From contig JAKATP010000018.1 in NCBI GenBank assembly GCA_021818685.1, forward strand, positions 1-34,603: a stretch of 34,603 nt of DNA, given 5' to 3'. Below the pieces are notes generated by a model. It ran no database searches. It was not told where the DNA came from and saw nothing but the letters and a program-made list of their open reading frames with translations. A program made the translations under genes and the position numbers. Each line of letters starts with the position of its first letter. Within the stretch, counting starts at the first letter, position 1. Source of the DNA: Bacillota bacterium (GTDB lineage: Bacteria; Bacillota; Sulfobacillia; Sulfobacillales; JAIMBI01). Below, piece by piece: positions 1 to 34,603 of the stretch.

Positions 1-59
1 CGGCCCACTATATAACCGAGCACCAGTCCAATCACAAAAAACGCGATCTCATGCTTCAC
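1..59 (-). CDS. N-terminus of a small membrane protein, cut by the window edge
   Basis: Reading leftward, a GTG start at 59-57 lies 6 bases after a clean GGAGG (70-66). The 19 visible residues, MKHEIAFFVIGLVLGYIVG, are two charged residues followed by one continuous hydrophobic stretch with glycines, as in an N-terminal membrane anchor or the first helix of a membrane protein. The rest lies outside the window, so no family can be named. It is divergent from the acetoacetyl-CoA synthetase gene; the roughly 200 bases between the two starts hold both promoters, but I see no clear -35/-10 pair there. Confidence 0.5.
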   Translation of the reverse strand, partial: MKHEIAFFVIGLVLGYIVG

Positions 60-261
60 GTCATGCCTCCTGCGCCACGCGCCTCCTTGTTGTAAAGCGC
101 GGCGCTTCCCGACGTAAGCCGTGTTCGACGCCCGTGCGCCCTCTTCCTGTTGGCGGTGAGGGCCCGCTTCCCCCGTGCTGCCCGAAGGCTGCCGCCGATT
201 TGTTACCGTAGAGGACGACAGCGGCGCTTCGTTATTAAGAAAGGGACGGCGGGAGGTTCGG

Positions 262-2220
262 ATGGAGGAAGGGACGCTATTGTGGCAGCCGTCGGCCGAG
301 ATGGTGGAGTCGGCCAACGTCACGGAGATGATCCGATGGGTGAACGAACGGCGTGGTCAGCGTTTGTCCGGCTACGACGCCCTCTACGATTGGTCGGTGA
401 CGGATCTTGAGGGGTTCTGGTCCGCCATGTGGGAATATTTTGAGCTGGGGAAGAACCCGGGTCCTGCGCTGTATCGCGAGGTGATGCCGGGGGCGGAGTG
501 GTTTCCCGCCGTGCGCCTTAACTATGCCGAGGCGGTCTTGCGGCGTGCGCGTCCCGGATCGGAGGCCTTGATATTTGAGGCCGAGGGACGGGAGCCGGAG
601 GCCTGGACCTGGGATCGCCTGCAGAATGAAGTCGCGCGGGCGCGTCGGGGCCTTGAGCGGCTGGGGGTAGGAGAGGGGGACCGCGTAGTTGCCTACGTGC
701 CCAACATCCCTGAGGCGATCGTGGCACTCCTGGCCACGGCATCGTTGGGTGCTGTCTGGTCCTGCTGCTCGCCTGATTTCGGGACCGCCGGGGTGGTTGA
801 CCGCTTCCGGCAGGTGAAGCCCACGGTACTCATTGCCGTTGATGGTTATCGCTACGGTGGCCGTATCTATGACCGCCGGGCCGAGGTCGCCAAGATCCGA
901 TCCGCTCTTCCGAGCGTCCGGCACCTTGTCATGATTCCCTACCAGTTCGAGGAGCCCAAGACGGGCGGAGATGTGACCAGCTGGCGTGTGTTGACGGAGG
1001 AGACGGCGCCACTTCGCTTTCTGCCGGTGGGATTCCAACACCCCCTGTGGGTCGTCTACTCCTCGGGAACCACCGGGCTTCCAAAGCCTATCGTACAGGG
1101 GCATGGCGGCATTACGCTGACACATCTGGTGCATGGGGCCGTGCACTTCAACCTCACGCCGGCGAGTCGATTTTTCTGGTTTACGACCACAGGGTGGATG
1201 ATGTGGAATACGGCGGTGGGCGCACTCCTGCTGGGAAGCCGGCTGGTGCTTTACGATGGCCACCCCGCCTATCCGGAGCCGGACTTTCTGTTTCACCTCG
1301 CCGCCAGAAACCGCCTGAGTTTGTTCGGTGCCAGTGCGGCCTTCCTCGGACAGGCCCAGAAGGCGGGACTGGAGCCCGGACGACGGTTCGACCTGTCCGC
1401 GCTGCAGGCGGTGGGTTCCACCGGCTCGCCGCTGTCGCCGGAGCAGTTTGCCTGGGTGTATGGGCACGTCAAAGAGGACCTCTGGCTAAGCTCCGCGAGT
1501 GGCGGCACCGATCTATGTACCAAGCTTGTCGGTGGCGTTCCCACCCTGCCGGTGCATGCCGGAGAACTGCAGCGCCGATGCCTGGGCATGAGTGTCCAGG
1601 CATTCAGCGACGCGGGCGAGCCCCTGGTGGGGGAGATTGGCGAACTGGTCATCACCCGCCCGGCCCCCTCGATGCCTCTGTATTTCTGGAATGACAGCGA
1701 CGGATCCCGTTACCGGGCCAGTTACTTCGAGCGGTATCCCGACGTCTGGCACCATGGGGACTGGATCAAGATTACGGAACGGGGGTCGGCCGTGATTTAT
1801 GGCCGCTCCGATGCCACGATCAATCGGCATGGGGTCCGCATGGGGTCGAGTGAGATTTACCGGGTCGTGGAATCTATCCCCGCCGTCGCGGACAGCCTGG
1901 TCGTCGATCTGGAGTACCGGGGACGGCCGTCCACCCTGGCCCTCTTTGTCGTCCTGACCGGGGACGCCTCCCAGGCTGATGTGGCGGACGAGGTGCGACG
2001 GCGGATCCGGGCCGACCTGTCGCCGCGCCATGTGCCCGACCGGGTTCTTGCGGTCCCGGCCGTCCCCCGAACCCTGAACGGGAAGAAACTTGAGGTGCCG
2101 ATCCGGAAGCTTCTCCTGGGCATGCCCGTGGAGACGTCGGTGAATGTCGCCGCCGTCGCGAATCCACAGAGTCTCGAACCCTTTTTAGAATGGGCGCGCA
2201 CGGGCCTTCCACCGGCCTAA
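262..2220 (+). CDS. aacS: Acetoacetyl-CoA synthetase (acetoacetate-CoA ligase)
   Basis: This cytoplasmic enzyme of the ANL adenylate-forming superfamily activates acetoacetate to acetoacetyl-CoA with ATP and CoA, feeding ketone-body carbon into central or polyhydroxyalkanoate metabolism. The start at 262 gives 652 residues, close to the family norm of about 650. It is preceded by GGGAGG at 251-256, and the protein opens with the usual LWQPS segment. An upstream in-frame ATG at 175 would add 29 residues unlike the family and has no ribosome site. The phosphate-binding loop SSGTTGLPKP lies at residues 267-276, the hinge region with NRHGVRMGSSEIYR near 515, and the adenylation lysine in NGKK at 606-609. 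It converges on the phosphate transporter gene with a 20-base gap. Acetate or propionate ligase is less likely because of the family-specific N-terminus. Confidence 0.93.
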   Translation: MEEGTLLWQPSAEMVESANVTEMIRWVNERRGQRLSGYDALYDWSVTDLEGFWSAMWEYFELGKNPGPALYREVMPGAEWFPAVRLNYAEAVLRRARPGSEALIFEAEGREPEAWTWDRLQNEVARARRGLERLGVGEGDRVVAYVPNIPEAIVALLATASLGAVWSCCSPDFGTAGVVDRFRQVKPTVLIAVDGYRYGGRIYDRRAEVAKIRSALPSVRHLVMIPYQFEEPKTGGDVTSWRVLTEETAPLRFLPVGFQHPLWVVYSSGTTGLPKPIVQGHGGITLTHLVHGAVHFNLTPASRFFWFTTTGWMMWNTAVGALLLGSRLVLYDGHPAYPEPDFLFHLAARNRLSLFGASAAFLGQAQKAGLEPGRRFDLSALQAVGSTGSPLSPEQFAWVYGHVKEDLWLSSASGGTDLCTKLVGGVPTLPVHAGELQRRCLGMSVQAFSDAGEPLVGEIGELVITRPAPSMPLYFWNDSDGSRYRASYFERYPDVWHHGDWIKITERGSAVIYGRSDATINRHGVRMGSSEIYRVVESIPAVADSLVVDLEYRGRPSTLALFVVLTGDASQADVADEVRRRIRADLSPRHVPDRVLAVPAVPRTLNGKKLEVPIRKLLLGMPVETSVNVAAVANPQSLEPFLEWARTGLPPA

Positions 2221-2240
2221 CGCCGTAGTCGAAAGCTTCG

Positions 2241-3248
2241 TTAAAGGTGGGGCGCGAGGCGTTGCGCCTCCATCACGGCCATGCCGAGCGCTACCGCGAG
2301 CGGCAGGGTGATAAACCACACCCGCGCAAGCCGGTACGCGGTCCGCCACTGCACCCGCCTCGGCGCCAGGGCGGCGCCGAGGCCGAAGAGCGCCCCATCC
2401 GTGGTTTGTGTGGTGCTCACCGGCACGCCGAGGACGGCGGCCGTTAAAACGGTGGCGGCCGCCGATGCCTGCACGGTAAGCGAATGGACCGGTCGGATTC
2501 GAAAGATGTGACCGCCTACGGTGCGGGCGATACGCCAGCCGCCCGTGAGGAGTCCCCCTACCCAAAACGCGAGCGGGATTAGCACCGTGAGTGGGGTGAC
2601 TTGGTAATGGGAAGTCTGGTGACTCATCACGAAAAACAGCGTGAGGAGTCCGATCGCCTTCTCCTGGTCGTTGGCTCCGTACGCGAGCCCCTGCACCATC
2701 AAGGTACCGAGCTGGGCGTATCCGAGACGACGCGCCGTGGCGGTGCTGGCGCCCGACAGCACTCGCCATATGACACGTGTTACGAGGAAGGACACCAAAA
2801 AGCCGATCAGCACCGACCCGAACAGACCCACCATCACCTTCAGCACCCCGGCCCAGTGCAGGAGGCCCGCCTCCCCGTGTACGAACGCCGCTCCCACCAT
2901 CCCTCCGGCGATGGCAGCGGTGGTGCTGGACGGTACCTTGAGCCGCCAGCACAGAAGGAGGGTGAGGATGCTGGACGCGGCCGCCACGTCCAGGGTGGGC
3001 AGCCCGGCGGCCCGGAAATTCAGGATCTCGACCGCAATCGTGTGGGACACGGCGGTGCCGAACACGAAAGGGCCAAGACCGACGCTTAGCACCAGAGCGG
3101 GGATCAAAAGGCGCGGCGCAATGGCCCGTGTGGGCAGGAAAGTGCCCACCAGATTGCCTCCGTCGTTGACACCGGAGATGAAGGCGAAGCCGCCGATGAG
3201 GACGAAGGCCACGATGTTCCACGGCAATAGAGCGTCCCCCCGTCGCAC
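2241..3248 (-). CDS. pit: Low-affinity inorganic phosphate transporter, PiT family
   Basis: This integral membrane protein imports phosphate (as a metal-phosphate complex) by cation symport. The 335 residues match short bacterial PiT proteins. Both inverted PiT repeats are visible: an N-terminal SGVNDGGNLVGTF segment (canonical GANDxAN) and a second copy, GLAYGANDQEKAIG, in the second half, plus VSTTQTTDG near the C-terminus. About eight to ten hydrophobic helices can be drawn. The annotated start is GTG at 3248; a TTG seven codons further in (3227), with a G-rich stretch before it, is also possible. It lies 55 bases downstream of the DUF47 gene on the same strand, with a small hairpin (GCGGG/CCCGC, 3258-3272) between them. 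This is the usual DUF47-PiT operon order, and the pair is probably under phosphate control. Confidence 0.93.
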   Translation of the reverse strand: MRRGDALLPWNIVAFVLIGGFAFISGVNDGGNLVGTFLPTRAIAPRLLIPALVLSVGLGPFVFGTAVSHTIAVEILNFRAAGLPTLDVAAASSILTLLLCWRLKVPSSTTAAIAGGMVGAAFVHGEAGLLHWAGVLKVMVGLFGSVLIGFLVSFLVTRVIWRVLSGASTATARRLGYAQLGTLMVQGLAYGANDQEKAIGLLTLFFVMSHQTSHYQVTPLTVLIPLAFWVGGLLTGGWRIARTVGGHIFRIRPVHSLTVQASAAATVLTAAVLGVPVSTTQTTDGALFGLGAALAPRRVQWRTAYRLARVWFITLPLAVALGMAVMEAQRLAPHL

Positions 3249-3303
3249 ACGCAGTCTGCGGGAGAAGCCCGCGTGAAGATGGTATCAGCGTGAGTCTGGC
3301 GGG

Positions 3304-3933
3304 TTAGGCGCCTTCTTTGACGACAATATCGACAATAATATTGCCGGCGTTATCGACCCGGTCCGCGCAATTGGACAGGTGGCGATACACTTCCCGGAGC
3401 TTGATGACGTAGAGAATGTCGTCATATTCCATGAGCGCGGCGATGGCCTGACGGTACAGGGCCTCCATCCGATTCTCCAGCCTTTTGGCTTCCTGGGCGA
3501 GCGTCTGCGCCTCTGACCGGCCTCCGCTCAGGGATTGGATCGCCTGATGGAGAATTACCGCCGCGTCGCGGAGATTCGAGACCATCTCGCCAATCGCATC
3601 GTCGACCGTGACCTGGTAGAGGTCAATTTCCTTAATCGTGTTTTCGGCGTAGTCGGCAATGTCGTCCACGGCCCGGGACAGGCTGTTGATATCCTCGCGG
3701 TCGAAAGGCGTCACAAACGACTGCTGAAGCTGGGCCAGAATCGAGGCGCGCACCGCATCGCCCTCATGCTCCAGGTTGGAGGCTTCGCGGGCCAGCGCCT
3801 GGCGGCGTTCGGGATCCTCGGTCCGGACGAAATCGTTTAACGCCCGGGTCACCTCGGCCGTGATCGCCGCCTGCTCTTCCAGCAGACGCACGAAGGTATT
3901 CGGGCGCGCAGTGAACACATCTTTCCAGACCAC
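3304..3933 (-). CDS. PhoU-like DUF47 protein, partner of the PiT transporter
   Basis: This soluble all-helical protein of the DUF47/UPF0111 family (TIGR00153, PhoU-like) is commonly encoded next to PiT and thought to modulate it or bind metal at the membrane. The chosen GTG start at 3933 gives 209 residues and follows GGAGG (3945-3941) by 7 bases. A longer reading from ATG 3963 would run through the promoter elements described separately, so it is rejected. Family features include the NLEHEGDAVRASIL motif near residue 60, the DIADYAENTIKEID acidic segment near 95, and the C-terminal EVYRHLSNCADRVDNAGNII helix, with E/D-xxx-D metal-site spacing. It is transcribed together with pit. Confidence 0.92.
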   Translation of the reverse strand: MVWKDVFTARPNTFVRLLEEQAAITAEVTRALNDFVRTEDPERRQALAREASNLEHEGDAVRASILAQLQQSFVTPFDREDINSLSRAVDDIADYAENTIKEIDLYQVTVDDAIGEMVSNLRDAAVILHQAIQSLSGGRSEAQTLAQEAKRLENRMEALYRQAIAALMEYDDILYVIKLREVYRHLSNCADRVDNAGNIIVDIVVKEGA

Positions 3934-3951
3934 GGCCGTCCCTCCGACGTC

Positions 3952-3991
3952 ATCATAACACAATCGTAATATGAAGTTAACCTGTTCTTAA
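3952..3991 (-). promoter_or_regulatory. Promoter with four Pho-box-like hexamers at 11-base spacing
   Basis: Reading leftward from 3991, four hexamers follow each other at exactly 11-base intervals: TTAAGA (3991-3986), TTAACT (3980-3975), TTACGA (3969-3964) and TTATGA (3958-3953). In Bacillus, PhoP binds direct TTAACA-like repeats at about this spacing. TTAACT also works as a -35 box, 17 bases before a good -10 box, TATGAT (3957-3952). That would start the mRNA only a dozen or so bases before the GTG at 3933. The arrangement fits a phosphate-starvation or phosphate-sensing promoter for the DUF47-pit operon. PhoP control is inferred, not shown. Confidence 0.6.
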
Positions 3992-4057
3992 CACAGGATC
4001 GAACTTCCAATCTGGCCTGGCGAGCTTTCGGACACGCTAGCTGGGGAGGAATTCACG

Positions 4058-4675
4058 ATGCGCATTTCGCTTGTCCGTACCGGCCTGACCGCTCTCATCG
4101 CGGCCGGCGTCCTGACGATATTGGGTGCGGGTCTCGCCTCGGCCGCGCCCGCAGGACCCCGTCCTACCCCCGAGGCCGTCTGGTCGGCCCTGGCCCACAA
4201 GCTCGGCATACCGGTCGGCACGCTCATGAACGATGTTCGGGCGGTGAAGCTCGAGGAATTTCAACGCTTCGCCCGAGCCCACAATCTTCCGGCCTCCCAG
4301 GTGAAGGCCGGGGAGCAGGCCATTGAATCAGGCCGCTTTGCCATCGTACTCATGCGGCCCGTCTGGGCGCGCCACCTGCTGCCCACGGTGGTGGGTGCGG
4401 CCTCGGCGGCGCTGCATATCACGCCGGAAGCCCTCCAGGCCGAACTGCAAGGTGGGAGAACCTTGACCGAAATCGCGCAGGGGCATCATGTCCCGCCCGC
4501 CACCGTCGCGGCGGCCATCACCCAGGCGCTCGCCCGCACCATCGACGACGCGGCCGGACGTGGTGAACTGTCATCAACCCGGGCCGCGGAGCTCAAGGGA
4601 CGTCTCGCGACCATGGTGCCCCGGATCATGGCTTGGCGCATGCCGACATCAGAAGGGGACCGCACGGCCTCCTAA
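4058..4675 (+). CDS. Exported helical protein of unknown function
   Basis: The 205-residue protein starts with a classic signal peptide: MRISLVR, a hydrophobic core, then ASAAPA, with cleavage likely near residue 30. A strong GGGGAGG site lies 8 bases before the ATG. The mature part is alanine-rich and predicted helical. It seems to contain related helical units, LGIPVGTLMNDV near residue 50 and LHITPEALQAELQGGRTLTEIA near 120. The second resembles the G-x-S/T-L-x-x-I-A helix-turn units common in secreted repeat proteins of Gram-positive bacteria. There are no cysteines and no obvious catalytic residues. It is divergent from the DUF47-pit operon. No function can be assigned. Confidence 0.75.
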   Translation: MRISLVRTGLTALIAAGVLTILGAGLASAAPAGPRPTPEAVWSALAHKLGIPVGTLMNDVRAVKLEEFQRFARAHNLPASQVKAGEQAIESGRFAIVLMRPVWARHLLPTVVGAASAALHITPEALQAELQGGRTLTEIAQGHHVPPATVAAAITQALARTIDDAAGRGELSSTRAAELKGRLATMVPRIMAWRMPTSEGDRTAS

Positions 4676-4690
4676 GAAGTCGAATTTCGT

Positions 4691-4702
4691 TATCATGAAG
4701 CT
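4691..4702 (+). promoter_or_regulatory. Possible -10 box for a leaderless transcript
   Basis: TATCAT at 4691-4696 ends exactly 6 bases before the ATG at 4703, which has no ribosome binding site. This is the spacing expected if transcription starts at or next to the A of the start codon. No convincing -35 box is present. The same 6-base spacing occurs before the gene at 27623. Confidence 0.35.
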
Positions 4703-5119
4703 ATGATGAGGGGTGCACGTCCCGCACGACGCTTTCCCCGCTGGACGGTCGGCCCGGCGGTCTTTCTGGCCGTCGCGGCCGCCGTCTACTTTGACGCTCG
4801 CCACGCCCCGCCCGTATACCCGTCGGGCGCAGCCCTCCGCGCACAGGGGGTCATCGCCACGCCCATTTCCTCCCACTCCGTACGTCTGTCCCCTGAGGAG
4901 GCTCTTTCCTCAGCGGAGACGGATGGTCTCGCGGGCGGAGCCCTGTCGGTACGATTGGTGCGGCTCCAGGCCTTCCGATACCGGGGCCCCGCCTGGGAGG
5001 TGTCGGCGACTCACGCGCAGTATCAACCCCTTTCGGGACCTGCCGTTTCCGGGGCCTGGGTCGTGCTGTTCTTCAATCCCAACGACGGGCGTCTCATAGG
5101 GTACGTGGGCGTTCCGTGA
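4703..5119 (+). CDS. Small membrane-anchored protein of unknown function
   Basis: The protein has 138 residues. After a basic N-terminus (MMRGARPARRFPR) comes one hydrophobic segment, WTVGPAVFLAVAAAVYF, which should anchor it with the rest outside. The soluble part contains SPEEALSSAETDGL, RLQAFRYRGPAWEVSATHAQYQPLS and a C-terminal strand VVLFFNPNDGRLIGYVGVP. This strand pattern recalls small PepSY-like or DUF-type extracellular domains, but I cannot place it. There is no ribosome site at 4703 or 4706; a -10-like box just upstream suggests leaderless expression. Its stop overlaps the GTG start of the rhamnosidase gene (GTGA, 5116-5119), so the two are likely translationally coupled. Confidence 0.65.
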   Translation: MMRGARPARRFPRWTVGPAVFLAVAAAVYFDARHAPPVYPSGAALRAQGVIATPISSHSVRLSPEEALSSAETDGLAGGALSVRLVRLQAFRYRGPAWEVSATHAQYQPLSGPAVSGAWVVLFFNPNDGRLIGYVGVP

Positions 5120-7779
5120 CCGTCATCAAGCCGTACGCTCTCATGGTGGAGGATGATCCCGCGCTCCTCGGGCTCGACCGGGCAGAGCCGACCTTTTCCT
5201 GGAAGCTTCGGGGAACGGGGTTCCAGACCGCCTATCGGATCGAAGTCTGGGCGGCCCACGCTCCCGGCCGGCGGCCGTCTTTTGATTCAGGCCTCGTCGA
5301 GTCGGACGCCACCGTTGGTGTCCAGTGTCCGACGTTGCAGCTGACGTCCCATGAGGCCTACCGGTGGCGGGTGACGGTGCGCGATGGGGATGGGGTTCTT
5401 TCCAGATCTGCCCGGGCGCGCTTTGAGACGGGGTTTCTGGGCGGCCAGGGTATGACGGCGGCCTTTATCACGGTGCCGGCCACACCGATGTCGGTGCCGG
5501 ATGCACCGGTGGGTGCCCGCCGCTTGAAACCTCCGCGGCTCCTTCGGAGGCCTTTTATGCTTCCGGGGCGGCCGGCGCGGGCACGACTTTATGCCAGTGC
5601 CGCCGGCGTGTACCTGCCTTTTTTGAATGGAGAGCGGGTGGGGGACCGGGAAATGGCGCCCGGCTGGACTGACTACGGCGTGCGCCTGCGCTACCAGACG
5701 TACGACGTCACCCCCACCCTTACGAGCGGTGAGAACGTGCTCGGGTTCTTGCTCGGCGATGGCTGGTACGCGGGCCACGTCGGATTTGGGGGTCGCCGCG
5801 CCCGCTATGGGGAGGACCCCGCACTGTGGGCGGAGCTTCACTGCTGGTTTTCGGACGGGAGCAGGACCGTGATCGTCACCGGTCCCGACTGGACAGGCAG
5901 CACCGGACCCATCCTGTATTCGGACCTCCTGATGGGCGAGGCGTACGATGCACGCAGGGCCCGGGACGACTGGTGCACCCCCGGGGCGGAGCCCGAGGGA
6001 TTCGAGCCGGCGCAACTCGCCGAGCCACCTGGCGGCCGCCTCGTGGCCGACGCGACCCCGCCGGTACGGGTGTACGAGGTGCGGGAGCCGGTGGCGATAA
6101 CGGAACCGGATCCCGGGGTATACGTGCTGGACTTCGGGCAAAATCTGGCCGGGCGCCCATGCTTGGACGTGGGGCGGGTCCGGGGCCGCCTGCGTCTGCG
6201 CTTCGGCGAAGTGCTGGACCGTGCCGGGCGCCTCTATACCGAAAATCTTCGGGGAGCGGCCCAGACCGACATTTATCAGGCGCCAGCGGCCGGCAGCGGG
6301 GTCTGGCGTCCTGCCTTCACCTACCACGGGTTTCGCTACGTGGAGGTGAGCGGTCTAATAACCGATGGCCCCCCTCCCGAAGGTGCCGTGCGCGTAGAGG
6401 TACTGGCTTCGGACGAGCCGGAGGCCGGACACGTGGTGGCGGGTGACCGGCTCCTGCGCCAACTGCAGGACAACATCCGATGGAGTCAGCGCTCGAATCT
6501 CCTCTTTGTGCCGACCGACTGTCCCCAGCGTGACGAGCGGCTCGGATGGCTCGGAGACGCGCAGGTGTTCATCGAGACGGCCACCTGGAACCAGGACGTG
6601 CGGCGGTTCTTTCGCGACTGGCTGCAGAGCGTTCGTGACGCCCAGTCCGCCGCGGGCGCGTTTTCCGACGTGGCTCCCCGAATCGAGGAATTGTCGGAAG
6701 GGGCGCCAGGGTGGGCGGACGCTGGCGTGCGGGTGCCGTGGACCCTTTACGAGATGTACGGTGACAGACGCCTCCTCGCAGACTGCTACCCGTCCATGCG
6801 GCGCTACGTCGACTATATCGAGCGCCAGAACCCGGAGGGGCTCTGGACAACGGGACGCGGGAATGACTTTGGCGATTGGCTGTCGGTAGGCGGGAAGACG
6901 CCTAAGGACCTGATTGCGTCGGCATTCTACGCCGACGATGCCCGAATATTGAGCGAGGCGGCCGTTGTCCTGGGGGAGAGGAGCGATGCGGTCCGTTTCC
7001 GTGCTCTTCATGCCCGCATCCGCACGGCGTTTTTGTCGGCGTTCGTCCTGCCAGACGGACGGGTGGCCGGTGACACGCAAACGGGATACGCGCTTGCCCT
7101 CGCGTTCCGACTTGTCCCGAAGGCTCTGCGTGGCGCGCTGGCCGTCCGTCTTCGGGAGAACCTGGCCGCTCACCAAAATCTCCTTACGACCGGCTTTCTC
7201 GGTACCCCGCACCTCCTGCCGGCCCTGTCGGAGGCGGGCGCCGACGATCTGGCGTGGGGACTCCTGCGCGAGACCCGCTACCCCTCATGGGGCTACGAGA
7301 TCCGGCACGGCGCGACGACCGTGTGGGAGCGCTTTGATTCCTGGACGGAGGAACGCGGGTTTCAAGACCCCGGCATGAACTCCTTCAACCACTTCGCATT
7401 CGGCTCGGTGGGGGCATGGCTCTATCGTTATGGAGCCGGAATCAGGCCGGCGGTACCGGGCTTCCGGCGGGTTGTCATCGCGCCGCACCTTTCGCCGGAT
7501 CCGGGGTCTCTCGGGGTTCGCTACGAATCCGCACGCGGCCTCCTCGAGAGCACCTGGCGGCACGACGGCCGGTGCGCCTTACTTTGTGTCCTGGTGCCCG
7601 CCAACGTGAGGGCGGAACTGCACGTACCGGTGCCCGCGGACGCCGCATCCTCCATCACGGTGTGCGGTCGCCCTGGGCGCGTGGAGGCCTCTTCCGACGG
7701 CCGGCAGGTTTTCCATCTGGGGCCCGGACGCCACACCATCCGGTATCCTGTCATCCAACCGGCACCCTCACGGACCTGA
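5116..7779 (+). CDS. Alpha-L-rhamnosidase, GH78 family
   Basis: This enzyme removes terminal alpha-L-rhamnose from plant glycosides, pectic oligosaccharides or rhamnose-containing exopolysaccharide. The 887 residues show the GH78 domain order: an Ig-like N-terminal domain (FSWKLRGTGFQTAYRIEVW), a beta-sandwich with GxRLRYQTYDVT and GDGWYAGHVGF, an (alpha/alpha)6 barrel, and a C-terminal beta domain. The active-site signature DCPQRDERLGWLGD is at residues 468-481, with E474 as probable general acid. A second glutamate in TTVWERFDSW (E738) is the likely base. There is no signal peptide, so it should act on imported oligosaccharides. The GTG start overlaps the previous stop, and the family N-terminus begins right there. 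An alpha-galactosidase follows 16 bases downstream. Confidence 0.93.
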   Translation: MTVIKPYALMVEDDPALLGLDRAEPTFSWKLRGTGFQTAYRIEVWAAHAPGRRPSFDSGLVESDATVGVQCPTLQLTSHEAYRWRVTVRDGDGVLSRSARARFETGFLGGQGMTAAFITVPATPMSVPDAPVGARRLKPPRLLRRPFMLPGRPARARLYASAAGVYLPFLNGERVGDREMAPGWTDYGVRLRYQTYDVTPTLTSGENVLGFLLGDGWYAGHVGFGGRRARYGEDPALWAELHCWFSDGSRTVIVTGPDWTGSTGPILYSDLLMGEAYDARRARDDWCTPGAEPEGFEPAQLAEPPGGRLVADATPPVRVYEVREPVAITEPDPGVYVLDFGQNLAGRPCLDVGRVRGRLRLRFGEVLDRAGRLYTENLRGAAQTDIYQAPAAGSGVWRPAFTYHGFRYVEVSGLITDGPPPEGAVRVEVLASDEPEAGHVVAGDRLLRQLQDNIRWSQRSNLLFVPTDCPQRDERLGWLGDAQVFIETATWNQDVRRFFRDWLQSVRDAQSAAGAFSDVAPRIEELSEGAPGWADAGVRVPWTLYEMYGDRRLLADCYPSMRRYVDYIERQNPEGLWTTGRGNDFGDWLSVGGKTPKDLIASAFYADDARILSEAAVVLGERSDAVRFRALHARIRTAFLSAFVLPDGRVAGDTQTGYALALAFRLVPKALRGALAVRLRENLAAHQNLLTTGFLGTPHLLPALSEAGADDLAWGLLRETRYPSWGYEIRHGATTVWERFDSWTEERGFQDPGMNSFNHFAFGSVGAWLYRYGAGIRPAVPGFRRVVIAPHLSPDPGSLGVRYESARGLLESTWRHDGRCALLCVLVPANVRAELHVPVPADAASSITVCGRPGRVEASSDGRQVFHLGPGRHTIRYPVIQPAPSRT

Positions 7780-7795
7780 TACGAAAGGACGAGAC

Positions 7796-8914
7796 ATGAG
7801 CATCGACTTTTCGCTGCTGCCCACGCCGCCTATGGGGTTTAACACCTGGAATCACTTTCATATGGACATCACCGAACGGCTGGTGGAGGACACCATCGAG
7901 GCGTTTATCACCCAGGGGCTTTTCGATGCCGGATATCGGTACGTGAATATTGACGACGGCTGGATGGCTCCCGCCCGCGACCGCCGCGGACGCCTCGTGC
8001 CCGACCCCGTGCGCTTTCCCGGCGGGATCCGCCGTCTTGCCGACCTCGCGCACCGGCACGGTCTGAAGCTCGGTCTCTACACCGATTGCGGCACCCGTAC
8101 CTGCGGCGGCCTGCCTGCCAGCTACGACCATGACCTCGTGGACGCGAACACGTTCGCGGACTTTGGCATCGATTACCTGAAGCACGACTGGTGTCACGTG
8201 CCGTTTGAGGATTTTCCCGGCCTGAGCGAGGCACAGGTGGCCGAAACGCTGTACACCCGCATGTCCGAGGCCATCTTGCAGACAGGCCATCCCATCGTGT
8301 TGTCGATGTGCAACTGGGGCCATGGTCATCCGTGGGAATGGGCCCGGGGAATGGCCCATCTCTGGCGCACTACTCCCGATATTGCCGATACCTTCGCGGG
8401 CCCGACCCCAAGCGGGGTCTTGAGCGTGTGCGAAATCTTTCACCGGAACGTTGTTCTGGCCGACTTCGCCGGACCCGGGGGGTTCAACGACCCCGATATG
8501 CTGGAGGTGGGTAATGGTGGTCTTACTCCGATCGAGGAGGAGACCCATTTCGCCCTTTGGTGTCTCATGGCGGCACCCCTGTTGCTGGGCAACGACCTGC
8601 GGGCCCTTGATGATCACACCCGCCGCCTCGTCACGCACGCCGGCCTCATCGCCATTAATCAAGATCCGCTGTGCCGACCGGCGAGGCTCATGGGCTCAGA
8701 AGGCGGAGTGCATCGACTCCAACGACCCATGGCCGATGGATCGACCGTCTGGGGCCTTTTTAATGAGCGGGCGGACGAGCGGACCGTACCCTTGCCGATG
8801 GCGATGGATGTGGCGGGGCCCGTGCAGGATGTGATGGCGAATCGGACATACGAGCGGACCGATGCCCGCGTGAGCGTGCCCGGCCATGGCATACGTGTCT
8901 TTCGCACGGGGTAG
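7796..8914 (+). CDS. Alpha-galactosidase, GH27 family
   Basis: This retaining glycosidase releases terminal alpha-linked galactose from melibiose- or raffinose-type sugars or galactomannan oligosaccharides. The 372 residues include the hallmark opening TPPMGFNTWNHF, NIDDGWM near residue 55, the nucleophile segment DYLKHDWC (residues 126-133, Asp131), and GGFNDPDMLEVGNGG near 230, which contains the acid/base aspartate. LWCLMAAPLLLGNDLR and NQDPLCRPA complete the barrel, and a short beta domain ends the protein. AAAGGA precedes the ATG. It lacks a signal peptide, like its rhamnosidase neighbour. Released galactose could enter the GalK/GalT enzymes encoded about 11 kb downstream. Related GH27 enzymes act on beta-L-arabinopyranosides or N-acetylgalactosaminides, so the exact substrate is open. 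Confidence 0.93.
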   Translation: MSIDFSLLPTPPMGFNTWNHFHMDITERLVEDTIEAFITQGLFDAGYRYVNIDDGWMAPARDRRGRLVPDPVRFPGGIRRLADLAHRHGLKLGLYTDCGTRTCGGLPASYDHDLVDANTFADFGIDYLKHDWCHVPFEDFPGLSEAQVAETLYTRMSEAILQTGHPIVLSMCNWGHGHPWEWARGMAHLWRTTPDIADTFAGPTPSGVLSVCEIFHRNVVLADFAGPGGFNDPDMLEVGNGGLTPIEEETHFALWCLMAAPLLLGNDLRALDDHTRRLVTHAGLIAINQDPLCRPARLMGSEGGVHRLQRPMADGSTVWGLFNERADERTVPLPMAMDVAGPVQDVMANRTYERTDARVSVPGHGIRVFRTG

Positions 8915-8949
8915 GAGAGGGAGGAGGCGATCGCTTCGCGGGCGAATCA

Positions 8950-8968
8950 CCCCTCGAAGCGTGAGGGG
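8950..8968 (+). other. Inverted repeat between alpha-galactosidase and propeller genes
   Basis: CCCCTC (8950-8955) and GAGGGG (8963-8968) form a 6-base stem with a 7-base loop in the 77-base gap between two same-strand genes. No T-run follows, so it may be a weak attenuator or an mRNA processing hairpin. It ends about 20 bases before the GGGTGAGGTGG ribosome site of the next gene. Confidence 0.3.
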
Positions 8969-8991
8969 ATCGAGAAGGGTGAGGTGGCGAG

Positions 8992-11900
8992 ATGCCGGAC
9001 GGTGGGTGGCGATGGCGGCTCGTGGGACCGCACCGGGGTGGCCGCGTGGCCGCCGTGGCGGGAGACCCCTCCGATCCGCTCGTTTATTATTTTGGTGCGG
9101 CCGCCGGCGGGATCTGGAAGACGGACGACGCCGGTCTTAGCTGGAAGAACGTCTCCGATGGATTCCTGACGACGGCTTCTGTGGGTGCCCTGGCGGTCGC
9201 GGCGGCGGATTCCAACGTGATCTATGCCGGGACGGGTGAGGCATGCATCCGTGGCAACGTGTCGTACGGCGACGGCGTTTACCGGTCCGACGATGCCGGG
9301 ATGAGCTGGCGGAACCTGGGACTCCACGATACGCGCCACATCGCGCGGGTGAGGGTGCACCCGAACGATCCGGATCTGGTCTACGTGGCCGCCCTCGGAC
9401 ACGCATTCGGCCCCAGCGGAGAACGGGGCGTATATCGGAGCACGGACGGCGGACATCGCTTTGAGCGGATCTTATTTCGCGACGAAAATTCGGGGGCCGT
9501 CGATCTGAGCCTCGATCCTCAAAACCCCCGCATCCTGTACGCGGCGTTGTGGGACGCCCGCCGTTATCCCTGGAAGCTTGTGAGCGGAGGTCCTGGAAGT
9601 TCCCTTTACCGCAGTGTCGATGGGGGAGAAAGCTGGGTCGAACTCACCGACCGGCCGGGACTCCCCGACGGCCTGAAAGGGCGGATCGGCGTCGCCTGCT
9701 CGCCCGCACAGGCGGGACGCGTATGGGCGGCGGTGGAGTCGAAAGAGGGTGGTCTGTTCCGGTCCGACGATCGCGGCGAGTCGTGGCGCCGGGTTTCAGA
9801 CCGTCCCGACCTTGTGCAGCGGCCCTGGTACTATATGCACCTGTTTGCCCATCCCACGGACCCCGAGACGGTTTATGTACTGAATCTTGGGGTGTGGCGA
9901 TCGCCCGACGGCGGCGAGCACTTCGAGGAAGTGCCCAACCCTTACGGGGACAACCATGACCTCTGGATCGACCCTCGTTCGCCGGCCCGGATGATCCTGG
10001 GCAACGACGGCGGCGCCTCCGTAACCCAAAACGGCGGCCGGACCTGGTCCTCACTTTACAATCAGCCCACAGGTCAGTTTTACCACGTGGTCACCGACAC
10101 CCAGGAGTGGTACCGGATCTACGGAGCGCAGCAGGACAACACGACGCTCTCGGTGCCGAGTCGCGTCGACGCCGGGACCATCAGCCTGGCTGACTGCTAT
10201 ACGGTGGGAGGCGGGGAGAGCGGGTTCGTAGCGGTACGGGCCGATGACCCGAACATTGTTTATGCCGGAAGCTATGCCTCGCGCATGACCCGGTACGACC
10301 ATCGCACCCGGAGTCAGGTCGACATCACGATCTGGCCGGAGGATCCCATTGGATATGGCGCAGGAGAGCTCCGATACCGATTTCAGTGGACGTTTCCGAT
10401 TGTGGTGTCGCCGCACGATCCGGGCCTTCTCTACGCGGCCGGTAACCAGGTGTTCGTGTCCCGCGACGGGGGGCAGCGATGGACGCCCATCAGCCCCGAT
10501 CTCACCCGGGCGGACCCGTCGACGCTGGGACCATCAGGCGGGCCGATCACCCAGGACAATGTCTCCACCGAGTACTACGCCACCGTGTTTGCTTTCGCCG
10601 AGTCACCGTGCGAGCCCGGTCGGTTGTGGGCTGGGTCCGACGACGGGCGGGTGCACATGTCCCCCGACGGTGGCGCCAGTTGGCAGGATGTCACCCCGCC
10701 CAGCCTGCCCGAATGGGCGCTCGTGAGCATCATCGAACCGTCTCCCCATCAGGCCCGCACGGCATATCTGGCCGCGACGCGCTACAAGCTCGACGATACG
10801 GCCCCCTATCTCTTCCGAACGGATAATGCCGGGGTCAGCTGGACTCTTATCGTGGATGGCATCCCGAGAAGCGACTACACCCGAGTTGTGCGGGAGGATC
10901 CGTCTCGCGAAGGACTCCTCTACTGCGGAACGGAGACGGGGATCTACGTCTCTTACGACCGGGGAGACCACTGGCAGCCGCTGGCAGGTGGGGGGTTTCC
11001 CGTGGTGCCGGTGCACGACCTTGCCATTCATGGAGACGCCCTGGTGGTGGCCACCCACGGCCGTGGCTTCTATGTGCTGGACAATCTGTGGGCCGTGCGG
11101 GCCGCGGATCGGCCTGGCTTCAATGAGGAGTTGCAGCTGGTCCCGCCGCTTCCGGCCTACCGGGGCTCCTCTCCGTACATTCCGTCCGCGCGGCCGGGTG
11201 AGCGGACGTATCTCCACGCCACCCACGGTGACGCCATCGCCGAGGTCGGACAGGATGAAGGCGGTAAGACCGTTCGGCCCCTCACCGCCGGCGAGAATCT
11301 GCCGCCGGGATTGACGATGGACTACTACGTGCCGGACGACGAAGGTCTCTTGCTGGAAATTTTCATCGAGGATGCGACGGGGCACACCCTTCGGCGTTTT
11401 TCCAATGAATCGGGTCCTGAGGGCGAGCGGCGTCCTTCGGCTGCCCGTGGCCACCACCGGTTCCGGTGGGACTTGAAACTTGAAAGCGCCACCGCCCTTT
11501 CGGAGAGCGCGCCGCTGTCACCGTACTGGGGTGGAGGACTGGACGGCCCCGAACTCGTGCCGGGGCGTTATCGGATTCGGCTCGTGCGCGGGAGCTTCGA
11601 GCGAGACGCCTGGTTTGAGGTGCGCCCGCACCCGGGCTCCACCGTGAGGGCCGACGACTACGCGGCGCAGTTTGACCTCCTCCTCGCCATCCGTGACAAG
11701 ATTTCCGCCGTGCATGAGCTGGTTGCGTCCAGTCGGCGTGTTCGCGCCGCTCTCCTGGCCTGGCAGGAACGCTTGTCCCGGCACGGAGCCGGGGCCCGAG
11801 AGGCCGCTCAGGCGGCGGCTCGGATCGCGGACGCTTTGGTGGCGGCGGAGGCTGAGCTGGTCGAGGTACGCGGCCGCAGCCGCGCGGACTCGTTTAATTA

Positions 11901-12108
11901 TCCGCCGAAAGTCAACAGCAAGCTCGCGTCACTGCAATCGACTGTCGCCTACGGGGACGGCCGGCCGCCAGAGCAGTGCGTGGCGGTGTTCGCGTATTTG
12001 GCGGGTGAGGCGGATCGCGGGATGTCGCGGCTGCGGAATCTGCTGGAAGAGGAAGTCCCCCGGGTTTCCCGCCTTATTCGCGAGGCGGGGGTGGATCCCC
12101 TGGCGTGA
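8992..12108 (+). CDS. Large Asp-box (BNR/sortilin-like) beta-propeller protein
   Basis: The 1038 residues belong to the Asp-box propeller proteins often labelled VPS10/BNR or 'glycosyl hydrolase'. At least ten Asp boxes (S/T-x-D-x-G-x-x-W/F) are visible between residues about 43 and 660, for example KTDDAGLSW, RSDDAGMSW, RSVDGGESW, RSDDRGESW, SRDGGQRW, SPDGGASW, RTDNAGVSW and SYDRGDHW. After the propeller come an Ig-like beta domain (about 770-880) and a helical C-terminus rich in Ala, Arg and Glu. Most relatives I know of are exported; this one has no signal peptide. The GGTGAGGTGG ribosome site supports the start, and the opening WRLVGPHRGGRVAAVAG matches the family's first blade. Position beside GH78 and GH27 hints at glycan handling, but no catalytic residues can be named. 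Confidence 0.8.
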   Translation: MPDGGWRWRLVGPHRGGRVAAVAGDPSDPLVYYFGAAAGGIWKTDDAGLSWKNVSDGFLTTASVGALAVAAADSNVIYAGTGEACIRGNVSYGDGVYRSDDAGMSWRNLGLHDTRHIARVRVHPNDPDLVYVAALGHAFGPSGERGVYRSTDGGHRFERILFRDENSGAVDLSLDPQNPRILYAALWDARRYPWKLVSGGPGSSLYRSVDGGESWVELTDRPGLPDGLKGRIGVACSPAQAGRVWAAVESKEGGLFRSDDRGESWRRVSDRPDLVQRPWYYMHLFAHPTDPETVYVLNLGVWRSPDGGEHFEEVPNPYGDNHDLWIDPRSPARMILGNDGGASVTQNGGRTWSSLYNQPTGQFYHVVTDTQEWYRIYGAQQDNTTLSVPSRVDAGTISLADCYTVGGGESGFVAVRADDPNIVYAGSYASRMTRYDHRTRSQVDITIWPEDPIGYGAGELRYRFQWTFPIVVSPHDPGLLYAAGNQVFVSRDGGQRWTPISPDLTRADPSTLGPSGGPITQDNVSTEYYATVFAFAESPCEPGRLWAGSDDGRVHMSPDGGASWQDVTPPSLPEWALVSIIEPSPHQARTAYLAATRYKLDDTAPYLFRTDNAGVSWTLIVDGIPRSDYTRVVREDPSREGLLYCGTETGIYVSYDRGDHWQPLAGGGFPVVPVHDLAIHGDALVVATHGRGFYVLDNLWAVRAADRPGFNEELQLVPPLPAYRGSSPYIPSARPGERTYLHATHGDAIAEVGQDEGGKTVRPLTAGENLPPGLTMDYYVPDDEGLLLEIFIEDATGHTLRRFSNESGPEGERRPSAARGHHRFRWDLKLESATALSESAPLSPYWGGGLDGPELVPGRYRIRLVRGSFERDAWFEVRPHPGSTVRADDYAAQFDLLLAIRDKISAVHELVASSRRVRAALLAWQERLSRHGAGAREAAQAAARIADALVAAEAELVEVRGRSRADSFNYPPKVNSKLASLQSTVAYGDGRPPEQCVAVFAYLAGEADRGMSRLRNLLEEEVPRVSRLIREAGVDPLA

Positions 12109-12129
12109 CCGCGTTCCGATCGGTTTTTT
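12108..12129 (+). terminator. Weak terminator-like element after the propeller gene
   Basis: Immediately after the propeller stop codon, a short stem (ACCG 12108-12111 with CGGT 12121-12124, or the self-complementary CCGATCGG) runs into six T residues (12124-12129). The stem is short, so termination may be partial. It marks the end of the glycan block and the left edge of the non-coding stretch that follows. Confidence 0.35.
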
Positions 12130-12535
12130 CGCCAGCAGGTAGCCGGATGACCCTAAAGAGGGTCGAGGCTGTCATCGGTGACAGGGGCAGGGTACGCGGG
12201 AGCTCTTCTGCCGCGGTTCGTTGTCCGTCTTCGGGCGTCTCGCAAGGGCCTCGGTCCCCCCGTCAGGGTAGGAGGCCCAAGACGCCTGCGGACCCGAAAG
12301 CCGAAAGGAGAGAATGCGCATTTATCGCGACACCGGGCCTCAGAGCCAAGACATCTCGCCTCCAGACGACGGATTCACCGTGGGGCGAGAGCGTGCCGGA
12401 GATTCATCCTCACCGGCAGGTCCAGACAGAAGAACCCCGGTTTTCTGCGGCTGTTTACCGAGGTGGGAGGCTGCGGACCCGAGTTCTTGGCTAGCCGGAC
12501 CGGTCGTGGGGGACGGTGACCGCCGGTGCACGGCG
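12130..12535 (+). other. Non-coding stretch with nested hairpins, possible structured RNA
   Basis: There is no credible gene over about 400 bases. Successive stems include GACCCT/AGGGTC with an AAAG loop (12149-12164), CTGTCA/TGACAG with a TCGG loop (12169-12184), GGCAG/CTGCC (12186-12212), a long hairpin GGCGTCT...AGACGCC enclosing GGGCCTC/GAGGCCC (12234-12286), TGCCGG/CCGGCA (near 12394-12418) and CGCCG/CGGCG (near 12521-12535). CTGCGGACCCGA occurs twice (12286-12297 and 12471-12482). I could not match it to RNase P RNA, tmRNA, SRP RNA, 6S RNA, T-boxes or common riboswitches by their core motifs. GC-rich DNA folds easily, so this is only a candidate. GAAAGGAG at 12302-12309 precedes an ATG at 12314 whose product looks random. 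Confidence 0.3.
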
Positions 12536-12563
12536 TTCAAGGGCGATCCCTGCGACGTACAAT
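12536..12563 (+). promoter_or_regulatory. Promoter of the rhomboid-like gene
   Basis: The -10 box TACAAT (12558-12563) matches the consensus at five of six positions. TTCAAG (12536-12541) can serve as a weak -35 box with a 16-base spacer. The predicted start near 12570 leaves a leader of about 12 bases before the GTG at 12582. This separates the rhomboid-like gene from the structured stretch upstream. Confidence 0.5.
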
Positions 12564-12581
12564 GGAGAGTGGGGGTGCGGG

Positions 12582-13184
12582 GTGGATCGGGAGACTCGTA
12601 ATTACTGGCGCCAGCAGACGCGCGTTAATCATCGTTACCGGCGTCCCTACGGAGGCGGCGGGGGCTCGTTTGCGTCATTCCCGGTCACCGTAATTCTGAT
12701 CGGATTGATGGTGGTCATGACCCTCATCGGTCTTGTGGTTCCGGGATGGAGTTTTGCGGTGGCGGCCGTTCCCGGCGGGCGCCTCTTATTGATCCTGCTG
12801 TCGGTCGTGACGCCGGGAAGCCTGCTGGGACTCGTGTTTGCCGCCCTCTTCGTATGGCTTCTGGGCTCCGAACTGGAGGGCTCTCTCACCCGCGGGCAGT
12901 ATCTGCTCGTGTTTTTCGCCTCGGGCGTAGTCGGGGCGCTCCTCGGCGGTGCTGTGGACGGCTTTGGCCTGGGCGGCTCTGTGGCCGCCTTCGGTCTCGC
13001 CGGCGCCTATGCATTTCTGATGGCGAGGAGTCATGGCCAGGGTGCCTCACTGCAGTGGGTGCTGATCCTGCTTCTCATCAACGTGGTCTTGTCGGGCTTC
13101 AATATCGCGGCACTGCTCAGCATGTTGGGGGCTTTTGGGACGGGCCTCGCCATCATGGCGGTCACGGCTCAGACAAGACGCTGA
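12582..13184 (+). CDS. Rhomboid-like membrane protein lacking the catalytic His
   Basis: The 200-residue protein has a basic, glycine-rich cytoplasmic N-terminus (about 30 residues) and about six membrane helices laid out as in rhomboids. The segment GFGLGGSVAAFGLAGAYAF (about residues 126-144) lies where active rhomboids have GxSGAxxGL. The serine is kept, but the following glycine is valine. In the last helix, where the catalytic His sits (usually AHxxG), the sequence is NIAALLSMLGAFGTG, with no His. The protein is therefore probably a rhomboid-fold pseudoprotease or an unrelated six-helix protein. The GTG start at 12582 sits just after a TACAAT promoter; an ATG at 12516 lies upstream of that promoter and is rejected. 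The zinc deacylase gene begins 28 bases downstream. Confidence 0.7.
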   Translation: MDRETRNYWRQQTRVNHRYRRPYGGGGGSFASFPVTVILIGLMVVMTLIGLVVPGWSFAVAAVPGGRLLLILLSVVTPGSLLGLVFAALFVWLLGSELEGSLTRGQYLLVFFASGVVGALLGGAVDGFGLGGSVAAFGLAGAYAFLMARSHGQGASLQWVLILLLINVVLSGFNIAALLSMLGAFGTGLAIMAVTAQTRR

Positions 13185-13212
13185 GGATTCCGGCAACGAG
13201 GGAGGAGACCGC

Positions 13213-14133
13213 ATGAGCGGGACCGAGCGGGGGTATCTCGACGTCGACGGCACGGCGGTGAAGATTCCGTATACGCGGGTGGAGGGACGGCAGGCGGGTC
13301 CCCACCTGCTTGTGACCGGCGGTGTTCACGGAGGCGAATATCCGGGAATCGAGGCCGCCATCCGCTTCGCCAGCATGCTTGACCCCCGCACACTCCGCGG
13401 TGGCGTGACGATCATCCACATGGCCAATCCGCCCGCCTTTTATGGGAAAAGCCAGTACGTGGTGCCGCTTGACGGCAAGAACCTGAACCGGGAGTTTCCC
13501 GGCAGCGCCCGCGGCACGGTGAGTCAGCGTATGGCCTACGCCGTGTTTCAGCTGGCCCGGCACGCCGATGCGTGGGTGGATCTGCACGGGGGCGACATCC
13601 ATGAGGCGTTGGTTCCGTTTGTGATCTACTCGCCGCTCGGTAACCCGGCCGTGGCGGAACGATCGCGATCCATGGCTCACGCCTATGGAATCTCCGTGCT
13701 GGTGGAGTCCGCGTCCCTTGAAGGCGGGAGCTACGCCACCGCCTCGCTAAACGGGATTGCCGCGATTCTGGCCGAATCGGGCCAGATGGGACAGCTCGAC
13801 GAGGCCGCCGTGCAGAGGCACCTCGATGGTCTCTTCCGGGTGCTGCACCTCCTCGGCATGCTTGATCATCCGGGTCTGTCCGAGATTCCCCCCGACTCCC
13901 ATCGTGTGTACACCCGCAATCTCTGGGTGCATGCGCCCGTGGGTGGACTTCATTACCCGGCGGTGCGGGTGGGAGACGAGGTCCGCAAGGGACAAATCGG
14001 GGCCCGCATCCAAAACGAGTGGGGCGAGGTGGTGGCGGAGATGGCAGCGCCGTCCGATGGCCGCGTCCTCTTTCAGGCCACATCGCTTGCGATCACTCCA
14101 GGCGATCCGCTGTTTGCCGTGGTGGCCCCCTAA
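13213..14133 (+). CDS. Succinylglutamate desuccinylase/aspartoacylase-family zinc deacylase
   Basis: This cytoplasmic M14-like metalloenzyme hydrolyses an N-acyl amino acid or similar amide. The start at 13213 has GGAGGAG directly upstream and gives 306 residues. The zinc ligands are visible: His39 and Glu42 in GGVHGGEYPG, and His125 in WVDLHGGD. DGKNLNREFPG (88-98) carries the substrate-binding Asn-Arg pair, and the protein ends with the barrel-sandwich domain typical of this family (VGDEVRKGQIGARI, PSDGRVLF, GDPLFAVVAP). The substrate cannot be read from sequence. Arginine-catabolic succinylglutamate is unlikely because no other ast genes are present, so a generic N-acyl amino acid deacylase is the safer call. 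It probably shares a transcript with the rhomboid-like gene. Confidence 0.85.
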   Translation: MSGTERGYLDVDGTAVKIPYTRVEGRQAGPHLLVTGGVHGGEYPGIEAAIRFASMLDPRTLRGGVTIIHMANPPAFYGKSQYVVPLDGKNLNREFPGSARGTVSQRMAYAVFQLARHADAWVDLHGGDIHEALVPFVIYSPLGNPAVAERSRSMAHAYGISVLVESASLEGGSYATASLNGIAAILAESGQMGQLDEAAVQRHLDGLFRVLHLLGMLDHPGLSEIPPDSHRVYTRNLWVHAPVGGLHYPAVRVGDEVRKGQIGARIQNEWGEVVAEMAAPSDGRVLFQATSLAITPGDPLFAVVAP

Positions 14134-14144
14134 GCGAGTGCGGC

Positions 14145-14948
14145 TCAGATCCAGCTGACACGAGCGGCGCTGTCTACGTCCGCCGGACGGAGGTGGTAAA
14201 GGGCATCGAGGAGCGCCGCGTGGAAGGTTCCGGGGCCGTGGGCAACGGCCCGAGCCTGTTCCGCCGCCACCTCGAAGCTCACGAGCGATGCGATGACGGC
14301 CAGGAGGGTGTCGTCCTGACGAGGCTCCCGGTTCGCCACGGCGACGAAGGCTCCCACCAGCGCCGACAGACTGCAGCCGGTGGCCGTGACCCGGGTCAGC
14401 CAGGGGTCGCCGTTTTCGATGCGGGCCGTGCGACGGCCGTCGGTCACAATGTCGACCGGACCGGTGGCCGCAACCACCCCTGCGAGGCGCCGGGCCAGGC
14501 TTGCCGCCTCATCCACCGGCAGGCCGCCGGAGTGGGCGTCAACGCCGCGCACGATCCCGGTTCCGCCCGTCAGCACGGCGACCTCGGCCGCATTGCCCCG
14601 GATCACAAGGGGCGGGTGGATGCTCAACAGGCGTGCTGCCACCTCGGTGCGGTAGCGGGTGGCCCCGACTCCGACGGGGTCCAGCACCACCGGCACCCCG
14701 TGGCGGGCCGCCGAGGCCTGCGCCAGCTCCATCGCGTCCACCCAGGCAGGTTCAAGGGTGCCGATGTTCAGCACCAGGGCCCCTGCTGCCGCTGCCATTT
14801 CCTCCACTTCTTCCGCTGCATGCGCCATCACCGGGGAGGCGCCGGCCGCAAGCAGCGTGTTGGCGGCGATCTGCATGGCGACATAGTTCGTGATGTTGTG
14901 AACCAGCGGTCCCTCTTGGCGCACGCGCTCCAACCACTCTCCGTACAC
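14145..14948 (-). CDS. thiM: Hydroxyethylthiazole kinase
   Basis: ThiM phosphorylates 4-methyl-5-(2-hydroxyethyl)thiazole with ATP so that it can be rejoined to the pyrimidine in thiamin salvage. The 267 residues match the family length. Signatures are PLVHNITNYVAMQIAANTLLAAGASPVM at the N-terminus, VLDPVGVGATRYR in the middle, RGNAAEVAVLTG, and the anion-hole/ATP segment TRVTATGCSLSALVGAF with its conserved Cys. The GTG start at 14948 follows GGGGGGA. It lies 11 bases after the stop of a CocE-type hydrolase on the same strand and is probably translated from the same mRNA. No TPP riboswitch is visible upstream of either gene, which is unusual for a thiamin salvage gene in this kind of bacterium. 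Confidence 0.93.
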   Translation of the reverse strand: MYGEWLERVRQEGPLVHNITNYVAMQIAANTLLAAGASPVMAHAAEEVEEMAAAAGALVLNIGTLEPAWVDAMELAQASAARHGVPVVLDPVGVGATRYRTEVAARLLSIHPPLVIRGNAAEVAVLTGGTGIVRGVDAHSGGLPVDEAASLARRLAGVVAATGPVDIVTDGRRTARIENGDPWLTRVTATGCSLSALVGAFVAVANREPRQDDTLLAVIASLVSFEVAAEQARAVAHGPGTFHAALLDALYHLRPADVDSAARVSWI

Positions 14949-14959
14949 GAAATCCCCCC

Positions 14960-16702
14960 TTAAAGACGCATCAGGTGCAGGATGCTGGGATGCGCGCGGT
15001 CGTGAAACACGTGCTGCTCCGCGATGGCCATCGCACTGCTCACGATACCAGACGAGCCCGTGTTGAGGTTCCGATCCCAGCGCGGAAAGCTGCTGCTGGT
15101 GATGTCAAGCCTTATCCGGTGCCCCGCCAAAAAGGTATTCGCCGTGGCCCACAGGTCTATCGTCAGCTCGTAAACGCGGTGAGGCTCAGCGGGTCGGAGT
15201 TGGCTGTCCGCCGGACGGTCCCAGTTCACCTCCCGCGCACTTAAGCGGAGAATGCCGTCGGTCAGCGGATAGGCGCGCCCGTCGGGATACACGTCCACCA
15301 ACCGCGCCACAAAGTCGGTATCGGGCGCCGATGTGGCGGCGTGCAGGGTGACGGAGACGGCGCCCATCACCGTGACGTTTTCCTGAAGCGGGGCGCTCGT
15401 GTAGCACAACACGTCCGGTCGAGACTCTACCGGCGCCTGGTCGAGGGGACCCGGCCGAAAGGTGCCGGCGAGGAGCAGCGGGCCGCCGACCGTTGGCACC
15501 GGATTCATGGGATCATAGAAAAACCGGTCAGGCGCTTCGTCGACCGGCGGGACCTCATCGAGCACGCCGGTGCCCCCTGCCGTGTTGGCGCCCGAGCGTG
15601 CGTGCAGAAACAAGTTCCACGGGTAGACGTCAGGTGGAGGCCAATCCGCCAGATACCGCCATCGATTCTCCCCCATCACGAAAATCTGCACGGGCGCTTC
15701 GTCCGCCCAGGTGCCCGCGCGTCCCTGCAGCACTGCGTCAAACCAGCGCAGATGAAGGGCGGTTACGTCCTCACGGAGGTTGATGAGGGCGCCGGAAGCA
15801 GCGACACCGAAGTTCACGTCACCAGTCAACCCGGAAAACGTGCCATGCGTCCAGGGCCCGATAACCAGACGGGGACCGAAGGGCCGTCCGTGGCCCGAAA
15901 ACGCCTTGTAGGCGCGAAGGGTCTCGCCAAGAAAGACGTCATACCAGCCTCCCAGCACAAGGACCGGGAGGTTCATCTCGCTCCAGTACCGGTCCACGTT
16001 GAGGCGATCCCAGTAAGGGTCGTCGAGGGTCAGTTGGAGCTGACGGTAAAATGACGGCACCACGTTCTGAAGACCACGAAAGTCCATCAGCGGCAGTGTC
16101 CAATAACCGCGAGAGTCGAGCATGTCAATCTCTTCTGCCAGCTGCCAACCTGCCGCGGCGAGTGCGAGCGGATCATGCGGGTGTCGGCGCATCACGGCAT
16201 CGGGGGCAATGGCGGCCAGCAGCCACGCGAGCCATAAGCCCCACTCGAGCGCGCCTCCCCGGCGAAAGGCACCGCGAAAAAAATTACCCCAGGTAATGGC
16301 TGGAACGAGAGTTTTCAGGTGGGGCGGGCGCTCCACTGCCGCCTGCCATTGCGTCATGCCGAAATAGGATGCGCCAAACATCCCCACCTGTCCATCTGCC
16401 CCCGGCAGGCGCGCCGCCCACTCAACCGTGTCATAGCCGTCATGAAACTCGTCTTCAAACGGCGTGAAGGTTCCTTCGGAACGGAACCGTCCGCGCACAT
16501 CCTGCGCCACGACGATATAACCCCGCTCCGCGGCCCGTAGAGGATCCACCAGGGATGTGGCGAGTCCCAGATCTTTGCCGTAGGGGAGCCGAGTCAGAAG
16601 GACCGGGTGGCGCTCCCCGTCGTCCGGTCGGTATACATTGGCCTTAAGCCGCGTGCCGTCACGCATGGCCACGTCTACATGTTTGTCGACAATGACGCGC
16701 AT
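14960..16702 (-). CDS. CocE/NonD-type alpha/beta hydrolase (X-Pro dipeptidyl-peptidase-like)
   Basis: This 580-residue serine hydrolase belongs to the S15 peptidase/cocaine esterase group. It opens with RDGTRLKANVYRP and LLTRLPYGKD, then VAQDVRGRFRSEG (oxyanion-hole region). The nucleophile elbow GMFGASYFGMTQW fits G-x-S-Y-x-G. The lid-like helical insertion follows, then the aspartate and WTHGTFSGLTG histidine segments, and a C-terminal jelly-roll (FVARLVDVYPDGRAYPLTDGILRLSARE ... HRIRLDITSSSFPRWDRN). The start at 16702 has GGAGGG 7 bases upstream; a longer reading to 16993 adds 97 low-quality residues overlapping the divergent gene. There is no signal peptide. Relatives include cocaine esterase, glutaryl-7-ACA acylase and amino-acid ester hydrolase, so the substrate is unknown. 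thiM follows immediately. Confidence 0.87.
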   Translation of the reverse strand: MRVIVDKHVDVAMRDGTRLKANVYRPDDGERHPVLLTRLPYGKDLGLATSLVDPLRAAERGYIVVAQDVRGRFRSEGTFTPFEDEFHDGYDTVEWAARLPGADGQVGMFGASYFGMTQWQAAVERPPHLKTLVPAITWGNFFRGAFRRGGALEWGLWLAWLLAAIAPDAVMRRHPHDPLALAAAGWQLAEEIDMLDSRGYWTLPLMDFRGLQNVVPSFYRQLQLTLDDPYWDRLNVDRYWSEMNLPVLVLGGWYDVFLGETLRAYKAFSGHGRPFGPRLVIGPWTHGTFSGLTGDVNFGVAASGALINLREDVTALHLRWFDAVLQGRAGTWADEAPVQIFVMGENRWRYLADWPPPDVYPWNLFLHARSGANTAGGTGVLDEVPPVDEAPDRFFYDPMNPVPTVGGPLLLAGTFRPGPLDQAPVESRPDVLCYTSAPLQENVTVMGAVSVTLHAATSAPDTDFVARLVDVYPDGRAYPLTDGILRLSAREVNWDRPADSQLRPAEPHRVYELTIDLWATANTFLAGHRIRLDITSSSFPRWDRNLNTGSSGIVSSAMAIAEQHVFHDRAHPSILHLMRL

Positions 16703-16878
16703 CCGGTGTCCCTCCACTCTTTGGTATCTCCGCCATAAAGCGTCCTTTCTCTGAGGGTACCGCGTTCTGCGCCCAGGTCCCGACGCCTCTAAAATTTCCC
16801 GTAGCCAAGGACCCGAGGCAGTTCGCGCCGAAGACAGGCAACTGCGAGGGGCCACGGCTGGGGTGAGCATGAGCAGCA

Positions 16879-16888
16879 CCCGTACGGG
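16879..16888. promoter_or_regulatory. Perfect palindrome in the divergent gap, possible operator
   Basis: CCCGTACGGG is a 10-base perfect palindrome 36 bases before the GTG of the acyl-CoA ligase gene. It lies within the 222-base divergent gap shared with the CocE-type hydrolase. Its size fits the core of a repressor site, but no regulator is encoded nearby and such palindromes occur by chance in GC-rich DNA. I see no gene in the gap. Confidence 0.25.
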
Positions 16889-16924
16889 AACCTGGGCCGC
16901 TGCCGCTCGAAAGGGGACCGCCCG

Positions 16925-18475
16925 GTGAGTGAGACGTATCGCTACGAGTGGCCCGAGACCGCGGGGGCGATGGTGGGAGACCGTTATCGTCATTTACCGG
17001 TCAACATCTCCGTCGCCCTTCAGGAGGCAGTGGAGCGGACACCCGGGGCGATCGCGCTTACCGACGACCGGTCCCGCGTGAGTTATGCGGTTCTGATGGC
17101 GTCTGCGTCCCGGGCGGCCTGCACCCTTCAGGCTGCGGGTGTCGGAGCGGGCGATGTGGTGGGGATCTTGTGCGGGAATCGCATTCCCTTGGTGGTTTGG
17201 TATCTCGGCGCGCTCCTCGCCGGTGCCGAGCCGGCGCTGTTGAACGTCAGGCTCACGGCGACCGAGCTCTCTGCCCTGATGCAAGTGGTCCACCCACGGC
17301 TGCTGGTGGCCGATCGGGAACATGCCGACCGGGCTGCGGATCTGTCCGTGCCGATGCTGGATGCGGACCGTCCGGCGGACGCTGCACTCAGGTCCGATCT
17401 GCCCGGGCTTCATGCATCCCCGGATGCTTGCGCGGCGCTCTTCTTCACCTCCGGCACCACCGGTCGCTCGAAGGCCGTGCGGCTCAGCCATCGAAACCTC
17501 CTCCATTCCGCGGAAAGTTACCGGCGCATCTTCGGACTGGCCGGCAGCGTGACCCTGATTGCCGTCCCTCTCTTTCACGTGACCGGCCTGATAGGCCAGT
17601 GGCTCCCGAGCCTATTGGCCGGCGGCGAGGCCGTCTTGATGCCGCGGTTTGAGGCCGCTGCCGCCGACTCTCTCATCCGCGCCCACGCCGTAGACTTTGT
17701 CTTCTTCGTGCCGACAATCTTTGTCCGTCTGTTGCGGGTGTGGGAAGAGAGGGGAGCGCCCCCGTCGATCGCGGTGGCTGCCTCGGGCGGCGCCACGCTT
17801 CCAGCAGCCGTTTTGACGGCGATTGCCGCCCGCGCCCCGTGGACTCGGATCTACAATACCTACGGCATGACCGAGGTGGCCTCGCCCGCCACCATCCTGC
17901 CGGCACTCGATGCCGTGGAGCGGGCGGTATCAGTCGGCCGCCCCGCTCCCGGCGCTGTCTTGCGCGTGGTCGATCCGGCCACCCTGGGCGACGTGGGACG
18001 CGGGAAATCCGGAGAACTCCTCATCGCCGGCCCGATGGTGATGGCGGGATATCAGGACAACCCCGAGGCTACCCGCATGGCCCTCGTGGAGGCGGGTGGG
18101 CGCATGTACGTGCGAAGTGGGGACGTGGCACGGGTCGACGACGACGGATTCGTGTACATCGTCGATCGTCTGAAAGATCTCATTAACCGGGGCGGGGAGA
18201 AGATCCTCGGCGGTGAGGTGGAAGAAGCGCTGTACCGACACCCGGAGGTGCTGGAAGTGAGCGTCGTGGGAGTGCCGGACCCGGAATGGGGAGAGGTAGT
18301 GGCGGCCGCGGTCGTATACCGCGGACAGCCGGTCGATCCGGAACAACTGCGGGGATTCTTGAAGGAGCGCCTGGCCGCCTATAAGGTCCCGACCCGCTGG
18401 CGCGCCGTAGACGAACTGCCGCGCAACGCCAACGGCAAGGTAGACCGAAGCCGCGTACGCGCCATCTTTTCGTGA
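16925..18475 (+). CDS. Acyl-CoA ligase (AMP-binding, ANL superfamily)
   Basis: The 516-residue enzyme activates a carboxylic acid to its CoA thioester through an acyl-adenylate. Motifs in order are the P-loop FTSGTTGRSKAV (near residues 174-185), the YGMTEVASPAT adenine-binding segment near 325, RSGDVARVDDDGFVYIVDRLKDLINRGGEKI near 400-430, and the C-terminal catalytic lysine in NANGKVDR near 505. It looks like medium/long-chain or aryl-CoA ligases (FadD/MenE-like), and the chain-length preference is unknown. The GTG start has AAAGGGGA upstream. Its stop overlaps the start of the next gene (GTGA, 18472-18475), placing it first in a tight operon with galactose enzymes, an unusual combination. 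Confidence 0.88.
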   Translation: MSETYRYEWPETAGAMVGDRYRHLPVNISVALQEAVERTPGAIALTDDRSRVSYAVLMASASRAACTLQAAGVGAGDVVGILCGNRIPLVVWYLGALLAGAEPALLNVRLTATELSALMQVVHPRLLVADREHADRAADLSVPMLDADRPADAALRSDLPGLHASPDACAALFFTSGTTGRSKAVRLSHRNLLHSAESYRRIFGLAGSVTLIAVPLFHVTGLIGQWLPSLLAGGEAVLMPRFEAAAADSLIRAHAVDFVFFVPTIFVRLLRVWEERGAPPSIAVAASGGATLPAAVLTAIAARAPWTRIYNTYGMTEVASPATILPALDAVERAVSVGRPAPGAVLRVVDPATLGDVGRGKSGELLIAGPMVMAGYQDNPEATRMALVEAGGRMYVRSGDVARVDDDGFVYIVDRLKDLINRGGEKILGGEVEEALYRHPEVLEVSVVGVPDPEWGEVVAAAVVYRGQPVDPEQLRGFLKERLAAYKVPTRWRAVDELPRNANGKVDRSRVRAIFS

Positions 18476-19245
18476 GCACACGGGCGGTTTCCCGGGTGAT
18501 GCGCGCCGATGGGCGGGTGGTGGAGTACTTCGGCCCGGGGCCTAGCTATGACGACCGTACGCCGGTGGTGATGGTGGCGGGCGACGATGACGAAGTGGTC
18601 GACGCTGTGCACCGGGCTCTATGCAGCCGCCTGGCGCCGGGGCGGGTGGTGGCCGTGGGATCCGACCTCGCGCCGAGCCGCTTTGCTGTAAGCGGGGCTC
18701 CGCTGGATCCGGATGTGTGGGCCCTCGTGCGCGCCCGCCATACGGTGGAGGCGCTGGCGCTCGTGAACACTGACCCGGAAGCGCCGCCCAATTTCCGGAC
18801 GGTCCGGAGAACGGCCCGGCCGGAGACGCCCGTGGTGGTGGGGTGGCCGGACCGAACGCCCGACGAGCCGGGCTTCGCTCCCGATGGCTTTGTGGTCCTC
18901 GTCCACCCCGGACGAGCTGGGCTCGTGGGCCTGCCGGACAAGGCCACCTGGATCGAGCGCCGAGCGCGCAGGGAAGAGCTGCCAGACAATGCGCGGCGTC
19001 GCGCGTTTGTTCATGTCGACGACGTGGCGGACGCCTACGCGGCGGCCGTGGCGGCTGCGCTAAGAGGGGGAGCGTCGGGGATGTGGGAAGTGGGTCCGTG
19101 CCCGATCTGGGATCCGGCGGACGCCCCCTCGGGACGAAGTTATTTTGCCCCGTCCGACGTCCGTCAGGGAATGGGAGCCCTGCCCCCGGCCCGGCCGGTG
19201 GCGGCGCTCTGGAGCGCGGTCGGTGAGGAGGGAGCCTGCCCGTGA
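18472..19245 (+). CDS. Degenerate NAD-epimerase-like protein (GalE-like pseudoenzyme?)
   Basis: The 257 residues retain traces of the extended short-chain dehydrogenase fold. A first strand and helix (VVMVAGDDDEVVDAVHRAL) sits where GxxGxxG should bind NAD, and a second strand RVVAVGSD follows. The clear C-terminal signature RAFVHVDDVADAYAAAV resembles the R-x-F/Y-V/I-HVDDVA stretch of nucleotide-sugar epimerases. The glycine motif is gone and no YxxxK catalytic pair is visible, so it should not bind NAD or catalyse in the usual way. It overlaps both neighbours by four bases (GTGA at 18472-18475 and 19242-19245), so it is kept in frame between an acyl-CoA ligase and galT, where a galE would be expected. 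It may be a structural partner, a diverged enzyme or a decaying gene. Confidence 0.6.
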   Translation: MSTRAVSRVMRADGRVVEYFGPGPSYDDRTPVVMVAGDDDEVVDAVHRALCSRLAPGRVVAVGSDLAPSRFAVSGAPLDPDVWALVRARHTVEALALVNTDPEAPPNFRTVRRTARPETPVVVGWPDRTPDEPGFAPDGFVVLVHPGRAGLVGLPDKATWIERRARREELPDNARRRAFVHVDDVADAYAAAVAAALRGGASGMWEVGPCPIWDPADAPSGRSYFAPSDVRQGMGALPPARPVAALWSAVGEEGACP

Positions 19246-20129
19246 TTGTACAAGAGTCGGTGGCGCCCGAGTGGGTGAGCGTAGAGGAGAACCGCCAGGC
19301 GCGTCCGCTCTCCACCGGCGATGAGCACTGTCTTTTCTGCCCAGGTCCCGGAACGGAAGTGGGCGAGGGCCCGTTTTCCGTGGCCGTGTTTGCGAATCGA
19401 TTCCCGCCGTTTTCCGGTCCGGGGACGGCCGAAGTCGTGGTGTATTCGCCCCGGCATGACGACGATCTCGGATACCTTGGGCCCGGCCACGCCGAAAGCC
19501 TGCGGGATGCCCTCCTCGTGCGCTCGGAGGCGCTGCGCAAACGGGAGGACATCCGGCAGGTGTTCCTGTTTGAGAATCGGGGCGCGCGGGTGGGTGCGTC
19601 GATGGCTCACCCGCACGGGCAGATTTACGGATATCCGGCTGTGGCTCCACGGCTTGCCCGCGAGCTGTCCCGGTTTGAGGCCGAGGCCTGTCCCTTGTGC
19701 AGCGAGGCGGCCGCCGGCGACGCTCGCGCCCGCGTGCTCTTGGCGATTCCCGGGTGGCGTGTGCTCGCGCCCCCTGTCCCACGCATGCCGTACGAGCTGT
19801 GGCTGGTCCCGGATGTCCATCGAGCGCGCCTGGACGACGAGACTTTCTCGCCGACGACGGTGCGTCTGCTGCAGGCAGCGCTCCGCGCTCTCGATCGCCG
19901 CTTTCGGCATCGCACCGAGCTCACCTGGGGCATTTACCAAGACACCCGCCCAGGGGTGAGCGCTTACCACTGGCGCATCGACATCCTCCCCTACGAGCGC
20001 GGGGGCGGGCGTTTTAAATATCTGGCGGGCTCGGAGCTGCAGATGGATGCGTTCTTGTGCGATGTGGCACCCATGACCACCGTGGCCGAGATTGGCCCGC
20101 TTCTACGTGCGGAAGGGACCGGACTTTGA
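19242..20129 (+). CDS. galT: Galactose-1-phosphate uridylyltransferase
   Basis: GalT exchanges UMP between UDP-glucose and galactose-1-phosphate in the Leloir pathway. The 295 residues are a HIT-superfamily GalT of the compact type. An N-terminal CLFCPG pair is a likely metal ligand, and NRFP and VFLFENRGARVGASMAHPHGQIYGYP follow. The active-site HPHGQ is at residues 123-127, with His125 as the nucleophile. A second Cys pair (CPLC) and YHWRIDILP near the C-terminus carry the remaining conserved His. It starts on a GTG overlapping the previous stop and ends in a TGATG overlap with galK. Translational coupling should keep GalT and GalK in step. Confidence 0.92.
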   Translation: MIVQESVAPEWVSVEENRQARPLSTGDEHCLFCPGPGTEVGEGPFSVAVFANRFPPFSGPGTAEVVVYSPRHDDDLGYLGPGHAESLRDALLVRSEALRKREDIRQVFLFENRGARVGASMAHPHGQIYGYPAVAPRLARELSRFEAEACPLCSEAAAGDARARVLLAIPGWRVLAPPVPRMPYELWLVPDVHRARLDDETFSPTTVRLLQAALRALDRRFRHRTELTWGIYQDTRPGVSAYHWRIDILPYERGGGRFKYLAGSELQMDAFLCDVAPMTTVAEIGPLLRAEGTGL

Positions 20130-21280
20130 TGGAGGAAGCCTCGCTGGCCCGCGGGTTCACGGATCTCTTCGGGACCGGCCCCGATCGCGTCTGGCGTGCA
20201 CCGGGACGGGTCACCGTCATAGGAGATCACACCGACTACCAGGGAGGTCAGTCGGTGGCGGCTGCAGTGTCGGAATGCGTGCTGGTCGCCGCGCGCGACC
20301 GGAACGACCGCCGCGTCCGGGCCCGGAGCCTCACCACGGGTGAGGACCTCGACGCTGATGTGTCAGATCTCGTGGCCGGCGTCGGCCAATCCCCGTCGGG
20401 GAACGGACCGGCATCGGGGCTGAGGGGCTTTGTGAGTGCGGTCCTGGTCCTTGGGGGCCGCCGGTCAGGCGCTGACATCCTGGTGGGAGGCACCCTCCCG
20501 CCTGGCTCCGGCCTTTCCTCCTCCGCCGCCCTTTCCCTGGCGCTCATCGGGGCGCTGTCGGGGGCCGATGAGCCGGATCCGAAATGGGCGCAGATCGCCC
20601 AGACGCTCGAGAATCGCTACCTCGGCGTGCCGTCTGGACTCCTCGATCAACTGGCCCTCCTGTACGCGCGCGACGGGTATGCGGTCTTGATCGACGCCGG
20701 GCGACAGGTGGCAGAGGCGGTATGGTTTGACTGGGCGCGGGCCGGACGGGCACTGCTCATCGTGGATACCGGCGTAACCCGCCGACTGTCCGAGACGCCG
20801 TATGGGGAGCGGGTGAGAGAAGCGCGGCAGGCGGCCGTCCTCCTCGGACTCCCGAACCTGGCCTCCGCGAGGATCGAAGACGTCGAGTGCCTGGATGAGA
20901 CTCCCCTGCTTCAGCGCCGGGCCCGGCACGTGACAAGCGAGAACCGCCGCGTCGGGGAGGCCGTAAAGGCGGCGGCGCGCGGAGACTGGGACACGGTCGC
21001 GGATCTCATGCGCGCGTCCCACGCGTCCTTGCGCGACGACTACGACGTGTCGGAGAGGGTGCTCGACGCGACCTGCGAGCTTTTCGACCGGCTCGGTCCA
21101 CACACCGGTGCACGGCTTACCGGGGCCGGATTCGGAGGCTCGGTCATCGCGCTGTTGCCGATCGCGCTGGAGAAGGCGGCGAAGGTGGCGCTGGTCCGGA
21201 TGTACGCCGAGCGAGGGTTCGGAACCCCGCGCCTCTTGACGCTCGGGCGTCCGGCCCCCGGAGTTCAGCGGCTCCAATAG
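20129..21280 (+). CDS. galK: Galactokinase
   Basis: GalK phosphorylates galactose at C1 with ATP. The ATG at 20129 overlaps the galT stop and gives 383 residues, the normal length; a start 24 codons earlier lies inside galT without support. The GHMP-kinase motifs are all present: the galactokinase signature GRVTVIGDHTDYQGG at 26-40 (usually GRVNLIGEHTDYN, so V/D substitutions are conservative), the ATP loop GSGLSSSAAL near 126-135, the catalytic aspartate Asp173 in SGLLDQ, and GAGFGGSVIAL near 331-341. With galT it forms two of the three Leloir steps. A true galE is missing from the operon, and an epimerase-like remnant stands in its place. Confidence 0.94.
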   Translation: MEEASLARGFTDLFGTGPDRVWRAPGRVTVIGDHTDYQGGQSVAAAVSECVLVAARDRNDRRVRARSLTTGEDLDADVSDLVAGVGQSPSGNGPASGLRGFVSAVLVLGGRRSGADILVGGTLPPGSGLSSSAALSLALIGALSGADEPDPKWAQIAQTLENRYLGVPSGLLDQLALLYARDGYAVLIDAGRQVAEAVWFDWARAGRALLIVDTGVTRRLSETPYGERVREARQAAVLLGLPNLASARIEDVECLDETPLLQRRARHVTSENRRVGEAVKAAARGDWDTVADLMRASHASLRDDYDVSERVLDATCELFDRLGPHTGARLTGAGFGGSVIALLPIALEKAAKVALVRMYAERGFGTPRLLTLGRPAPGVQRLQ

Positions 21281-21344
21281 GGAGGGGTCCAGCGGCTGGG
21301 TTTCCGAACGAACAGCACCACGCTCCACCTGACGCTTTATGCGA

Positions 21345-22160
21345 CTAGCCCGGCCGGTGGCGAGATGACGCCCAGGCCCGGGTGATCCCAGTCTCAAGCG
21401 TCTTGACGGGAGCCGACAGGAGTCCTGAGGGATCCCAGTGGAAGTGGTAAAGCTTGGCCACATCCTCGCGCAGGGTTCGAAGACCCGGCAAGCTGAGCAA
21501 CAAAAGGCCGAGTCCCATACCGCACAGCGGGCCGCATATATCCACCCATAGACCCGACCAAACACCGCCGACCAAGGCGGGGCCGAAGCTCCGGGCTGGA
21601 TTGGTGCTCGTGCCGGATAAGGGAGCCTCGATCCAGACCAAAAACGCGTAGAGCAAGGGAAACAGGCCCGGGGTATAGCGCCTGAGGCGAGGGTGACCCA
21701 AGAATACGAACAACCCGAGCGTGAGTAGGGCGGTGGCGCCGATCTCACCGGCCAGGCCCGCCACCGGTCCCAAGGGGCCCAAAGTTGTGGCCGCCATGTG
21801 CACACTTTGAGCGAGCCGCCCCCAGAGTAGGAGAGGGAAGGTGCCCAGCACGGCCCCCGCCATCTGGGCGATCACATAACCGAGGGTCACGGGAAACGTT
21901 AGCGTGCCACGCAGCCAGAATGCGAGCGACACGATGGGGTTAATGTGCGCCCCGCTCTCACGACCCACGGGTGACAGCGCAATCAGCCCGCCGGTCGTGC
22001 CGAATAAAAAGCCCGTCAGTGCCCGCCGCAGGGCCGCCGAAGCCACAAGGTGGGGGACGGGGCTCCCCGGGGCGAAGTCCACCACGACAAACGAACAGCC
22101 AATCGCCACCAGAAGCGCCGTGCCGACGAGTTCCGAAAGAAAGAGCCGTCCGTACTTCAC
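21345..22160 (-). CDS. Aquaporin (MIP family) with an altered first NPA box
   Basis: This six-helix channel passes water or small neutral solutes such as glycerol. The 271 residues show both half-repeats: GAHINPIVSLAFW (first box, NPI in place of NPA) and GTSTNPARSFGPAL (canonical second box with its selectivity-filter Arg). Helices before and after are clear (LSELVGTALLVAIG, LGYVIAQMAGAVLG, GLFPLLYAFLVW, GMGLGLLLLSL). The C-terminus has an added charged tail of about 45 residues. The GTG start at 22160 has GGGGGTGG just before it; a TTG at 22205 would add 15 residues. It converges on galK with a 64-base gap. Whether it conducts water, glycerol or peroxide cannot be told. Confidence 0.88.
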   Translation of the reverse strand: MKYGRLFLSELVGTALLVAIGCSFVVVDFAPGSPVPHLVASAALRRALTGFLFGTTGGLIALSPVGRESGAHINPIVSLAFWLRGTLTFPVTLGYVIAQMAGAVLGTFPLLLWGRLAQSVHMAATTLGPLGPVAGLAGEIGATALLTLGLFVFLGHPRLRRYTPGLFPLLYAFLVWIEAPLSGTSTNPARSFGPALVGGVWSGLWVDICGPLCGMGLGLLLLSLPGLRTLREDVAKLYHFHWDPSGLLSAPVKTLETGITRAWASSRHRPG

Positions 22161-22242
22161 TGGCCACCCCCAAAGGCCCGCGGCCTCCGCCTGTGAGTCT
22201 AACAAACGTACCGGGCAGGAAGCCGAGACGGAGGAACTTAGC

Positions 22243-22252
22243 GGGGGGGGGG
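22243..22252. repeat. Run of ten G residues between divergent genes
   Basis: A G10 homopolymer sits in the gap between the divergent aquaporin and MFS genes, about 60 bases before the MFS start and 80 before the aquaporin start. Such tracts are prone to slippage in the cell and to length errors in sequencing. Confidence 0.7.
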
Positions 22253-22267
22253 TAGGGACGTCGGGAA

Positions 22268-22283
22268 GGGAACTTTCGTTCCC
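22268..22283. promoter_or_regulatory. Inverted repeat upstream of the MFS gene, possible operator
   Basis: GGGAAC (22268-22273) and GTTCCC (22278-22283) are perfect inverted copies separated by TTTC, 28 bases before the MFS start codon. This could be an operator or a leader hairpin. No linked regulator is visible. Confidence 0.35.
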
Positions 22284-22311
22284 AAGCCGAAGGTGTTAAC
22301 GAGGTGAGGTG

Positions 22312-23490
22312 ATGGACACCCCATCGCGTGACGCCCGTATGCTCGCGTCCTACGCGGGCTTCGCATTTGCCCTGGGATTTGGCTGGTTCATCTTGGCCCC
22401 CTTGATTCCGATGGTGGGCGCCAACTTTCATGTAAGCCTAGAGGCCGCGCTGCTGCTCATCTCGCTCTACGGTTACGCCATGATTGCCGGATCGCTGCCG
22501 GCTGGATTCTGGGCCGCACGGCGCGGTCCGGGGCCGCTTCTCCGGCTGGCGATCGTGCTCACGGTCACGGGGCTCTTCCTCCGGGCGGTGGCGCCAGGTT
22601 ATCCGCTCTTCTTCGGAGGGCAGCTGCTGGCGGCCCTGGCCTATCCCTTCCTCATCGCTCCTATCGGGGGGGTCCTGCGGGTGGCGGGCGTGAAGAGCCT
22701 CCGAACCGCAACCGGACTCGTCATTGGCACCCTCTTTTTCGGGATGGCGGTGGGGGCGCTGCTTGGGGGACACCTCCCGCCGCTCTTCGATCTGTGGCTC
22801 GCGGTTATCGTCGCCGTGCTGGGAGGACTGTGGCTGTGGGACACCTTGCCTCATCTGCCTCCGGCGCATGCCGTGGAGCTGGGCCCGGTGCGTCTCGTGG
22901 TCAGCGCGTATTGGGTCATCGGCCTCGTGGTAGCGTCCGTAAGCGTCATGATGGGATCGGTGGCGAGCGCGGCCCTGACCCACCTGCGGGTGGCACGCGC
23001 GGTGCCTATGGCGAGCCTGTTGACGGCCCTGATCTTTCTGGGCTCGGCCTTGGGGGCGTCTCTTTTTGGCGCCATCAGCCAACACTGGCGAGACACCCGG
23101 GGCATCCAGCGGGTGCTGGGGGTGCTTACCTTGGTATTCGTGATGGCGGCGGCGGCGCTTCTGACGGGGGTGCTTCCGGTCGGACGCAGTCCCGGCATCG
23201 ACGCCATCTTCTTCTTGGTAGGGGTGTTCGGCAACGGCTGGTATGCATTGGCACTGGAGGCGGCGGCCCAGGAGGCGGCAGACGCCGGGTCTGCAGGGCT
23301 CGCCACCGCCGGTTACAGCCTCGCTTCGAATGTGGGGGTAGCCATCATACCGACGGTGCTGGGGCCGCTCGTGGTGGCGGCGGCCGCAGCCTGGTTTGCA
23401 CTGACGGCTCTTATGACCCTGGTGGCGGCGGCGGTTCCCTTCGTCATCCGACGCCCAGGCCGGGTCATGGGGCCGGGGGGTGCTGCATGA
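22312..23490 (+). CDS. Major facilitator superfamily transporter
   Basis: The 392-residue polytopic protein has about twelve hydrophobic helices. It includes a loop after helix 2 with GFWAARRGPGPLLRLAIVLTV, a relative of the MFS signature GxxxDRxGRR, and the mirrored loop FGAISQHWRDTRGIQRVLGVL after helix 8. It resembles cyanate/nitrate-type or general drug/organic-anion MFS proteins, but substrate residues cannot be read. The ATG at 22312 follows GAGGTGAG at 22301-22308; a GTG three bases earlier is an alternative. Its stop overlaps the ATG of a 93-codon reading frame (ATGA, 23487-23490), followed by a PIG-V-like glycosyltransferase. The three may form one transcript. Confidence 0.82.
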   Translation: MDTPSRDARMLASYAGFAFALGFGWFILAPLIPMVGANFHVSLEAALLLISLYGYAMIAGSLPAGFWAARRGPGPLLRLAIVLTVTGLFLRAVAPGYPLFFGGQLLAALAYPFLIAPIGGVLRVAGVKSLRTATGLVIGTLFFGMAVGALLGGHLPPLFDLWLAVIVAVLGGLWLWDTLPHLPPAHAVELGPVRLVVSAYWVIGLVVASVSVMMGSVASAALTHLRVARAVPMASLLTALIFLGSALGASLFGAISQHWRDTRGIQRVLGVLTLVFVMAAAALLTGVLPVGRSPGIDAIFFLVGVFGNGWYALALEAAAQEAADAGSAGLATAGYSLASNVGVAIIPTVLGPLVVAAAAAWFALTALMTLVAAAVPFVIRRPGRVMGPGGAA

Positions 23491-23768
23491 GCCAGTCTGG
23501 ACGCGGCCGCTCTACCCGCCGCCCGAAATGTCTGGCCCGTGCGGGCGGTGGTCAGCCCCATGAATCGAGTCATACTCGGCGGCTCCCGGCGGACGTCGCC
23601 AACGACGGCTGCGTCTGGCTTTGTGTGGGAACGGCGACAGACGTACGAGCCGGGGCCCCCTACGCCCGCGGACTGAAAGCGGCGACCCGAACCCGGCAAG
23701 CTTGTGGTGCGAGCTTGTGGACGGGCGGTCGGCGGCCACGGGACGACGTCGGGGGGAGCGGGGAATGA
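23487..23768 (+). CDS. Possible small gene fitted between MFS and glycosyltransferase genes
   Basis: A 93-residue frame starts in an ATGA overlap with the MFS stop (23487-23490) and ends in another ATGA overlap with the next ATG (23765-23768). Fitting exactly between two genes with 4-base overlaps on both sides is typical of real coupled genes here. The product, however, is rich in Arg, Gly, Thr and Ala with scattered Cys and Trp (for example NDGCVWLCVG). It has no membrane segment or motif and looks much like a non-coding frame of GC-rich DNA. No other gene is apparent in this 274-base stretch. The evidence is split. Confidence 0.35.
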   Translation: MSQSGRGRSTRRPKCLARAGGGQPHESSHTRRLPADVANDGCVWLCVGTATDVRAGAPYARGLKAATRTRQACGASLWTGGRRPRDDVGGSGE

Positions 23769-24919
23769 CGGCCGCGACCGTGAGTCGGGAGCGGGTCCGT
23801 CCGCGGGCGCCTGCCTGGGTGTGGGCCTTTTTGGGGCACGAAGTTTTGGTGGCGGCGTGCGTGCTGATGACCCCGGGGACCCCGGCCACGGGCACGCTTC
23901 GGGAGAACATGATGTTTTTCTCCCACGCTCATTTTCTCTTCCAGTATGACAGCCTCTGGTTTCTGGCCATCGCGCATTACGGCTATCGCATTCCGGGCGT
24001 CGGCCCTGGCGCGACGGTCTTTTTTCCGCTGTTGCCGCTCGTCCTGCACGTCACCGGAGCGAGGGTGGGCCTCGTGGTGCAGCAGGGTGCGCTGGCGGCC
24101 GTGTTCTGGCTTCTCTATCGGGTTCTCGGCCGCTTTGGGATGACCGGTACTGCCCGCGTCCGAGCCCTCTGGCTCTTTGCCGTGAACCCTGCCGCCATCT
24201 ACTTCTCGGCCCTATACGCAGAAACGTGGATGATGCTGTCCGCCTTGGCCGGGATGGAACTCGCCGCGAGCCGCCGGTACCCGTATGCGGCGGCCGCCGG
24301 GTTTCTCGGCAGCCTGGCGGCTGCGCCCGCCGTCCTCACCGGCGTGATTCCCTTGGTTCTACTCGTCTGGCGACTTGTCAACCGGACGCGCCGGGATTGG
24401 GCGGGGATTTTCGCGTGGGGTGCGGGCATTGGGGCCGGGGTGGGGGCCTACGCCATCTACCTGGCCATCGTCTTCGGGCATCCGCTGCTGTTTGTGTCGG
24501 AGCAGCATCGCTGGAATGGCGTGCTCACGGCTCCCTGGACGGGCTGGCTCGGCCCGTTCCTTCCCGCAGGCCGGGTGGAGTACCTGCATGACCCGGGGCT
24601 CTTTATCCTTCTGTTTGCCGTCGCAACCCTGCTCTTGGCCGGCAGTGTCTTTGAGGTACAAAGGCTGTTCCGCCGGAGAGACGACTGGTCGGTGGCGCTG
24701 CTGGCGTATGTGGTGACGATGACCGTACTGGCCTTCAGTTTTGGAACCCGGGGACATGTATATCACAGCACCCTTCGCTTCTTGAGCCCCATCTTTCCCG
24801 CCTACATGGGGCTCGCTGCCCGGCTGCCGTCGGTGCTCTACTGGAGCGTGGCCACCCTGTTTACGGTCGTGGCCTTGCGCGGGGGATCCCTCTTCGCTCA
24901 CGGGTGGTTTTTCCAGTAG
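23765..24919 (+). CDS. PIG-V-like mannosyltransferase (GT-C membrane glycosyltransferase)
   Basis: The 384-residue membrane protein has about nine helices. It fits bacterial relatives of PIG-V, the mannosyltransferase of GPI assembly, which use polyprenyl-phosphate sugars on the outer face of the membrane. The key segment FQYDSLWFLAIAHYGYRIP (near residues 58-76) carries the GT-C acidic residue in the first large outer loop. FFPLLPLVLH, LWLFAVNPAAIYFSALYAETWMMLSALAG and HSTLRFLSPIFPAYMGLA are family hallmarks. The ATG at 23765 follows a G-rich GGGGGGAGCGGGG; a longer reading from 23621 adds 48 residues unlike the family. Acceptor and sugar donor are unknown; a cell-surface lipid or protein mannosylation role is plausible. 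Confidence 0.8.
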   Translation: MTAATVSRERVRPRAPAWVWAFLGHEVLVAACVLMTPGTPATGTLRENMMFFSHAHFLFQYDSLWFLAIAHYGYRIPGVGPGATVFFPLLPLVLHVTGARVGLVVQQGALAAVFWLLYRVLGRFGMTGTARVRALWLFAVNPAAIYFSALYAETWMMLSALAGMELAASRRYPYAAAAGFLGSLAAAPAVLTGVIPLVLLVWRLVNRTRRDWAGIFAWGAGIGAGVGAYAIYLAIVFGHPLLFVSEQHRWNGVLTAPWTGWLGPFLPAGRVEYLHDPGLFILLFAVATLLLAGSVFEVQRLFRRRDDWSVALLAYVVTMTVLAFSFGTRGHVYHSTLRFLSPIFPAYMGLAARLPSVLYWSVATLFTVVALRGGSLFAHGWFFQ

Positions 24920-24961
24920 GGGTCCCGTGCTTCTGGCTCGCCCAGAGGTCGACGGTTAAGG

Positions 24962-24988
24962 CCCGCGCCCTGACATGGGGTGCGCGGG
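24962..24988. terminator. GC-rich hairpin between convergent genes
   Basis: CCCGCGC (24962-24968) pairs with GCGCGGG (24982-24988), extended by a CC/GG pair inside, in the 108-base gap between two convergent genes. No T-run follows on either strand, so it would be a U-less, possibly bidirectional, terminator. Confidence 0.4.
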
Positions 24989-25027
24989 AGGAGGTCCCCG
25001 GGCGCCGTCCGAACAGGGTGCACGGGA

Positions 25028-26692
25028 TCAGACCGGTTCCACCACCCGGACGGTCCCCGCACGGCCGTCAAGTTCCACCAGGTCGCCATCATGGAGTGCG
25101 GTGGTGGCGCCGCGTACCGCCACCACAGCAGGGATCCCGAACTCGCGCGCCACAACGGCGGCGTGCGTAAGGATCCCGCCGGTCTCGGTCACGAGACCTC
25201 CCAGGATGGGATACCAGGTGGCCCAGCTGGGGCTTGTCACGGTAGTGACCAGGATCTCGCCCGGCATGAGCGCGGAGGCACCGGCCAGATCGCGAACAAT
25301 GCGGACCCGCGCCAAAACGACGCCCCGGGATGCTCCAAGCCCCGTCAGGAAGCCGGAGTCCGCATTGGCCGCGAGGGCCGATGGCGCGTCTTGAGGGCCG
25401 AACAGGGGATGCGGAGGCAGGGATGGCTCGGGTCCGCCCATCTCCCGCGGCGGGCGTCGCCCGCGCCAGGCAGACGCTTCTTGCGCCCGTTCGGTCACGA
25501 GCATCACGAGCGGCAGGTCGTGGTCGACGAGGGCGCGCGCCAATTCCCCTTCCGTCGTCCAGGAAACGTCTGCAACGGCTGGCAGCCGTTTCTGGTGGAC
25601 CAGTCGGCGAGCTGCTTCCATGATCAGCCGGCGGTGAAAATACGCGCTCTGTTGATCGATGTAATAGTTGTGGTCTTCCATGAGCCGGGTTGCCACGCAG
25701 GCACTCCGGTACAGACGTTCAAACTCGGTTCGGACAGCGCTCGGCATTCCGGCCAGGACCTGGCGAGCACCGGCCAAACGGCGTTGCTTGTCGGCCACCA
25801 CGCGCTCCCGCTGGCCCTTTCCGAAATCCCCTCCGAGCTTGAGCAGGGCCCGCACGTTTGACAGGACGAGCTCGGGAGCCTCCTCCCATGTGGGCCCTAG
25901 AAGACCGGCCGTGAGCTTGCGGCCGAACTGCGCGATAAAGGCGGCCAGACGCTCGTGCAATGCCCGGCCCTCCGGGGATGCTTCCAGACGTGCCGCCATG
26001 GCCGGCCACGACTCCTCGAGAATAAGTGTCTCCAGGGCCGGCTTCCCATGCACGAATTCGACCAAGGCCACGAGGGCTTCTCCCGACGCCACGCTCATGT
26101 TGCGATCCCCCGCTGTGAGTGTGGCCGTTCCGAGCTCGGTGTCCGCACCAAACACGTCATGGCAGTACGCATCGAATTGGCGCCGGATGTATCCGCACCC
26201 GAATACGAGCTCGAAGTGAACCTCCCACAGGACGTGACCGGGCACGTGGGCACGCTCGATGGCCGCGGCAAGCTCTCGGTCACCGGCGGAAGCCGGGTCA
26301 AACGACTCGAACTCGTGGAGGGCGCTTTGGATGCGGGGTGACCAGTCATTGTCCCAGCGCGCCTCAATATTGTCGATCAGGGCCTCCAGGCTCTCCAACG
26401 CGCGACCGGCGCGGGCGATGCTCTCCGAAGGGGGATCTCGCCGGAGAACGCGGGCGCTGTACTCATAGCTGTTGAACCGGGCCTGGCGGATGTCGATGAC
26501 CGGGCCGTGCCAGTACTCGTGCGCGTGGACGATACCATGACGCGCCCAGCCGTCAGAAGGCCGCAAGTAGGGTGCCGGCTCTTCGTCATCGAGGGTCCAA
26601 TGCCAGAGCGCATCGCCGTCTGTCTCCCATACCACGGGGAAATCCGTCGAGGGAGCCGGGGGGCGGCCGTCGTTTCGGGAGTCTGGTGCCAT
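25028..26692 (-). CDS. PEP-utilising phosphotransferase, substrate and swivelling His domains (split enzyme, second part)
   Basis: The 554 residues match the middle and C-terminal parts of PEP synthase/rifampicin phosphotransferase-like proteins. There is a long, mostly helical substrate-binding region (about 30-440), a linker with FLTGLGASRGVVLARVRIV, and the swivelling phosphohistidine domain TETGGILTHAAVVAREFGIPAVV. The His in that motif carries the phosphate. It lacks the ATP-grasp domain, which is encoded by the gene just upstream. The ATG at 26692 comes one base after the stop of that gene (TAA-C-ATG) and in a different frame, so the two chains are probably made together. The helical domain resembles that of antibiotic-inactivating rifampicin phosphotransferase, but the residues contacting rifampicin cannot be judged here, and another substrate is possible. 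Confidence 0.8.
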   Translation of the reverse strand: MAPDSRNDGRPPAPSTDFPVVWETDGDALWHWTLDDEEPAPYLRPSDGWARHGIVHAHEYWHGPVIDIRQARFNSYEYSARVLRRDPPSESIARAGRALESLEALIDNIEARWDNDWSPRIQSALHEFESFDPASAGDRELAAAIERAHVPGHVLWEVHFELVFGCGYIRRQFDAYCHDVFGADTELGTATLTAGDRNMSVASGEALVALVEFVHGKPALETLILEESWPAMAARLEASPEGRALHERLAAFIAQFGRKLTAGLLGPTWEEAPELVLSNVRALLKLGGDFGKGQRERVVADKQRRLAGARQVLAGMPSAVRTEFERLYRSACVATRLMEDHNYYIDQQSAYFHRRLIMEAARRLVHQKRLPAVADVSWTTEGELARALVDHDLPLVMLVTERAQEASAWRGRRPPREMGGPEPSLPPHPLFGPQDAPSALAANADSGFLTGLGASRGVVLARVRIVRDLAGASALMPGEILVTTVTSPSWATWYPILGGLVTETGGILTHAAVVAREFGIPAVVAVRGATTALHDGDLVELDGRAGTVRVVEPV

Positions 26693-26693
26693 G

Positions 26694-27536
26694 TTAAACG
26701 GCCGTGATAGGTCTGCACTGCAGGAGGTGAAGGCCCTGTGCATCCCAGCAGGCTTCGATGTCGACCGGCATCGCCCACTCGTCCTCCAGCGCCTGCATCA
26801 ACCGGGCGAGCTCTCGGACCTGCCCCTCATCCAGGGCCGGCCGGCGCTGCAAACGACGGGGGACCGAAAGTTCCACAACACCTTCATCCGCCATCACACT
26901 CATCCGTACCTTTTCGGCAATTTCCTGATGGGCGATGCTCAGATCGGCCCGGGACACGGCGAAGACATCAGGGGTGACCAAGCCGCTTACGAGACTTTCG
27001 CCGAGCCCGAAGGTCGCGTTGATGAGCATCACCTCGGGGCCGTAACCAGCGGGGGCACGACTGAAGCCCACAGCCGCCGCATCGGCCCGTACCATGGCTT
27101 GCACCAAGACCGAAATACGGGGCATCTGACCCCCGTCTGCCGTCCGGTGGGCACGGTAGAGAAGGGCCGCCTCGCTGCGGGCGGACTGCCAGCAGGCGTC
27201 GATGGCAGCCCGCAGGGCGCCGCGATCACGGACATGGAGAATCGTGGCGTGCTGGCCTGCAAACGATGCGTCACGTCCATCTTCCCCGACGGCCGAAGAG
27301 CGGACCGCGACTGAAGCTTCGGCCAGGCGTCCGTATGCCTCGTCGAGGGTGTCCACCAAAAGACGCCCGTCTTCGCCAAACACGGTCCAGGGCAGAACGA
27401 AGGCGGGGGGAACGGGATAGCGCGCCGCCATCCGTGCGAGGGCGGCCGCCTTTCCTCCGGCCAGCTCCGGATCGACGGCATCTGGGTCGTCGAGCCAGAG
27501 AATGCGTTGGGGCCATGGGTCACGGGATCGCACCAT
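26694..27536 (-). CDS. PEP synthase/PPDK-type ATP-grasp domain protein (split enzyme, first part)
   Basis: The 280 residues form a complete pyruvate-phosphate-dikinase N-terminal domain. Features are GGKAAALARMAARYPVPPAFVLP (nucleotide-binding start), VAVRSSAVGEDGRDASFAGQHATILHV (the RSSA-x-x-ED loop), VLVQAMVRADAAAVGFSRAP, NATFGLGESLVSGLVTPDVF and the C-terminal LHLLQCRPITAV, where single-chain relatives (usually LQxRPIT) continue into the next domain. Here the chain ends exactly at that point. The ATG at 27536 has no clear ribosome site; a GTG at 27593 would add 19 residues. The companion gene follows one base later. Together the two would make a protein of about 830 residues, close to single-chain rifampicin phosphotransferases. 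Confidence 0.8.
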   Translation of the reverse strand: MVRSRDPWPQRILWLDDPDAVDPELAGGKAAALARMAARYPVPPAFVLPWTVFGEDGRLLVDTLDEAYGRLAEASVAVRSSAVGEDGRDASFAGQHATILHVRDRGALRAAIDACWQSARSEAALLYRAHRTADGGQMPRISVLVQAMVRADAAAVGFSRAPAGYGPEVMLINATFGLGESLVSGLVTPDVFAVSRADLSIAHQEIAEKVRMSVMADEGVVELSVPRRLQRRPALDEGQVRELARLMQALEDEWAMPVDIEACWDAQGLHLLQCRPITAV

Positions 27537-27586
27537 AATGTTTGTATTCGGCCCGGCCCGACGTGACTCCTTCCCGTAGGAATGGG

Positions 27587-27616
27587 TGCACACGAGCAGC
27601 GAGACTGGAATATAAT
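27587..27616 (+). promoter_or_regulatory. Strong -10 box placed for a leaderless mRNA
   Basis: A perfect TATAAT (27611-27616) ends 6 bases before the ATG at 27623, with TGCACA (27587-27592) as a weak -35 box at an 18-base spacing. Transcription should start at or within a base of the start codon, and no ribosome binding site is present. Confidence 0.6.
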
Positions 27617-27622
27617 GCCATA

Positions 27623-28300
27623 ATGAAGCGCGTGTCCACCCCGCACGCTCATGGGTCGACCGCTCCTCCCCTCCATCGGCGTCTTGCCGTCTGGGCGATA
27701 GGAGTGGGCCTGGCGGTTGTGGGGATCTCAGTCGGGAGCGGCCCCCGTCTTGGCGAATGGCTCGTGGTGAGCGAGCCTCCAGCGCAGGCAGACGCCATCA
27801 TCGTGCTTGGGGGCGGTTCCCGCCAAAGACTGCAGACGGCGGTCAAGTTGTGGCGGGAGGGGTATGCGCCCATCCTGCTGCTGTCCGGAGGAGCCCCTGG
27901 CACAGGGCCCCTGACGCAGGCCGAGACGATGGCCGCGAAAGCACGTCTGATGGGGGTTCCGGCGCGCGACCTGCTGCTCGACAACCGCTCCACCACCACT
28001 TTTCAAAACGCGCTGGACACATTGCCACTGCTCTACGGTCGGGGTGCCACATCCGCCCTCGTTGTGTCCTCCGACTATCACATGCGGCGGGTGGAGTTTC
28101 TGTTTGCCGCCGTGTATGCGTCAAGCGGCATCCGGCTGAGGTTCGTGGCCGCGCCCTCGCTCCGCTTCCATTCCCGGCGGTGGTGGTCCACACCGCAGAG
28201 TGCCTGCATCACGGTGTCGGAGTATGCGAAACTGGCGGTGAATGTGGTGGAGGTGGTCCTGTGGGAGATGACCCGCTTTATGCGGCGTCTCGGGATGTGA
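27623..28300 (+). CDS. DUF218 (YdcF/SanA/ElyC-like) membrane-anchored protein
   Basis: The 225 residues comprise a short basic start, one membrane helix (LAVWAIGVGLAVVGISVG, about 20-37) and a DUF218 domain. The domain shows ADAIIVLGGGSRQRLQTAV, PILLLSGG, LLLDNRSTTTFQNA, ALVVSSDYHMRRV and a C-terminal helix WWSTPQSACITVSEYAKL. These are the conserved blocks of the YdcF/SanA/ElyC group, whose members affect cell-envelope integrity; the biochemical activity is poorly known. The start at 27623 is chosen because a TATAAT box lies just upstream; a longer frame from 27542 runs through that promoter. Its stop overlaps the next gene (TGATG). Confidence 0.85.
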   Translation: MKRVSTPHAHGSTAPPLHRRLAVWAIGVGLAVVGISVGSGPRLGEWLVVSEPPAQADAIIVLGGGSRQRLQTAVKLWREGYAPILLLSGGAPGTGPLTQAETMAAKARLMGVPARDLLLDNRSTTTFQNALDTLPLLYGRGATSALVVSSDYHMRRVEFLFAAVYASSGIRLRFVAAPSLRFHSRRWWSTPQSACITVSEYAKLAVNVVEVVLWEMTRFMRRLGM

Positions 28301-28794
28301 TGGGGTCGGAGTTCAGAATCGATCGGCTGGCTCCCGAAGATCCTCCCTGGGACCTTCTGTTGGACGCGGATCCCAACCGGACTATGATTATGGACTACTG
28401 GCCGCGCGGGCGTGCCTATGGCCTTTGGCACGGGCCGGACCTGATCGCCGAAGCGGTGTTTTTGCCGACACGCCCCCTCACCTGGGAGCTTATCAATGTT
28501 GCTGTGAGAGATGCGTGGAGGCGCCGAGGGTTGGCACGCGCGCTCATTGCGCGGGGCCTCGAGGACGCCCATCGCGCAGGCATACGTGTCGTCGAGGTGG
28601 GGACCGCCGATGCGACCCTGGGCGCGTTGCAGCTTTACCTGACAATGGGGTTCCGGATCGTGGGTGTGGACATGGACTTCTTTGTCCGTCTGTACCGGGA
28701 TCCGGTCGTCGATAACGGACGGCTTTGCCGGGATATGATCCGGCTGGCGCTGGATCTGTCGGTGCCGGGGCTCGCGGGAGTAGAGGAGGACTGA
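28300..28794 (+). CDS. GNAT-family N-acetyltransferase
   Basis: The 164-residue enzyme transfers an acetyl group from acetyl-CoA to an amine. The GNAT core is clear: strand 4 with ELINVAVRDAWRRRGLARALIARGLEDA, where RRRGLA is the acetyl-CoA-binding loop, and VVEVGTADATLGALQLYLTMGFRIVGVDMDFF as the C-terminal alpha-beta unit. The ATG at 28300 overlaps the stop of the DUF218 gene and suits the family length. The substrate (a small amine, an antibiotic or a ribosomal protein N-terminus) is not evident. A hotdog thioesterase gene follows after one base. Confidence 0.85.
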   Translation: MGSEFRIDRLAPEDPPWDLLLDADPNRTMIMDYWPRGRAYGLWHGPDLIAEAVFLPTRPLTWELINVAVRDAWRRRGLARALIARGLEDAHRAGIRVVEVGTADATLGALQLYLTMGFRIVGVDMDFFVRLYRDPVVDNGRLCRDMIRLALDLSVPGLAGVEED

Positions 28795-28795
28795 A

Positions 28796-29227
28796 TTGGA
28801 GTCAGAAATGGGCGATGGAGCGTTCGCCCAGGCGACGGCTGGAACGATGATGGAGGCACTGGGGATGGTGGTGGAGGTGGCGGAGCGGGAACGGGTGCGT
28901 ATCCGCATGCCGGTAGACCACCGTACTCGGCAGCCTTTTGGCCTCCTGCACGGAGGCGCGTCCGTGGCCCTCGCCGAGACGGCGGCCAGCCTTGGCACGA
29001 TGCTCAACATCGATGGCGCGCGCGAGGTCGCGGTTGGTATCGAAATTAACGCTAACCATATCCGCGCCAAGCGCGACGGTCAGGTGGTCGGCGAAGCGGT
29101 TCCGCTGCATCGCGGCCGCCGCACCATGGTGTGGGACATTCGCATCACCGACGAGGAGGACCGTCTGATTGCCGTTTCACGATGCACGGTAGCGGTCGTG
29201 CCCCGGCGAAGGGACAGTGACTCTTAG
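28796..29227 (+). CDS. Hotdog-fold acyl-CoA thioesterase (PaaI/MenI-like)
   Basis: The 143-residue protein hydrolyses a small or aromatic acyl-CoA. The active-site stretch RQPFGLLHGGASVALAETAAS has the family HGG and the catalytic Glu in LAET; GIEINANHIRAKRDGQVVGEAVPLHRGRRTMVWDIRI is the second beta half. This resembles 1,4-dihydroxy-2-naphthoyl-CoA thioesterases of menaquinone synthesis and PaaI phenylacetate-type enzymes. TTG at 28796 is taken as the start because AGGAGGA lies 6 bases upstream; ATG at 28808 has its nearest ribosome site about 18 bases away. It follows the acetyltransferase stop after one base. No men or paa genes are in the window to settle the substrate. Confidence 0.85.
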   Translation: MESEMGDGAFAQATAGTMMEALGMVVEVAERERVRIRMPVDHRTRQPFGLLHGGASVALAETAASLGTMLNIDGAREVAVGIEINANHIRAKRDGQVVGEAVPLHRGRRTMVWDIRITDEEDRLIAVSRCTVAVVPRRRDSDS

Positions 29228-29352
29228 CGGTGGCCGGAATGGCCGATGAGCAGCCAAATGGGGTAAGAGTCCAGCTTCAGGGCGATGTCATAATAGGGGG
29301 TCGGCCATACCTGGGAGCGGACAGTGCCGTTAAAAAAGTCTGGCCACGGCGC
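29224..29352 (-). other. Open frame continuing past the HxlR stop codon
   Basis: Directly after the TGA of the HxlR gene (29355-29353), the same frame stays open for 42 codons to TAA at 29226-29224. It would encode APWPDFFNG, then VRSQVWPTPYYDIALK, then LDSYPIWLLIGHSGHR. The composition looks protein-like, with aromatic and hydrophobic residues and few arginines. No ATG, GTG or TTG lies in this frame within the stretch. It could be the relic of a longer C-terminus, a decayed separate gene or chance. Confidence 0.25.
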
Positions 29353-29685
29353 TCAGACCCGGGGCGATGATGCCATCAACCAGTCGTCGGCCCACGCATG
29401 GACCTGCTCCATCACGGGGGCAAGCGCGCGGCCTTTGTCGGTCAGGCGGTACTCGATGCGGACGGGTGTTTCCGGGAACACGTCCCGGCGGACGATGGCC
29501 TCCGCCTCAAGCTCCCGCAGACGCTCGGCCAGCATGCGGTCAGACATCTCGGGGATCTGGCCCGCCATCTCCGAGAACCGCGCCGGCCCGTCCAGCAGGA
29601 CGCGGATGACAAGTCCGGTCCATCGTTTGCCCAGGAGCTTCATGGCCGCTTCAAACTTCGGGCACATAGCCTCTCTACCCTTCAT
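29353..29685 (-). CDS. HxlR-family winged-helix regulator with redox-type N-terminal Cys
   Basis: The 110-residue DNA-binding protein shows the HxlR fold: CPKFEAAMKLLGKRWTGLVIRVLLDGPARFSEMAGQIPEMSDRMLAERLRELEAEAIVRR, then the wing FPETPVRIEYRLTDKGRALAPVMEQVHAWADDWL. Cys8 sits just before the first helix, where YodB/HypR-type regulators carry the thiol that senses quinones, diamide or disulfide stress. This is family knowledge, not proof of sensing here. The start at 29685 follows GGGGGC; a start at 29715 would precede the likely -10 box. It is divergent from TusA-like and TlpA-like genes, and regulators of this family usually control themselves and the divergent gene. Confidence 0.9.
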   Translation of the reverse strand: MKGREAMCPKFEAAMKLLGKRWTGLVIRVLLDGPARFSEMAGQIPEMSDRMLAERLRELEAEAIVRRDVFPETPVRIEYRLTDKGRALAPVMEQVHAWADDWLMASSPRV

Positions 29686-29703
29686 GGAGACGCCCCCATC
29701 GCT

Positions 29704-29726
29704 ATAGTACCACAATCCTTCCGGAA
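29704..29726 (-). promoter_or_regulatory. HxlR gene promoter with a palindromic site
   Basis: Reading leftward, TACTAT (29709-29704) is a plausible -10 box with a weak CTTACT -35 box 17 bases upstream. The perfect palindrome TTCCGGAA (29719-29726) lies in the spacer, where a repressor would block RNA polymerase. Autoregulation by the HxlR protein is inferred. Confidence 0.35.
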
Positions 29727-29783
29727 AGTAAGCGAGTTACCCTGGACGTTGCCGGGACGACACACTTTTCAGAGAGCGAGCAC

Positions 29784-29810
29784 CGGCACAAACGGTACAA
29801 ACGGTACAAT
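29784..29810 (+). promoter_or_regulatory. Three 9-base direct repeats ending in the -10 box of the TusA-like gene
   Basis: CGGCACAAA, CGGTACAAA and CGGTACAAT follow each other without gaps (29784-29792, 29793-29801, 29802-29810). The last copy supplies the -10 box TACAAT (29805-29810), with a predicted start near 29817 and a leader that includes GCGGAGG before the ATG at 29843. The repeats cover the -35 region, which is otherwise poor. They may bind an activator, or the divergent HxlR protein. Confidence 0.5.
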
Positions 29811-29842
29811 GGGGGCAATCTTTACAGCGGAGGCATGGCGGC

Positions 29843-30079
29843 ATGGAGATCGAGGCAGCGGCCGTCGTCGACGCGCGCGGGCTCCAGTGCCCGTTGCCCG
29901 TCATCCGCGCCAAGAAGGGCCTAAACGGTGTGCCGGTAGGAGCCCTCGTGGAGGTGCTAGCCACCGATCCCGGGTCCGTGGCCGACTTTGAGGCCTGGAC
30001 CCGCAGTACGGGCCATGAACTGGTGCGGGCATCACAAGAACAGGATCGCTACACGTTTTTGATCCGTCGGACGCACTAG
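29843..30079 (+). CDS. TusA/SirA-like sulfur carrier protein
   Basis: The 78-residue protein has the fold and signature of TusA: VVDARGLQCPLPVIRAKKGL, with the active Cys16 in CPLP (the C-P-x-P motif), then LVEVLATDPGSVADFEAWTRSTGHELV and a final strand. Such proteins carry persulfide sulfur for tRNA thiolation, molybdenum cofactor or, in sulfur oxidisers, dissimilatory sulfur transfer. There is no dsr, hdr or tusBCDE gene in the window, so the pathway is unknown. GGAGG precedes the ATG by 9 bases. It is followed 34 bases later by a TlpA-like thioredoxin and is divergent from the HxlR gene. Confidence 0.9.
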   Translation: MEIEAAAVVDARGLQCPLPVIRAKKGLNGVPVGALVEVLATDPGSVADFEAWTRSTGHELVRASQEQDRYTFLIRRTH

Positions 30080-30113
30080 CGCCTGACCCTTTGCAAGGTG
30101 GGAGGATGCACTC

Positions 30114-30689
30114 GTGGTGGTGCGTTCGTCTTGGCAGCGCATTCTGACCGTCCTCGTCCTGGTGGCCGCCGCGGGCTATGCCGGGTACATCCTGGCGCCC
30201 GTGGTAGCGCCCCACCGGGCGCCGCCGGCACACGTCTCGGTGGTAGGTCGCAAGGCCCCTGTGGGACTCAAGGTGGGCGACTACCCGCCGAACTTTACCC
30301 TAGAGGACATCCATGGCCGGACGGTGACCCTGTGGAATCTCCGCGGCCACGCGGTATGGCTCAACTTCTGGGCGACGTGGTGTCCATGGTGCCGGACGGA
30401 GATGCCGGACATGGAACGCATTCATGAACTGTATGGCAGCAAGATCGACATCTTCGGCATCGACCTGCAGGAGTCCCAGCCCACCGTGATGCGCTGGCTG
30501 CAGGCGCACCATATCACGTACGACGTGCTGCTGGACAAGACCGGCTCGGTGGCTACGATGTACGACGTGTCGCAGCTTCCCGTATCCATTTTCATCGGTG
30601 CGGACGGACGCATCACCCATGTGCAGCCGGGCGCCCTTCTATCCGTGCACAGCATGGAGCCCTATGTGAACCAGGCCATCGCGCATTAA
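30114..30689 (+). CDS. TlpA/ResA-like membrane-anchored thiol-disulfide oxidoreductase
   Basis: The 191-residue protein has one N-terminal membrane helix (ILTVLVLVAAAGYAGYILAPVV, about 10-31) and an extracytoplasmic thioredoxin domain. FTLEDIHGRTVTLWNLRG leads to WLNFWATWCPWCRTEMPDME, with the active WCPWC, then FGIDLQESQPTVMRWL, the cis-proline segment VSQLPVSIFIGADGRI, and a C-terminal helix. ResA-type proteins reduce apocytochrome c cysteines before haem attachment, which would suit an organism with the cytochrome c encoded at the right end of the window; TlpA relatives have other roles. The GTG at 30114 is 8 bases after GGAGG. It probably shares a transcript with the TusA-like gene. Confidence 0.9.
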   Translation: MVVRSSWQRILTVLVLVAAAGYAGYILAPVVAPHRAPPAHVSVVGRKAPVGLKVGDYPPNFTLEDIHGRTVTLWNLRGHAVWLNFWATWCPWCRTEMPDMERIHELYGSKIDIFGIDLQESQPTVMRWLQAHHITYDVLLDKTGSVATMYDVSQLPVSIFIGADGRITHVQPGALLSVHSMEPYVNQAIAH

Positions 30690-30766
30690 CGGGGGCTCGA
30701 TGTGTAGGGATAGTGTGGAGCGGGGCGGAGGCGGACGGGAAATCGCGGGTAGGCGGGGGCGAGCGC

Positions 30767-31681
30767 ATGCTGGTCGAGTGCGTGCCGAACTTTAGTGAAG
30801 GAAGGCGTCCCGCGGTCCTGCAGGCGCTCTTGGACGCTGCCCGCAAGCCGCGGGTCCAGGTGTTGGGTCTGTCGGCGGACCCTGATCACAATCGTGCTGT
30901 CATGACGCTGGCGGGAGAGGGTCCGGACCTGGTCGAGGCCTTGTTGGATGCCGCCCGCACGGCTCTTCAGCTCATTGATCTACGAGACCACCGGGGAAGC
31001 CACCCCCGTATGGGAGCAGTGGACGTGGTGCCGTTTGTACCCATCGACGAGACGCCCATGGCCTACTGCGTGGAGATGGCTCACCATCTCGGCGAACAGT
31101 TCGGATCGGAACTGGGTCTCCCCGTCTATCTGTACGAGCGGGCAGCGCGGAGCCGCGCCCGGGTAAACCTCGCGCGCGTGCGGCAGGCGGAGTTCGAGGA
31201 GCTGGCGGTCTGGATGGCGGAGCCCACCCACCGGCCAGACTACGGGCCCGCGGTGCCGCACCCGACGGGCGGTGCCGTGGCCGTCGGCGCGAGGCCGCCC
31301 CTTATCGCGTTCAACGCCTGGCTGTCCACCCGAGACCCGCATGTCGCCGAAAGAGTGGCGCGCGCGGTGCGGGGATCCTCTGGGGGTCTTGTGGGCGTGA
31401 AGGCGCTGGCCATGAAGACACCGTCTCGGGAGGAGCATCCGGTCCAGGTGTCGATGAACCTCGTGGAGTACCGACGGACATCAATGCCGATGGCGCTCGA
31501 AATGGTGCGGCGGGAGGCGGCCCGCTACGGCGCCCAGGTCGTGCGGACCGAAGTGGTTGGCTTCCTGCCTTTGGAGGCGGTGTTAGAAAGCGCCCGCTAT
31601 TATCTTCAGCTGACGGACTTCAGCGCCGAACAGGTGCTGGAGCGGAGCTTCTGGGTGCACCGCCTGGGGGAGGAGCCATGA
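30767..31681 (+). CDS. Glutamate formimidoyltransferase (FTCD N-terminal type)
   Basis: This enzyme moves the formimino group of N-formimino-L-glutamate, a histidine breakdown product, to tetrahydrofolate. The 304 residues equal the stand-alone transferase part of human FTCD, without the cyclodeaminase. Conserved blocks are VECVPNFSEGRRP at the start, DPDHNRAVMTL, LRDHRGSHPRMGAVDVVPFVP (with the probable catalytic His), ELGLPVYLYERAA, RPDYGPAVPHPTGGAVAVGARPPLIAFN and QVSMNLVEYRRT. The ATG at 30767 begins right at the family N-terminus. It overlaps hutI by ATGA (31678-31681). A cyclodeaminase (fchA type) is not seen in the window. Confidence 0.92.
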   Translation: MLVECVPNFSEGRRPAVLQALLDAARKPRVQVLGLSADPDHNRAVMTLAGEGPDLVEALLDAARTALQLIDLRDHRGSHPRMGAVDVVPFVPIDETPMAYCVEMAHHLGEQFGSELGLPVYLYERAARSRARVNLARVRQAEFEELAVWMAEPTHRPDYGPAVPHPTGGAVAVGARPPLIAFNAWLSTRDPHVAERVARAVRGSSGGLVGVKALAMKTPSREEHPVQVSMNLVEYRRTSMPMALEMVRREAARYGAQVVRTEVVGFLPLEAVLESARYYLQLTDFSAEQVLERSFWVHRLGEEP

Positions 31682-32931
31682 CGACGCCCGCCGATCTGCT
31701 CATCGTGGATATCGGAACGCTGGTGCGCCCGCGGGAGCCGCAGCGCGGCGTTCGCCAGCGGGACCTTTGCCGGGTGGAGCGGCAGATGGCCCTGTCTATC
31801 AAAGATGGGCGCGTGGTCGCGGCCGGCCCCGAGCCCGAGCTGCGCCGGGCGTCTGTGGGCGCCCGCATTGTGAGCGCCGGCGGGAGGCTGGTCACGCCAG
31901 GCCTGGTTGACGCGCATACGCACTTGCTGTTCGCCGGCCAGCGTGCCCATGAAGTGGCGCTGAAGGCGCGGGGCGCCACCTACCTCGAAATCTTGGCCGC
32001 AGGCGGCGGTATCCTCAGCACCGTGCGCGCGACCCGCGGGGCCAGCGATGGGGAGCTTCTCGCACAGACCCGCGCCCGCCTCGGCGCGGCGGTGGCCCAC
32101 GGCACCACGCATCTGGAAGTGAAAACCGGCTATAATCTCACCCCGGCCGGGGAACTTCACCTGGTTTCGCTCTTGGAGGAGCTCCGGCGCGAGGGGCCAT
32201 GGCGCCTCACGATCACCTTCTTGGGCGCCCATGCCCTGCCCGACGAATACCGCGGACACGCGTCGGAGTTCTTGCAGGAGTTGCAGCGCGTCCATCCCCA
32301 ACTGGTCGGGCACGCAGACTTTGTCGACATCTTTCAGGAGCAAGGGGTGTTCGAGCAGGAGGAGGCGCGGCCGTACCTGGAGGATGCCCGCCGGCACGGC
32401 CTGCCTATTAAGCTGCACGTGGATGAGCTGGCCGACGGCGGCGGGGCCGCACTAGGCGCGGAGTTGGGTGCCACGTCGGTCGATCATCTGGCCCACACCG
32501 GGCCCGCGGGAGTCGACCGGCTGCGAGACAGCCAGACCGTGGCCGTGCTTCTGCCTGGCACGTCTGGCTATTTGAACCAGGGCCCGCACGCCCCGGCACG
32601 TGCGCTTCTCGAAGCGGGAGTGTCCGTCGCCGTCGCCTCAGACGGGAATCCCGGCTCATCGCCCACGGTGGCGCTCGCTCCGCTTCTACCGTGGGCGGCC
32701 TCCTGGCTCCACATGGAGCCGGAGGAACTGTGGCCCGCGGTCACCACGATCGCCGGAGCGGCGCTCAGATGCCCCGAGGCCGGCCGCCTGGAGGCCGGCG
32801 ACCCCGCGGACTTCCTGGTGTGGGAAACGGACGACTACCGGGTGCCGTGCTACCAATATGGGACCTCACTCGTGGACGAGACCTATATCGGCGGACGCCG
32901 GGTGGCGGCCGGAGGACATCCGCTCTTCTAG
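31678..32931 (+). CDS. hutI: Imidazolonepropionase
   Basis: HutI, an amidohydrolase, opens imidazolone-5-propionate to N-formimino-L-glutamate, the substrate of the enzyme encoded just upstream. The 417 residues match the family. Metal ligands are visible: His80 and His82 in DAHTHLLFAG, His247 in IKLHVDE and Asp322 in ASDGNPGSSP. The specific segments GATYLEILAAGGGILSTVRATR, HGTTHLEVKTGYNL and FLGAHALPDEY distinguish it from other amidohydrolases. It is coupled to the formimidoyltransferase through ATGA. The first two histidine-degradation enzymes (HutH, HutU) are not in the window. It converges on a leftward membrane-protein gene. Confidence 0.94.
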   Translation: MTTPADLLIVDIGTLVRPREPQRGVRQRDLCRVERQMALSIKDGRVVAAGPEPELRRASVGARIVSAGGRLVTPGLVDAHTHLLFAGQRAHEVALKARGATYLEILAAGGGILSTVRATRGASDGELLAQTRARLGAAVAHGTTHLEVKTGYNLTPAGELHLVSLLEELRREGPWRLTITFLGAHALPDEYRGHASEFLQELQRVHPQLVGHADFVDIFQEQGVFEQEEARPYLEDARRHGLPIKLHVDELADGGGAALGAELGATSVDHLAHTGPAGVDRLRDSQTVAVLLPGTSGYLNQGPHAPARALLEAGVSVAVASDGNPGSSPTVALAPLLPWAASWLHMEPEELWPAVTTIAGAALRCPEAGRLEAGDPADFLVWETDDYRVPCYQYGTSLVDETYIGGRRVAAGGHPLF

Positions 32932-32971
32932 ACCGGGGATCGTTGGGTGACTCCCGTCCTGCCCTACCGAG

Positions 32972-33910
32972 TTACGGGCCAGGGGAAGAGGGAGAGGTGC
33001 CAGGGGAGGGGGAAGCAAGAGGAGCTCCCCCGAGAGGGTCCTCGACAACCCGGGTCGCGAAAGCACCTGCCAGGGCCGCCATCATCCACACGATTCCTGT
33101 GTTGGGATCCGTGCTGAGGCCGCCGAAGACGCCGCCGAAATTCTCCCCCAACCACCAAAGGGCGCAGGCCCAGACGACCAGTGCACCGTAACTCGCTATA
33201 TGCTCGGGCCAATGGAGCAGGAGGAGCCCGACCGCGCCCATGGACAGCAGGGCGGCCAGGTTGACCGCGGCGGGATGGCGGGCCGCGACCACGACGAGGG
33301 CGCTTATGGGCGCAGTCCGGAGAGAGACCGGTGTGAGCACAAGGTTGGCACGTACGGCCTGCATAAGATTCTGGTTCCGCCACCAGATAGGGAAAGCCTG
33401 CAGGGCGGCTCCCCCGATCCAGGCCGCCCCCAGGACGCGACCGTACCGGGGGAGGAATCGGTCGGGTCGGCCGCGGCCCGCGAGCAGCACGAGACTGCCC
33501 GCCGCATACAGGAGCGCCGCTCCCGGGCCGCCCACCAGAAAGCTCATCCCGCCCAGGAGCCCGCCCATCCATTCTGCGAAGAACCACACCATAAGGGCCC
33601 AGGCGAGGGAGGCGTACAGCGCGTATCGTCCAAGCGGCCGGTGACGTCCGAACAAAAAGCACAGGCCAAGTGCGATCTGGATCGTGAACACGGCCAGATC
33701 AAGGGCCGTGGCCAGATGGTGGTGGTACAGATAGGACACGACCGTGTCATTGACGAGGTGGACGTACCAGCCAGGCTCGCCCCATGCCCCCATGGTGACC
33801 ATGTAGAGCTGGCCCAAGGCCATGTCGCGCTGGAGGGATAAGAGGCCGTCCCAGATCCAAAGAGCCCCGAGTCCCCACCAGAGCCAGGTGTGGACCCGGA
33901 GCCGCTTCAT
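32972..33910 (-). CDS. Polytopic membrane protein next to the sulfocyanin gene
   Basis: The 312-residue protein has about eight hydrophobic helices, a histidine-rich outer stretch (LYHHHLATALDL), two Trp-rich loops (FPIWWRNQNLM, CALWWLGENFGGVFGG) and a Ser/Pro-rich C-terminal tail. LWWGLGALWIWDGLLSLQRDM at the start and the general layout recall DoxX-like or respiratory membrane proteins, but I do not recognise a family. It starts 9 bases after the stop of the cytochrome c-sulfocyanin gene, so the two are almost certainly one operon. A role in the same electron-transfer chain, or in assembling it, is the natural guess. The GAAW-GEP and STDPNTG loops may face outward. Confidence 0.7.
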   Translation of the reverse strand: MKRLRVHTWLWWGLGALWIWDGLLSLQRDMALGQLYMVTMGAWGEPGWYVHLVNDTVVSYLYHHHLATALDLAVFTIQIALGLCFLFGRHRPLGRYALYASLAWALMVWFFAEWMGGLLGGMSFLVGGPGAALLYAAGSLVLLAGRGRPDRFLPRYGRVLGAAWIGGAALQAFPIWWRNQNLMQAVRANLVLTPVSLRTAPISALVVVAARHPAAVNLAALLSMGAVGLLLLHWPEHIASYGALVVWACALWWLGENFGGVFGGLSTDPNTGIVWMMAALAGAFATRVVEDPLGGAPLASPSPGTSPSSPGP

Positions 33911-33919
33911 GGGGTATCC

Positions 33920-34603
33920 CTACGCCTTGATGGACGGTGACCCGGAGCTCGAGACGATAAATGTGTCCCACATCCCGAGCGCTTCATGCCCTACCACCAG
34001 ACAGGCGATCCGATACTGGCCGGCACTGCCCGTCTTGAAGGAGAAACTGGCCGACTGCCCGGCCGCAATACCGGAGGTGAGCTCGCTCCCGGGCAAACCA
34101 GCCCCGGGGAAGGCCGGCGAGGTGGCGGTTGAGTTCTTGACGATGGCGGCCGAATGGGGAAGCGGGCCCTTATTGGACAGGTTGACGTCCACCGTCCACC
34201 CGGTCGGCACCGTCACCACCAGCTTGCCGTTGGCATAGCCGTCATAATTGAGCCCCGAGTTGGCACCGGTGGACGACGCCACCAGGGTCAGGGTCACGGT
34301 TTTGGCCGCGGCGTTGACCTTCATAAACTGGCCGACCGCCGTGGATACGGACGGCGCGGCCGACGAGGGCGGGGAGGACGAAGATGGCGAGGACGAGGAT
34401 GTCGACGGCGACGGCGAGGACGACGACGAGGGGGGAATGGCGAGCCCGATAAGCGTGTAAAGCTTGTTGCGGGTGACGACCCCAAGCTTGCCATTGAGTC
34501 CCCACAAAAAGGCACCTAGGTCAGACGCCTGCTGGCGGGTGAGGGAACCCGGACTGGTCTTCGGCATGTACTGGTAGATGAATTCGCTGAGCTCCCACTC
34601 GGC
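33920..34603 (-). CDS. Cytochrome c-sulfocyanin fusion, 5' end outside the window
   Basis: The frame is open to the window edge, so the start is missing. The first visible residues, EWELSEFIYQYMPKTSPGSL, then TRQQASDLGAFLWGLNGKLG, look like the end of a class I cytochrome c, where the Met in YMP would be the sixth haem ligand; the CxxCH site would lie beyond 34603. A Ser/Pro linker of about 28 residues follows, then a blue-copper domain of the sulfocyanin type. It has NYDGYANGKLVVTVPTGWTVDVNLSNKG, His in LPHSAAIV, and the Cys-x(4)-His-x(4)-Met loop ACLVVGHEALGMW. Sulfocyanins carry electrons in acidophile respiratory chains (Sulfolobus SoxE, Ferroplasma). A polytopic protein gene follows immediately. 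The fusion was probably exported and membrane-bound. Confidence 0.85.
   Translation of the reverse strand, partial: AEWELSEFIYQYMPKTSPGSLTRQQASDLGAFLWGLNGKLGVVTRNKLYTLIGLAIPPSSSSSPSPSTSSSSPSSSSPPSSAAPSVSTAVGQFMKVNAAAKTVTLTLVASSTGANSGLNYDGYANGKLVVTVPTGWTVDVNLSNKGPLPHSAAIVKNSTATSPAFPGAGLPGSELTSGIAAGQSASFSFKTGSAGQYRIACLVVGHEALGMWDTFIVSSSGSPSIKA

Follow-up and report, generated by a model that had tools for sequence, protein, structure and literature searches.

The window, meaning the whole 34,603-nucleotide stretch that was analysed, is contig C6 of a 3.09 Mb genome assembled in 246 contigs. At its far end lies a gene that is open at the window edge and joins a cytochrome c to a sulfocyanin-type copper domain. 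A membrane-protein gene follows it on the same strand, and hutI lies beyond on the other. The features of the locus are as follows.

33920..34603, minus strand: cytochrome c-sulfocyanin lipoprotein gene, 3' part, residues 76-302 (ORF reading, Pfam, intact homologue L043:5337-6251)
34477..34603, no strand: 127-bp exact overlap of C6 with contig C190, an assembly break within the gene (unique sequence match)
34565..34567, minus strand: codon of Met88 (YMPK), probable distal haem c ligand and first codon of the truncated ORF in the window; invariant in the alignment
34328..34435, minus strand: Ser/Pro-rich linker, about residues 132-167; long in genus g1 only
33944..34324, minus strand: sulfocyanin (SoxE, PF06525) type-1 copper domain, residues 169-295 (Pfam)
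34154..34156, minus strand: copper ligand His225, invariant in the alignment
34001..34003, minus strand: copper ligand Cys276, invariant in the alignment
33986..33988, minus strand: copper ligand His281, invariant in the alignment
33971..33973, minus strand: copper ligand Met286, invariant in the alignment
33911..33919, minus strand: 9-base spacer from the fusion stop to the membrane-protein start (TAG GGATACCCC ATG), read from the sequence
32972..33910, minus strand: partner gene for a 312-residue membrane protein with about eight predicted spans and an internal duplication (ORF reading, AlphaFold2, hhalign)
31678..32931, plus strand: hutI (imidazolonepropionase-like), flank of the conserved site; also adjoins in L043, L044, L045, L184, L185 and L186

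The window ends inside the fusion gene, and its last 127 bases recur once elsewhere in the whole assembly, at the end of C190, to which C6 was joined through this overlap. The 5' part of the gene (residues 1-117, L005:9720-10070) shares 42 residues with the window part, giving a joined protein of 302 residues; AGGAGG stands shortly 5' of ATG. On C190 a divergent methyltransferase gene adjoins the fusion gene, as it does in an intact relative, which supports the join. The sister MAG G006 carries the whole fusion on a single contig (304 residues, 89% identical to that of the window), making a wrong join unlikely. The gene spans an assembly break and the window holds only part of the cytochrome domain, as might be expected of an artefact arising from a wrong join or from two genes read through, but the overlap is unique, intact single-contig copies exist in six genomes (G006, G002, G003, G510, G511 and G489) and no stop codon separates the two domains; the chance of an artefact is negligible, and a wrong join is ruled out by the unique overlap together with the six intact copies.

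The C190 part supplies a lipobox, LMAGC, and a haem attachment site, CAACH (C47-x-x-C50-H51). Both the site and the lipobox residues Gly18-Cys19 are invariant in an alignment of the six complete homologues; processing as a lipoprotein is predicted. The joined protein matches the Cytochrom_C profile PF00034 (E=1.8e-8, 36 bits against a cut-off of 21.3), as does the C190 piece alone (E=1.3e-9), and the N-terminal domain is assigned to the class-I cytochromes c on this profile, the CxxCH site and Met88, which is probably the distal ligand. The SoxE profile PF06525 matches the joined protein with E=3.2e-24 and 85.6 bits against a cut-off of 21. The four copper ligands and both haem-site features are unchanged in 6/6 complete aligned fusion homologues from two families. 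Chance likeness of the copper domain was considered and is ruled out by the E value of 3e-24 and the invariant ligands. Pfam and the alignment thus bear out the original prediction that one protein carries a cytochrome c, a linker and a sulfocyanin domain with His, Cys, His and Met: extension into C190 yielded the upstream haem site and lipobox, and the Met-Pro segment at Met88 falls within the cytochrome domain.

Sulfocyanins (SoxE, PF06525) of Sulfolobus, Ferroplasma and Sulfobacillus have the same copper ligand set and belong to acidophile respiration. They are single-domain proteins, whereas in the fusion a class-I haem c domain precedes the copper domain and a lipobox provides the anchor. 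The original description of sulfocyanin as best known from acidophilic archaea was too narrow, since it had already been described in Sulfobacillus among the Bacillota (PMC4062416, PMC6803676). The copper domain also departs from known sulfocyanins in sequence. Its score against the equivalog model NCBIfam TIGR03094, 74.1 bits, is far under the cut-off of 168.4, so that its potential and partner may differ from those of sulfocyanin proper. The FNFNGTS sulfocyanin motif (PMC3750248) is absent, being GLNYDGYA in the window fusion, GFN[FY]NGEG in genus g3 and GFNFDGGY in family f2. The rusticyanin profile TIGR03095 was not reached either (15.5 against 146.7 bits), and the fusion differs from a CuA-bearing caa3 subunit II in having a single ligand Cys and no Pfam COX2 match. 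AlphaFold2 gave a weak model of the whole fusion (G006 copy; pLDDT 64.5, pTM 0.49), which was used for matching the cupredoxin fold only, with haem and copper placement not read from it; the best solved Foldseek matches of this weak model were rusticyanins. The three-domain haem-copper nitrite reductase RpNiR (PMC6278305) likewise has a cytochrome c fused to cupredoxin as a built-in electron donor, but RpNiR is an enzyme whose core holds two cupredoxins and which has a type-2 copper, whereas the window fusion is a carrier with one cupredoxin domain and no type-2 copper. A second, stand-alone sulfocyanin lipoprotein, 53% identical across the copper domain, is encoded on contig C122 of the same genome (L006:7978-8634).

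The fusion is present in seven genomes of two families. Three of these, in the sister family f2 (G510, G511 and G489), came from a search with PF06525 across the genomes of the class, followed by reading of the ORFs; a pattern search of the genome collection with the fusion matched close relatives only. Wherever the surroundings were inspected, the fusions share a chromosomal site between the methyltransferase gene and hutI, and both genus g1 and f2 have the order of a leftward methyltransferase gene, the rightward fusion and membrane-protein genes, and a leftward hutI. An exception is G510, where the stretch of contig inspected carries genes other than hutI after the membrane gene. Retention of the joined gene, often with its partner, at one site in two families argues for a real, selected redox relay. 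Comparison of G000 with G006 gave dN/dS values of about 0.085 for the fusion gene (0.056/0.66) and 0.23 for the membrane gene (0.23/1.0), which indicate strong purifying selection. A tree of the copper domains, built on only ∼138 columns, does not decide for or against a single origin of the fused domains (AU p 0.025 when divergent rows were kept, 0.07 after their removal).

The same site also records changes and losses. G001 has there a dihaem cytochrome (L046:6887-7597) with a haem domain where the copper domain otherwise sits. The first domain of this protein shares 50% identity with the cytochrome domain of the window fusion; the second shares 49-51% with a monohaem cytochrome c encoded as a separate gene ahead of the fusion in two f2 genomes. 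The G001 protein suggests that copper and haem domains swap as the next carrier attached to the same cytochrome. In G002 and G003 the linker is shorter and the membrane gene is not adjacent, and in G004 and G005 only remnants of the fusion are left; together with the missing sulfocyanin domain of G001, these genomes indicate that the fusion is dispensable. The remnants contain stops and frame breaks (L055 ∼8200-9000 in G004 and L054 ∼8000-8900 in G005), for which assembly error is a possible source.

The partner membrane protein has no Pfam or NCBIfam family match. Its AlphaFold2 model is confident (pLDDT 88.7, pTM 0.86), with helices that read as ∼8 membrane spans, in agreement with the eight-helix protein originally described nine bases after the fusion, and the copy beside the G006 fusion is about 70% identical to that of the window. 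In hhalign one half matches the other as a homologue (probability 99.1, E 1.5e-18, against 0.4% for a reversed control), and the protein is therefore an internal duplication. Family members were matched in 66/154 genomes of the class, often in several copies per genome. A membrane gene lies directly downstream of the fusion in five of the seven fusion genomes; counted within 1 kb among the matches listed, it accompanies 5/7 cytochrome c fusions and 0/39 stand-alone sulfocyanins (Fisher p 1.5e-5, although the genomes are related and the events not independent). In a 60-row tree the fusion-linked copies from the two families group with g3 and f5 relatives in one clade (support 97/95). The two genes are probably on one transcript, and the association is well supported, pointing to the membrane protein as a dedicated partner of the fusion.

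What the partner does is suggested by its residues and by the neighbors of its relatives. Across 46 family sequences the charged residues D21, R95, E113 and D268 are conserved, as is M30, the one strongly conserved Met; there is no conserved His or Cys. Cytochrome b was considered as an identity and is ruled out, there being no conserved His pairs and no cytochrome b profile match. DoxX/DoxD membership gained no profile support, with no Pfam match and an hhalign probability of ≤1% against ten DoxX relatives. No solved structure matched significantly in Foldseek. The most plausible matches, which bear on whether the protein has the four-helix membrane fold of the DoxX type, were NACHO/TMEM35A (prob 0.97, TM 0.64 by target, E 1.3) and GGCX (prob 0.85, E about 1), both weak, and the viral fold library gave no match. 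The likeness to the DoxX-like/TMEM35 and GGCX folds is thus faint; in addition, DoxX differs in lacking profile-profile support (probability 1%), and the membrane protein has an internal duplication of its own.

We tentatively suggest, at somewhat under even odds, that the membrane protein is a copper or cofactor assembly factor for an exported cupredoxin and not an electron-transfer or docking subunit. Relatives in other genomes adjoin SCO1/SenC (PF02630), CtaG (PF09678) and copper ATPase-like genes, and a paralogue in the window's own genome adjoins a COX2-like cupredoxin; the family's want of conserved His, Cys and cytochrome b signature fits this role, as does the weak fold match to NACHO/TMEM35A, a protein that acts as an assembly factor. 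Against it, M30 stands without an obvious copper-binding motif, several paralogues have no copper neighbors, and the stand-alone sulfocyanins of the same genomes have no adjacent copy among the matches listed. The absence of cofactor-binding residues and the copper-insertion genes beside relatives favor assembly or seating over quinol chemistry, and a part in loading copper or seating the carrier is no less likely than docking on the quinol side. The proposal of a docking or quinol-side partner therefore holds as far as co-occurrence goes, both in the neighborhoods above and in a relative that, in putative Sulfobacillus, is fused to a domain resembling sulfocyanin; docking of the carrier or work on the quinol side is a possible role. 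At L051:8187-9838 and L053:7379-9320 a paralogous membrane protein has a secreted COX2-like cupredoxin (weak PF00116, CxxxC) on one side and a 4Fe-4S ferredoxin on the other.

The copper domain is joined to other proteins elsewhere in the class. In f5 genomes it forms the C-terminus of a cytochrome b encoded downstream of the Rieske gene; such proteins (PF00033, PF13631, PF00032, PF06525) directly follow Rieske at L134:1932-3404 (G454) and L102:460-1932 (G214). From their sequences they would belong to a quinol-oxidising complex in which copper replaces haem c, and the window genome's own b complex bears a c-type haem where f5 has the sulfocyanin domain. Genus g277 (putative Sulfobacillus) has a distant member of the membrane-protein family that ends in a sulfocyanin-like domain (PF06525, E 6e-12) from which the copper-ligand His and Cys have been lost; in the tree this branch lies outside the window's clade. 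These fusions were read at L135:2254-3939, L136:1192-2880, L137, L141 and L150, with a partial copy at L138, and in G499 genes for a phosphoesterase-like protein and a cytochrome c come after the fusion. A SCO1/SenC-type protein in G466 (L140:2536-4140) ends in a degenerate sulfocyanin domain without the Cys. The fusions to cytochrome b, to the membrane protein and to a SCO1-type protein indicate that several proteins of respiration or copper handling have acquired the domain in the class. A broader proposal, which we advance with some reserve and would not yet bet on, is that Sulfobacillus-related bacteria have evolved a modular respiration that uses the sulfocyanin domain as a plug-in substitute for haem c, placed on cytochrome c, on cytochrome b or, with its ligands lost, on a new family of duplicated membrane proteins dedicated to seating or assembling copper carriers that are exported.

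Covalent carrier domains are familiar from one-membrane bacteria, as in the b6c/bc complex and in caa3 oxidase with its fused cytochrome c, and the f5 cytochrome b-sulfocyanin can be regarded as a copper version of the b6c/bc type. Those carriers are fused to an integral complex, whereas in the window a haem c is fused to a second carrier domain and the whole is held by a lipid anchor. An exported polypeptide with a haem c site and a type-1 copper site is an electron carrier at the outer face of the membrane. Taken together, we consider it probable (about 0.66) that the fusion is a tethered haem c/type-1 copper relay feeding a caa3-type oxidase, with the membrane protein as its assembling or seating partner. 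The protein would be exported and held by its lipid on the outside of the cell's one membrane, with two one-electron centers in one chain, the N-terminal class-I haem c and the C-terminal type-1 copper, separated by a flexible linker. One center would accept electrons from a donor, either outside Fe(II) or a quinol-oxidising cytochrome b complex, and pass them to the other within the same molecule, as the architecture suggests; the second would deliver them to a terminal oxidase of the caa3 type bearing haem c and CuA. The membrane protein would load copper into the carrier or dock it at the membrane, carrying no electrons itself. Loading of both centers, and the direction and partners of electron flow, are predictions from sequence. 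The window's own genome encodes a caa3-like oxidase on contig C135 (L207:6047-10206). Subunit II of this oxidase has motifs for CuA and haem c, and a CxxCH is present in subunit IV as well.

The relay could receive its electrons from two sides. A possible reading, to which we give a little over one chance in three, makes the fusion a tethered carrier from a cytochrome b (b6c-type) complex to the terminal oxidase, in place of soluble cytochrome c. It draws on the f5 cytochrome b-sulfocyanin fusions beside Rieske in the same class, on the Sulfolobus SoxM supercomplex, which combines sulfocyanin, cytochrome b and a Rieske protein (PMC3750248), and on the b6/subunit IV-cytochrome c complex that the genome possesses together with its caa3-like oxidase. 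This b complex already has a haem c of its own, however, and in none of the genomes examined does the fusion form an operon with b or oxidase genes.

A slightly more doubtful reading, to which we give about one chance in three, takes the copper domain as the primary acceptor of Fe(II) at low pH, with the tethered haem c passing the electrons on to the oxidase. Its nearest counterpart is Acidithiobacillus ferrooxidans, where rusticyanin, a blue copper protein, and the cytochrome c Cyc1 act in series before an aa3-type oxidase. These are two separate periplasmic proteins of a two-membrane cell, whereas the window holds both centers in one protein, which on the iron reading would be a one-molecule analogue. 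The rusticyanin matches of the weak fusion model point the same way, as do the high sulfocyanin transcript of S. thermosulfidooxidans on Fe(II) (PMC4062416) and the proposal of Ferroplasma sulfocyanin as primary Fe(II) acceptor (PMC10654088). S. thermosulfidooxidans is without rus/petI operons (PMC4062416). On the other hand, spectra of Fe(II)-fed S. thermosulfidooxidans are dominated by a-type cytochromes (PMC5143472), and sulfocyanin also occurs in acidophiles that do not oxidise iron: Picrophilus and Cuniculiplasma have the gene without iron oxidation, so that sulfocyanin genes alone do not predict it (PMC5155288). In G001 haem takes the place of copper, and in f5 the copper domain sits on cytochrome b; both favor a relay of general use in respiration over one that serves iron strictly.

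The cytochrome c-sulfocyanin fusion is a new domain architecture built of known parts; in the open-licence literature searched, no description was found of the fusion, its membrane partner or the swap series. How electrons travel from outside donors to the oxidase in single-membrane acidophiles is unsettled, and a covalent haem-copper carrier bears on this route, making it directly testable in what order the two centers act and whether a copper carrier can stand in for a haem carrier and the reverse. The pairing with the fusion, and the fusion of a relative to the copper domain, provide a functional lead for a large unnamed membrane-protein family. The series of c-copper, c-c, b-copper and membrane protein-copper proteins amounts to a natural experiment in the modular construction of electron carriers.

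Two further observations concern other genes. At 29843-30689 of the window the gene for a small SirA/TusA-like protein comes before that for a TlpA-like thioredoxin (PF00578), and the pair lies near hutI in several family relatives. Two large sortilin/BNR-repeat-like proteins of 1038 and 1053 residues, apparent paralogues by eye, are encoded at 8992-12108 of the window and at L239:4627-7788.
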